This document shows, piece after piece, positions 1-64,000 of a stretch of 64,000 nucleotides of DNA; the first letter of the stretch is position 1, and the number at the start of each line of letters is the position of its first letter. The position numbers and the translations under genes are program-made. The stretch is from positions 97,180,001 through 97,244,000 of the forward strand of contig NC_091117.1 of the NCBI RefSeq assembly GCF_040183065.1, in the 5' to 3' direction. The notes beneath the pieces are model-generated. The model had not been told where the DNA came from, ran no database searches, and saw only the letters and a list, made by a program, of their open reading frames with translations. Origin of the DNA: Periplaneta americana. Taxonomy: Eukaryota; Arthropoda; Insecta; Blattodea; Blattidae.

Positions 1-397
1 AAGTCTGCACAGTGAGTGGGAAGCGAGGCATTGCAGTCCTCGCATGAGAAGAAATTAAAGCTATTCCGTTGTGCGAGTGACATGAGTAAACTCGTTCTAG
101 AGTGCCGAAGACAACATGCGAAAGCCAAGGTTCCGATTTCAGAAGCCTTCAATCTGGAAAATGCCAAAATTTGTGTGATGAGATTAGGGTTCGAATTAAC
201 GGGAGGGGATTCCTCACCCGCTGGAAAGTTATCCCCCTCTCATAAATTCATATTAACATTCCTGCCAGGGATAACTTCTATCTCCCTTCACAAAATATAA
301 TTTGTTTTAATACGGATATACTTCATAAAATATAAAGTAAAGAAAATAATATTGATGTGTTATCATCACCGGCAAGCTGACAACAATCAATAACTTA
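1..397. other. Left-edge stretch, no recognised gene
   Basis: An open frame covers 16-300 on the plus strand, but its product has no motif I recognise and no gene-like context. It ends just before A+T-rich sequence and the hAT element that starts at 406. I treat it as non-coding or as the edge of an unrecognised repeat. Confidence 0.4.
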
Positions 398-518
398 GTA
401 ATTATCAGACATCGGATTCTAGGGCAAATGCCTATTTTGTTTCTTTAGGAGAAAAGTAAAAATGATTATTAATATTTGTGTTTCATGGAAATTGAAAGGT
501 ATTCAAAGAGTTTTATAG

Positions 519-584
519 TGCCCTAAAATGCCCTAAAACGGTTATTAGAGCCTAATTTGTTAATATGCGCCTAAAAATGCCTAA
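519..584. repeat. Subterminal GCCTAAAA motif cluster of the hAT (left side)
   Basis: Variants of GCCTAAAA / GCCTAATT occur about six times here (for example CCCTAAAATG, GCGCCTAAAA, GCCTAATTTG). A matching cluster lies at 3139-3240 near the right end. Clusters of short subterminal motifs are known transposase-binding regions in hAT elements such as Ac; that role is inferred here. Confidence 0.7.
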
Positions 585-1206
585 CTCACTGTAAAGTTTC
601 GCATTTTACTCTTACTTTTTATAATTTATACATGCATTCACTGCGAAATTTAAGGCATTTAAAAAGTGGAAAGTTTGCTTCACTCCGGCCATGAAACCAT
701 TGATAAAGGAAACAAAATGTTTTGAATCTCACGACACTCGCAATAGATTTCACCGATTTTAACATGTTTGGAGGCATAAATGCCGACAAAGAACCAACCT
801 TAGTTTTGAAGCAGGCAACAATCACAACATGTGCTGCTACCGATTCAGAGATATACTATACTATAAAAATAACTGTTTTCGGTCTGAAACCGATTAGCTG
901 TACTGCCCTTCAGAGTGTCATAAAATCACAATTTTTGGAGAAAGAGTGTTTTTGAAATATTTATGAAAAGTCGTAAAACTGCGAATTAGTAGGGTAAACC
1001 GTTACAAAATATTTAAAAGAATGGCCCTCCTAGTGTTAACACTACCAGGAAATGCAACAATAAGTGGAACTTTGTATTTTTGTCCAATTGAATCTCAATA
1101 ACAACGGTTCATTTGAATGCTCGTTAACAGTTGCTCTTTCCCTCACCTTATTTGTGTTGAGAAGTTTTGAGCGGTAGGACGTTTTCCTGTGAAGTTTAAC
1201 GCGATA

Positions 1207-2932
1207 ATGCCGAAAAATATAAGTGCAAAATCTACATTGATCCGGCAATGGCTAACAGAATATTCAGAATTCACTTATGATGGAAAAATAATATTCTGCA
1301 AGATTTGTAGCAAACAGGTATGTAACAATAGTTGAAATATATAAATTCTATTAATTTTAATGAGTAGGCCTATAATATTTATACATTGACTGAGGTATAA
1401 TTCTTTTTAAGACCACTACACTTTAACCTTTTAAATTCCGATAGTTAAAGTATTTGCAGGTCATTAAAATTTTGATTGTTCGAACCCACTAACTTTGTGA
1501 TAGAAATACGGCAATACAACAATTAGGATTTTATTTTAATTCAGTATACTTTACATTTTTAGATTTCGCAAGAAAAGAAGTGCCACCTAAAGCAGCATGT
1601 GCAAGGAGCGGCTCATAAGGCTAAAGCTCAGCAGAAAAATCAACTGCAACAAACTTTACTAACACAGCCCACTTCATCCAATCTCAGCAGCAATTTCTAT
1701 GCTGATTTAACCAGAGCGTTTGTTGCTGCTAACATTCCCTGGAATGCAATTGAAAATCCGGTTTTAAGACAGTTTTTACAAAAATACTGCAAACAAAATA
1801 TCCCATCTGAGTCGACCTAAGAAAAAATTACTTAGACAGAATATACAATGAAACTTTAGCTTCCATTCGGGAGGATATAGGTGATTCTTACATATGGGTC
1901 TCTGTGGATGAAACCTCAGATCTTATGAATAGGTATATAGCAAATATGGTAGTAGGAAAACTTAGTCCTGATGGACCTTCGATTCCACACCTCGTATGTG
2001 TTAAGGAACTTTCGAAAGTGAATAGCCAAGCCATTGCTTATTTTGTAAATAAAGGCCTACAGTCTTTATACTCAGGTAATATAGACGATTCTAAAGTTCT
2101 GTTGTTTTGTACTGAAGCTGCCTCATACATGGTTGCTGCAGCTCCACTTCTTAAAACATTTTATCCTAACCTCACGCATGTAACCTGTCTAGCACATGGC
2201 CTTCACAGGGTTTCTGAAACAATCCGGAATGAATTTCCTCTTGTCAATTCGTTTATTTCCAACACAAAAAAATGTTTTTGTAAAGCCCCATCCAGGATTT
2301 CAATATTCAGAGAGAACTTTCCAGATATCCCACTCCCACCTCAGCCGGTTGTTACACGATGGGGAACCTGGATTCAGTCAGTGGTTTATTATTCTAAGTA
2401 TTTTAAAGAAGTGGTCACAGTTTTTGACAAATTACCTGAAACTGATAGTGCAGCGTGTGTGAAAGCAGTGAAAGATTGTCTGAATGACTCACGAGTGAAA
2501 AACGATATTGCCTACATAACATCAAACTTTTCTTTCATACCTGCAAGCATTGAACAATTAGAACGTGAAAACCAATCTCTTTGTAGCCAAATAGCAATAG
2601 TAAAGGAAGTTCAAGTGAACATACATTCTGCTTTGGGCGAAACTGGGAAAAAAGTTAAAAATAAGTGGGACAACGTATTAAATAAGAATGTAGGATTTTC
2701 ATTGTTGGAAAAAGTATCAAGAGTGATATCGGGGGAAAGTGTAAATGTTCCAGTAAGTATTGATGTTTCTATTGTACCTAATTTAAAATTTGCGCCTCTC
2801 ACATCAGTTTCGGTTGAAAGAAGTTTTTCTGCTTTCAAAATGATTCTCAGTGACAAAAGGCAAAGGTTAACTGTGGAGAATTTAGAAAAAATTCTGGTGG
2901 TGTACTGTGCAGATAATTATAATAAAGTCTGA
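1207..2932 (+). pseudogene. hAT transposase (BED finger, RNase-H-like core, dimerisation tail), frameshifted
   Basis: Exon 1 is 1207-1317 (37 codons, MPKNISAKSTLIRQWL...) and ends KIICSKQ-like with donor GTATGT. The acceptor AG at 1561-1562 opens exon 2 at 1563 in phase 0. Across the junction CKIC...HLKQH gives a BED-type C2H2 finger like that of CGGBP1-like hATs. After about codon 122 one base is missing (near 1818): the frame moves from IPSEST to LRKNYLDRIY and then runs open to the stop at 2930-2932. The core shows VSVDETSD (first acidic residue), CLAHGLHR, TRWGTW and the dimerisation motif SVERSFSAFK. At the second acidic site I read TEAASYM where the family has DAASYM. About 490 residues once the frame is followed. 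Cut-and-paste transposition in the nucleus is the family role; this copy should be inactive. Confidence 0.88.
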
Positions 2933-3267
2933 GCATGGAACTGAATTTCAATAACTTAAAATGAGTAATCTTGATATCAATAATCATTATTTCATTAGTT
3001 TCAATATATTAAATTTGTGCAGCTCTGTTTATAAATATAATATAGTATTCTTTTTTAATGTTTAAACATACTTTTTTGTGCGTATTTTAGTGTATAACTA
3101 AAAATTTCAGTGAAAGAAATAAGTATGATACCTTGATGTGCCTAAAATGCCTATTTTCATTAAAATAGAGCCTAATTTTACAAATTTTGAGCTTATTTTA
3201 GGCGCCTAAAACTGCAATTTTTAGTGCCTAAAAATCCGATGTCTAGTAATTATACATCTTATCTTAA

Positions 3268-4287
3268 GGGGTTAGGTACAGCTTACAGCAGTAAAATTTT
3301 TGGAAATATTCAACATTATTTTCCTCCATTACTGTATCTTGTACAATAATGAAAATTGATATGTATAAAACACTATCCTTCTGCTATATGAAAAAAAAAT
3401 TACGATTTAAAAAAAAATTATTCATATACAGGTCTATATTTTTTTTTTTCAAAATTCATAATGGTGGTAGTACACTGTGCAGTGATGAAGCGTTTCCCTC
3501 ATAACTCATAAACTTGTTAACTTTTTCATGTTCTCTCTCTCTTATTCTATTGCTAAAACTCATGTTTACTACATCATGCTCTTTCAACTACATTCCTTAA
3601 TAAATAACAGGCTATATATATATTTTAATTTTGTGTTAAAAGAAAATACTGATATTTGACCATTTTCAAATGAATTAATTTTTTTTATCAGACAATCTAT
3701 CAAAGGTAGAGAAGTGATTTTTTATTTTTTTTTTATTTTAGGTTATTTTACGACGCTTTATCAACATCTTAGGTTACTTAGCGTCTGAATGAGATGGTGA
3801 TAATGCCGGTGAAATGAGTCCGGAGTTCAGCAACGAAAGTTACCCAGCATTTGCTCGAATTGGGTTGAGAGAAAACCCCGGAAAAAACCTCAACCAGGTA
3901 ACTTGCCCCGACTGGGAATCGAACCCGGGCCACCTGGTTTCGCGGCCAGACGCGCAAGCCGTTACTCCACAGGTGTGGACTAGAGAAGTGATCTTGCACC
4001 ATATTGTAGATATGACATGCATAAATAGACACAAAAAAATTTAATCACAATATGTTGGATAGTTTTTTAGTTATGTGGGAAACGCTTCATCACTGCACAG
4101 TGAACTGAATTTTGAAAAAAAAAATGTAAATATATATATATTTTTTAATCGTAAAAGTATTTTTTTCGTACAGCAGAAGGACAGTGTTTTACACATACTA
4201 ATTTTGATTATTGTACAAGGTACAGTAATGGAGGAAAAAAATGTTGAATATTTCCAAATTTTACTGCTGTAAGCTGTACCTAACCCC
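3268..4287. mobile_element. Non-autonomous DNA element with ~220-bp inverted repeats (MITE/foldback type)
   Basis: The left arm (3268 to about 3505) and right arm (about 4075-4287) are reverse complements with roughly 85-90% identity by eye. Each starts GGGGTTAGGTACAGCTTACA or its complement, and each inner end reads like GTGATGAAGCGTTTCCC. No coding capacity is seen. A SINE (3719-3980) sits in the middle. The target duplication is unclear: the left flank is CTTAA and the right flank ATAAG, so the superfamily is undetermined. Confidence 0.8.
3719..3980 (-). mobile_element. tRNA-derived SINE, family A, copy 1
   Basis: On the minus strand the head is tRNA-like, with an A-box-like region and a clear B box (GGGTTCGATTCCCAG). 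It is followed by a body with TTACCTGGTTGAGG and a 3' tail reading CGTCGTAAAATAACC before an A-rich end. A 12-bp target duplication TAGAGAAGTGAT flanks it at 3707-3718 and 3981-3992. It is inserted in the central part of the inverted-repeat MITE. The same family recurs at 15572 and, degraded, near 40535. Confidence 0.9.
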
Positions 4288-4642
4288 ATAAGCCTGCTCA
4301 TGGATATAGACCTAATTATTATGATCAAAATGCAAGACAAGCAACCAGTGCGACCCACAGTGGGACGGATTGCGATTCTAGCCGGAACAAATCTAATATT
4401 GATCAATTCCTTTCGAATCGATGAAAATAGCAAAATGAAGGTAAATTATTATGACATTTGATGAAATATTAGTATGATAATTATTATTTTAGTATAGAAT
4501 GCTTATTTATTAAAAAAGAATCATACAGTAATAAGAATTGCATACAACTAATCCAAATAAAAAATTAAAGTAAACAGAAGTTATTTTGCAGACTACTATG
4601 AAGAGAAAAGTAATATATTATATAGTAAATTTTATGATTCGT

Positions 4643-5609
4643 TTAGAAATCTGAAGCGTCTGTTGTATCTCCAGAAGTGTTGGATACGCTAGCGCTACTG
4701 TCGTCCTCATCTTGGGGTTGCAGTTGAGCAATGCTGTTGTTGGCATTCGCAGCTGGTACTTGTAGTAGTTTATTACCTAAAATTACACTTTTGATTTTCT
4801 TGGATTTGGATGTCGATTGATCTGAGATATTATGGGATCAGAAGATACTGACAACATGTGTAGGACATCTAAGTTTCTCTCACGAGGACACTTCCTAGCG
4901 TGATCTAACCTGTACTTTTGTAAATGTTTCTGTCTTGCCTCTTGTGCATCTTCAGATAACATCCCAATAGGAAGTATCGCAGTTTCTGCAATTTTTCCTT
5001 CATGTATCAGTATTTTATGCACGCTGGATGGCATGTAGTACTGTACCATGGATATAACTATTGTACATATAAATGGGCTGTATCATTGGTGTACTTCTCA
5101 AACGCCTCAATATACTGTATACTGAATATCCACATGAAATGGTGCATAAAATCACAGAAAATCTGTGAATGAGGTCTTACTAATGCCCGTAATATTGGCT
5201 GTAATTTGTGGGTTTTCAAAAAAACCGGCGTGCTATATTGCCATCATTTGATGTCCCAGGGCCACCAGATTTCGGTTTGTCAATAAGATCTAATTGAGAG
5301 CGAAATCTAGAAATAATTTCTCGTTTTCTAGCTTAAAAAATATCTTTGTTGTCGCCTCCATTCTGCTAAGAACAATGTCTTTTTAAGAAAATAATCATTT
5401 TTACGGTGACACTGCAGCCAACGTCTGTTAAAATTACTTTGAATATTTTTCAAAATATTATGAATGCACTTCTCACTATTAGAATCACATGTTTCAATAT
5501 ATAATTTGTTCAAAACATATCTATATAGTTCATCTAATTCGCCACTTTTATTGGCAAGTATTGGAAATAGATCACGGCGCGAAATCGCAGGTAGCGGTTT
5601 CGAGTCTGA
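4643..5609 (-). pseudogene. Transib/RAG1-like transposase, C-terminal exon, broken
   Basis: An acceptor-like TTTTTCAG precedes DSKPLPAISRRDLFPILA at about 5609. The frame then reads through NKLYIETCDSN and KREIISRFRSQLDLID to SNDGNIARRFF near 5205, followed by stops. A second block (5049 down to 4783) reads MPSSVHKILIHEGKI, LPIGMLSEDAQEARQ and HARKCPRE. These blocks match by eye the RAG1 C-terminal order NGNFARK ... HKTLAH ... ASEGNESGNK ... NARQ, the area that carries the third catalytic acidic residue. A frameshift near 4822 leads into KIKSVILGNKLLQVP and a Ser/Asp-rich tail ending at 4643. The first two catalytic aspartates lie upstream and were not found. This copy is non-functional. Confidence 0.78.
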
Positions 5610-5840
5610 AAAATATTAACCACATGCAGAGCGGTCAGTAGGAGCAAATGAAACTAGGTTAGTCTTAAAGTGCACACTTAAACCTACATTCTGACTTAAA
5701 AATAAATGTGACTCTGTGTGACTCTCCTATTATAAGTCAACGTTTATTTTGACTATTACACTCTTACTACGTCATACTACTTTTGACCAATAAAACGGTA
5801 CGAAAGGACGTATTTCAACCAATCATGGCTGCTTATCGCA

Positions 5841-5896
5841 CAATTTTATCGCGTCCCTAGCATTTGTTTAATTTTATCGCGTCCCTAGCATTTGTT
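5841..5896. repeat. Short tandem duplication (~27 bp x2) inside the Transib element
   Basis: The string TTTTATCGCGTCCCTAGCAT with its neighbours occurs twice back to back. It lies between the retained exon and the longer 158-bp duplication. Confidence 0.85.
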
Positions 5897-6100
5897 TCTT
5901 TGTTTGCCAATATTTGAAACTGCGCTGGTCTGGACGTCAAAAAAAATATATATATATACATAAAATTACAAACCACTCCAGTCGATGCACAGCAGTTTCA
6001 AATATTACTCGCATTGGCATTCAAGAACAAGAATTAATAAAAATCACTGATCATACCTATGCATTTTCTGAAATCCTATTTACAAATAAATGAAGAGCAC

Positions 6101-6414
6101 CATTCGGAAATCCTGAATAAGTTGAATACACCATGTAGGCTTAAATCAACGAGTTCCACTTCTATTACGTACACGTCCAATATAACATCAATTGAACCAC
6201 CAACCACATTCAAATTTCAAAAATTGTACATTCAATAATTATTCCTTTTAAAATTATTCATTCGGAAATCCTGAATAAGTTGAATACACCATGTAGGCCT
6301 AAATCGAGTTCCACTTCTATTACGCACACGTCCAATATAACATCAATTGAACCACCAACCACATTCAAATTTGAAAATTGTACATTCAATAATTATTCCT
6401 TTTAAAATTATTCA
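6101..6414. repeat. 158-bp tandem duplication inside the Transib element
   Basis: Two adjacent copies start CATTCGGAAATCCTGAATAA at 6101 and 6259, a period of 158 bp. They differ by a few substitutions and a small indel (AAATCAACGAG versus AAATCGAG). No reading frame is conserved across them. This is a local duplication after or during element decay. Confidence 0.9.
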
Positions 6415-6876
6415 TGTTTATTTTTTATGTCATCGTCGTTAATAAAAACTTTTCTAACACTTGTGTATATTAGTTAGGTTATGTTATAGCTCTGCTATAT
6501 GATATTATGGATAGTCACGTATCAGAGATTGTTTAATATTAAGATTTATTGAAAATCATCTGTCAAGTGACGTTGATTACTGGGATTCGGATAATTGAAA
6601 TAGAATCCAACTGTTTTAATAATAAAAACGAAACTGAATCAACAAAGCCTTCTTTACTAGTAAAATTGCCATGTGTATAGATAGAGAAGTTATCGACGAT
6701 AAGGCATACTACTGCCATCTAGCATGCATCTAGCGTAATATTTGTAATGTTGAGATTGTACAATAATACATTTGAAGAAAGTTGTATTTTCGTAAGTTAA
6801 TTAATATTTTATTGTATTGGAGTACTTCGTTACTTCTAATCTTTATATACTCTCTTCTAATCGTGTAATAGTCAAT

Positions 6877-6933
6877 TAAATCCCACTCGAGTTTTGATTT
6901 TCTCTAGATAAATCAAAACGTCTAGTGTGATTA
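6877..6933. repeat. Small inverted repeat (~23-bp arms)
   Basis: TAAATCCCACTCGAGTTTTG on the left is matched by the reverse complement of CAAAACGTCTAGTGTGATTA on the right, with about 9 bp between and a few mismatches. It could be a tiny MITE or a structural motif. Confidence 0.5.
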
Positions 6934-7341
6934 CTGTTTATAAATAGTTAAAAAAAATCGCATTTCCCGCTCTTAAGTTAACATGCCGTTTCTAAATATT
7001 CAAAGTTATTATGAAAATAAAATGTATATAATAATTATCTACCAACCTTGTTCTTCATTTTCCATTTCAAAATCACAAAATGTTTCACTCCCAGATCACA
7101 GAAAACAAGCTTGCTTCTTACACTATTTCAGCGTGGCTGAGCAATAAAACTGGTTACCGAGGGGAATCCTCGTCAACATCATTGTGTGACGTCCAAATGT
7201 TTAGTGTCAAAGCTTCTTTCTCATAGATAAGCATTCTGTGATTCATTAGCAACAACTTGAGATAGGACACGCATAAAAATGAGAACATGTGAAAACTGAT
7301 TTTGTTCCGGCTAGAATCGCAATCCGTCCCACTGTGCGACC

Positions 7342-8394
7342 CAAGCGATGAGCCGTATCGAATGAGGATAGTAATATTTTTATTTATGGTATTGTCTATG
7401 TAGGAATCTGGCCACCGTTCATCAGAAATTTTAATTCACACCCTGGAGGGGTAGAATATGTGGGTTCCTGCTGGTTTCTTTTAGGATTCATCCCGAAATC
7501 TGTGCATCTTAAGGAAACTACAGGCAGGATTATTTGTATCAAATTAGGAGACTAGCCAGCTAATTGGCTGTCAAATGACTAATAGAATATGACCCGATTG
7601 GTCCTGAAGGCGTAATGTGGGGAAGGATATATATTCTTCTTACCAAGGGGGATAAGGGAAGCTGATACCTATGCTTTTCTGCTGTGACGGTATACAACAA
7701 ACAAATTAGGATTAAAATCTTTGAAGCATTGTGTCTGAGCAGATTTTTTTTAATTATTTATAGCAATTAATTTCCTTTTGTCACTGCCATTGGCATTTCT
7801 GCAAAAACCTAGAGTAATCCATCCAACACGTGCGGGTCGCGACAGGATCATCTTGGTTATCTGCGCATGCGCGGACTTGGCTAATAAAAACCTAAACTAA
7901 CCAAACCTAACCTTCGTTATATGCAATATGTGTAACCAGAGGACGAAGAGAACTTTTTGATTTGATCTGGAATGTAAACGCGAAAATTAATCCAAGTAAG
8001 AATCACACTGGCACTACATGAAAGATTCGTGCATGCGTCACAGTCAAACTGTTCCTATCCGAGTCCCTCCTCAACCAACTGCTTTCTTGAAACCTTTTAT
8101 GAGTACAGAAGAAATAGTTTTATCGGGCTGCATTCTGAAGAATAAACCAGTTTCATCTAGGATATAAATACTGTATTTTCCAAAGGATATTTGTTGACTA
8201 CATCACACAATATACAATCCCTCCCTCCCATTACACTATGTTCTTGTCCACATTTTGTAACATCATGACATACATGTTGCTATTATAAGTGAATAGACAC
8301 AGTAACGAGGTTTCTCATATATTTAGTATAAACGTAGATCTGTTTGCAAATATTTCTTGACACGATTATGGAAGGACACCGTATCGGGCATTGT

Positions 8395-8438
<44 letters not shown>

Positions 8439-8709
8439 ATGAATACATATGTGCACGCACACTACAGTATATATAAATAAACCGTAGAATTTACGTGTGT
8501 AATGCAGAAACCAAAAGTTTATTTTGTTATTTATGGACAGAGCAAATGATATTTTCATTTATGTACAAGAAAATAAATATTATAAGCAGGAATACCATTG
8601 CAACAAGTCAAAATAACTTAACTGTTGCGAAGCTCGTAAAACATATAAGAAGGAAGTATGTCTCATCTTTGGTAATCAATCTGTTTTCACTTTCTCGTTA
8701 CAATAAGTA
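7342..8709. other. Intergenic stretch, no recognised gene
   Basis: I see no conserved coding motif on either strand between the Transib element and the next dispersed repeat. It contains the GT microsatellite at 8399-8434. The reading frame across that microsatellite on the minus strand (His-Thr repeats) is a by-product of the repeat. Confidence 0.6.
8399..8434. repeat. (GT)n microsatellite
   Basis: An uninterrupted GT run of about 18 units, followed by ATGTATG. Confidence 0.98.
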
Positions 8710-8868
8710 TTGTTTGTTGTTTAGTCAACTGTCAGAAGACAGGTCTGAACTTCACACATGATACCAACATAGCATCTAGGCCAGACGATAATGGGGTAGG
8801 GTGGCTACTTCTTTTCCCCCTCCATTGTATACATCGCTGACTGTGTAGCTACATATTATAGTTAGACT
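8710..8868 (+). repeat. Dispersed repeat R1, copy 1 (continues after the hAT at 11109)
   Basis: The core reads GTCAACTGTCAGAAGACAGG, then CTAGGCCAGACGATAATGGG and a stretch ending GTAGCTACATATTA. A second copy is at 29885-29911 plus 30841-30995. This copy is split by the hAT at 8869-11108, and its continuation (GTCAGACTTCAGATGCATAC) resumes at 11109. The class of the repeat is unknown; no tRNA head is visible. Confidence 0.8.
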
Positions 8869-9201
8869 TTGGGTTGCCACCTAGCCAGTATTTCAGCGGC
8901 CTGGAAGGAAATTTTTACGAGTCTCAACTGAAGGCCAGCCCTACTTGTGAGAGTTAATTTTATCAGATAATGTTATGAAAACTTACAAGAGCTTCTATCA
9001 AATAATCTAAAAGTGTACTTCGTGGGACTTCTTGACCTTTAAGTCAGTTAAGCTAAAGACATGGGGATTTTCAGGTATTTTTGACTCTTAAAATTTGATG
9101 GTTCTACATCAAAGGTGGAAGAAATTTTAAGCAGTGGACAAAGGCTAGGGCTTCAAGTGGATTAAGATCCACTATACTCTATTGTGAACTGTGCTTATTA
9201 A

Positions 9202-9516
9202 TAATAATCCGTGGCGCTACAGCCCGTGAAGGGCCTAGACCGACCAGCCGGCTGCTGACCTCACGCTCACATGTCTAAGCAGAGGTGGACGATCATCCAA
9301 CCAGAATGGAGGTATCGTGTGTTTAGCACGATGATCCCCCCACCCGTTATAGCTGGCATTCGCAACCGGATTTCGCTACCTATCGTAGCTTCCCAAATGC
9401 ATCATGATGCTGGATGGGCACTGGTTCCATACACTGGCCGAAATTTCATGAGAAAATTTCTTCCCCCATGAGGACTCGAACCAGCGCGCATTCCGTAACG
9501 CGAGTCCTAGGCAGGA
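9202..9516 (-). mobile_element. tRNA-derived SINE, family C
   Basis: On the minus strand the head contains a B box GGTTCGAGTCC followed by TCATGGGGGAAGAAATTTTC. The distal part reads (plus strand) CCGTGGCGCTACAGCCCGTG and GGGCCTAGACCGACCAGCCG. A 10-bp target duplication TGCTTATTAA lies at 9192-9201 and 9517-9526. It is inserted within the old hAT. The plus-strand frame across it is spurious. Confidence 0.88.
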
Positions 9517-9629
9517 TGCTTATTAAATGAAGTTATTTCTTCCTTTACATTTGGCAAATGTCGGGAAATGGTAAAAATATTTTGAGGATAAGGATGATTC
9601 AAGGAAATTTCCACAAACAAGAATAGTAG

Positions 9630-9800
9630 TTAAACACTTGTTCGCTGTTCCTGCAAGCAATGCTTTCAGTATCATGAATAACTTGTGACATGATCAGAGG
9701 AATCCTCTGAGTATGGAAATAGTAAAAGCTGAACTTTGTGCCGGGGGGAAAACCGTAAGTTTAGTTATGCAGAATTTTATTGGTTTATACCAAAAGAAAA
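9630..9800 (+). pseudogene. hAT transposase C-terminal remnant
   Basis: The plus strand around 9650 reads VPASNAFSIMNNL, the start of a hAT dimerisation segment. The sister copy at 11630 reads VPASNSFVERAFSIMN, which includes the VERAFS core missing here. Multiple stops follow in both. Only a relic of the protein is left. Confidence 0.6.
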
Positions 9801-10200
9801 ATAACTTCTTAAAGTTGTGGTATCAAGCCTGAAATACAAATTTAAAAAAGTGAATTTTTAAAACTGAAAGAAGATTGTTTTTCAATTTCTTTTATTGCTC
9901 ATATCAGATATCATCAGTATGTATACAGTTCAATAAAAAGAATCTGTTGTGTATTATTAATTCCTGAAGATCCCATGACTGGGGACATATTGTCTGCAAA
10001 GACCACTCAGACCCTCTGCCGTGCACAAATCTTGCCTCTGAGTTTGGATGGGGTGGACCCAGGTAAATAAATGATGGTATGGAGTACATGGATGAAGGCA
10101 GTGCAGACTGATGCAGAAGATGAACTGATAAAATCTTGAACCACGAAAATTGCTCGACCCCCTAAAGAGTTATGGCAAATTAATCTTCAAGACGCATATA

Positions 10201-11039
10201 CAGAGTGATTCAAAAGGTAAAGTCAAGCGGTCAGGAGAATGATTCAGGGCGACATTTAGAGCAGGGAAGTCCTTTGTCAACTTTATTTATTTACAATCGT
10301 TTTGGAGTTACAACAGGCCAAACATTTACTCACAACTAAGGTGACTTGCTTACAATAATTACTCTTTTACAGTACTTTACTGGAGCAACTACTCAAAATG
10401 TTCTCTGTTTGCACGCGAACATGCCTGGGCGTGTTCTCTTACTGCGCTGTGCTTAATATCTAACAGCCATTTCGTAGTCTGTCTGTTGCAGTTGCATTAA
10501 TTCGCTGGAGCAGATGATCTCCGTCTGTAATCTCCGTAGAGTACACCTTTTCTTTCACAAAACTTCATACAAAGAAGTCCAGAGGCATGAAGTCAGGGGA
10601 CCATGCTGGTCAAGCACAAGGACCTCCCCCTTCCTATCCCATAAACATAATGCATGTCTCGATATTCCGCATTACTAAACATTTGATGCATTCTCTGTAG
10701 CTTCTCTGTTGATACTGAACTACAGGTCCTACTGTAAGACGTGAAGGGCGGTAACTTTCCTCTCCTCTGTCTTCCATTATGTAATCACAGCATTTCACGA
10801 CGCGTGTCCCATTGTCATTCCATTAATAGTGGAAATCATGCTTTGTACACAAACCCAGATGAAAACAACTGACGGTAAATTACTATTTATTGTAAGTCTC
10901 ATGAGATGTGAATTAACTGTTTGACCTCTTGTAACTCTGAAATGATTGCAAATAAATAAAACTGATAAAGGACTTCCTGCTGTAAATGTCTCCCTGAATC
11001 ATCTCCTCACTGGTTGACCTTACCTTTTGAATCACCCTG
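10201..11039. mobile_element. Tc1/mariner-type non-autonomous element with ~115-bp inverted repeats
   Basis: TA dinucleotides flank it (10199-10200 and 11040-11041). The ends read CAGAGTGATTCAAAAGGTAA and the complement of CAGGGTGATTCAAAAGGTAA. The inverted similarity continues inward through a GTCCTTTRTCA segment for roughly 115 bp. The interior (minus strand) has short stretches that look like decayed coding sequence but no intact motif. Length 839 bp. Confidence 0.85.
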
Positions 11040-11210
11040 TATAAATTAATCTTTAGAGAAATAAATTGCCGGCAATTTTATTTACTACTCGTAGAGTTGG
11101 CAACCCTAGTCAGACTTCAGATGCATACAAACAATGAAATTGTTATGCAAATCTGGCTTTCAGGTAGTAGCTCCCTATAAAGCAGGATAAAATAATTTCA
11201 AGGAAAAATT

Positions 11211-11287
11211 GTTCCGGAGCCGGGTATCAATCCCGGGACCCTTCGCTTAGCGCATGAATGCTCTAACAACTGAGCTACCCCAGGAAC
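11211..11287 (-). repeat. tRNA-like sequence (SINE head or tRNA pseudogene)
   Basis: On the minus strand, GTTCCTGGGGTAGCTCAGTT starts a cloverleaf-like fold. The acceptor ends GTTCC/GGAAC pair, the D arm GCTC/GAGC pairs, and the T stem CCGGG/CCCGG encloses ATTGATA instead of the usual TTCRANN loop. The anticodon stem is poor. It is bracketed by an inverted repeat AAGGAAAAATTGT (11200-11212 and about 11304-11317). The damaged T loop and flanking repeat argue for a mobile or pseudogene copy, not a working tRNA. Confidence 0.65.
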
Positions 11288-11404
11288 TATACACGACATC
11301 GTCACAATTTTTCCTTTATATCCACACAACTCAAATGGGCTGACAAGACACTAGAATTCAACTTTCAGTGCACACAAATTCTGTGTGACTTAAATATTGT
11401 GTTG

Positions 11405-11991
11405 TACACCAAAAGTGGAAGAAATTTTAAGTATTCGACAGAAAGTAAGGCTGCAACTACTGTAGATGAAGATATACTCTATGATGAACTGTGCCTGTTA
11501 AGTGTCGTGGATTCTTCCTTTGTGAAAAATACACATTTAACAAATTTTATAAAATAGTGTAAATATTTTCAGGATAGGAATGCCTCAGAGAAATCTGTAC
11601 AAATAAGAATGGTAGTTCAACATGTGTTACTATTCCTGCAAGCAATTCTTTTGTGGAGAGAGCATTCAGTATAATGAATATCTAAAAGCCGAACTTTGTA
11701 CTGGGGAAAATCTTAAATTTTGCTGTGTACAATTTTATCACTTTATAGCAAAATAAGAAGAAGCTCTTAAGATTGTGGTATCAAGCTCCAAACAAAAAAA
11801 TAAAAAGTGCATTTTTTGAACACTGAAGCAAGATTGTTTCTCAATTTATTATTATTATTATTGTTATTATTATGTTGTCCTATCATATAGTAGAGTCTGT
11901 ATTTAGTATAATATAATATATATTATATATTCATCCAAACTTGCGTGTGTAAAATGGCGGGTAATTTTATTTACCAGAGTTGGAAACCCTA
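11405..11991 (+). mobile_element. hAT relic, second copy of the TAGGGTTGCCA family, 5'-truncated
   Basis: The segment from AAAGTGGAAGAAATTTTAAG to the right end GGAAACCCTA matches 9113-9197 plus 9527-9890 and the terminus at 11108 of the larger copy. It retains the hAT motif VPASNSFVERAFSIMN near 11632-11680, followed by a stop. A left end and target duplications are not visible. Confidence 0.75.
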
Positions 11992-12329
11992 CATACTAAT
12001 CAATTATAAATAAATATGTAAATCATAAACAGTGAAACGATTTTACGTCAACCAACAAAAAAACTAAAGTGAGCATGGTGCTCACATGGCGACTAAGGAC
12101 TAGTTAATTGAAACAAACGACACATGGTGCTTATATAGGGTTTTTAAGATTAAAATTGAATGAGAGGTTCCAGAAAAAAGCTGTGACACGTAGAAAGTGA
12201 TACTTTTATGGAGACAAAATAATTTGGAACTATTGTTGTTCCAATTATGAAGTTATCGAGAACATTGTGTTTTAACCGAACAAGAATTAAACAGGTTTAA
12301 AAGTATAATTCATATAAAGAGTTTATACA

Positions 12330-12330
<1 letters not shown>
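11992..12330. other. No recognised feature
   Basis: A+T-rich sequence between the hAT relic and the TAA microsatellite. No motif or gene was recognised on either strand. Confidence 0.6.

Positions 12331-12376
<46 letters not shown>
12331..12376. repeat. (TAA)n microsatellite
   Basis: About 15 uninterrupted TAA units ending AATAATCTG. Confidence 0.98.
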
Positions 12377-12441
12377 CTGAATTTATAGTTTTCATTATTT
12401 GCATCAGTTAGAAATAATATAACTACATTACAATTTTGTGA

Positions 12442-12825
12442 TTATATATATATACTTACGGCTTTTAAGGAACCCGAAGGTTCATTGCCACCCTCACATA
12501 AGCCTGCCATCGGTCCTTATACTGAGCAAGATTAATCCAGTCTCTATCATCACATCCCACCTTCCTCAAATCCATTTTAATATTATCTTCCCATCTACGT
12601 CTTGGCCTCCCAACTAACATTCTATATGCATTTCTGGATTCGCCCATACATGCTACATGCCCTGCCCAGCTCAAACGTCTGGATTTCATGTTCCTAATTA
12701 TGTCAAGTGAAGAATAAAATGCATGTAGTTCTGTGTTATGTAATTTTCTCCATTCTTCTGTAACTTCATTCCTCTTAGCCCCAAATATTTTCCTAAACAC
12801 CTTATTCTCAAACACCCTTAACCTC
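12442..12825 (-). mobile_element. RTE-like LINE family A, 5'-truncated copy
   Basis: The minus strand encodes the last ~120 residues of the LINE A ORF: RLRVFENKVFRKIFGAKR, SRRLSWAGHVACMGESRN, GRPRRRWEDNIKMDL, stopping after MNLRVP. The 3' end is a short TAAG/TATA-type tail at the left. A 14-bp target duplication TTACAATTTTGTGA at 12428-12441 and 12826-12839 proves a 5'-truncated target-primed insertion. The same C-terminus is seen in the copies at 46161-46540 and 57650-58062. Confidence 0.92.
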
Positions 12826-13198
12826 TTACAATTTTGTGACCCTGTCATCTAATCAAGATGTAAATGAAGTTGCTTCTAAATACTGTGTGTGTAAGAAGAC
12901 ATGTAAACCTGCTGTTAACATACACTTAGAAAAATTACATCCTGAATATCGAAGGAGGGAGAAAAGTAGTTTAACATTATTCTTCAACCACCCATCAGTA
13001 AATTATACTAAATTCTCCATCGAGATCCAAGTAATGTGAAAGAAATAGTAGACCTACTATTACAAATACCCCTCTTATTCAAAATTCACCAGTTGCTAAC
13101 CAGCATCAAAATCCAGAATCTATATCAGATTAACACAGTTCTGGAATCTATCGGAAACCTGTCTGACAATGATGAAACCTTGGCAGAGAACTCATCTA

Positions 13199-14506
13199 CG
13201 AGGCGTGTTCTTAAAGTAAGTTCCGTTTTCAATTATAGCCGTCGCATCACTGCAATCGTTATTTTGCGCATGTGTGTTTTCTTCTTCAGTCCTCAGGCAA
13301 CCTGTGCATGCAGTTTCAGAGCTTCAGTCCATGTGTGTTGTTAGTTGTGATCAGTTGAAATGTTTAAAGTGATCGAGCACCATGCCAACTGTGAGCTATG
13401 GTCTATTATCCGTTTCTTGAATGCGAGGAACATCAAACCAGCTGACATTCATTGTCAACTTTGTGAGGTGTATAGTCATGATGCCATTAGTGATGGAATG
13501 GTCAGGAGATGGATTAGGAAGTTCAACGAGGCAGCGTCTCTGTGCATGACAAGCAGTGTACCGGTCAGCCATCTTTGATCAATGACGATTTGGTGCATGC
13601 TGTCGATGAAAAAATTCATGAGGACAGGAGGTTCACAATTTCTTCGCTTTCCTTGAATTTTCCACAAATGTCGCGGAGTGTTCTCTACAAAATTGTGACA
13701 GATCAATTACGATATCGAAAACTGTGCTCACGATAGGTACTCAAGATGCTCACCGAGGAACACAAAACCAAATGAGCTTCCAGTGCATTGAGCTTTCTCA
13801 CACATTACAGTGAGCAAGGCGATGAGTTTCTTGACCATATCGTGACAGGTGACGAGACTTGGTGTCTCACATGACACCTGAATCGAAACAGCAGTCCATG
13901 GAATGGAGGCACACTGCATCGCCAAGGAAAAAGAAATTCAAACAAACCATGTCAACACGCAAGATCATATGCACCGTTTTTTGGGACAGAAAAGGAGTCC
14001 TACTCATCGAATTCTTGCCTTGGGGTGAAACTATTAATAGAGAAACCTATTGTCAGACCTTGAAGAAGCTCTGTCGCACAATTCAGAACAAGAGACGTGG
14101 GATGCTGACCGACGGAGTTGTGTTGCTTCGTGACAACGCTCGGCTACACACAGCTTGTGACACCCAAAATCTCATCTCTAAATTTGACTGGAAACAAACT
14201 GACCATCCCCCCTACAGCCCGGATTTCATCTCTTCCTGCACCTCAAGAAGTTCCTCAGTGGTCAACGTTTTGATGGCAACGATGAAGTGAAAAAAGCAGT
14301 GTGGGATGGTTCGCATCGCAGGCGGGCAAATTCTACAATGAGGGGATAGAAAGACTTGTGCCACAACTCGATAAATGTCTCAATAATGGTGGAGATTATG
14401 TTGAGAAGTCTGAAGTTTGGGGAATACAATGCTACAAAAATGGTTTGTAAATATCTTCCCCTTTACTTACTACGCCCTTTTGGAACTTACTTAAGAACAC
14501 GCCTCA
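13199..14506 (+). mobile_element. mariner element, 1.3 kb, full length with TIRs
   Basis: TA flanks at 13197-13198 and 14507-14508. Inverted repeats read CGAGGCGTGTTCTTAAAGTA on the left and TGAGGCGTGTTCTTAAGTAA as the complement of the right. The length of 1308 bp is standard for mariner. It encodes a heavily frameshifted transposase and lies inside LINE F. Confidence 0.92.
13360..14400 (+). pseudogene. mariner transposase, frameshifted, third catalytic Asp deleted
   Basis: The start MFKVIEHHANCELWSIIRFL opens the paired helix-turn-helix region, continuing with MVRRWIRKFNEA and, after a frameshift, DKQCTGQPSLINDD and RSVLYKIVTDQLRYRKLCSR. The first catalytic Asp is in HIVTGDETW (about 13840-13860). 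A third frame carries the second, LLRDNARLHTA, and DHPPYSPDF. After PDF the family normally has LAPSDFHLF, where the third Asp lies. Here the text goes directly to FHLFLHLKKFLSGQRF in another frame, so a small deletion near 14222-14226 removed the LAPSD block. Non-functional. Confidence 0.88.
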
Positions 14507-15571
14507 TATTACTTCTGAAATCAATTGACAATTAAATCCCATGCCTGAATGGAAAGAAAATGTTAATAAAATAATGAAGTCCAAAGCAAACACTGAAGAA
14601 TTTGAAATACTATTACAAGAAGGTTTCGATTTTATGGAGGGGTGGGGAGAGATGCCTGTACAGCAACATCCTATTATGTTATTGTTAAACTACAGAGCTC
14701 ACGAAATATGGAAGCATAATAATTATAAATTATTGACAAATCCACATAGAAAATCCAAAAGTTAAAGAGATTTGAATAAAACAAGTATGAATATATGAAC
14801 TCACTCAATACAACTTTTACAGATATAAAGTAGCTCAAAAATTGTTTAATAATGTAAGTAAGAAGAAAATTTAAAAATCCCTCTAAATATAATAACAGAA
14901 CATTTTGAAAAGATATTTGGTAGAGATAAGTGCTAATAACAACTCTCCTCTTCCTGATGATATAAATAATGCAGATGCTCTGGAAGACATAATATGAGTA
15001 GTGAGGGAAGAAGATACCCATTCATAATGCTTTATTTGGCATTAAAGCACTCATATCTCTAGGTCTGGATAAAATAATTGTTCATGTCTTAAAACTTTAA
15101 AAAAACCGAGAGGCTGCTGTCATTATTAGTGTGTGTTATCCTCCATTTTAAATATGCTCCTAAAATCGCTGAGGCCCACATAAACAATTTTAATATAAAG
15201 AGGAGAAGATGTTAATGATATGAAAGAGTGGAGGCCTATTCCAATCTTTTCAGTAATTAGAATATTATTGAACGAATTTTTTATTCAAAACTTCCTTTTA
15301 CATTATCCTAATACTCAACAAATAGGATTTATAAATACCCAAGAATGCTGCTTAAATTAATGGATGTCTTAAAATGGCTAAACTGAAAAAGAAGAACTTA
15401 TCAATTTCTACTTTTCGACGTTTCAAAAGCTTTTGATTTGATTGGGCACAATCATATTATTTTATAGCTTTTAGGAAATGAAATACCATACTCCAAGAAA
15501 ATTATATTGTACGATTTGAGTGCCTGTTAATAGACAACACAATACAAGTAAAAACAAATTTACTTAAAAAG

Positions 15572-15832
15572 TAGCCACCGGCGTAGCTCAGTCGGCTAAG
15601 GCGCTTGCCTGCCGGTCTGGAGTTGCGTTCGGGCGTGGGTTCGATTCCCGCTTGGGCTTATTACCTGGTTGGGTTTTTTCCGAGGTTTTCCCCAACCATA
15701 AGGCAAATGTCAGGTAATCTCTGGCGAATCCTCGGCCTCATCTCGCCAAATATCATCTCGCTATCACCAAACTCATCGACGCTAAATAACCTCATAGTTG
15801 ATACAGCGTCGTTAAATAACCAAATAAAAAAA
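15572..15832 (+). mobile_element. tRNA-derived SINE, family A, copy 2
   Basis: The head reads CCGGCGTAGCTCAGTCGGCT (A box) and GTGGGTTCGATTCCCGC (B box). The body has TTACCTGGTTGGGT, and the 3' end reads ACAGCGTCGTTAAATAACCA with an A tail. The 10-bp target duplication ACTTAAAAAG is at 15562-15571 and 15833-15842. It is inserted within the RT of LINE F. Confidence 0.93.
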
Positions 15833-15905
15833 ACTTAAAAAGCGAACCAATTAAAGTAAAGTGTGGTGTTCTCCAAGGTTTCCCATTATTACTTATATTA
15901 TTCAA

Positions 15906-16178
15906 CAGGGCTGCCAAGTTAACATTCTAAAATAAGCTGGAAATCATGTTCAAAAAAGCTGACAATATCACTATTAATTATTTTCATTAAAAAAAAGTAA
16001 ATACATTACCATACATACAATAACAAATTATTCAGCTTTGAAAATGTGAACCACAACAAATATTGCCAGATTACTAAGAATTACTTTTATTATAGTCTTC
16101 AGTGGGATGTCTGGCTTTATTAAAATATTTTTCATCACTTGTTCATGGCACTTTCCCTCATAGTTTAATTTGTAATAT
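15906..16178. other. No recognised feature
   Basis: Short A+T-rich gap between the end of LINE F similarity and the first 980-bp MITE. Confidence 0.6.
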
Positions 16179-16181
16179 ATA

Positions 16182-17165
16182 GGCCCGATTGTATAAACCA
16201 TTTAATCTTAGATCAGAGGTTAAATTGATCCTTGTTTCAGCTGAACTTGGAATTTTGTGTTGTATAAAGTCTAATCTGAGATTAATTTGTCTCAAACTAA
16301 AGTCAACTTTGACTGAAGAAATTTCTCCGATTAAGTTAGATGATCCAAGTTCTGTTATTTCTTTTCTGTTTGAAATATATGAGTGACAGATTGTGCAAAT
16401 AAAATATCCATTATTATAAATATTAACAGATATGTTACGTACATTTATATATATTTCTTTCAATTTCTTGCCTTAATACATAAACATTCTTATATTTTAT
16501 AAGGCTCTATCGTGTTCAGCAGTATCAAATAACATAACCTATAATTATATTATGTTTATAACAACCATTAATTATTAATGGATATGATAGGTACATTCAT
16601 AAATGTTCAATTAACTGTATTACTAAACGAAAATTGTCGTTTTATAAAGCTTTATTATGTTTAGCAGTATCAAACACCATAACATGATAACAACTTGGAG
16701 AACAGTCAACCTTCTTCTTATTGTCCGCCATTATTTACATTGAAAAAAAAACCAGTGTCTCCAACTGAGTGTAATACGGAAAGTCGCCAAAAAGTAGTTG
16801 TAAAGTCGCTAGATTTCTCATTATCAACAAAGAAAGATTAAATTTGGTCACTATGGGGTGCTACAAAGGTCACTAAAGCCCTATTTAAGCAATATAAAAG
16901 TTAAAAGAAATTGTTGTTGAAGAAGAGTTAAAGTCGTTGGATTGGCGACACTGAACAAACCTGTATAACATGGTCCGCGCATCACGTATTTCACCTGTTT
17001 ATGCGATGTTGCCAAATCCTTTTCACGTGAACTTAGATTGCATTTGAACCAAGGTAATTTGATCGCAGAAAAGTTTTATACAATAAAGAAGTGTCTGAAC
17101 TCGGTTTACTTTTCGATCTACGATCAAAACTGATCTTTAGTCAGGGAGTTTTATACAATTGGGCC
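16182..17165. mobile_element. Harbinger-like MITE M1, copy 1 (984 bp)
   Basis: The ends are GGCCCGATTGTATAAA and the complement of GGCCCAATTGTATAAA, with 3-bp direct repeats ATA at 16179-16181 and 17166-17168. A nearly identical element is at 18081-19060. There is no transposase-like frame. The 3-bp target duplication and G-rich terminus suggest PIF/Harbinger. Confidence 0.88.
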
Positions 17166-17168
17166 ATA

Positions 17169-18077
17169 ATGAAAGAAAGAGTTATGTTTGTCTTCATTTT
17201 GTCTGTTTAAACTGAAAACTCTCTTCTGTTGTGGTAATGTCATAAGAAATGGTATAACTTGTCATGATTTGGACTGCCAGTGCAGTTCAATTCTTTGTAA
17301 AGATTGTTCCACACTTCCCGAAAATAGGAATTATGGGTACTGTTTGTTAGATCTTTCTGTTTAGATTTGTGAAGCATATATATAAACATAGAACTTGGTC
17401 GAAGTTACTGCCCACACATGTACTACTACAATAATCATCATCATCATCATCATTGAATGGCAAGTTCACTTGAAAATACTTAAGTTCACTTGAAAATACT
17501 TAACGAAAGTATAAAAGAAAGCCCTGATTCCTTCAAAAAAGTATTGGCCTGGCTTTCTCCAGTATGTCCTTCATCTATTAGCTTCCTGAGACGCTGTTTA
17601 CATGTCAAACCAATAAATAACTCTGAAACTACAAATCTCTTAAAAAATATATGCATGGTGACTCTTTCTGTAGAGTCAAATTGAAAGAATTAAACATAGG
17701 CAGTACATGCTGGAAGGCGAGTAAATAAATTTCTGTCATGGAGATCATTACATAAGTTTTGAAGTCTCTATAAAAGTTTAAATTGTAAATTCAAATAAAC
17801 CAAATGATACAAAATAATCTGGCACAGCACCTGTGAAAAAAATGTAACAAATGGGTACTGCGCACTGACAAACCTTAGAAAATGCTGATGTCAGCTTTAA
17901 AAGCTGCCTTGTATAAGTGCATTTGCATTTGTACATGATTTGGCTTTAATCAGAAGGGATGAAAGATCAGCAGTTGAGCTTATCAATCTGGCAGAGAGTA
18001 GGCTAGCAGTAGCCTTTGAATGATACACATTTACATCACATGAGAAATCTAGAGAAGAAAACATCACTCAAACACTT
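17169..18077. other. Spacer between the two MITE M1 copies
   Basis: No gene recognised. It contains an ATC/TCA microsatellite at about 17434-17453 and a 21-bp tandem duplication (AAGTTCACTTGAAAATACTT twice) at 17462-17503. The short frame at 17490-17684 has no known motif. Confidence 0.6.
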
Positions 18078-18080
18078 TAA

Positions 18081-19060
18081 GGCCCGATTGTATAAACCAT
18101 TTAATCTTAGATCAAAGGTTAAATTGATCCTCGTTCTAGCTGAATTTGGAATTTTGTGTTGTATAAAGTCTAATCTGAGATTAATTTGTCTCAAACTAAG
18201 TCAACTTTGACTGAAGAAATTTCTCCGATTAAGTTAGATGATCCAAGTTCTGTTATTTCTTTTCTGTTTGAAATATACGAGTGACAGATTGTGCAATAAA
18301 ATATCCATTATTATTAATATTAATAGATATGATAGGTACATTTATATATATTTCTTTCAATTTCTTGCCTTAATACATAAACATTCTTATATTTTATAAG
18401 GCTCTATCGTGTTCAGCAGTATCAAATAACATAACCTATAATTATATTATGTTTATAACAACCATTAATTATTAATGGATATGATAGGTACATTCATAAA
18501 TTTTCAATTAACTGTATTACTAAACGAAAATTGTCGTTTTATAAAGCTTTATTATGTTTAGCAGTATCAAACACCATAACATAACAACTCAGAGAACAGT
18601 CAACCTTCTTCTTATTGTCCGCCATTATTTACATTGCACAAAAAACCAGTGTCTCCAACAGAGTGTAATACGGAAAGTCGCCAAAAAGTAGTTGTAAAGT
18701 CGCTAAATTTCTCGTTATCAACAAAGAAAGATTAAATTTTGTCACTATGGGGTGCTAAAAAGGTCACTAAAGCCCTATTTAAGCAATATAAAAATTAAAA
18801 GAAATTGTTGTTGAAAAAGAGTTAAAGTCGCTGGATTGGCGACACTGAACAAACCTGTATAACATGGTCCGCGCATCACGTATTTCACCTGTTTATGCGA
18901 TGTTGCCAAAGCCTTTTCACGTGAACTTAGATTGCATTTGAACCAAGGTAATTTGATCGCAGAAAAGTTTTATACAATAGAAGAAGTGTCTGAACTCGGT
19001 TCACTTTTCGATCTTCGATTAAAGTTGATCTTTAGTCAGGGAGTTTTATACAATTGGGCC
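18081..19060. mobile_element. Harbinger-like MITE M1, copy 2 (980 bp)
   Basis: It has the same ends as copy 1, the same orientation and about 95% identity by eye over the whole length. The 3-bp target duplication is TAA (18078-18080 and 19061-19063), which fits the TWA preference of Harbinger. The different target duplications show two separate insertions, not a segmental duplication. Confidence 0.9.
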
Positions 19061-19179
19061 TAAGATTACTTCAGGCAACGTCACTCCTCAAAATACGAGA
19101 AAACATCTCAGAAAAGTTATCATAAAACGATCTTTTGAACCTTGGTGCCAGCTCCCACATAAAGGCAAAGGTTTCTGTA

Positions 19180-19915
19180 TGAGGCCTATTCATAAAGTAA
19201 CCTCCGTTTGGTAATTAAAAAAACGCAAATACAGGTACAGAATATTTTATTATAACAGCTTGAAGCTACACTCTTACACTACTTTTCGACATAGTCACCC
19301 TTCAAATTGAGGTACTTATCATATCTTTTAACTATCTTTGAAATCCTCTCAGGACTCTGGCACCTGGGACTTTAACTACCCTTCAACACTACTTTTCAGC
19401 TCTTAATGTTGATCAAACCACTGAGAAGCAAGCCACTTTTCATGTGTGAAGAGATGGTAAACACTGGGAGCCAATTCTGGACTGTATGTGGGATGATCGA
19501 ACAGTTCCCACTTGACCTGCTGAAGAAGTTGCAGAGTGCGAAAGGCAGTATGGGGGTGGGCATTATCTTGCATAAACAACACACCCATACTCAGCAAACC
19601 ACAACACTTCTTCTGTATGGCTCTTCTCAATTTTGTTAGAGTTTCACAATAGACTTGTGAACTGATTGCTGTACCTCTCTCCATAAAGTCCACCAACAGC
19701 ACCTTTTGACTGTCCCAAAAAAGAATTGCCATGAGTTTTCTGGTGGAGAAATTCTAGCAGTACATTTTTTACTTTCTCGGTGAGTGTCTGTAACATGATT
19801 TCATTGACTGCCTCTTCATTTCAACATTTATGTAAGAAACCCATGTCTCATCACTGGTGACATTCTTGCTCAGAAATTCTTCTCCTTTGATGCGGTAACA
19901 CAACAGGAAGGTTAA
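19180..19915 (-). pseudogene. mariner element remnant, 3' half, transposase broken
   Basis: The right end of the element (left here) begins after TA at 19178-19179 with TGAGGCCTATTCATAAAGTA. The minus strand (19732 down to 19403) encodes MAILFWDSQKVLLVDFMERG, VLFMQDNAHPHTA and DHPTYSPELAPSVYHLF. The second catalytic Asp is kept (QDNA), but the third (APSD) is changed to APSV. The 5' half and the other terminus are not found; similarity fades near 19915. Confidence 0.85.
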
Positions 19916-20423
19916 AGCAGATCCCATCCATGGATAAAGCAGTTAAGAAAAAATTCCAATTTTGCTCAAGTCTTCTGACAATTTAATTTTTTTAACTGTT
20001 GAAAATGATAAAGTTGACATGGTTTTTTAATATAAAACAAGTTTTATACTTAAGTTTGCCAGACGGTATTGTAAAAATTAACAAAATTCCCGATTTTTTA
20101 AAGAAAAATTCGGAAAACCAGCATTTTAGATATTTTAAATTTATTGAGCTGTTTATTAAAGAGCCATTCCATGGTAAAGTGAGGTTGAGTACTAATTTTT
20201 CAAAATAAAAAAAAAATGTTTATTTAAACAGGAAACAACTTTAAATTGTTCATATTTCTTCTCCCTTCTGAAAGAAACTTTTCTACTATTTCTATAACTA
20301 ACCTACTTTTAGTCAAAGTTAGCATACATGCTCAGTAGTGACGTATGAGGTTTATTGTGTCACTTTGTTGGCATCAGTGTTCTCCTTGTACAAGTGTGAA
20401 CAGACTGCAGTGTACAGAAGCTG
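19916..20423. other. No recognised gene
   Basis: A short plus-strand frame (19999-20208) is lysine-, phenylalanine- and isoleucine-rich and typical of A+T-rich noise. Nothing else is recognised before the Harbinger MITE. Confidence 0.6.
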
Positions 20424-20426
20424 TAA

Positions 20427-20886
20427 GGCTGAACTCACACAGACCACAACTTTGCGATTATTTTGCAGTTTTGTGTGGCTGTGCTGTTGGCAGAATCAAC
20501 CACACACAGACTTCTTTTTTGTCATCGCTTGAAGACCATATCGACCACAGACAACAACACCGCAAGTTTAGCTATTTGCTGTCGGCAGTTTAAGAAAGCA
20601 TCTGTCATTTTCAAGAATATGATGCAAAGCGTCTGTCATTTCCAAGGATACAGTGTCAGCAGCAAGTGGTCGGCAAGTCGCACTATGAGAGTTGCTCTTG
20701 ACTACCAACAGTGACAATTCTGTAGTTGATACCGACCACTCATTGCGACAGATGTCGAAAATGACTTCAGTTTGGGGTCAGTGTGAGTTACTATCATCTG
20801 TTTCCATACTAATTCCTGCCCACCTACAGCACAACCACACAAAACTGCAAAATAATCGCAAAGTTGTGGTCCATGTGAGTTAAGCC
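20427..20886. mobile_element. PIF/Harbinger-type MITE (460 bp)
   Basis: TAA target duplications are at 20424-20426 and 20887-20889. The inverted repeat starts GGCTGAACTCACACAGACCA on the left and GGCTTAACTCACATGGACCA as the complement of the right. It continues for about 70 bp through a segment with GCGATTATTTTGCAGTTTTG. There is no transposase; the short overlapping frames are spurious. Confidence 0.9.
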
Positions 20887-21922
20887 TAAGAAGAAGAGTT
20901 GTGCTGCACATCTGCATTAAAATAATGTTAAAATATAAGGTAAGTTGAATTCAGAATAGATTCTGATTATATGTTGTTTAGATGTAACAAACGTAATTAA
21001 CACAAACTTGAAAAAAGTTTATTTTATGCAAGAAAGAACCATAAGAATTTTAAAATGGTAAACAAAAGTGAGAAACTTTGTGTGTTTAATCAACTAGTAA
21101 CAATGGAATATTATTTAACATTTTTTTTTTCTTTTTAAAAATAAGGAATTAAAAAACGTAACATACATAACACTTCTCTATTATATGTTACTAACCTCTG
21201 AGAAATGCTATTCTTCAAAACAATTTATACAACATTTATTATGATTTATGTTCTTAATATCAAAAATAGTACTTTGTTGTCACATAATACGGATTTTTAA
21301 ATATTATTTTTGAAATTAGGCTTAATTCATCTTATTGCAGACAATGTGAGTTCAACAGAAATAGGTAAGAAAATGGAGGGAGAAATTGAAACAAAATGAA
21401 GAAATTTATAAAAAAAAGTACTTGGAGAAAGAAAGAGATAGAGGAAAGAAGAATAGAGGAACTGAAAAGAAAAAATATATAAATGGATTCAAAAAAATTG
21501 AAACTGAAGCATTTGCAGACTGCTGGTAGGGTACGAAAATGCAGGGAAGAGGAGGCTGAGTACTGTTCCTCACGAAACTTCAGATTACAAGTGTCCACTA
21601 TCCTTAGGGAAAGCTGAAAACAAAGTGAAAACGGTAATGCCTAAGAGCCCCAGTAAAATGTCAGCAGCAATGAAGAAGCTAGTCAATGACGAAATTCAAG
21701 TTGCTTATTGGAGCCATGATCGAGTAAGTTTGTCCACTTGCTGTGTGTGGTTGTAAAATACAATTCGTTCTTTGTTATAGTAAGAATTGATCTCTCCCAT
21801 GATAAATTTTCTGTTTGGGCTTGTATGAAGGAAGTGATGCTGAAGTTAAAATCAGAATTCTCCAATCTCAATTCAGTACCTATTTTCGCTGATGGCTGTG
21901 CTCCTCAATTTAAGCATAAATA

Positions 21923-23260
21923 CAGTAGCGTGCAAATTAATTCAAACACGACATATTTTTACATTTTCTGTCATTGTTGGCCTCACAGCTGCTCATACTG
22001 CTTTAATTGACATCTGTAGTACCTGTAATTCCATTGTTGAAGGTCTGTCATTATTTTTTTTATAATATGTGACATTTTGCATGTCGTTTTGTACTTATAA
22101 GCATTTCAGTTGTGTTGAAGACTTAATACTGCAATCCTGTGTACGTTCTGTCATCTTCACAAATGGATACAACTCCACGAAAACGGTCTAAAATTATAAC
22201 ATTAGCAGAGCATTCTTCTATGACACAGAGGCAAATTGCTGCAGAATGTCACATCGGTTTGGCTACTGTTAATTCGATCACAAAACGATACAGGGAGACT
22301 GGATCCATCACACCCCAGAAAAAGGAAACTATGGCCGGAAAAGGAAGACTTCACCTGCAGATGATCGTTTAATTGTCAGGAAAAGTAAATTAAATCCTAA
22401 CTGCTGTCGACTTAACCCGCGAGTTAATGGCTACCACTGGGGCGAATATTCAAGTCACAACAGTGCGGCATAGCCTTTTGGAAGCTGGACGAAGGGCTCG
22501 TAAGCCTATTAAGAAGCAACTGCTAACCCCTGTTATGTGCAAAAAACGCTTAATGTGGGCAAAATTACATCAACACTGGACAGTGAATGACTGGAAGAAT
22601 GTACTTTTTTCCGATGAGTCTCATTTCGAGGTCAACGGCCACCGTGTTTCTTACGTACGGAAACGATCCGAAAAAGTAACAGCAGCTCATCTCCAACAAG
22701 CACCCAAATACCCCCCTAAAGTAATGTTTTGGGGTTGTTTTACACATGAAGGGCCTGGAGCATTAATACCTATCAAGGGAATGATGAATTCTGACAAATA
22801 TATTCACTTATTGGAAACCAGAATCGTATCCCAGCTGCAAAAATCATTTCCGGATGGCAGAGGTGTGTTCCAACAAGACCTGGCACCATGCCATACGTCT
22901 CGAAAAACTACAGAATTCTTCAACAAGAAGAATATTCAGGTACTCCCCTGGCCAGGCAACTCACCCGACACCAACCCCATTGAGAACTTGTGGTCAATAT
23001 GCAAATGAAGAATGCAAAAAATGGATTGTTCTACAAAGGAGAAGATGATTTCTGCCCTCATTGGTGTATGGTTTCGTGATGAAGAAATGAAGAATATTTG
23101 TGGGAAATTAGTGGAATCCATGCCAAATCGTCTCAGAGCTGTTATTAGGAACAAGGGAGGCCACATAGATTACTGAGGTATGTCTTAGATCCTATTTTTA
23201 TCCCGTTTGAGTGTTTTTGCATAAGTAATTACGTTGTTCGGATTAATTTGCATGCTACTG
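21923..23260 (+). mobile_element. Tc1 element, full length (1338 bp)
   Basis: TA flanks at 21921-21922 and 23261-23262. The terminal repeats read CAGTAGCGTGCAAATTAATT on the left and CAGTAGCATGCAAATTAATC as the complement of the right. It encodes a nearly complete DD34E transposase (22163-23176) on the plus strand. It landed inside the uncharacterised transposon gene. Confidence 0.95.
22163..23176 (+). pseudogene. Tc1 transposase (DD34E), one in-frame stop plus two compensating frameshifts
   Basis: The N-terminus MDTTPRKRSKIITLAEHSSM leads into a paired-like helix-turn-helix (MTQRQIAAECHIGLATVNSI). Between about 22330 and 22410 the frame is lost and regained, consistent with two compensating indels. 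From 22427 the frame carries all three catalytic acids: VLFSDESHFEV, FQQDLAPCHT and SPDTNPIENLW, with 34 residues between the second Asp and the Glu. A TGA at 23006-23008 replaces the Arg expected in ICK-R-MQKM, and the same frame then reads on to GGHIDY and the stop at 23174-23176. A young, only lightly damaged copy. Confidence 0.93.
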
Positions 23261-23490
23261 TACACTCTTCTAATCTGTGCTTTGTGTAGTCGATGTAGAG
23301 CTGGAAGTTCAAGTCATGTGTCCGAGTAGGTCGGGCAAAAAACATTCAAAGATTCTCCCTGGTGAAGAGGACCTTTCTCATGTAAAATTTGAACAAATAC
23401 TTTAGATTTTGCCTCAAGCTACATTGAAGACCAATGGAATAAGAGTTTATTATGAATTTCCAAGTGAGATTGATGTGTTTGAAAACCAAT

Positions 23491-25320
23491 AATAATTTTA
23501 TATTTATTAAGAGATTTTGTTTACTTATTGTAGTTATATTTTTGCATAAGAGTACATTAAAGTTCATTATGCTGTAATATAAATGTAACAACCATTCTTA
23601 TGCAATAACACATCATTTAGATTTCGTAAATGTGTATTCAGTTGAAGAGTATAACACACGTAACATCTAGTGTAACATATGTAACATAAGGAAAGGCCTT
23701 ATACTTTTTGAATGTGGTTCCTGATTTATATCTTCTTTACGTCAGTTTCAACATAAGATCTTTGACATTGCCACAAAAAATATTGAAATTCTAATGTTAT
23801 GCTCTTCACAGAAATTTACAACTTAAAGAGACTACATGTCATTGCAAGTCCATTTTTTGTAACGTAGATACATAACAGCCAATTATGAAGAGATATTCGG
23901 TGATTCATTGAAATTTATATGATGTACGTATATGCTATATGGGAAATAAATTAATCTGTATTTGGTGAATAATGTAAGGTTTTTTTCCTAGGCCTATATC
24001 ATTTTCAGATTATTATAGGATTTTAAATACAGTCTGAATGTAACATACATAACCATGGAATGGCTTTAAACTAAATAAAGGTTATTCATAAAACTAACTG
24101 AAAGAAAAATTATTTTTATGAAGCTTAAAGGTGAGTTTCATAAAAAGGAATGTTTAAAAATTTACTGTGTTTGACTGCTTATAATTAGAGGGTGATGTTG
24201 ATGACCTAAAAATCTACTTAAAATGATCATTAAAATGCCCTTAAACTAATGGAAAAATGACATATAATTAAAAGAAAATGACAATAAATGTTATTCACCA
24301 TACTCGCACCACAACTTCTTAAAAATTAGTCACCTTGTTTCAATGACTGCCCTGCAAATCTTGGAGAGAGGAGCCAACTTCCTGGAATTTGGCTAAGATA
24401 AAGGAAAAGAACATGCAACAAAATGAAGGTTTTAAGGGAAAACTATAGATTTTAATGAGGGTTTATAATGTGTTTCAGTCAGGGGTGGTCCATATCAGTG
24501 CCTTCATTCTCCGTTTCCTCCTCCTTCCGCACTTCACTTTTGTTACCAGATCTTCCAGATGAGGGAGTGTGAATGACAAAATAAATTGTGGGCACAACAT
24601 GCATTCTTGCAATATTTATGATAAAAATACTGGCTACTGCAGTAGACATCCCTTCCGAACCATGGTGAGGACACAACATCCTGTCCAGGACATGGTGAAA
24701 GTTTCCCCCCTTTCAAACATGAATTCTAAAGACACTCTCGTACTGACAAAAGAACAGAAACAGTCAAAGTTCTCACGTAAATTAAGCTGCCGTGAAGCAT
24801 TTTATATTACTTCAGTTGTGTGAAGTGAAGCCTTCAGTGGAATGAGGGATGGACTTTAGAGTCTGTTCCAAACTATAAAACTCAAACCTCACTGTTATTT
24901 ACTTATTCAGTAGGTAATTACTACTGACCTATTTGGTTAGAAAATGATTTAACAGACCTATTGGTAAAGAAGAAAGTAAAATGCATTCCAAATGATCTAA
25001 AAGTTCTTCAAAATATTAAAAATGGTCAAAAAAATGCCGAAAAAAAAAACAAACATGACCTATTAGTTCAAAAACATTGATATTAACATGGAAATAATTT
25101 TTATATTAACAGGCATTGTCCTAATGTGAAAAATAAGATGACTTTTCATCAACATCAGCTCCCTACTTATAATTCTCTAAACAGTGATAAACAATTTTTC
25201 ACATTATAAAAAGCTTGACAATTTATTTTCGAACTGGCACAAACTTGTAATTCTAATTTCATTACAACAGTGGAGCATCTGTTCCTGCTAATAACTTATA
25301 AAAAAGTATATCATTATCTT
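23491..25320. other. No recognised gene
   Basis: A long A+T-rich stretch. It holds two further GTAACATA-type words (23656-23690 and about 24040) that may belong to the uncharacterised transposon at 21340-23490. Short frames near 24480-24820 have no motif I recognise. No exon with convincing splice signals was found. Confidence 0.55.
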
Positions 25321-25861
25321 GATAGATAGGCTACTGTGATCTCTCCAAAGCTTTGGATTGTATTAATCATAAAATTCTACTACAGAAATTAGAATACTGT
25401 GGTATTAAAGATACAGTATACCAGTGGTTTGAGTTATACCTCCTAAACAGAAAACAAAAAGTTGAAATCAATGCATTCAGTAACTCCTTTAAATCTACTT
25501 CAACATGGTGAAATGTTCATACAGGGGTCCCGCAAGGATCTATTAGGGCCTCTTCTTTTTCTAATTTTTATAAATTATCTTAGTCCTTTAATAAAAGGAG
25601 CAGGTTATCCTGCACTATTTGCAGATGACACAAGTATCATAATTACAGACAACTTTGCCACATTCAAATATAAAACATAAACAATTCTACTTAAAAGTTA
25701 TGACTAGCATTAAACATTAATAAAGCTAACATAATTCAGGGATTCTTTTATTATAGCATATCGCTTAATTTTCGTCAAGTGTGACAAACGATGATGTCAC
25801 AACATGGCAGTAGTTACGTCACAACATGGCCGACGTAAACCAACACGACGAGTAAATAAAA

Positions 25862-26526
25862 CTATCTAAAAAGAATAATCACACAAATTGACGATATCCC
25901 ATTCTGGAACAGAGCCCATCCACTCTTATACAAAATAGGATATCAGCAAAACAATTTCACAACATCCCATTCTGGAATACAACCCATCTGCTCTTATACA
26001 AAATAGGATATCATCAACACAATCCCATTATCTAAAAAGCAATAATCACATAAATTGACGATATCCCATTCTGGAACAGAGCCCACCTGCTTTTATCCAA
26101 AATAGGATATCAGCAAAACAATTTCACAACAACCCATTCTGGAATACAACCCATCCGCTCGTATTCAAAATAGGATATCATCAACACGATTCCATTATCT
26201 AAAAAGCAATAATCACACAAATTGACGATATCCCATTCTGGAACACAGCCCATCCGCTTTTATCCAAAATAGGATATCAGCAAAACAATTTCACAACATC
26301 CCATTCTGGAATACAACCCATCCGCTTGTATTCAAAATAGGATATCATCAACACGATCCCATTATCTAAAAAGCAATAATCACACAAATTGACGATATCC
26401 CATTCTGGAACAGAGCCCATCCATTCTTATCCAAAATAGGATATCAGCAAAACAATTTCACAACATCCCATTCTGGAATACAACCCATCCGTTCTTATTC
26501 AAAATAGGATATCAACACAATCCCAT
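25862..26526. repeat. Tandem array, four units of exactly 167 bp
   Basis: The word ACGATATCCCATTCTGGAAC starts units at 25891, 26058, 26225 and 26392, a constant spacing of 167. Each unit is two related halves of ~80 bp, each containing CCCATTCTGGAA and AAAATAGGATATCA. The GATATCC / GGATATC words make each half partly palindromic. The word ATAGGATATC recurs (with a mismatch at the left) at the element's own ends. Confidence 0.95.
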
Positions 26527-26598
26527 ACGTGAAATTTTGGCAATTCGACACTATACACAGCAGAGAAAACACACTTATATCATTGAATTCACAGTATT

Positions 26599-26943
26599 CG
26601 ACCTCATATCACTGAAATATCACCTCAACTAACCCACTAACCTTCCCACATACATCGACCTCATGTCACTAAGATATCACCTCAACTAACCCACTAACAT
26701 TCTCACATACGTCGACCTCATGTCACTGAGATATCACCTCAACTAACCCTCTAACCTTCTCACATACGTCGACCTCATGTCACTGAGGTATCACCTCAAC
26801 TAATCCACTAACCTTCTCACAAACGTCGACCTCATGTCACTGAAACATCACCTCAACTAACCCACTAACCTTCTCACATAAGTCGACCTCATGTCACTGA
26901 GATATCACCTCAACTAACCCCCTAACCTTCTCACATACGTCGA
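26599..26943. repeat. Tandem array, six units of exactly 57 bp
   Basis: CGACCTCATGTCACTGAG-like words begin at 26599, 26656, 26713, 26770, 26827, 26884 and (partial) 26941, a constant spacing of 57. Units contain ATATCACCTCAACTAACCCA and ACCTTCTCACATACGT. The frame is not maintained in a way that suggests protein coding. Confidence 0.95.
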
Positions 26944-27561
26944 CCTTGTTCAGCCCTCCGTTTCACTCCTCTTGGGCCAGAAACACACTCCATAGCCAAA
27001 CAAATCACCAGTAGCACAACTGTTCACGAATTGAACAAATAATAGAATGATTTACACACCATCCAAACACATGCTTTACCCGTATGCCATTCAAACCTCA
27101 TTAGTACCAACCACCAATAAAATTTACACTTATACCAACCTAACCACAGGAATTCACAGTGACCTCTACATTTTTACCCGGAAAAACAAAATGTAACCCT
27201 ACTAACCGATGACGTCAATCTTATGACATCACCCTATTCCCCAATCTAGCTAACATATATTCTCATAAACATACTACCGATATCCTATAGTCATATAGAC
27301 CCCATAATTCAATCTCTCAAACGTTAGACAACTAGTCTATCAACAATATACCCCTACTAGAAACATAACCAAATTTCTTGGTTTGCATATTAATAATATA
27401 TTAAACTGGAAAAATCGGATAAACTCCAGAACATGGATTGCGCCCTTTCCCTCTTACTTCAAAATTCCAACCTTGTGCACACAAAATAAATTATTGGAAC
27501 TGAAAAGTGCCTTCTCGTAAATATAATGATGCGCATTCGACAAACGCAGACAAATCTGCTC

Positions 27562-27661
27562 TGTTTAGTATTTTAAGACATAATTTGGTAGGTGCAATCC
27601 GTGTTCTAAAATTTTAGAACACGGATTGCACCTACCAAATTATGTCTTAAAATACCAAACA
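27562..27661. repeat. Spacer-less palindrome, 50-bp arms
   Basis: The 50 bases at 27562-27611 are the reverse complement of 27612-27661 with a single mismatch (TTTAG versus TTTGG). The centre is TTCTAAAATTTTAGAA. The right arm abuts a LINE A fragment directly. It may be a biological snap-back structure or a foldback artefact of sequencing or assembly. Confidence 0.95.
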
Positions 27662-27840
27662 TTTTCCTAAGAACCTTATTCTCAGACACCCTTTAATTTG
27701 CTTTTTTTTTTCTCAAAGTGAGAGTCCAAGTTTCACAACCATAAAGAACAACCGGTAATATAAGTGTTTTATAAATTCTAACCTTCAGATTTTTTTACAG
27801 CAGACTAGATGACGAAAGCGTCTCGACCGAATAACTGTAT
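27662..27840 (-). pseudogene. RTE-like LINE family A fragment (C-terminal part)
   Basis: The plus-strand text CCTAAGAACCTTATTCTCAG through AGTGAGAGTCCAAGTTTCAC is the complement of 57530-57715 in the near-full-length LINE A (region LSSSLLSKNLKVRIYKTVIL to FENKVLRKI). It begins exactly at the palindrome edge and fades at about 27840. It lies in the presumed first intron of the yurt-like gene. Confidence 0.85.
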
Positions 27841-28233
27841 GATATTTATGAAAACTCGAAGAGCAAGCTCTACCTTGACATGTGCTACTGAATTTCTGCA
27901 TATTATAACTTGTCTACTTTCATAGAAAAGTAAACCCATATCTAGGCTAATTTGCAAACCAGTCAGTAACATTAATTTCTATGATATTCCTACTGACTAC
28001 ACTATGTTATGCAGTTTTTGGTTTCATGCGAAGCAAACTCAATAGGTAGGTAACGAATCTTATCAAAATTAGCCTGTTCTCAATAATGCCTCAATATGAC
28101 TAGAAAATAAGCATGTAATCCCGCTAATCAACTGTGATCTGCTGGAAAATGGAGGAGAAATTTACCCTAATATGATCTGTAGTCTAATTACCATGTCGGA
28201 TTCTACAGTTACACCCACTAATATAATACGTAC
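27841..28233 (-). other. Proximal part of the presumed yurt intron 1
   Basis: The GTACGT donor is at 28228-28233 (minus strand). No other motif was recognised. No second yurt exon was found in the window, so the intron probably continues to or beyond the left edge of the window. Confidence 0.6.
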
Positions 28234-28386
28234 CGATAAATCTATGGAGAGATCAGTTCCATCAAGTAGAATAACTCTGCATTGAACGAGATGTTTGTTT
28301 GGGATTAGGCGTTGAGATCCGGACTTTATTTGTGTCGAACCTTTTTGGGCATTTCGTCCTTTCCTCCGGCTTAAAAATCTCAACAT
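28234..28386 (-). CDS. yrt: Yurt / EPB41L5-like FERM protein, first coding exon
   Basis: Starting at ATG (28386-28384) the minus strand reads MLRFLSRRKGRNAQKG, a basic linker, then NKHLVQCRVILLDGTDLSID and LS, 51 codons. Next comes a strong donor TCG|GTACGT. EPB41L5 and Drosophila Yurt begin with a short MLxFxxRR leader, then CRVxLLDGTDxSxxL, the first strands of the FERM F1 lobe. The exon boundary falls right after that strand pair, where the family continues with KKAxGxxL. Yurt proteins sit at the basolateral membrane, limit Crumbs activity and support septate junctions. The remaining exons are outside the window. The start is chosen because it gives the family's conserved leader. This is the only part of the gene I can see. 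Confidence 0.85.
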
Positions 28387-28720
28387 TTTTTTGTGTCCGA
28401 GGCTCCAAATATGTAAACTGATGTAACCAATTCAATAAAATTATATAAGGCACACAATTATAAATCCCTACATTAATTTACTGCGTACACAAAATTACAA
28501 AACAATACACTTAAAAAAATACTGTCTTCCACCTTAACAACCACACTAACACGCAAGGTAACTGGAATATAACACGGAAGACAATTCAGTTAACCTTTAC
28601 AGCCGATTAAACATACTTTTGCGCATAGTTCTGCGCACAGAGTAGGTAAACAACATTCTCCTCATTCCCGTTATCATATGGCCCAGTTATATTTTACACG
28701 AAGCCAGTAGAGTTAGAGGC
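28387..28720 (-). promoter_or_regulatory. Probable 5' UTR and promoter region of the yurt-like gene
   Basis: This region lies directly upstream of the exon on the minus strand. It includes a GC-containing imperfect palindrome TGCGCATAGTTCTGCGCA at about 28619-28636. No TATA box at a set distance was evident, and the transcription start is unknown. Confidence 0.35.
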
Positions 28721-29884
28721 CAGCAGTGCAGCCAAGCCCACAGCATGGAAAATCCTAACAAGGCAATATAAATATCCCTACAGCTCTAAAATAAAGCCCG
28801 GTAGAGACGGTGCTTGTTTTCTTGCCTGTTTCCTTACTAGCTAGCAAGCTGGGTACCATGGTGGATACGATGCTGGCTTTGGTGTTGGCTACGGTGATGG
28901 TTGTTGTTTTCACGGAAATGGCTCTTTTCACAGTTCGAATTGGAAAATCATCTCCTGTTTCATCTGTTCCCAACACTCATGGTCAAAAAGAAACTAAAAC
29001 GTGAGTGGAAAACAATTAAAGTCCTACATATCCAAATGTCATAATAAGGTACTTAAGCCATAAGTGAAAAACAGCTAAAATCCGATATTTAATTGCTGTT
29101 AGTTAGAAACTGAAGAATATAGAAAAAACAGGTTTAAGCCTGGTTCAGACGGTGGGTGTTTCTGTGATGGATTCCAAGGCGGCTGCGCGGATGGGTCGCC
29201 TGCGTGCTGACTGGCTGGCTCCCGTATTGCCTACGGTGATGGTAGTTGTTGACAATATTTTGACATTTTCAATATTATTATAGAAAAAATATTTTTCTTC
29301 GTAAATTTTCGAAACTTTATAACAACCCTGCACAACGTATCATGACACTTTGGGTAATCCCCTAGATTATCTTTCCTTTAGCAAATTCTTGGCACTATTA
29401 AATGATGTAGGATAAAGTTTGAGGTGTACCAGTCAACGAGTTAGAAAGTTCTTCTCTTTCTACTCGTTGGTACCAGTACAAATATTCTGCCGGGACCCGC
29501 GCATTTTTTTAAGCAAAGCGTGGAGCGCTGAAGCAAGACCGTTCTTTTATTATATTTGCTTTACCTTCGCTGCAGGAACTGTGCAGCAAATCCAAACACC
29601 GCGTTAAACTATTAGATGCATTTAAATATCGTTATTTACGCATTAAAAGTGATGCTGTAGCCTTTCCTGAAGTGATTTGTGCAGTTACAAGCCTTACAAG
29701 AATGCATCATTATGATAGATTCATCAACTGCACACTGGATACATTCGCAATCACTATCAAACTACCTGTTAAATGCCACACTTGCCACAATGATGACGAT
29801 GCGCGAAGGGTTTCAATTTTATACAGGCACAGCAGCGCTCGCTGTGCGTCTAGGTAAGTAATTATAACGTCATTGATATTATTA
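28721..29884. other. Intergenic stretch with decayed repeat pieces
   Basis: Two passages resemble each other: GACGGTG...GGCTACGGTGATGGTTGTTG (28807-28908) and GACGGTG...GCCTACGGTGATGGTAGTTG (29150-29250). This suggests relics of one DNA element whose ends read AGCCYGGTWSAGACGGTG. An imperfect hairpin, GGTGTACCAGTCAACGAG against CTCGTTGGTACCAG, lies at 29428-29477. No intact gene. Confidence 0.45.
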
Positions 29885-29911
29885 TAGTTGTTTTTAGTCA
29901 ACTGTCCGAAG

Positions 29912-30840
29912 CAGTGGCGGCTCGTGCCTTTCTTGAATGGGTGTTCACAAAAAAATATGAGTAATGAACACACTGATATATTCTCGTATAGCTGAGTCAC
30001 ACGTCAGAGATAAATGAGTTCTAATATTCATGCACCAAATCTACGCATATGAAACCAAAATTAAAACCATTAAACAAGAGTAAAATTAAGTCATAGGACT
30101 CATCTTCACTGCTGTTGTAGATGGTGTTGAAGATCTGGATTTATTTGTAGAGAAACTCCATGCGCCTAGTTTTGAGAGATGCAAACTTATCAATAACTTT
30201 ATCTTGTTTAGAAGTTCCCCCCCCCCACTGCCAACATAGCCAATGTACTTAATCGGTCTTCTGTCATGATGTTACGGAGGAATGTTTTAATCCTCTTGTA
30301 ATTTAACACACATCCGTTTCCAAACTTGAAGTGTTACTGTTTCAACTCTAAATATGCACCAATGCAGCTTGTATTTTCCTTACTTTGCTGAATAAAAGAC
30401 AACAGAATTAGCCCCCGCGCATAATGGTATTTTGAAAAGAAAAAGTAAAGAGAGAAAATGAGGAAAGAGGGAGAAAGGAACAGGATGCCAGACCCAAGAG
30501 AGATGGGGCATCTCTGTTTCTCTGTCACTAGCACGTTAAGACTTGTGCGAGCCAGAGCTATTGTAACCATTGTAACAAACCAGAAAATATTCTCGCCTCA
30601 GGCTATTCCACCCTGCTAGAGGAAAATTGTGCGAGCTGCTGTCAACCAGTCCAATGGAGATTTAAAGACACACGACACACGAACGGGACATTCTCTCGAG
30701 ACGAAAAATGTAGGAACGTCATTGCGCATTGGAAAGTAATATATGTACCGGTAATAATATTAATACAGTAATACGTATGATTATTGTTGGTTTTTAAGGT
30801 GTTCACGTGCTCCTGTGCTCATATAGAGGAACCGCCGCTG
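29912..30840. mobile_element. Non-autonomous hAT element (929 bp), ends CAGTGGCGGCTCGTG / CAGCGGCGGTTCC
   Basis: A perfect 8-bp target duplication GTCCGAAG is at 29904-29911 and 30841-30848. The terminal inverted repeat is CAGTGGCGGCT versus CAGCGGCGGTT, and a GGTGTTCACGTGCTC-like segment lies near each end. No transposase frame. It splits copy 2 of dispersed repeat R1. A C-run (about 30219-30227) and a decayed interior are present. Confidence 0.92.
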
Positions 30841-30995
30841 GTCCGAAGATAGGTTTGAACCTCACTTATGAGGCAACTAGGCCAGGAGATAATGGGGTAG
30901 GTGGCCAATTCCTTTCCCCTCCATTACATACATCGCTCACTATAGCTACGTATTACACTAGTCAGACTTCAGATGCATACAAACTATTGTTCTTC
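30841..30995 (+). repeat. Dispersed repeat R1, copy 2 (right part)
   Basis: Joined with 29885-29911 it reads AGTCAACTGTCCGAAG then ATAGGTTTGAACCTCAC and GATAATGGGGTAGG, parallel to copy 1 at 8722-8868. Its distal part GTCAGACTTCAGATGCATAC corresponds to 11109-11130. Confidence 0.85.
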
Positions 30996-31023
30996 CTCTG
31001 ACACAATATTATCACAGTCTACT

Positions 31024-31185
31024 ATATACAGTCACGAAGCTTGAGTTTTGAGGGTGCTAGAAACAATAGACTGTGACGGTACTATTTTGCATTGCCTGTA
31101 ATGAGGCGATATTAGCGAACCTAGTGGTGAGCAACTATCTAATGATTGCATATTTACAACGTATTGAGCTTCGCGACTGTATATA
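31024..31185. mobile_element. Small MITE (~160 bp), ends TATACAGTC-CGAAGCT
   Basis: The left reads ATATACAGTCACGAAGCTTG and the reverse complement of the right reads ATATACAGTCGCGAAGCTCA, so the inverted repeat is about 20-25 bp. TA-rich flanks suggest Tc1/mariner-type mobilisation. No coding capacity. Confidence 0.75.
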
Positions 31186-31439
31186 CTAGACTGTGATATC
31201 GTCAAGTGAGATATACTGCCTGATGTATGCCTACTTATCAGCCAGAATCTCAATCAGAGGATTTTCGGCCTATATAAATCCTTGTCTTTCATGTCAACAG
31301 TTACAGTAGAAGAGGAGGATATGAATGATTTGTATCTGTAAAAGTTACGATATTTTTTTTTTCTGTTCTTAATCTTACCCGTTTCTTTAGGTACGCTTTT
31401 TCTACTTGTAAATTGAATTTAGCGACTTTTTAGCATTTT

Positions 31440-31642
31440 GAAGTGACGATTGTTGGCTACTCTGATCTTCACTCACCTGGCAACACTGCGGCTAGAAAGA
31501 GTGACTTCCTGCTACTTCCGGTGTGTTGAAATAGGCCAAGATGGTGGTTTGTGCGTAATTTGTGCAATACTAAGTGGTCTGTTGTTAATGAACAGTAAAT
31601 CTTTGTTTCTTTTGTTGAATTTTTGTTAGGTCAAAACACAAT
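31440..31642 (+). promoter_or_regulatory. Probable promoter and 5' UTR of the MPLKIP-like gene
   Basis: It contains CTACTTCCGGTG (ETS-type core) at about 31511 and GGCCAAGATGGTGG (YY1-like, a common housekeeping start-site motif) at about 31535. The ATG in the YY1-like motif opens only a five-codon upstream frame. TTTTTGTTAG|GTCAAAA just before the start codon could be a 5'-UTR splice acceptor. Confidence 0.5.
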
Positions 31643-32425
31643 ATGAGTCAGATAGCCATTGACAGTACTCCTTTGGGTTCAAAGACATGTTTGAACAGTA
31701 GTAAAAGTTTGTTTCATGATTTCGTACGTCCAAGGGGTCAACACACAATCAAGCATGCAAGCTCACCGTTTAAAGGTTCCCCACAAAACGATAACTTTGA
31801 TTTTATACCGCTTGGGTATAGTAGCCCTATAAATAATAGGGGAAGAGGAAGTGGTGGTAATTGGAGAGGGAATCGCAAAAATTTCAGTAGCCCTTCCAAC
31901 AATTCAAGCTATAACAGTATGAGTCCATATAATATGAACAAAAAACATTTTCGCAATAGTCCCTCAAGTTCAAATAACTCAAGTTTCAGTCCATATAATG
32001 ATATGGAAAGATCCAGAGGGAATTCCTCGTATAAGAAGAGAAGGGTAGGCATAAGTTAATACATTTGTAAATTTTCGTGAACTTCACTATAATTGAATTC
32101 AATTTTACATTTACAACACTTTTAACTTTGTTTTTTTTTTTTTTTTTGCTTCTAGGATAATAACTTCTCATTTAAGACGAGAAATAGTGATGATATAAGT
32201 CTGTATTATCACTCTTCAATGCTGGAAGATCCTTGGGCTGACTTAGAGCAGAAACTGAGAAACCGTACAACAGAACAAAATTGTAGTCTCGGCAGTAAAG
32301 ATGCACTAGAAAAAAGTGTTTCAAATTTGAGCAGTGTGGATTCTCTTTTGTCTAGTGATTCTGATGAGGGAGCAGATTCTCAGGAGACAGACAGTACCGT
32401 GTCAGTGAGCGACGGGTCGTCATAG
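31643..32425 (+). CDS. mplkip: MPLKIP/TTDN1-like protein, two exons (31643-32044, 32156-32425)
   Basis: Exon 1 encodes 134 residues: MSQIAIDSTPLGSK, then a Gly/Arg/Asn/Ser-rich low-complexity stretch (NRGRGSGGNWRGNRK, many PSNNSS and SPYN motifs), ending SYKKRR. The donor GTAGGC (32045) and the acceptor after a long T-run, GCTTCTAG (ends 32155), are both in phase 0. Exon 2 adds 89 residues with YYHSSMLEDPWADLEQKL, which matches the conserved C-terminal signature of human MPLKIP (FKPSMLEDPWAGLE), and then an acidic Ser/Asp-rich tail. Human MPLKIP binds PLK1, is linked to non-photosensitive trichothiodystrophy and has been tied to lariat debranching. The order of a basic disordered region followed by this motif fits. 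The frame is intact throughout. Confidence 0.87.
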
Positions 32426-33970
32426 CAAAAGCCATTTTCAAGTGATCCGCAGCATTTCTCATTCTTTGTATAACACTTTCAACGTGTTTGTTTTCTATGC
32501 ATGGGGAATTGTAATATTTGTTAGCTAAAGATTTTCTTTAGTACCACTAAATTGTGAAATTTGCTGTGGAGATTAGGCTATAGCAAAAGATGCTCGGAGA
32601 AAAGTTTGACTTCTGTTATATTGAGTTAAAATTCTGAGCGTGATGCTGTAACAAACAATTAGTAAGTTACGTGCTTTATATTATAGATATTGTAACTAAA
32701 TTTCTATTATTGCAATATTTTGTATATATTACTGTGAATTGTCATGCCGGATATCTATATTGTATACAGTATTCATATTTACTGAGTTTAATCGTATAAC
32801 TTTATCAGATTATCATTGGCACTTAACAGTTTACAACGTATGTTATTAACATGATTATTTTTAGTATGAGTTTTCATAATGAAATAGTTTTGCTTTCATT
32901 TGCATATCATCCATAATCATGACAAAAATGAAGTACAAATGATTTTCTACTCTTGTAAAAATATTAACATTCATCAGTATTTTTACGTATAATTATGAAG
33001 TAATAAATACGTATACATTCAATTTTCTGAAAGTTTACTTGTGACAATATACTTTTAATTATGTTCCCTTCCCATATCGCCTTTTGAAATTTTTAGCCAG
33101 AAATATTTTATAGTAGGCCTAAGTAATGCGTATAATCGAAATTATGTTAGGATAGATTTGGTTTCATTTGCATTTCAAGATTGTCGGTTTTCTAAGGCTT
33201 TTAAAAGAGATATATTTTTCGTCATAATATTGTAGGTGATATTCTAAGGACTTTTAGAAAGGAAATATTTGCCATAAAATTGTGTAGCATAGTACATTGT
33301 GAATAGGTGGTAATATAAATAATTTTAATTCTAAATACATTAATAAATTTTAAACTTGTTTGTTCGGAGATAGCTATTAATCGTCAGTCGTAAATGGTCA
33401 TTGCGGTCAACACATGCGATTTAAAATAATAGTCGAGAATTTGTTTCTTATTTCTATATTGTTCACGCTTATAGATAGCCTACCTATAATTTTATTGTAT
33501 AGAATAGGGAAATGTTGTCTTGTAGCAAAATATCTTCACACTTAAGTTAAATCTGATATAAAGTTTAAAAACATGTCACCACAGTTATCCTGTTTGTTGT
33601 CATGGACATGTTTAGGAAGAATTTAACTTTTTTCTGGAAATGGAAATAAGGATAGTTAAAATGTTATATGTAAGTTGAACAGATAGTTTATTTTGATAAT
33701 CAAATCATTAGTCAGTCATGTAAGTTTATTTTGATAATCAAATCATTAGTCAGTCATGTATTTTAACAAGTCGTAAATTTGGAAAATTATAAAATAGGAA
33801 TCAGTTGGATTTTGCACCACAATTTCTGCAGTGTGACTGTCGGTGAGTTACAGATCTTTTAAACTATATCTCTGCTATTGAGTGACTTTTAAATTTTAAG
33901 TGGCCATTGAGCGACTTTTAAATTTTAAGTGGCTTATCTTGGTCGTGGACATCAGCATTACAACCTTCAG
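32426..33970 (+). other. 3' UTR and downstream region of the MPLKIP-like gene
   Basis: A+T-rich sequence with AATAAA words at about 33002 and 33342 that could serve as poly(A) signals. It holds a 38-bp tandem duplication (33685-33760, word TTTATTTTGATAATCAAATC) and a 29-bp tandem duplication (33877-33934, word GACTTTTAAATTTTAAGTGG). No second gene recognised. Confidence 0.55.
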
Positions 33971-34840
33971 CTATCTCTCTTCCCTCTCACCACAAACTAT
34001 GACATTGCATAGAGGTAGAGAAGATATACCATATTTTCTGGAATAAACCGCGCACTCCATTTTTGAAAGGGGGGGGGGGAAGAGAATAAAAATAAAACTT
34101 TCAACCATTGTATTCACATGACAGTTGTCTTCTTCATTCTTCACTGTTTTCGTCATTACCATCTTCGTCACCTTCACACTTCTCCATACACAATCGTGCT
34201 CTGTTCCATCCATCTGGTTGGAGACAGTACTCTTTTTGAAGCTTTTTTTCAACAAGAGAGAGAGATATGCGTGCCCATGCATCATGGATCCATTGACAAT
34301 ATAAAACGCACAAACTACACATTTATCACATTTGAACTTGATTCTGACACATGTACTGTTAATCCAAATGCCATTTAACAATGTTAGGAATTGAAATACC
34401 CACACTGGAAGATATTGGCATAGTTACTATAGGCATCCAACAAGGAAAACTCAGTGCGCAGAAACCAGTGGGCGTGACTGTCTCGCGCAGATGGCGTATG
34501 CTCCCTTTCCCAGCATGCTCTCATGCCTACTGCAGGGAAGTAAGAGGGGTATAGCATGCGTTCCTCGAGGAATCCAAGCTGAGGTTTGCTTGTAGGATAC
34601 CTATACCTTAGGAATTGCACAGGAAGAAAATCGGGCAATGTTGCCAACTTCATTTTGAGTAAGCCATGTACCCTTTCTTTTTGCTTGTATATTTCGGGAA
34701 AAAAGTATGCAGGGTATTCGAAAAAATACGATAAAAGATCTGTAGTACACATTGTTGTGTCATGGAACTAGTCATTATTTTGCAGCTGATATTTCTTAAT
34801 TGCCCTAGGCCTCTTGAGTATGAGTATTTATTTGACTCTG
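33971..34840. other. No recognised gene
   Basis: Overlapping frames on both strands (for example 33971-34405 minus and 34384-34752 minus) have no known motif and no coherent codon pattern. A G-run lies at about 34070-34079. Confidence 0.5.
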
Positions 34841-34929
34841 TTATTTAATGACATTTCATTAACTATGGGATATGTTTTGGTATTGGTTTAATTTATCATC
34901 CCCATATGTGGGGAGATGTAGCGACATCT

Positions 34930-35070
34930 GTGACTACAGTAACCTTGTCACAGTACTGGTCTCATGTCCCTTAGCTATCCTCTTATATAACCCACTCTAA
35001 CCTTGTGACATTCCTCGCTCCCATGTCACTTATCACCTCATCTAACCTAACCTTTCACTCGCAATACTTA
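34930..35070. repeat. Degenerate relatives of the 57-bp array unit
   Basis: Two successive passages combine CTCATGTCCCTTAG or CCCATGTCACTTATCACCTC with ACCCACTCTAACCTTGTGAC or TAACCTAACCTTTCACTC. These follow the word order of the 57-bp unit at 26599-26943 (CTCATGTCACTGAG, ATCACCTCAACTAACC, ACCTTCTCAC). They may be a relic of a related element; borders were not found. Confidence 0.45.
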
Positions 35071-35433
35071 CAGAAATACATGTCAATGGAAGGTAAAAAA
35101 CAATGCAATACACACACTACAATCAGATGCTACTACTAATATGTACCAGATGCAGTAAATGTTTTATATATACTGCTTTTCAGAGTACCCAACAGGTATG
35201 TATTTTTGAGCACCGACAGGTAAAAGTCACAGGTGGTTAGCTTGCGGGATAGAGATTATAATTTAATACTAATTATCCTGTCCTCGAATAGGCTATGTCT
35301 TGTAGTCTGTTCATGGAATTATTGCCAGTATGTGTTTGGTAGAATCATGTAAAAAAAAGATGAACCTATATTCTTTCTCATTGAAACTGTTTGCTCAGGA
35401 AATACATGCTGTACTATTCTTTTGCCTCTAAAC

Positions 35434-35640
35434 TCACATCGCACATGAACTTTTGCATTGTAAAGGCATGTCCAAGATCAAGCTTTCGGAGTTCCAGTAC
35501 CTCTTGTGTGAACTTATGTGCCCATGGAGATTAAACCAAGTCTCATCTGAAAACAATATTAGGTAATAGAGTCCATCTTTTTGTTGTGAACGAGATTTAA
35601 AATTCTCTCCTAGATGATGGGTTATCTGTTTGTAGTTCAT
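35434..35640 (-). pseudogene. Tc1/mariner-like transposase fragment
   Basis: The minus strand reads LILFSDETWFNLHGHISSHK, similar to the first-catalytic-Asp segment FFSDEGWFRLSGYVNSQN of the neighbouring element at 35791-37297. The remainder is not recognisable. This is a separate, much older relic. Confidence 0.65.
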
Positions 35641-35790
35641 GAGTGAGAGTTACATAATAGGTATGTTTTCTTTCTCAACAGTCTTGCAGCTTTGTGTAAT
35701 GAACCAAGAGAAGCTTTTCTTTTTATTGCATATGAAGCTTAGTATGAGTAGATTTATATGAGAAATATTCTTCCATTTAGCTTTGATGTA

Positions 35791-37297
35791 TTGGGTGGAT
35801 GAGACGAAATGCCACTGTTTAACCGAAAGTCTAGCTGCCCCTGCATGCTATAGGAGTTGTCTTCCTACTGTCTAAGCGCGATAGTAATATGCGGTACGAT
35901 AAAAACATAAAAGCTTACCTCATTCTTGTAAATGCTGGAAATGGTGGCCGCCTGCATTCAAACAAGCTTCATATCTTTTGATCACATTTCCTGACATTTA
36001 TTGAAGTTCATTTTCACTAATCTTCCGCATTTCTTGTTGGATATTTTCCTTAAGTTCATTCAAGATGCGAGGCTTGTTTCTGTATGTTACACTCTTTAAT
36101 GTCCTCCACAAACAAAAATCACAAGGATTTAGATCGGGGGACCTGGAGAGCCACAAACCATGACTCACAATGTGATCACAGAAAACATTAGAGATTGCTT
36201 GCATTGGAATATGTGCAGTATGTGCCGTCGCATTGTCCTGAACAAAGTATGCATATTCTTTTTTCTTATCTGTGAGCTCCGTGAAGACAGGCTGCAGAAT
36301 CAGTTGCACATAAAGTTCAGAATTTATAGTGTCCTCAAAGGAGAAAGGCCCTATTATTCTCCTTCCTGATATGGCACACCACATACCTATCTTTTCATCA
36401 TGTAGCGGCAATTCTAAGCTGTTATGGGGATTTTCAATGCTCCAACATCTATTGTTCTGACTATTTACATAACCACTGAGGCGAAACCATCCCTCATCAC
36501 TGAAAAAAACCAACGTGGGGTCTACTAAGCCATCATGGACTGATTGAAGGTACCAATTACAAAAATGAATCCTAGCTGCGTCATCAGGGGCCAAAAGCTG
36601 ATGCACTACATGGGTTTTGTGTAGTTTTAACTTTAATAGTTTAGTGGCGAGTTGAACAAATGTTTTAGACACCCCTACTTGTGCTGAACAGCGCCAAGAT
36701 TTGTGAGGGCTTTGCTCTAACTGAAAATCTATTTCGTCCAATTTCTCCTCTGTTAATACATGTTTATTCAAATGAGGCTTCTTATTTTGTACAGATCCTG
36801 TTTCTGAATTTCATTACTAGTTGGTATATTATTGTTTTATCCAACATAGGGGAATTGGGAAATTGATGTCGGAACTTACAGTGACACTTTCTCCACGAAG
36901 ACTTTTTCGCGAAAATATTACAAATAAAAGTGCGATGTTCTGTACTGTACCTCATGAAACAATTTACACACTCGACACTCAGCACAAAACTGAAAACTGC
37001 TTTCTGCAATATTTTGTTGCATGGGATCTGGTAGTCCAGAATATTCTCTCGATTATTGCACATGGCTGAGTAAATTGGCGTACTCATTACTGTGCACAAG
37101 AACAGTTAAAAAAAAAAAAATTATGAATTATGCTAGATTTCTGTTAATCATTCAGTTAGACCTTGCAAACTAATTCATATGTACTTTTGCACAGGATCTA
37201 GTCCGAGAATAGCAGGACCATAAACCTGGGAGCAGGCAGTGGCACTTCTGTGGCTAGTTTTCTGCAGCTTTGGTGGCATTTCATCTTGTACACCCGG
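35791..37297 (-). mobile_element. mariner-like element, full length (1507 bp)
   Basis: TA flanks at 35789-35790 and 37298-37299. The ends read TTGGGTGGATGAGACGAAAT on the left and CCGGGTGTACAAGATGAAAT as the complement of the right, and both continue GCCAC. The minus strand encodes a nearly complete transposase (about 37060 to 35908). Confidence 0.88.
35908..37060 (-). pseudogene. mariner-like DDxD transposase, one frameshift and one late stop
   Basis: The N-terminal DNA-binding part (37000 to 36785) reads TEHRTFICNIF and KFRHQFPNSPMLDKTIIYQL. A 1-nt loss near 36800 shifts it to GSVQNKKPHLNKHVL, after which the frame is open to 35998. The catalytic residues are FFSDEGWFRLSGYVNSQN, YFVQDNATAHTA and SRSPDLNPCDFCLWRTL. 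I count 38 residues between the second and third Asp, longer than the 34 of classical mariner, so it belongs to one of the maT-like or longer-spacer groups. A TAA after NELQ interrupts the C-terminus, which would continue MSGNVIKRYEACLNAGGHH. Lightly damaged. Confidence 0.87.
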
Positions 37298-37815
37298 TAT
37301 TTTCTGTATATTTAATATCTGCATCTCTATCCTTCTTCTGAAATAAATTCAGGATGTCTTGAATTGTTTAGCAGTACGGCACTTTAATATCAAGAAACTT
37401 CTATTTAAATCGTCTTCGGGTTCTGTCAGCACTCAGTCCATCCTAAAAGTTTGCAATATTGTCATATTTTTAATTTTCATTTTATTTGTGGGGAAATAAT
37501 TCAAATGCAAATTAAATCGACTGTTCCATAATCTCATACAACAATGAATATGTTTTACAAATCAGTATGTTCGGGAAGATAAGAACTTTAAAATGAGGGA
37601 TTGTTGAAATTTGAATTGAAAGAGTTGGCAGCTATGGCTGCATAAAGAACATCTCTCTCTGTTCTAATAGTATAAAAATACATTGAAAATTTAAAATTGC
37701 TAGGTAAATTTCCCATCCGATTACACATGAACTCTCACCTGTATAGGGCTTAAAACATAGTCATAGGTCCCATGACTTTTCTCAAATGGAAGGAAATTAA
37801 ATAATAACTCATTAA
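37298..37815. other. No recognised gene
   Basis: Sequence between two transposon relics; no motif recognised on either strand. Confidence 0.5.
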
Positions 37816-38390
37816 AAAATTATTTGATTACTTTTCACTTTTTTTCACTTAATATTTTGTAGCGCCTTTTTCGGCTTCATAACAGGCTTTCACCCTGGCA
37901 AGTATGGAATCTACTTTTTTTTTTTTACAGTAATCTTTCCCTATCTCAATCCATGCTGCAGCTATCTCATTTTTTAATTGTACTAAGTTCAGCACTAGTT
38001 TTTTTTACGGATCATAGTTCTAGTCTGTGGTACACATGTTCACTTGTGGTCTCGCAGGCCAGGGATCTTTATGCGGAAAGCCACTGAAGGCTACCCCTCG
38101 ACTCGTGATAGCATTTATTGTCCATGACATTCCTTTATTTTTCAGTGTTCATGTTCCCATCCACGAAGCAAAATTCCCCAGTCCTTATAGATATTACGTA
38201 ATACCATAAATATACCATAAATGTTCAACTGAAAGGCAGACATTCAGGTTTATACTTTCAGCTCTTCTGGTATCAAATTCTCAAAGATCTATTGGTGAAC
38301 AATTTTGTGCATGCTTTTTCCATTCTTATGCAGCTCTAATATTTGCCACTTAATATCTTCACCAACAGAACTTTTCCCCATGTTTTATTT
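37816..38390 (-). pseudogene. Decayed, internally deleted Tc1-like transposase
   Basis: The minus strand begins near 38385 with MGKSSVGEDIKWQI-like sequence and LHKNGKSMHKIVHQ, a Tc1 helix-turn-helix start. It ends near 37845 with VDSILARVKACYEAEKGATK, which parallels the Tc1 C-terminus VESMPxRVxAVIxAKGGHTK. The catalytic centre is largely missing or unreadable. Recognised by pattern only. Confidence 0.5.
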
Positions 38391-38839
38391 CACTCTCGCA
38401 ATGAAATAAGAATATTACACATGACTGGTTGCACAATACTAACTAAACTGGCGAAGTGTTGGATTGTAGAAGGTCAAGTAAAAGAATGTGGCAAGTGTTA
38501 TAGAAGGTCAAGTAAAAGAATGCTATCAGGAAGGTTATGGAAAGCCAAGTGTTGGGAGTAACACTATCTGCTTAGTATAAGGGATGAGTCAAACAAGTTT
38601 CTTTGAAGATAAATACTGCTGAAAGAACAAAATGCAGAAGGAAGTACAGAAATTATACAAATTACCATTTTTTTTACCAACCTTTAAAAATGTAACTTTT
38701 TCATTGTGGTTTGCATCTCTACATCAGAATCATTTTTCTGATTGTTTCCATACCAGAGAATAGTATGAGTACTGGACTCTTTCAAAAAACTGTATACAGA
38801 CAATAGCAGAAGAAACAATAGGAAAAACAGAAGGTGTGA
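38391..38839. other. Spacer with a short tandem duplication
   Basis: AGAAGGTCAAGTAAAAGAAT occurs twice in tandem at about 38468-38521. No gene recognised. Confidence 0.55.
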
Positions 38840-39780
38840 GAATTAAGAAACCTTGAGTCACAGGGTAAATGTTGGAGAAGATGGAGGAAAGGAGAAAATG
38901 GAAAAACATCAACACAGGAGAAGGTAGAAGAAACAGGAAACGAAACAAACTGAAAAGAGAAACTGATAAAGCAAAGGAAGATTGGATGAAAAAGAAATGT
39001 GAAGAAATAGAGAATCTAGAGAAAAAAGGAAGATAATGATTTAATGTACCTCAAAGTAAAATGTTTGGACTAAACAAATAGGAACAGGAAATCCACCTGG
39101 TTGAAAGAGGATGTCATCAGAAATGAAATAAGACAAAAAAAGGGATACTAAACAATGGACGAAATATGTAGAAGAGTTATATGAGACAAGGAATTGTCCA
39201 GAAGAAGAGAAAGAAACCATGTCAAAAGACGAAAAGGAATTTCCTATTTTAAGGGAAGAAGTTGAACTAGCGCTTGAGAAAGTAAAGGATTCGAAAGCAA
39301 CAGAGTTGATGGAATCCCCATTGAATTAGTGGAATGTTTGGGTGAAGACAAGAAGGAAATTCTATCATTATGCAATGAAATATATGAGAAAGGCGAATGG
39401 CCTGAAGATTTTATGAAGACAGTATTACTTCCAGTACCGAAGAAACATAATGTCAAGAAATGTAACGAGTTCAGGACTGTCAGCCTGATATCGCACTCTG
39501 CAAAGATTCTCTTGCGAATATTTAATCTATGTTTATATTCTAAGGTGGCAGAAGAGCAGTTTGGCTTCAGGAAGGGAAAAGGTACTAGAGATGCCATTGG
39601 ACTGCTACACAATCGGCAAAAGATACCTAGAGAAGAATAAAGAAGTGTATATAGTATTTGTGGACCTAGAAAATATGTTTGACAGAGTGAATTGGAATAA
39701 ACTGATGGTGATCCTAAAGCAGAAGGTGTGGATTGGAAAGAGAGGAGGATGTTCAGTAATCTTCATATGAAAGAATGAGT
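38840..39780 (+). pseudogene. LINE family B reverse-transcriptase fragment
   Basis: The plus strand reads WTKYVEELYETRNCPEEEKE at about 39155-39215, LREEVELALEKVKDSKA, then in the next frame IYEKGEWPEDFMKTVLLPVP (RT start), CNEFRTVSLISHSAKILLRI, QFGFRKGKGTRDAIG and VYIVFVDLENMFDRVNW. The last block is RT domain 3, where the first catalytic Asp (VDL) is present. It stops before the YADD box. A second fragment of the same family, from the C-terminus, is on the minus strand at 58440-59000. Confidence 0.82.
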
Positions 39781-40190
39781 CAAAGTCAGGTGGCTGTTCT
39801 AAAAGCTGTAGATGATCCACAGCAAGAGGGTCGAAATGTCAGCTCCAGCGACCAAGACGACACAATAAAAGCCCAGAAAAATTGCTTTTCAGGGGTTTGT
39901 AGTTGCTTTTAAAATAGGAGAAATTACTAATTCCATCACTAATTACTAATAAGTACAATTTAACAAAAAATATTCAATGAAATATTTCAGTGTAAATAAA
40001 AACATAAATTAATTAAAATAAAATTTTAATAAACTTACATTGATAGTTCTTATAAAACTATCATTATTTATCCATTTTCATAGTATATTACAATCTGCAA
40101 AATTGTGCGAGTTTTGATGTAAACTTTTCTGTCCTGTTTCACTTTAGGTTTTTTCTCCACACTCTTACTTTCTCATTATACAAAGTACAG
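39781..40190. other. No recognised feature
   Basis: A+T-rich sequence between LINE B and the mariner-like relic. Confidence 0.55.
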
Positions 40191-40264
40191 GGTATATTTA
40201 GGTAAGAGGGGCTAACAAGAAAATAGCATATTGTTAAATGCAAATGCTGGAAGAGGTGTCCCTT

Positions 40265-40412
40265 GGCTTGCATATACTGGTGATATTTGGAGATAAAGTT
40301 TTCATTGACTTGGTGCAATTTGTGTTCAGAAATTGCTCGGCTTGCATATACTGATTATATTTGGAGATAAAGTTTTCAATGACTTGGTGCAGTTTGTCTT
40401 CAGAAATTGATG
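40265..40412. repeat. 74-bp tandem duplication in the mariner-like relic
   Basis: GGCTTGCATATACTG...GGAGATAAAGTTTTCA is repeated with a period of 74 bp. It duplicates the codons for the ENFISKYNQYMQA segment. Confidence 0.92.
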
Positions 40413-40534
40413 AAATTTCTTTCTCTCTCATGGAGGATTACACTGCAGGCTGAGGCTTATTGTGCTTAACACTCTTTTTTGTTAATATTTGTTGTGCTCT
40501 TGTATGTATACAGCAAGATGCACCTGGAACTTAA

Positions 40535-40715
40535 CTCAGGCTATGGCCAAGATGATAATGGCATGTGAAGAAATCTGGTGAAATGAGTCTGAGATCTAAT
40601 GCCAGAAGTTACCCAGAAATTCTGCTGCAATTGGTTGAAGAAAAACCTCTGAAAATATTCCATGATAACTTGTCCCAACCGGAATTTTGAACCCAGACCT
40701 GCTCTTTAGACATGC
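40535..40715 (-). mobile_element. tRNA-derived SINE, family A, degraded copy 3
   Basis: GGTGAAATGAGTCTGAGATC, GAAGTTACCCAGAAATTCTG and GGTTGAAGAAAAACCTCTGA align with 3809-3895 of the well-preserved copy on the same strand. The head (GGAATTTTGAACCCAGACC) still shows a mutated B-box complement. No target duplication was resolved. Confidence 0.72.
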
Positions 40716-41509
40716 TATGGTGAATGTTTACTTTAATTCTTCTGGGATTACTTACACATTTTAGCTCTTCACTTTTCTCACAGATAAAAGTCGCAAAGAT
40801 TGAGTTTAGGAAAGTGGACTGGCCATACATTATCTGTAATTATCCTATCTTGAAAAGCTTCAGATAAAGCAGCCTTAAAATCACGTGTCTTGCATGCCAT
40901 CATGGACTCTTGTTCTTCTTTCTTCATCTGTTAGCTTCCCAAAGAAAACATTATTCTGCTAAAATACCTATAAGAGTTGATTCTGAAAAGAAGTTCGGTC
41001 TTATAATTTTATTTGCATGAATAGAATAGCATAAAACAATTTGTAAGTCATGAAGTGGAATTTCGTGCATTAGTTGAGGGTTCTCATGTGACCAGTACCT
41101 ATTATTTTGAGAATTGAGTATCCGCTTAGAGTAAACCAGGACTCGTCAAAATAAAAAAAAAATTGAGCTATGGGTATATTTCATCGATTGTAGACTACTG
41201 GACTAAGTGGTCTCATTTCATTCACTACTTTGGATTTAGTTTTAATAATTTTTTAAAAGAAGAGTTTGTTGGTAGGCTTATAGTCTTTGAAGGTCTCGTA
41301 CCAAATGACTGTTTCTGCCTGCAAATCCATTAATGACAGCATGTGTTGAGTAGGCCTACTGTACAGAACTTAATTATAAAGTAGTTAAAAGTACTGTTAA
41401 TCACCAGATATTAAAACAGCTTTAGAAACTATACACACTTGTTACTCAGAAGAGTATAGGCTGCATGGCTCTTATGTGGACTGGGAAGATAGCACAGAAT
41501 GGAGGAAGA

Positions 41510-42420
41510 AAAGTGGAATAAACTTTGGACACAGGAAGATGTATTTACATTTTTACCTGTACGATGATTTTTTACTCTCTGCAACTGGAAAGAAAAAGAA
41601 CAGTATTTGCTGGTGAAATTGAATCAATAGGTATAGCACTTCACCAGCTAAATGTTCTATATCAGAAATTTCAGAAGTCTGTAATATTCACAGATTCTAA
41701 AGCTGCAATTTAGTCAGTCTGCTGAGTTAGAACTCCAATTTTGACAAGAATGCCACAAAGAAAAGACGAATAATCAGTGAATACCAGGACAGTGTAGGTT
41801 ACATGGCAATGAGAAGGCTAACACAGTGGCCAAAAAAAGGTGCCACAATAATCTTAGCAACTGAGAGGGAGTATTGTACCATTTCTTTAATCTTCATATT
41901 GCCAAAGTATATGACAGTAGACACAATGCAAGTGAACTATAAAGAAGCCATGGAAGAATTTATTAAACATTCCTGTGGGATCAAGAAAAAAGACAATTGC
42001 AGCATTTCATTAGTCTACTGAACATAACTGTTAAAACATGTGCTGACTGAACATCTACACTGAGTCATATTTGTTATTATTAGTCTGACCCAACAATTTG
42101 GGTTTACCTTGAGGCACAGAATAGCTCACAATAAAATTTAATATGAAAAATTATATGAACAGGTTTCAAACAAGATAAAGCCGTAACAGAAGAGACCTAG
42201 TACAATTTAAATTGAGTGTACTTCATAAAGATGCTGATGAAATATCGTTATGGAAAATTTTATTATAGTGGTAATGATGACATCTTGAGGTTATATCTTC
42301 AGCTTGTACTTTTCCCTCCACTTTACAAAGGTTTTTGGAATGGTGCCTCTCGCTCCAAAGAAGAGACTGTGACTGTTTTAATGTTGTACTTGACTAATAA
42401 GAACGGAATGAGGGGCTCGT
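41510..42420 (+). pseudogene. LINE RNase H-domain relic
   Basis: At 41585-41712 the plus strand reads TVFAGEIESIGIALHQLNVL and SVIFTDSKAAI, the E and D motifs of a LINE RNase H domain (FxAE..AI, IxTDSxAAL). Downstream the frame is broken, but fragments like RDLVQFKLSVLHKDADEIS at about 42190-42240 resemble LINE C-termini. It could be related to the fragment at 53221-53699. Confidence 0.6.
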
Positions 42421-43393
42421 AGATTTTCTCTTTCACTTTGTTTACTTCAAATGCTTGAGTGAATTTTCAAATCTGATCATAGGAACAGTTATTATGGCTG
42501 TTTGTTTATTTCTGTTTATAGCTATGATATCTAGGGGTAACATTAGTAGCAAAAGAATAGTTAGACATGGGATAGACTTTGTGGGAGTACAGGAGGTTAG
42601 GTTAGATAGGAATCTCATATCACAAATAAAAGCTTACTTGTATTATGAGGAAGGAAACAATAATCACCAATTAGGAACAGGATTCTTTATCCATAAAAGA
42701 ATAAAATCAGCAGTAAACAAGGTCGAATTTATCAGTGACAGATTATCGTATTTAATACTTAAGGATAGATGGTGTGATATCGTAGTTATATATGCTCACA
42801 CACCTAGAGAGAAAGACGATCATATAAAGGATAGCTTCTATAGGAACTTTGGTCAGTTATCTAGATATCACATGAACATTTTATTGGGGGATTTCAATGC
42901 TAAAGTATGACAGGAGGATATTTTTAAACGGACTATTGGAAAAGAGAGCCTACACATAACTAGTAATGATAATGGAGTTAGGTTAGTCAGCTTTGCCACA
43001 TCAGAAAATTTAATTGTCAAAAGTACAACATACCCCCATAAGGATATACATAAATGTACTTTGACTTCTCCAGATGAATTGACAACCAGATAGATCACAT
43101 CTTGATAGATAAATGAAGACATACTAGTATAGTAGAACTTTCAGAGGGGCAGATAGTAATTCTGACCATTATTTGGTAATTGGAGAATTAAGAGAAAGAC
43201 TATCAGTAGTGAAGCAAGTAGAGCAACAAGTTAATATTAGGAGATTCAATATTCCGAAATTGAAGGACGAGGAAACTAAGCAACATTATCAGATCGAAAT
43301 TTCAAATAGGTTTGTTTCTTTAGAAAGTTGCGGCGCAGTTCAGGAAGAATTAGATGTTAATAGCATTTGGGAAAATATCAGATAATATCAAAA

Positions 43394-43622
43394 GTCGGGG
43401 TGGGTAGTGTAGTCGGTATAGCATTAGCCTTCTATGCTCGAGGTTGCGGGTTTGATCCCAGCCCAAGTTGATGGCATTTAAATGTGTTTAAATGCGACAG
43501 GCTCATGTCAGTACATTTACTGGCATGTAAAAGAACTCCTGCGGTACAAAATTCCGGCACACTGGCAATGTTGATATAACCTCTGCAGTTGCAAGCGTCG
43601 TTAAATAAATATAATTTTTTTT
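43394..43622 (+). mobile_element. tRNA-derived SINE, family B, copy 1
   Basis: The head GGTAGTGTAGTCGGTATAGC (A box) and GCGGGTTTGATCCCAGCC (B box) is followed by ATGGCATTTAAATGTGTTTA and AATTCCGGCACACTGG. The 3' end is GCAAGCGTCGTTAAATAAAT. The 9-bp target duplication ATATCAAAA / ATATTAAAA lies at 43385-43393 and 43623-43631. It is inserted in LINE A between the endonuclease and RT regions. Confidence 0.9.
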
Positions 43623-44116
43623 ATATTAAAATTGTAGCTGAGCAAACATAGGTTATCATGAAACTATGAGAAAGAAACCATGGTTTAATGAAGATTGTTC
43701 CATAGTAGTAGAAGGAAGAAAACAGGCAAAATTGAAATTCTTACAGGATCCAGTTGAGGCGAATAGAGATAATTATTTCAATGAAAGATGGGAAGCAAGT
43801 CATACACTTAGAAATAAAAAGAGAGATTACTTTAAGGGAAAACTGAATGAGGTAGAAACAGATAATAAGAATAAAAACATTAGAGATTTATATAAGGGCA
43901 TAAAGGAATTTAAGAAGGTTATCAGGCAAGTGTACACGTGATCAAGGATGAAAATGATAACTTGCTTGATCCTGAACAGATGGAAAAACTATTTTGGACA
44001 ACTACTGAATGTACATAGGCCAAATAGAAATGATAGGGACGAAATTCAAATACAAACTGCTGAGCCATTTATACCCATACCCACACTTTCTGAAGTCAAA
44101 ATTGCGTTAGAAAATT

Positions 44117-44947
44117 TTAGAGATGGGACAATACTGCTTTTTGTCGATACTCGATACCGATACCAAAATTTTGAAACCTATACCCCACATTCGATACTCA
44201 GTTGTTAAAAACAGATTTGTAAATTTTCCAGATGATACAGAATGTACATGCATGCTTTTGAATAGTTCGACACGAACTACACACTACAATATTGACAGTA
44301 ACACTATAACCTGCTGAAAGAAATCTCAAATCTGAGAGGGAAGGGTTAGGGAAAGTATAATATGGCATATCTTTTGTAGTGAATTCTAATTATTTTGAAA
44401 ACTTTAAGAATAGCACCCTTTTTTTTCCTTCATCTCCCAACAACTGTTATTGTAGGTAGCTAGGTGGTACGTCTTTCTCACACCATCGTTTTCACCCCCT
44501 CATATCACTGCTTTTATTTTAAATTACAAGTATTGTAATTAGTTCTACGAATCTATGATTTATTCTTCTTTTATATTCACGGTATTGTTTATATACAGTA
44601 GTTATTTATAACTTAAGCTGGTTTGACAAGTTGACAGCTATAAGCTGAAAGGTCGGTAGTCTTCCCACACCACCAGTTTTTGTTATTCATTATTCACTAA
44701 TTGAACTAAATGATGATAAGAAAATTATAGAGGTGACACATGCATTGTATTGGACAGAGAACAGACATATTTCTCTTTTGTAGTTAGTAATTGAGGGAAC
44801 TGTGCTTGTCAGGTACAATGATTTTTACCTTTTGGAGAGAGAATCTTAACATGAACATTACATGCTGAAATTTTTGGATTTAGGATTGAATATTATTTGA
44901 AATGCAGAAATTGAAAGTATCAAAAAAGGTATCGAGGTCCCATCTCA
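44117..44947. mobile_element. hAT-like MITE, ends GAGATGGGAC
   Basis: It interrupts the LINE A frame between KIALENF and KYKCPSIDQIP. The flanks carry AGAAAATT at 44109-44116 and 44948-44955. The inverted termini read AGAGATGGGACAATACTG and TGAGATGGGACCTCGATACC. No transposase frame. The 8-bp duplication suggests hAT, but a base or two at each border is uncertain. Confidence 0.75.
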
Positions 44948-46044
44948 AGAAAATTCGAAAAAGTACAAGTGTCCAAGTATCGATCAAATTCCAGCAGAAT
45001 TAATACAAGAGGGTGGAAGCACATTATCTAGCAAAATTTATAAGCTTGTACTTGCTATTTGGGTTAAGGAAATTGTACCGGAGTCCATAATTGTATCTAT
45101 CTTTAAGAAGGGGGACAAGACTAACTGTAGTAACTTTCGAGGAATATCACTTCTATTGACATAAAATTTTGTCCAATATTCTTTTGAGAAGATTAACTCC
45201 ATATGTAGGTGAAATTATTGGGAATCATCAGTGTGGTTTTAGGCATAATAGATCAACTATTGATCAGATTTTCTGTATCCGACAGATATTGGAGAATAAA
45301 TGGGAGTATAAGGGTACAGTACATCAGTTATTCATAGATTTCAAAAGGACATATGACTTGGTTAAGAGACAAGATTTATATGATTCTTATTGAAATTGTT
45401 ATTCCCAAGAAACTAGTTCGATTAATTAAAATGTGTCTCAGTGAAACGTGCAGCGGAATCCATATTGGCCAGTTTCTGTCAAATGCTTTTCCAATTCACT
45501 GTGGACTAAAGCAAGGAGATGCACTATCATCTTTACTTTTTAACTTTGGTCTAGAATATGCCATTAGGAAACTCTAGGATAACAGTTTGGAATGGAACGA
45601 ATTACATCAGGTGCTCGTCTATGTGGATGATGTGAATATGTTGAATTCACAAACTGAGGGAAAACACGGGAATTTTACTTGAAGCAAGTAAAGAGATAGA
45701 TTTGGAAGTAAATCCCGAAAAGACAAAGTATATGATGATGTCTCGTGACCAGAATATTGTACGAAACAAAAATATAAAAATTGGAAATTTATTCTTTGAA
45801 GAGGTGAAAAAATTCAAATATCTTGGAGCAACAGTGACAAATACAGTATAAATGATACTCGGAAGGAAATTAAACCAGAATAAATATGGGAAATGCGTGT
45901 TATTATTCGGTTGAGAAGCTTCTGTCATCCAGTCTGCTCTCAAAAAAGCTGAAAGCTAGAATTTGTAAAACAGTTATATTACTGGTTGCTGTTTGGTTGT
46001 GAAACTTGGACACTCACTTTGAGAGAACGACAGAGATTAAGTGT

Positions 46045-46149
46045 CTTAGCATGCAGGCTTTCACGGCCGGTGTCTAGTTAAAACGGAATATCTGGGAACA
46101 TCTGCACCAGTAGACCACGGCATCTTATCCCGAAAGCTCCGTTTCAACA
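46045..46149. mobile_element. 105-bp insertion with 13-bp target duplication
   Basis: AGAGATTAAGTGT is present at 46032-46044 and again at 46150-46162, and the LINE frame needs only one copy. The insert begins CTTAGCATGCAGGCTTTCAC and contains CACGGCCGGTGTC. It has no A-tail and no inverted repeat. The 13-bp duplication suggests target-primed reverse transcription of a short RNA, but the class is unknown. Confidence 0.85.
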
Positions 46150-46561
46150 AGAGATTAAGTGTGTTTGAGAATAAGGTGCTTAGGAAAATATTTGGGGCTA
46201 AGAGGGATGAAGTTACAGAAAAATGGAGGAAGTTACACAATGTAGAACTGCACGCATTGTATTCTTTACCTGACATAATTAGAAACATTAAATCCAGACG
46301 TTTGAGATGGGCAGAGCATGTAGCACATATGGGTGAATCCAGTAATTCATATAGAGTGTTAGCTGAGAGGTCAGAAGGAAAAAGAAGTTTGGGGAGGCTG
46401 AGTCATAGATGGGAGGCTAATATTAAGGATTTAAGTGAGGTGGAATATGATGATAGAGACTGGATTACTCTTGCTCAGGATAGGGACTGATGGCGAGCTT
46501 ATGTGAGGGCGGCAATGAACCTCCAGGTTCCTTAAAAGCCATAAGTAAGCTATGATATCTA

Positions 46562-46734
46562 TTCTACAATTGCTCCCACCATCGGCAATACAATGAACTT
46601 CGTGCTCTTCATTCAGTGACGTGATGTGGACAGAGAATACTTACTTCACTTTAATGCTGTCACTAGTTTTACTGAATGTGATAGATTCTGGGAAGCCCGA
46701 TTTCAGTGATCATATTTTTTCATATATTCATTAT
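46562..46734. other. Short spacer between LINE A copies
   Basis: No feature recognised between the target duplication of the copy at 42534 and the 5' region of the next copy. Confidence 0.6.
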
Positions 46735-47635
46735 TGAATATGTAGTTGCGGACAGCCGATGAGGGGTGGTCATCCAGCTTGGAGGGTTGGGCAAAAGGCT
46801 AACAACCCATCACTGTAAAAAACAGCTTGTTACGAAAGTCTAAATAAGCCTCGGAATGGGACTGATTCTCTGGCACTACCACAGCAAAGGAATAAGGTTA
46901 TGAGATTCGGTACTTGAAATGTTACAAGTTTTTATAGAACAGGAGGGGTAACATTAGTAGCAAAATAACTAGCTAGATATAGAATAGACTTTGTGGGAGT
47001 ACAAGAAATTAGGTTAGATGAGAACAAATCACAGATAGGAGATCACTTGTATTATGTGGAAGGAAACAGTAATCACCAATTAGGAACAAGATTCTTTATC
47101 CATTAGAGAATAAAATCAGCAGTAAACAAGGTTGAATTTATCAGTGTCAGATTATCGTATTTAGTACTTAAGGATAGATGGTGTGATATCGTAATTATAA
47201 ATGCTCACACACCTAAGAGAAAGACGACCATATAAAGGATAGCTTCTATAGGAACTTTGGTCAGTTATTTAGATATCACATGAACATTTTATTGGGGGAT
47301 TTCAATGCTAAAGTAGGACAGGAGGATATTTTTAAACTGACTATTGGAAAAGAGAGCCTGCACATAACTAGTAATGATAATGGAGTTAGGTTAGTCAGCT
47401 TTGCCACATCAGAAAATTTAATTGTTAAAAGTACAACACACCCCCGTAAGGATACACATAAATGTACTTTGACTTCTCCAGATGAATTGACAGACAACCA
47501 GATAGATCACATCTTGATATATAAATGAAGACATACTAGTATAGTAGACATTCGAACCTTCAAGCAGGCAGACTGTAATTCTGACCATTATTTGGTAATT
47601 GGAGAACTAAGAGAAAGCCATTAGTAATTAAGTAT
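46735..47635 (+). pseudogene. RTE-like LINE family A, 5' fragment (endonuclease region)
   Basis: It begins with the 5' untranslated text GCGGACAGCCGATGAGGGGT, which the long copy has at 54774. It carries the endonuclease segment (IDFVGVQEIRLDE, LLGDFNAKVGQEDIF, SPDELTDNQIDHILI) and ends at about GGAGAACTAAGAGAAAG. The end is close to the Helitron insertion point (47641/47642), but the rest of the LINE does not resume after the Helitrons. Confidence 0.85.
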
Positions 47636-47641
47636 TCGTTA

Positions 47642-49360
47642 TCTTAATATATAAAATTGAATGTGGGTGTGTGTGCGTGCGTGCGTGCGTTTTTTTTCTC
47701 TATACAAATCTACACGCTTTGACCGATATGTGCCAAAGTTTGCACATTTAATCTTCATAACCAGGAGAAGAACATAGGCTACATTAAAATTGTGCAAATG
47801 GAAGTTAAATTCATTAAAATTATAAAAAATAAAAATAAATGGATCAAATCTTCATGTATAATAGTAAAACGCAAAATCTTCTACAGTCAGTTGTTTTTTA
47901 TTATTGTCTGTTATATTCAACATCGACTTTCACGAGACCTTGGAAATTTAAACACGAAATTAAATTACATTGTTGTTACAGATCATGAAGGCTAAAACTA
48001 GATAATTCATACAATAAGTATCTTTACACAGTCCAGGACCGTATTATGAATTCCTCGATGCAGTTTTGTAGATAGTGAGCAAACTGTTTTATACAACTGA
48101 ATTCTAGAATTCTTTGAAACTACAAGGATTGCTACCACATAATTGATTTAATATTGAATAACCAATAGTACTATTGTGAAATATTGACCCACCAAAATTA
48201 TGCATGAATAAGAATTGGTGTGAAAAACTCATACGAAAGGCAATATTAACTGCAAAAATAAAAGGAGATGTTTTTATTCCACGTATTGCTAGGATACTCA
48301 TTCAACTGCAATTTCAATGCCACAAGCATTTGTAAGGCCATATTAAAATGAAGCTCAAGGACAGTTGCTCAAAGTTGCAGACATGAACTTAAAAACTGCG
48401 TGTTTTTCACATCCTCAACTATATTGTATACAAAGAAGTGAAAAAAAAAAGATTTTACACATATCAATAAGCAATTCAATGATACTTTTGTCATGTTGCT
48501 AATGTGGTATGTGAATGTACATAAGCCTACTGAAAATAACATTGTATTAATTCTCAAAATATTGTTGTTCACGTTGCATATTTAGCATGTTAAGCGTTGT
48601 GGAAATAAAAATCTCTTAATTTCTAAAACACCGGTAGGCCTATACGTTTCTCAGAATATTAGTCTTTATGTTAAAAAATGACTTATTGCGAGTTTATATT
48701 GTATCTGTATTTTGTGTGTAAAATTAGAATATAATATGTTCTGAATTTATGAAATATAGTTTCAAGTTATATTTAAAAAAACTGGATATGATATAAGTGG
48801 GTGTACAGCGTTCAAGAGGTAAAAAAATCTTCCAATATAAATTAAATTATATATGTATATATTGATTCAATGCTGAAACTGATCAGAAAGAGGAGAAGGA
48901 ATTATATTTTCGTTGGGTTTTACTTTGTTTATAGTTTGATTTTTCTATTACTTTATTTGTATTTCTGGTGGTGCGGAAGATAAGGCTTAATGGCCTTAAC
49001 TACACCAGAATAAATAAATAAAATAAATAGATAAATAAAAACAAATAAATAAATAAAGAAATAAATTTAAAACAACAGTTTAACGTCAGGCACATGATGA
49101 AATGTTTTCTTTTCGGTGCCTGATTTACAACTGTTTAAAATTGAGTTAACCCTGGCAGGCATTTGCCTGAGGAGTTCATTAATTCATGTAAGTGACGTTA
49201 AGTAAAGATTCATCTTTATGGGCGAGGAAAGCTTAGTAAAGACAATTCGTTTTGGTTGTGTATAGTTAGGTTTCCGAGATTTCCGAAAATTTAATAACCA
49301 GTTTAATTAAAAATAGAAGCAGAAAGGAAAACCCAGGCAACGCCGGGTACTTTCAGCTAG
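47642..49360 (+). mobile_element. Helitron, non-autonomous, copy 1
   Basis: It starts TCTTAATATATAAAATTGAA after an A and ends with a hairpin-like ACCCAGGCAACGCCGGGT, a short spacer and CTAG. There is no target duplication and no terminal inverted repeat, as expected for a rolling-circle element inserted between A and T. No Rep-helicase protein is encoded. Next to its 5' end is a GT/GCGT microsatellite (47667-47690). Near 48960-49065 it contains a LINE-type 3' end with an (AATAAA)n tail. It is followed immediately by copy 2. Confidence 0.9.
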
Positions 49361-51231
49361 TCTAATATATAAAAGTGAATGTGGGTATGTATGTATGTTC
49401 TCTATACAAATCTACACGCTTTGACCGATATGTTCCAAAGTTTGCACATTTAACCTTCATAACCAGGAGAAAAACATAGGCTACATTAAAATTGTGCAAA
49501 TGGACATTAAATTAATTAAACAATAAAAAAATAAAAATAAGTACGATCAAACATTCATGTTTAATACTAAATTGCAATCTTCTATAGTCAATTGTTTTTT
49601 ATTATTGTCTGTTGTATTCAACATCGACTTTCACGAGGCCATGGAAATTATAACACGAAATTAAATAACATTATTGATACAGCATGAAGGGTAAAATCTA
49701 GGCAATTCATGCAATAAATATCTTTATGCAGTCCAATACCATATGAATTTCTCGATGCAGATGTAGATAGTGAGCAAGCTGTGTTTTATTCAACTGAATT
49801 CTTGAATTCTTTGAGACTACAAGGATTGCTACCATATAATTGTTTTAATACTTGATATTGAATCACCAATAGTACTATTGCGAAATATTGACCCACCAAA
49901 ATCATGCAGTGGAACAAGAATTGGTGTGAAAAAACTCATAGAAGTAGTAATAGAAGTGACAATATTAACTGGAAAAACGAAATGAGAAGATGTTTTTATC
50001 TCACATATTCCTATGATACACACTAACATCCCTTTCGATTTTAAGTAATTGCAATTTCAGTGTGACTAGCATTTGTAATGGCCATATTAAAATTATGATC
50101 AAGGATAGTCGCTCAAAGTAGCAGACATTAACTTAAAAACTGCGTGTTTTTCACATTCTTAACTATATTTTATATAAAGAAGTAGGGGGAAAAAAAGATT
50201 TTACACACATCAAAAAGCAATTCAGTAATACTTTTGTCATATTGCTAATGTAGTATGTGAATGTACGTAAGGCGACTGAAAATAACACTGTATTCTAAAA
50301 TATACGTCTCTCAAAATATTGTTGTTCATGTCAGAAAATATGTTACTACGAAATTCTAACTACATAATGACGTTGCCAATGTAGTATGTAATGCTTTGTG
50401 GAAATAATAATCTCTTAATTTCTAAAAAATAAAAACCGGTATATACGTCCCTGAGAATATTAGTCTTTATGTTAAAAAATGACTTATTGCGAATTTATAT
50501 TGTATCTGTATTCTGTATATAAAATAAGAATTAATATAATATGTTCTGAATTTGTGAGATATAGTTTCTCAAGTCATATTAAAAAAAATAGGCATACAGC
50601 GGTTAAGGGTAAAAAATCTTTCAATATAAATTAAATTATATACGTATATATTGATTCTTTGGTATGATCGATAGAGAGAGAAATTTTGGCTCTCAATGAC
50701 ACCCCAACGGGTTCAGACTGGGAACAAGGGAATTCCCTGTTTGTCAGCTGTCTCTGAAATGCAAGTGAAAGCACACACAGACATGAAATTGCGTGAAATG
50801 CACAGCTTCAGATCAATGTACAGATCTTATAATTATTTTATATCTGCCTCTGTGCAACGTCACATTTGCGGGGGAGGAAAGGAGACGGCAGAAATATTGT
50901 AATGCTTTTTAATACCTTGATTCCCATGACTAAGATAAGCCACTTGAAATTTAACAGTCACTGACCGGTAGAGATAAAATGTAAGATCTGTAGAATATTG
51001 ATACAATGCTAAGTGGGCCTATAGGGACTGAGGAGTGTATCTTGGTTTTGCTGAACTTGAAGACAATGCTAATTCATTTAAAGTTTGTGTGACTGTAGCC
51101 TGTATATTATATGTTCGTTTGGTTTTACTTTATTTATAGTTTGGTTTCTTTATTATTTTATTTGTATTTCTGGTGATGTGGAAGAGAAGACCTGATGGCC
51201 TTATACGCCAGAATAAATAAATAAAAAACCA

Positions 51232-51276
<45 letters not shown>

Positions 51277-51572
51277 AATTATAACACATTTGAAAGTAAG
51301 GCAAGTGATGAAATGTTTCCTTTCGTTGCCTGATCTGTAGTTGTTTTAAATTGAGTTAATCCTTTGAGGCATTTGGCTAAGAAGTTCATTAATTCATGTA
51401 AGTGACGCTATGTAAAGATTCATCTTTATAGATGAGGAAAGCTTATTGAAGACAATTCGTTTTGATTGTCTATAGTTGAGTTTTTGAGATTTCCGAAAAG
51501 TCTAACAACCAGTTTAATTTAAAAAAAGAAGCAAAAAGGACAACCCGGGCAACGCCGGGTGCTTTCAGCTAG
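49361..51572 (+). mobile_element. Helitron, non-autonomous, copy 2, joined head to tail to copy 1
   Basis: It starts TCTAATATATAAAAGTGAAT directly after the CTAG of copy 1. It ends with the stem ACCCGG-GCAACG-CCGGGT, GCTTTCAG and CTAG, followed by T. It has high similarity to copy 1 for the first ~1.2 kb and the last ~450 bp. An extra segment (about 50655-51110), absent from copy 1, contains a short open frame without known motif. A (TA)n run lies at 51233-51271. Confidence 0.92.
51233..51271. repeat. (TA)n microsatellite in Helitron copy 2
   Basis: About 19 uninterrupted AT units following the embedded LINE tail. Confidence 0.95.
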
Positions 51573-51803
51573 TTGAAAATAAAAAAAAAATTGAAATGTT
51601 TTAATAATTTTATTTCTGTTATAACGCAAGTTGGACTTATTCCAGTCTCCTGAGCTACAAGTCTCAGAAAATTCTGAGGTGTATATGCAATCTGGCACCA
51701 GTTTCGTCCAACTTTTCCTCTTTTAAGTACAAGCATAGGTGGAGAGAGAACCGTTTGCTTGGGAGGGCAAAGCAAAACCATAGAATCCCTATATAACAGG
51801 GTT
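51573..51803. other. Spacer between Helitron and hAT
   Basis: A minus-strand frame (51569-51781) has no motif I can assign. It is a short interval between two elements. Confidence 0.5.
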
Positions 51804-51926
51804 ATGGGGGACAGGGGCGGACGCAGGATTTTTTTTCGGGGAGGGATTTGAGGAGATAGTAAAAATGGAGTAATGAGAAATAAGTTTATATAGTCACAAT
51901 TTGTTTCCGAGTCACAAACATTTACA

Positions 51927-52158
51927 AGTTGGCCTGAGTAGCGTAGTCAGTATAGCCTTCTGTGCTCGAAGTTGCAGGTTCTACCCCAACCCAGCTCGAT
52001 GGCATTTAAGTGTGTTTAAATGCGACAGGCTTCATATCAGTCGATTTACTGGCATGTAAAAGAAGTCTGAGGGAAAAAATTCTGGCACACCGGCGACGCT
52101 GATATAACCTCGGCAATTGCGAGCGTTGTTAAATAAACCATAATTTTTTAATTTTAAT
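51927..52158 (+). mobile_element. tRNA-derived SINE, family B, copy 2
   Basis: GCCTGAGTAGCGTAGTCAGT (A-box region) and GCAGGTTCTACCCCAACCC (mutated B box) are followed by GATGGCATTTAAGTGTGTTT and TTCTGGCACACCGG. The 3' end is GCGAGCGTTGTTAAATAAAC. The target duplication ATTTACA is at 51920-51926 and 52159-52165. It lies inside the hAT. Confidence 0.87.
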
Positions 52159-52200
52159 ATTTACAGTGACTGCAATACAAAAACAATGACAGAATGACAT

Positions 52201-52760
52201 TTACAGAAGAAGGCGATGAGGCTTCTTAGACATTTCATCCAGTACTTCATGAGCTTTTACTTCTACATTTTTATGTATATACATCAAGGCCAGTCCATTT
52301 AATCTGTCTGCTCCCATCGTTCTCCTCAAGTAAGTCTTCAAATACCGCAGTGTTGAGAACGACCGTTCTGGTGTTGCTGTAGTTACAGGCAACGTGCAGA
52401 AAAGTTTGAGCACCTTGCGAGTGCAGGGAAAAATAATTTCATTGCACCTGCTCAAAGATGATATAAAATCAGTAGGTATTAGGTGAAGATTTTTCTGATC
52501 AAGGAAATTTCTTCTCCACATCTTCAATTCATTGAAGAAAGAATCTGATGATGCTTCAACATCATTGGGCCACTGATCACTATATCCTCAACAGCAGTTT
52601 CAAAATCTTCATCTGATGCTCGCACTGTGTTTTTAGGCAGCAAAGTTTGTATGGACTTTAGGATTCCCTTATGATTTAAAAACCTGTCCTTGAGCTGACT
52701 AATGAAATAGTCTAAGAAGAGAAGGAAAATTACAAGCCTAAATACTCTTCATGACTCTCT
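52201..52760 (-). pseudogene. hAT transposase C-terminal part (ZMYM1-like group)
   Basis: The minus strand from 52527 reads MKMWRRNFLDQKNLHLIPTD, LPVTTATPERSFSTLRYLK, RRTMGADRLNGLALMYIH and ends at 52201. TATPERSFSTLRYLKTYLR is the dimerisation motif of the hAT group related to ZMYM1-like proteins. Upstream (to about 52760) shifted-frame pieces such as FISQLKDRFLNHKG and LLPKNTV extend the similarity. The catalytic core is missing. Confidence 0.85.
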
Positions 52761-52973
52761 GTCTTGAAGTAAGAACGCTGTGTTTGTCTTCCTGCAATTC
52801 TTGGAATTTAACATTTCAGCAAGAGAATTTACGTGGAAAACTCTCTAATTCCTATGTACATTCACGAATTAAAATTAATATTATTTTTGTTTCTTGTTTC
52901 GTATTTTTCTCAAAATTTCGGGAGGGGATATATCCCCTTAATCCTCCCCCTTGCATCCGCCCCTGATGGGGGA

Positions 52974-53206
52974 CATCATTTACCTCCTCCCCCTGTGGTG
53001 CAGTATATTGGAATATGGTCATTTAATAAAGATATTTCATGAGGTCATGTTTCTTACATATTACATCCATATCCGCGATGTTTTGGACTAAGTTGTATAG
53101 GGCTTGAACTGTAGATCTACTACAAATTATAATAGAGCATAACTTAAAACAATCTCCTTTTTCTCTCTCGTACAGAAACACATGGATACATCAACAAAAC
53201 TACGCA
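52974..53206. other. Short spacer
   Basis: No feature recognised between the hAT and the LINE D fragment. Confidence 0.55.
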
Positions 53207-53220
53207 ACAGTGCTAACAGA

Positions 53221-53699
53221 TGGATACCTGCACATTGCGGAATTGCTGGAAATGAAACTGCTGATTTTCTTTCCAAAAAAGGCTCCAATTTAATTCAGAA
53301 TAAAAATAAAAGCCTATCTTTCCAATCCATGAAAAGACTAATTAAAAACAAATATAAAATCGAGTAAAACCAAGCACTATGTAACAAAGCCGAAGATAAA
53401 AAAATGGAACATTTTAATTAAAAAACCAGAAACTATTCCAGAAATCCCACGTAAAACTGCAGTAGCAAAATTCAGACTGCTTAAGGAACATGATTATTTG
53501 GCCAAACACTTGCATAAAATAGGAATTTACACGAATCCTAATTGTTCTCTATGCCACAAAGAAGAAATGACTGCAGAACATCTACAAACCTGTGAAGTTC
53601 TACCTGTAGGATCCACCACAGAGAAATACTGGAGAGCAAGAGCGCTATTGGCTTTGTTGCCAAAGCCCAGCATTGGATAATAATAACAACAACAACAAC
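53221..53699 (+). mobile_element. LINE family D, 5'-truncated (RNase H and Cys-His tail)
   Basis: The 14-bp target duplication ACAGTGCTAACAGA is at 53207-53220 and 53700-53713. The insert begins WIPAHCGIAGNETADFLSKK, the last RNase H motif with its His and Asp. After frameshifts it ends HKIGIYTNPNCSLCHKEEMT and EHLQTCE, a C-x2-C-H-C finger common in Jockey-type LINE C-termini. The tail is (AAT)n(AAC)n. Although RNase H-like codons run through the junction, the upstream part is target sequence. Confidence 0.87.
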
Positions 53700-53713
53700 A
53701 CAGTGCTAACAGA

Positions 53714-54646
53714 AACTTTTATATGTGAAGCTTACCTTCCTGAATCCTGAAGATATATGAAATGTGAACTCTTAATTATTTTATTTAATCTTGTCTTTAA
53801 GTTTACACATTATACCGGGATCAGTTTTCTTTTTTCTGCATTGTTGTGCAGTATGTTATTCATACATCTTAAAGTATCTGCCTGAACACTTGCAGACTTC
53901 TAGCACTTGAATACAGGCTGTTACAAAAGAAACAATACAGCACTTCCATTCCTCACGTGAGGTATAGGAATTCTTAAACATTCAGAAATTTAAAATAAAT
54001 ATTATAGTTCAGACACATGATCTGAAGATATTAATTCCTCAATTTAAACACAGAAACGTTATCATAAACAAAAGCAAAAAAGATCTTTTAAATTCAATAT
54101 TTCTAATGTTAATAGTAAAAAAAAATAGTTCAGATAAGTTTGGGGAGGCAGTGCCCCATATAACTCCGCCTATGAGTACAAGGCTTTTTTCTTCTCAAGA
54201 AATGTCACTGTTTCTTTTACTTTCTTTACTGTCCTATGAATTGTGTTCATTTATGGAACTCTAACATTGTGGAGTTTATGTGCAAATCTCTTTCGTACTG
54301 ATTGAAAATTACATCGTTTCACAAATCAATCCTACATGTACACATTCTGTTTCAGAGTAAACCGCTCAATATCCAACACACTTTTATACATCACATTATT
54401 ATACTGGTTGTTATTTGTATATGACATACCATACAACACAGCTGCTATGAATGGCGTTTGTCTCCAGAATAAACAGAAAGACTACAGAGGGGGATGCTGC
54501 AGATGGCTCGAGAAGTCCTAGTAGCACTTGGCAGGTGACTGACTCACAGTGTTTGCTCCTTTCACCTACATGCTGTTCAAAACTCGTCCCTCTTATTTAA
54601 GTACACAGTCTAACAGGAAATACAGAGACTTAAAATGTATGTCAAT
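53714..54646. other. No recognised gene
   Basis: Near 54146-54172 the text GCAGTGCCCCATATAACTCC may be the edge of an old hAT-like element, but no partner end was found. Other short frames have no motif. Confidence 0.5.
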
Positions 54647-54879
54647 GTATATAAGTCAAACCCATATATTGTGGATCCCTATCACCACGGCATGGTGCGT
54701 CCTCAGGTTGCGGATAGAGGAGACGGCCTCCAGATATGGAGGGTAGCTGCGAATATATTGAATAAGCAGTCGTGGACAGCCGATAAGGGGTAGTCCTCCA
54801 GCTTGTTACGAAACCTAACAGTAAGCCTTGGAATGGAACTGATTCTCCGGCATGACCACAGCAAAGGAAAAAGGTTATA

Positions 54880-57800
54880 AGATTTGGTACATGGAACGTA
54901 ACTAGTCTTTATAGAACAGGAGGGGTAACATTAGTAGCAAAACAACTAGCTAGATATAGAATAGACTTCGTGGGAGTACAAGAGGTTAGGTTAGATGGGA
55001 ATGGCATATCACAAATAGGTGATTACTTATTGTATTATGGGGAAGGAAACGATAATCACCAATAATTAGGAACAGAATTCTTTATACATAAAAGAATAAA
55101 ATCAGCAGTAAAAAAGGTCGGATGTATCAGTGATAGGCTATCGAATTTAGTACTTAAGGGTAGATGGTGCGATATCGTAGTTATAAATGCTCACGCCCCT
55201 ACAGAAGAGAAAGACGACCATATAAAGGATAGCTTCTATGAGGAATTGGAACACACTTTTGATCAGTTACCTAGATATCACATGAAAGTTTTATTGGGGG
55301 ATTTCAATGCTAAAGTAGGACGGGAGGATATTTTTAAACCAACAATTCGAAAAGAGAGCCTACACGTAAGTAGTAATGACAATGGAGTTAGGTTAGTCAA
55401 CTTTGCCACATCAAAAAGTTTAATTGTCAAGAGTACAACATTCCCCCATAAGGATATACATAAATATACGTGGACTTCTCCAGACGGAATGACACATAAC
55501 CAGATAGATCACATCTTGATAGATAAAAGAAGGCACACTAGTATAGTAGACATTCGAACTTTCAGGGGGGCAGACTGTAATTCTGACCATTATTTGGTAA
55601 TTGGAGAATTAAGAGAAAGACTATCAGTAGCCAAGCGAGTAGAGCAACAAGCTAATATTAGTAGATTCAATATTCTGAAATTAAAGGACGAGGAAACTAA
55701 GCAACGTTATCAGGTTGAAATTTCAAATAGGTTTGCTGCTTTAGCAACTGCTGATGCAGCTGAGGAAGAGTTATATGTTAATAGCATGTGGGACAATATC
55801 CGAGATAATATCAAAATTGCAGCTGAGCAGAGCATAGGTTATTATGGAACTAAGAAAAAGAAACTGTGGCTTGATGAAGATTGTTCGATTGTAGTAGATA
55901 GAAGGAAACAGGCAAAACTGAAATTCTTACAGGATCCAATTGTGGAGAATAGAGATAATTATTTCAATGAAAGGTGGGAAGCAAGTCATACACTTAGGAA
56001 TAAAAAGAGAGATTACTTGAAGGAAAAACTGAATGAGGTAGAAACAAATGAAGGGTACACGGGAAAAACGATCAAGGTCCATCAAAAATCTAAATTGAGT
56101 TAATAATGCTATCTTATAGTGTTAAGGAAGTACTATCATGTGGTCTAGCTAGTAATAAGAAATCATCGTTCTTGACATTCCACTACTTCAATTTTTATTG
56201 AATACACACATAACAAAGTATTAAGTGCTTAAACTTTAAAATTCGTTTTTCTCGAAACTTTCTAAAATGGACCTTGATCGTTATTCCCGTGTACCCTTCA
56301 AATAGTAAGAATAAAAACATTCGAGATTTATATAAGGGTATAAAGGAATTTAAAAACAGGCAAGGGTAAACGTGATCAGGGATGAGAATGGTGACTTGCT
56401 TGCAGACTCTCATTCAATCCTGAACAGATGGAAAAATTATTTTGGGCATCTACTAAATATACATAGGCCAAATAGAAATGATTGGGACGAAATTCAAATA
56501 CAAACTGCTGAGCCATTTATACCGGAATCCACATTTTCCGAAGTCGAAATTGCGATAGAAAATCTGAAAAAGTACAAGTCTCCAGGTATTGATCAAATTC
56601 CAGCAGAATTAATACAAGAGGGTAGAAGGGCATTATCTAGCGAAATTTATAAACTTGTACTTGCAATTTGGGAAAAGGAAATTGTACCAGAACAATGGAA
56701 GGAGTCCATAATCGTACCTATTTTTAAGAAGGGGGACAAGACTAACTGTAGTAACTTTCGAGGAATATCACTTTTGTTGACGTCGTACAAAATTTTGTCG
56801 AATATCCTTTTGAGAAGATTAACTCCATATGTAGATGAAATTATTGGGGATCATCAGTGTGGTTTTAGGTGTAATAGATCGACTATTGATCAGATTTTTT
56901 GTATTCGACAGATATTGGAGAAAAAATGGGAGTATAAGGGTACAGTACATCAGTTATTCATAGATTTCAAAAAAGGCGTATGACTCGGTTAAGAGAGAAG
57001 TTTTATATAATATTCTTATTGAATTTGGTATTCCCAAGAAACTAGTTCAATTAATTAAAATGTGTCTTAGTGAAACTTACAGCAGAGTCCGTATAGGCCA
57101 GTTTCTATATGATGCTTTTCCAATTCACTGCGGGCTAAAGCAGGGAGATGCACTATCACCTTTACTTTTTAACTTCGCTCTAGAATAATATGCCATTAGG
57201 AAAGTTCAGGATAACAGGCAGGGTTTGGAATTGAACGGGTTACATCAGCTTCTTGTCTATGCAGATGATGTGAATATGTTAGGAGAAAAATCCACAAACG
57301 ATTAGGGAAAACACGGAAATTCTAGTTGAAGCAAGGAAAGCGATAGGGTTGGAAGTAAATCCCGAAAAAACTAAGTATATGATTATGTCTCGTGACCAGA
57401 ATATTCTACGAAATGGAACTATAAAAATTGAAGATTTATCCTTCGAAGAGGTGGAAAAATTCACATATCTTGGAGCAACAGTAACAAATATAAATGACCC
57501 TCAGGAGGAAATTAAACACAGAATAAATATGGGAAATGCCTGTTATTATTCGGTTGAGAAGCTTTTGTCATCTAGTCTTCTGTCAAAAAATCTGAAAGTT
57601 AGAATTTATAAAACAGTTATATTACCAGTTGTTCTGTATGGTTGTGAAACTTGGACTCTCACTTTGAGAGAGGAACATAGATTAAGGGTGTTTGAGAATA
57701 AGGTTCTTAGGAAAATATTTGGGGCTAAGAGGGATGAAGTTACAGGAGAATGGAGAAAGTTACACAACGCAGAGCTGCACGCATTGTATACTTCATCTGA

Positions 57801-58062
57801 CATAATTAGGAACATAAAATCCAGACGTTTGAGATGGGCAGGACATGTAGCATGTATGGGCGAATCCAAAAATGCATATAGAGTTAGTTGGGAGGCCAGA
57901 GGGAAAAAGACCTTTGGGGAGGCCGAGACGTAGGTGGGAAGATAATATTAAAATGGATTTGAGGGAGGTGGGATATGATGGTAGAGACTGGATTAATCTT
58001 GCTCAGGATAGGGACCAATGGCAGGCTTATGTGAGGGCGGCAATGAACCTCTGGGTTCCTTA
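54880..58062 (+). pseudogene. Endonuclease-reverse transcriptase ORF of LINE A
   Basis: Domains in order: apurinic-type endonuclease (54930-55800) with DFVGVQEVRLDGN, VLLGDFNAKVGRED, NQIDHILIDKRRH and GADCNSDHYLV. A basic linker (55860-56040) follows. Then comes RT (56520-57300) with KSPGIDQIPAELIQEG, IVPIFKKGDKTNCSNFRGIS, HQCGFRCNRSTID, LFIDFKK, LKQGDALSPLLFNFALE and an intact catalytic [11 protein letters not shown]. The C-terminal region (57349-58062) has YLGATVTN, VLYGCETWTLTLREEHRLRV and RPRRRWEDNIKMDL. At least five frame breaks are seen: stops near 55063, the MITE, an extra A near 56972, a TAA near 57186 and a shift near 57880. The ORF style is that of RTE-like LINEs whose copies are often mislabelled craniofacial development protein 2-like. 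Confidence 0.92.
56050..56299. mobile_element. 250-bp MITE with 32-bp inverted repeats inside LINE A
   Basis: The left end GAAGGGTACACGGGAAAAAC and the complement of the right end GAAGGGTACACGGGAATAAC match over 32 bp with one mismatch, ending ATCAAGGTCCA. The flanks are AAAT at 56046-56049 and 56300-56303. Removal restores the LINE reading (ETNSKNKNI). No coding capacity; the superfamily is unknown. Confidence 0.88.
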
Positions 58063-58091
58063 AAATCAGTAAGTAAGTATATAAGTCAAAC

Positions 58092-58430
58092 ACACGGAGT
58101 AAGGCCACTAAGGGAAAAGAACCAAAGGAGAAAGATCTAATCCAGTATGGCGTGCATCCATTGCGTAGGACTGAGAGACTCTGGTTCGATCCCCGGCCTA
58201 TAGCTAATTTTCCTCTATTAATAACAAATGGTACATATAATTGGGTCGTATATTATATAGCTTAGATTTGTGTGTCAAATCGCCTTTTCAGATATCTGTA
58301 AAATAATAATACATGTAGAATATGTCTTTCATAAATGATAAAATGTTGAAAAATGAAATATATGATACTGCAAAATGTCAATTTCAAGAAAAAGTGGTTT
58401 TGACCATGCTGTACGTCCATAGTCCAGGTA
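58092..58430. other. Spacer with a B-box-like word
   Basis: CTGGTTCGATCCCCGGCC at about 58181-58198 is a good pol III B-box match, but no convincing A box, tail or target duplication was found. It may be a SINE relic. Confidence 0.4.
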
Positions 58431-58439
58431 CACTGATTT

Positions 58440-59000
58440 CTTCTGAAACATTGGGTGTAGTTTGTTCGTATTCAGTGTCTACAAATCAGTTTTTTGGTGA
58501 TTATTGCACATATTATGTAATATCTACATACATAGTGTTCTGTCCAAGGGCTGGTCTTTCACTCCAAACTCAGCATTCTCCAATCTTTTCTATTTTCTGC
58601 CTTCTTCTTAGTCTTCATATATGATCCATATATCTTAATGTCGTCTATCACCTGATATCTTCTTCGACCCCAAACTCTTTTCCCGTTCACTATTACTTCC
58701 AGTGCATCCTTCAGTAGGCAATGTCTTCTCAGCCAGTGGCCCAACCAATTCCTTTTTCTCTTCCTGATCAGTTTCAGCATCATTCTTTCTTCACCTACTC
58801 TTTCCAACACAGCTTCATTTCTTATTCTGTCTGTCCATTTCATACACTTCATTCTTCTCCATATCGACATTTCAAATGCTTCTAGTTGCTTTTTTCATTT
58901 CGTCGTAATGTCTATGTTTCTGCCCCATACAGTGCTACACTCAACACAAAACACTTCACTAGTCTCTTCCTTTTTAGTTCTTTTTCCAGAGGTGCGCAGA
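58440..59000 (-). pseudogene. LINE family B, C-terminal fragment
   Basis: From about 58995 the minus strand reads FCAPLEKELKRKRLVKCFVL and ALYGAETWTLRRNEK, then after a stop MKCMKWTDRIRNEAVLERVG, RKRNWLGHWLRRHCLLKDAL and GRRRYQVIDDIKIYGSYMK. This is the C-terminal thumb and tail region of an endonuclease-RT LINE. It probably belongs to the same family as the RT fragment at 38840-39780. Truncated at both ends. Confidence 0.8.
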
Positions 59001-59607
59001 AGATACTCCTTTTGTTAGTATAATAGTTTTAATAAAATAAATTACAGGATCTTAATGGAAATAACACAGTGCTGAGTTACCTAGTTCCAACCATATTCAA
59101 AAATTCAAATGATAATTGAAACAATAATTAGCCTGCCACTATTATGTAACAGATGAGCTGCAGAAAATACATATACTTTTACATTTTCAGTCACTGGTGA
59201 CTTGAATGCAATTTCATAACTGTACATGTACCGGTACATCACTCATAAGGCTATTGTGTCAAGACTGTTAAATATTCTTGGTAATGCTGCTTATTTCTTT
59301 GTTAGAGTAACTATTTGTTTGATAATGTAACTCCCGCTATTAAGAACATTGCAGTTTGTTTAGAATTTTCGTGAAAGAAAAAACAGTCTGGAAATTGAAG
59401 TCGTAAAAGTGGAATGAAAGTATCGAGAGATAATATCTGGCAACTCACATTACTGAAAAAAAGTATAAGAACAGTTTAGAGAAGGCATGTTATGTTACAA
59501 GTGAAAATTTACTGAATCAACATTGTAAGCCTAATGTGTCTGCCAAGTGAAATAACAGAAATTGACTGTAAAGTATAATACTACACTGTACAAGAAGTAT
59601 TAATATA
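59001..59607. other. No recognised gene
   Basis: A+T-rich spacer, no motif on either strand. Confidence 0.55.
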
Positions 59608-59609
59608 TA

Positions 59610-60225
59610 CACGGTGATTCACAAGGATTTCCCACCACTTACGGAGCTTATTTTCGAAGACATTCTGAGCAAAAAAAAAAGGCATATAAATGTATGTCCT
59701 AATCTCAATATTTTCAGAGTTACTCTAATTTAAAGTTGTTAATAAAATACCTTTTTTCTTTAGTTTTAAGGGAAAAAAGAATATTACAAATAGAAAATTA
59801 ACTATTCAGAAGTATCATTTCTTTAATTGGCTAGTGTTGTGAAGCTAAAAATGTGTTGTTAATTGCTTTGTACAGATCTTGTTTTTCAATTTTTAACTAA
59901 ATATTATTTCATTCTTACGCACTTACCATAAAAATTGTTATGAATCATACGACTTTATGAATTTGATTCTTTACAGTTTAATTATGCATCCTAATGTACG
60001 GTCTTAAAGAATTTACAAGAGTGGCGCAATTTGTAACAATTGTTGTGATAAATGCATAAAAATGTAATTTTGTAGTTAAAAATAAAAAAAAAAAATTGTA
60101 CGAAGCAACTATGGAATTCATAACACATTTCTAGCTTCAGAATATTAGCTAATTAAAGAAGTGATATTCCTGAATAGTTCATTCGTTATCTGTAATATTC
60201 TTTTACCCTTAAAATTAAAGAATAA
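59610..60225. mobile_element. Tc1/mariner-type long-inverted-repeat MITE, right end cut by LINE E
   Basis: After a TA the left end reads CACGGTGATTCACAAGGATT. A segment at about 59770-59870 (AAAGAATATTACAAATAG ... AACTATTCAGAAGTATCATT) is inverted at about 60100-60205. The terminal part of the right arm is absent because the poly(A)-like tail of LINE E starts at about 60226. The missing end should lie beyond the far side of LINE E, outside the window. Confidence 0.65.
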
Positions 60226-61549
60226 TTTATTTATTTATTTATTCTGGTGGAGTTAAGGCCATTAGGCCTTCTCTTCCACACCACCAGAATACAATACAAC
60301 TACAAGAAAAATTATACATCTATGCAATATTAATCTACAATAGTAACGAGTTACAGAATGAATATGACATAAAAAAAAACAACTGAACATACAAATACAA
60401 ATTGAAAATAATAAAAATTAGTCTAACATATTAAATGATGCAAAAAAGAAGAACAAACAAAAAGTGAAAACATATACAACAAATACAGACACAAAATAAT
60501 AATGTCACTCAGCATTATTGTTATTAATTGAGGGACAATAAGCTGTTCTAGTATCCTGGCACAAAGACAAGAGAAATGGTTAATCTAACAAAAGGAAATT
60601 ATTGCCAAAATACTAAAGATAAAAACTTCGGCATAAATCTAGCAACTTCTCAGAAACAGATTTCGTGAGATAAAACATACTTTTCTAACTTTTAAACTGT
60701 AACAGTGTCCGGGAATCCCTGACGTCACTAGGTAACGTATTCCAGAGGCGAGGCAATGATATATTATAGGAGGATGAGTATAGAGAAGTTCTATGACGAG
60801 GAATAGAAAGGAGAGATTGATGCTGATTTCGTGAAGTAGTTAGGAACTGAAAGCATGAAGACAAGTAATTTGGAGAAGAGTTATGTAAAATATTGTAATG
60901 AAAGTGAAAGAGCGTGTATGATTCTTCGTTCCTTTAGACGAACCCACAAGAGCAGCTCAAGAGACGATTTTACATGGTCAAATTTCCGAATATTACAGAC
61001 GAATCATATACATACATTATGAACACGTTGCAATCTCTCATTTAAGTTAGAACTTAAGTTTGTTAACAAGGAATCACAGTAATCGAGATGGGGCATCACA
61101 AGTGCCTGTATAAGATTCTTTTTTAATGGAAGTGGTAGAAAGTGTTTTACGTGCTTCAAAGGGTGGAGCAGTGACAATATTTTCTTGTATGTATGGGTAA
61201 CTTGAGTGTTCCAGTTAAGATCATTATCCATAAAGATTCCAAGATTTTTTACTGTTTTGCTGTATTCAATAATTGTACAATTAAGCATGATGCTAGGCAA
61301 ATTTTTGCAGTCTACAATACTAAGAGGCCAATTATGACCCATCACTATTGCCTGAGATTTCTCTGGGTTCAGCCTCAATCCAAATTTATAAGCCCACGTC
61401 AAAATTGAGTTCAAGTCTTCATTAAATCTTTTTATTGCGTCTATCATTTCATCAGGATGAAAATGGTTGTATATTTGTAAATCCTTGGCATACATATGAT
61501 GTCTACAATGTTTTATCATTTTAGTCAAGTCATTAACATATATAATAAA

Positions 61550-62705
61550 TAGACTTTGTTGAATTGCCACACGCAGCATGCAATCAGGTTGCCGATGTAC
61601 GGTAGTATAGAGGAGATGAGCGACCGCCCGGTCTCGTAGTATAAGCAGTTCATGTTAAGAGTTGTGACCGGTCCAAATAGATACAGTTGAGCAGCTACAG
61701 CTAATGTATACCTATGTAAGCACTTGTTTTTGCATTACTATGGTTGGAATAGTCAAAGCTTAACATTTGTTCAGTGCAGACAAGAATTCAATCAAACATA
61801 CCACAATGAGAGTTTTGCTGTTCCAAACAATTGCCCCAGAAATACCCTTACTCCGCAGCCAGTCTTGACCCATTGGAAAACGTGGTTGGATGCTGTTATT
61901 TATTATGCAGAATATTACGGCAAAATAATGGAGGTAATTGATGCATTGGATAGCACAGACAGTTCCGCTGTTGCAGCTGTAAAATCATTGCCTTCTGAAC
62001 AGCTATTGGAAGATATTCTGTTCATTGATTCTAATTTTAAAATCGTGTCCAAAAGCGTCACCCTGTTAGAATCGTCTAAACTACAACTCTCAGAAGCCCT
62101 TAATATAGTGTATAAAGTATCACAAACCGTTATCCAAAATAACAATTCACTAATTTCAGAAAAGGTGAAATGTGAGTTGAGAAACATTATTGCTAAAAAT
62201 TCTGCCTATTCACAACTTCATATTATAAATGATGTACTATCAGGTCGCGACAAGACGGCTGAAGTTCGTGTACTAAAAAGTAGTGAATTTCTGTTCTTCA
62301 AGTATGCACCCATTACATCGTGTGATGTTGAACGTACATTTTCCCAATATAAAAACTGTTTGAGTGACCATTGGAGAAGGTTCACTTTGCAGTCGCTCAA
62401 AATGTACGTAACTCTTCACTGCAATGCACATATTCAAGGATGATGTGAGTATATTACATTAAATTTTAAGAGTTAAAATATCTCACTACAAAATAATTGT
62501 GTATTTACATGTTTAGATATTTCCTACTTCAATGATCATTCATTATATTTCTTGAATGCAGGATAAAGGTTTTATTGTAACCACAGTATACTGCTCAGTG
62601 TTTACATCAGAGGCATACTTCATCCGTTGCACATCCCCTTCTCATACAGTCTATAACGCGTGCGTAGTAAACCTTACGATTCTCGTGGCAATTCCACGAA
62701 GTCTA
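61550..62705 (+). mobile_element. hAT element, internally deleted, inside LINE E
   Basis: The perfect 8-bp target duplication ATAATAAA lies at 61542-61549 and 62706-62713. The ends read TAGACTTTGTTGAATTGCCA on the left and TAGACTTCGTGGAATTGCCA as the complement of the right. Removing the element rejoins GPLLFII with YVNDL in the RT. Only the C-terminal half of a transposase remains inside. Confidence 0.94.
61724..62443 (+). pseudogene. hAT transposase, C-terminal half (open frame, 239 codons)
   Basis: The frame reads QPVLTHWKTWLDAVIYYAEY, LEDILFIDSNFKIVSKSVTL and ends with the dimerisation motif APITSCDVERTFSQYKNCLS. It parallels residues in the transposase at 1904-2932 (QPVVTRWGTWIQSVVYYSKY, APLTSVSVERSFSAFK), so both are CGGBP1-like-type hATs but from different families with different ends. 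The BED finger and the first two catalytic acids are deleted. The remaining frame is unbroken. Confidence 0.88.
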
Positions 62706-64000
62706 ATAATAAACAAAAGAGGTCCAAATACTGAGCCTTGTGGTACTTCGGACTTCACGACACGCCATTCGGAGGAGGAAATACCTACTGTAACACATTG
62801 ATGGTGGTCGCGAAGATAGAAGTCAAACCAGTTGACAGCAGTGTCAGAAAGATTAAGTTGTATAAGTTTATATGAGAGAAGTTCTGTGTCTATTGTGTCA
62901 AATGCTTTACTAAAGTCAAGTAGCACCAATAATGTCAATTTTCGTTCATCAGAGGCTTGATGTATATCCTCATTGACTTTTAAAAGTGTGTAGTCATGCT
63001 GTGTCCAGTTTTGAATCCTGACTGATAATCGTCAAATAAGGAATGTTCGGTGGGGTAGTTTGTCAGTTGTTTATGTACAATACGTTCCAGAACTTTTGAT
63101 AGAGCAGGTAGAATACTGATGGGTCTATAGTCATTTGGACATGGAAGGGTCTTTAATTTTGGGAAGTGGGCAGATAAGGGCTCTCTTCCAGAGGGTTGAG
63201 TAGGATGAAATAAGAAGAGAAGCATTAAATATATGAGTGAGTGTCAGTATAATTATATCCAGTATTTTAAGCAGTAAGGTAATATTTATGCAGTCTATTC
63301 CTTCAGCTTTCGTTTTTATGCATTTCATTGTTGTTTGTACTTCATTTTCTGTCACAGAATAAAAATAGAATTTATCTGTCGTCGAACGTGGAGTCCTTAG
63401 AACGTCAACTATTGTTTATTGTTTCTCAGTTTGGTCGAGGGTCAATGACTGTGATGTTATGAAGTGATCATTTAGAGTTTCAAGCGGAATTGTAATGTTG
63501 TCACTTTGACGTCTGGAATTTCCTAGTCCTATAGTACGTAAGTCTCTCCACAATTTGGAAGAGTCAGCGCCCTGGTGTAATATGTCGTGGAAATATCTGA
63601 GTTTAGCGTTTCTAATAGCTTGTGTAGTCTTGTTACGTAGATGTTTATAATAATCATATGATGTGTCAGTCTTATGAAGTCTGTACTGTCTGTGCGCAGC
63701 ATCACGCTCTTTCACCATGGCGCATATGTCAAGAGAGAGCCAGGATGCCGGACGCTTCTTAACACGCTTTGACTTCAGAGGTACATGCTTGTCATATAGA
63801 TAATAATATATGAATTCAGTCGGTCTACTTTTTCATCAACTGAGTGTAAAGTCCATATAGATTGTCAAGGACTTTTTGCTGCGTCTGACTGGAGCTGAGT
63901 CTCATCGATACGTTTTAAGTCGCTGTATGTAATAAATTTTGATTTTGGTTTAGGGCATTTTAGGGAGTACACCAGGTATATAATATCGTGAGATGATATT

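Follow-up and report, generated by a model that had tools for sequence, protein, structure and literature searches.

Transib elements move by cut and paste and generate 5-bp target-site duplications (PMC7204232, PMC1852546). Hztransib of Helicoverpa zea (6pqn, 6pqr, 6pqu, 6pqx, 6pqy and 6pr5) is described in passages of PMC1852546 as an element of 3,518 bp with a deduced protein of 489 aa, terminal inverted repeats (TIRs) and a 5-bp GC-rich target-site duplication, GCTCG. The recombination signal sequence (RSS) of V(D)J recombination has the consensus CACAGTG followed, after a spacer of 12 or 23 bp, by the nonamer ACAAAAACC (PMC8289069). An RSS-like appearance is general to Transib ends because RAG1 and the Transib transposase share ancestry. 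The sections of PMC8355894 that treat Transib ends describe a heptamer and nonamer-like words with symmetric spacers of about 20-22 bp, and a few ends with 12/23 asymmetry, some of whose words are identical to the canonical RSS. Most Transib ends, those of Hztransib among them, are characterized in the relevant part of PMC8289069 as heptamer-like with little or no nonamer likeness.

The element analysed here occupies positions 4356-7336 (2,981 bp; one copy examined) of the window, the whole 64-kb stretch of DNA that was studied. It is best read as a Transib DNA transposon that has suffered an internal deletion and is non-autonomous, residing in the genome of an insect, probably a cockroach; a probability of about 0.93 is attached to this reading. 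The element has the same transposase family as Hztransib and likewise carries TIRs and a 5-bp GC-rich duplication, which is CGACC here. It differs in being a coreless copy and in having a long proposed first intron. Its relatives are also longer at the N-terminus than H. zea Transib; positions 1-183 of a profile built from ten full-length relatives are left uncovered by the 6pqn chain.

Termini, target-site duplication and surroundings

The left TIR lies at 4356-4391 on the plus strand and the right TIR at 7301-7336 on the minus strand. Both read CACAGTGGGACGGATTGCGATTCTAGCCGGAACAAA; they are identical at 36 of 36 positions, and mismatch begins at position 37. Each opens with CACAGTG (4356-4362 and 7330-7336), so that both ends show the CAC-starting repeat with an RSS-like heptamer that is characteristic of Transib. 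CGACC stands on either side of the element, at 4351-4355 and 7337-7341, and provides in this one copy the 5-bp duplication that is typical of the family. The first-pass annotation had reported ends that open with the exact consensus heptamer and a 5-bp duplication, and both observations are confirmed, the former as part of a perfect 36-bp repeat. With the base composition of the window, a match of 5 bp has a probability of 0.0015; for an inverted match of 36 bp the figure is about 4e-21 for each pair of places. The first 24 bases of the repeat occur twice in the window when up to 3 mismatches are allowed, against an expectation of 0 from 100 shuffles. The TIR, the duplication and the heptamer are far above chance expectation. 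An empty site assembled by joining 300 bases from each flank revealed no further full copy within the window, and an exact scan of viral contigs with the outermost 22 bases of the repeat gave 0 matches.

The Transib insertion adjoins older repeats. In its left flank, 232 bases (4061-4292) recur in inverted orientation at 3263-3514, about 0.8 kb away, with 82% identity. Pieces of several other kinds of mobile element are scattered through the window. LINE pieces with endonuclease and reverse transcriptase are found at 55066-57933 and 42401-42910, both on the plus strand; the frame at 55066-56103 matches several Periplaneta americana proteins at 82-90% identity across 51-83% of its length and shows lower identity to Cryptotermes and Blattella proteins, which points to a cockroach near Periplaneta as the probable source of the window. 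Two frames for Tc1/mariner-type transposases (DDE_3) lie at 22394-23008 (plus strand) and 35998-36810 (minus strand), the latter below the Pfam curated cut-off. A 373-aa open frame at 1811-2932 (plus strand) has DUF659 and a hAT dimerisation domain and is a piece of a hAT-like transposase. A 250-aa frame at 61691-62443 (plus strand) resembles it by eye and gave no match to Pfam at 1e-3; next to this frame, at 61004-61654 on the minus strand, is a reverse-transcriptase fragment that falls just below the Pfam cut-off.

The broken transposase gene and the time of its breakage

A decayed transposase is encoded on the minus strand of the element, and all coordinates in this and the next two paragraphs refer to that strand. 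About 80 residues are retained at the N-terminus and about 180 at the C-terminus. The N-terminal piece, exon 2 of the gene model given below, lies at 5380-5605 (SKPLPAISRRDLF...HRKNDYFLK). Full-length relatives align to its open frame (5605 to about 5380) with their N-terminus (RRDLF ... NFNRRWLQCHRKNDYFLKK), at identities of 39% of 71 residues for relative P0003 and 41% of 71 for P0004. Only 9 of the best 120 of 167 relatives match it (tblastn, E<=1e-3), so this piece has diverged. The C-terminal remnant extends over 4795-5332 (ARKREIIS to DPIISQ...) and corresponds to residues 289-459 of H. zea Transib. The two motifs that had been noticed earlier are present in the remnant, SNDGNIARRFF at 5219-5251 and LPIGMLSEDAQEARQ at 4930-4974. 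A probable, though weakly supported, acidic C-terminal tail follows at 4643-4762 and ends in a stop codon after DASDF; it is suggested by the reading frame and by the acidic tails that end P0018 and other relatives.

The two pieces meet at an internal-deletion junction (5333-5379) where about 390-410 residues of the relatives are absent; the first recognisable piece past the junction begins at 5332. Nine relatives match both pieces, which in their proteins lie 389-407 residues apart. Ten aligned full-length relatives place two invariant aspartates in the deleted stretch, those of KWGxDG (D278 of P0005) and of MVDGK (D394). The invariant glutamate of AQEAR (E605 of P0005) is kept, with its codon at 4939-4941. 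When the profile is compared with RAG1-type proteins, both aspartates align with the DG and MVD of ProtoRAG. The three acids are likely the catalytic triad, an assignment that we make partly on the numbering of RAG1, and two of the three would be lost here. The intact DDE triad of an autonomous Transib is absent, both conserved aspartates having been in the deletion. Past the junction the frame changes four times, at 5219, between 5182 and 5164, at 5120, and between 5061 and 5040; the number rises to five when the acidic tail, which has weak support, is included. This copy cannot encode a functional enzyme and could be mobilised only in trans.

A 1.7-kb stretch without Transib similarity separates the right TIR from the N-terminal piece. 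In the frame of the N-terminal piece itself, the interval from the upstream stop to the conserved SRRDLF contains no methionine. A short proposed exon 1 (7047-7065, MENEEQ) opens with the start codon at 7065; its splice donor at 7046 (AAG/GTTGGT, the slash marking the splice site) and an acceptor at 5606 (TTTTTCAG/A) would join it in frame to the N-terminal piece. The resulting 1,441-bp intron (5606-7046) probably accounts for the long non-coding stretch. Two tandem duplications are found within these limits, an imperfect one of 155-158 bp at 6101-6415 (95.7% identity) and a perfect one of 28 bp at 5842-5897.

In the proposed mechanism, a complete Transib transposase from elsewhere would bind the 36-bp ends and cut beside the CACAGTG heptamers, and the excised element would then insert at a staggered 5-bp target, which would give the CGACC duplication. 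Since the core is deleted, any move of this copy used an enzyme from another copy; a relative may have mobilised it in trans when its gene was already broken. The 72 TIR bases and 10 duplication bases contain 0 differences, which limits the divergence since insertion to at most about 3.7% per site, a loose bound.

A different history, in which a complete and autonomous Transib copy inserted here and lost its core and frame later, in place, is considered the less probable of the two. It agrees with the order of the intron and of the N- and C-terminal pieces, which is that of a full gene, and the deletion and frame changes carry no date of their own. It must, however, leave the TIRs (36/36) and the duplication (5/5) unchanged although the sequence they enclose shifts frame four times and carries a deletion of 1.2 kb. 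The contrast between unchanged ends and a gene that has lost its core and acquired four frame shifts in about 540 bp favours decay before the last jump. Some of the frame changes sit in homopolymers (TTTTTTT near 5219) where sequencing error is possible, and this argument is weaker to that extent. The evidence as it stands favours a gene that was broken before the last jump over one that decayed in place.

Resemblance of the ends to recombination signals

A-rich words had been described about 24 bp inward from each heptamer, and they are found after spacers of exactly that length: ACAAATCTA at the left end (4387-4395, plus strand) and ACAAAATCA at the right end (7297-7305, minus strand). Compared with the nonamer ACAAAAACC, the right and left words score 7/9 and 5/9 at spacing 24; the corresponding values are 6/9 and 5/9 at spacing 23, and 4/9 at both ends at spacing 12. 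The words straddle the inner edge of the repeat, their first five letters lying inside the 36 bp and their last four differing between the ends. When the best of spacings 22-24 is taken at 127,910 places of the window on both strands, at least 5/9 is reached in 17% and at least 7/9 in 0.7%. The window contains 12 copies of CACAGTG, two of which are the ends of this element; five of the 12 reach 5/9, and the only one that reaches 7/9 is the right end. Among all CAC[AT][AG]TG heptamers of the window, the right end alone has a word scoring 7/9 or better when spacings of 11-13 and 22-24 are scanned. The likeness to a nonamer is one-sided and weak; the right end is mildly notable and the left end is not.

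The element and the V(D)J system share an exact CACAGTG, an A-rich word 24 bp inward and a related RAG1 C-terminus. They differ in that the spacing is 24 at both ends, the consensus nonamer stands at neither 23 nor 12 bp, the ends are identical over 36 bp and form no 12/23 pair, and no RAG2 was seen among the three pieces of the element that were scanned. The ends could be regarded as a real 23-RSS-like signal, kept or evolved, that vertebrate RAG could use, and such a signal would be expressed in the exact heptamer at both ends and in the uncommon score of the right word. This is unlikely, however, given a left word of a kind found at about one background place in six, the equal spacing at the two ends, the poor 12-spaced word and the crossing of the conserved repeat's inner edge by the A-rich word; many such Transib ends, moreover, already appear in the published examples of PMC8355894. 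Somewhat more doubtful still is the narrower proposal that the end of intact members, with CACAGTG, a 24-bp spacer and a nonamer of the ACAAAATC type, would serve as a weak 23-RSS for vertebrate RAG1/RAG2. If it were true, this Transib family would be a living cross-recognised RAG substrate, and the full bipartite signal, beyond the heptamer, would predate RAG1 or have arisen more than once.

An unusually close match to the RSS is rejected in view of the weak, one-sided nonamer. The first-pass annotation had suggested that this family may be among the closer matches to an RSS, and that part of its interpretation is not borne out by the spacings and word scores of the single copy. Its identification of the element as Transib stands, as shown below; it made no mention of the loss of the catalytic core.

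Affinities of the transposase and meaning of the element

A joined read-through of the remnant matches H. zea Transib 6pqn, over the residues given above, with E 4.8e-40, and the C-terminal piece by itself does so with 8.9e-19. The read-through took about 5183-5121 in the wrong frame, which left about five unmatched residues and did not affect the result; the better frame at 5120-5164, judged by the relatives, is RFSVILCTISCGYSV. The ten-relative profile gives 1.2e-184 against 6pqn and about 1e-8 to 1e-6 against RAG1 chains. A protein search found 167 proteins at E<=1e-3 out of 648 candidates, and the best 120 of these are 249-732 aa long, the named examples being insect proteins. All of these 120 match the element by tblastn, with 255 of 255 matching stretches inside it and 0 elsewhere in the window. 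An earlier tblastn with 60 relatives of at least 600 aa gave 133 stretches. A query of only the 85 C-terminal residues returned 2 proteins, owing to the length rule of the search.

Transib proteins of Sipha flava, Gryllus longicercus, Diabrotica virgifera, Periplaneta americana and Monomorium pharaonis are about 38-55% identical to the retained C-terminal region and, where full length, have the same overall order as here. Those of 650-730 aa are full length or nearly so, whereas about 400 residues are deleted in this copy. The homology to known Transib transposases is evident in the 6pqn score, the relatives and the profile, and on these alignments the transposase belongs to Transib, with a C-terminus related to RAG1 as had been claimed. 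Pfam gave no significant family for three pieces of the remnant, the single match being a chance one at 0.17. Among six relatives, P0003 alone matches the RAG1 family (3e-4; 19.5 bits against a curated cut-off of 25), and the other five have no RAG1-family match. Pattern searches for relatives of the transposase found 18 stretches in viral contigs and 83 in prokaryote genome contigs, 0 of which were upheld by tblastn in either set; this is as expected, because the element is an insect one.

CAC-heptamer ends and 5-bp duplications are common to Transib and to RAG-like transposons of the RAGL or ProtoRAG type (PMC7204232), so the termini would suit such an element as well. The protein makes this assignment very improbable: amphioxus RAG1L (6b40) is matched by the same joined remnant with only E 0.23, far from being closer than H. 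zea Transib, and the Pfam scan of only three pieces of the element showed no RAG2-like piece. RAGL is rejected because the scores favour Transib. A CACTA/CMC or Chapaev element, which would share just the opening letters CAC and whose target duplications are 2-4 bp, is less credible again and is rejected on the 5-bp duplication and the Transib protein found here.

A literature search retrieved no paper that describes this element from a cockroach, which is a weak indication, as sequences seldom appear in running text. The element is ordinary for a Transib, a family already well known in insects. The inheritance of V(D)J signals from transposon ends has already been argued, with better-matching published examples, and this copy alone does not alter that argument. 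What the element adds is a single Transib copy of cockroach type whose ends and 5-bp duplication are clean.
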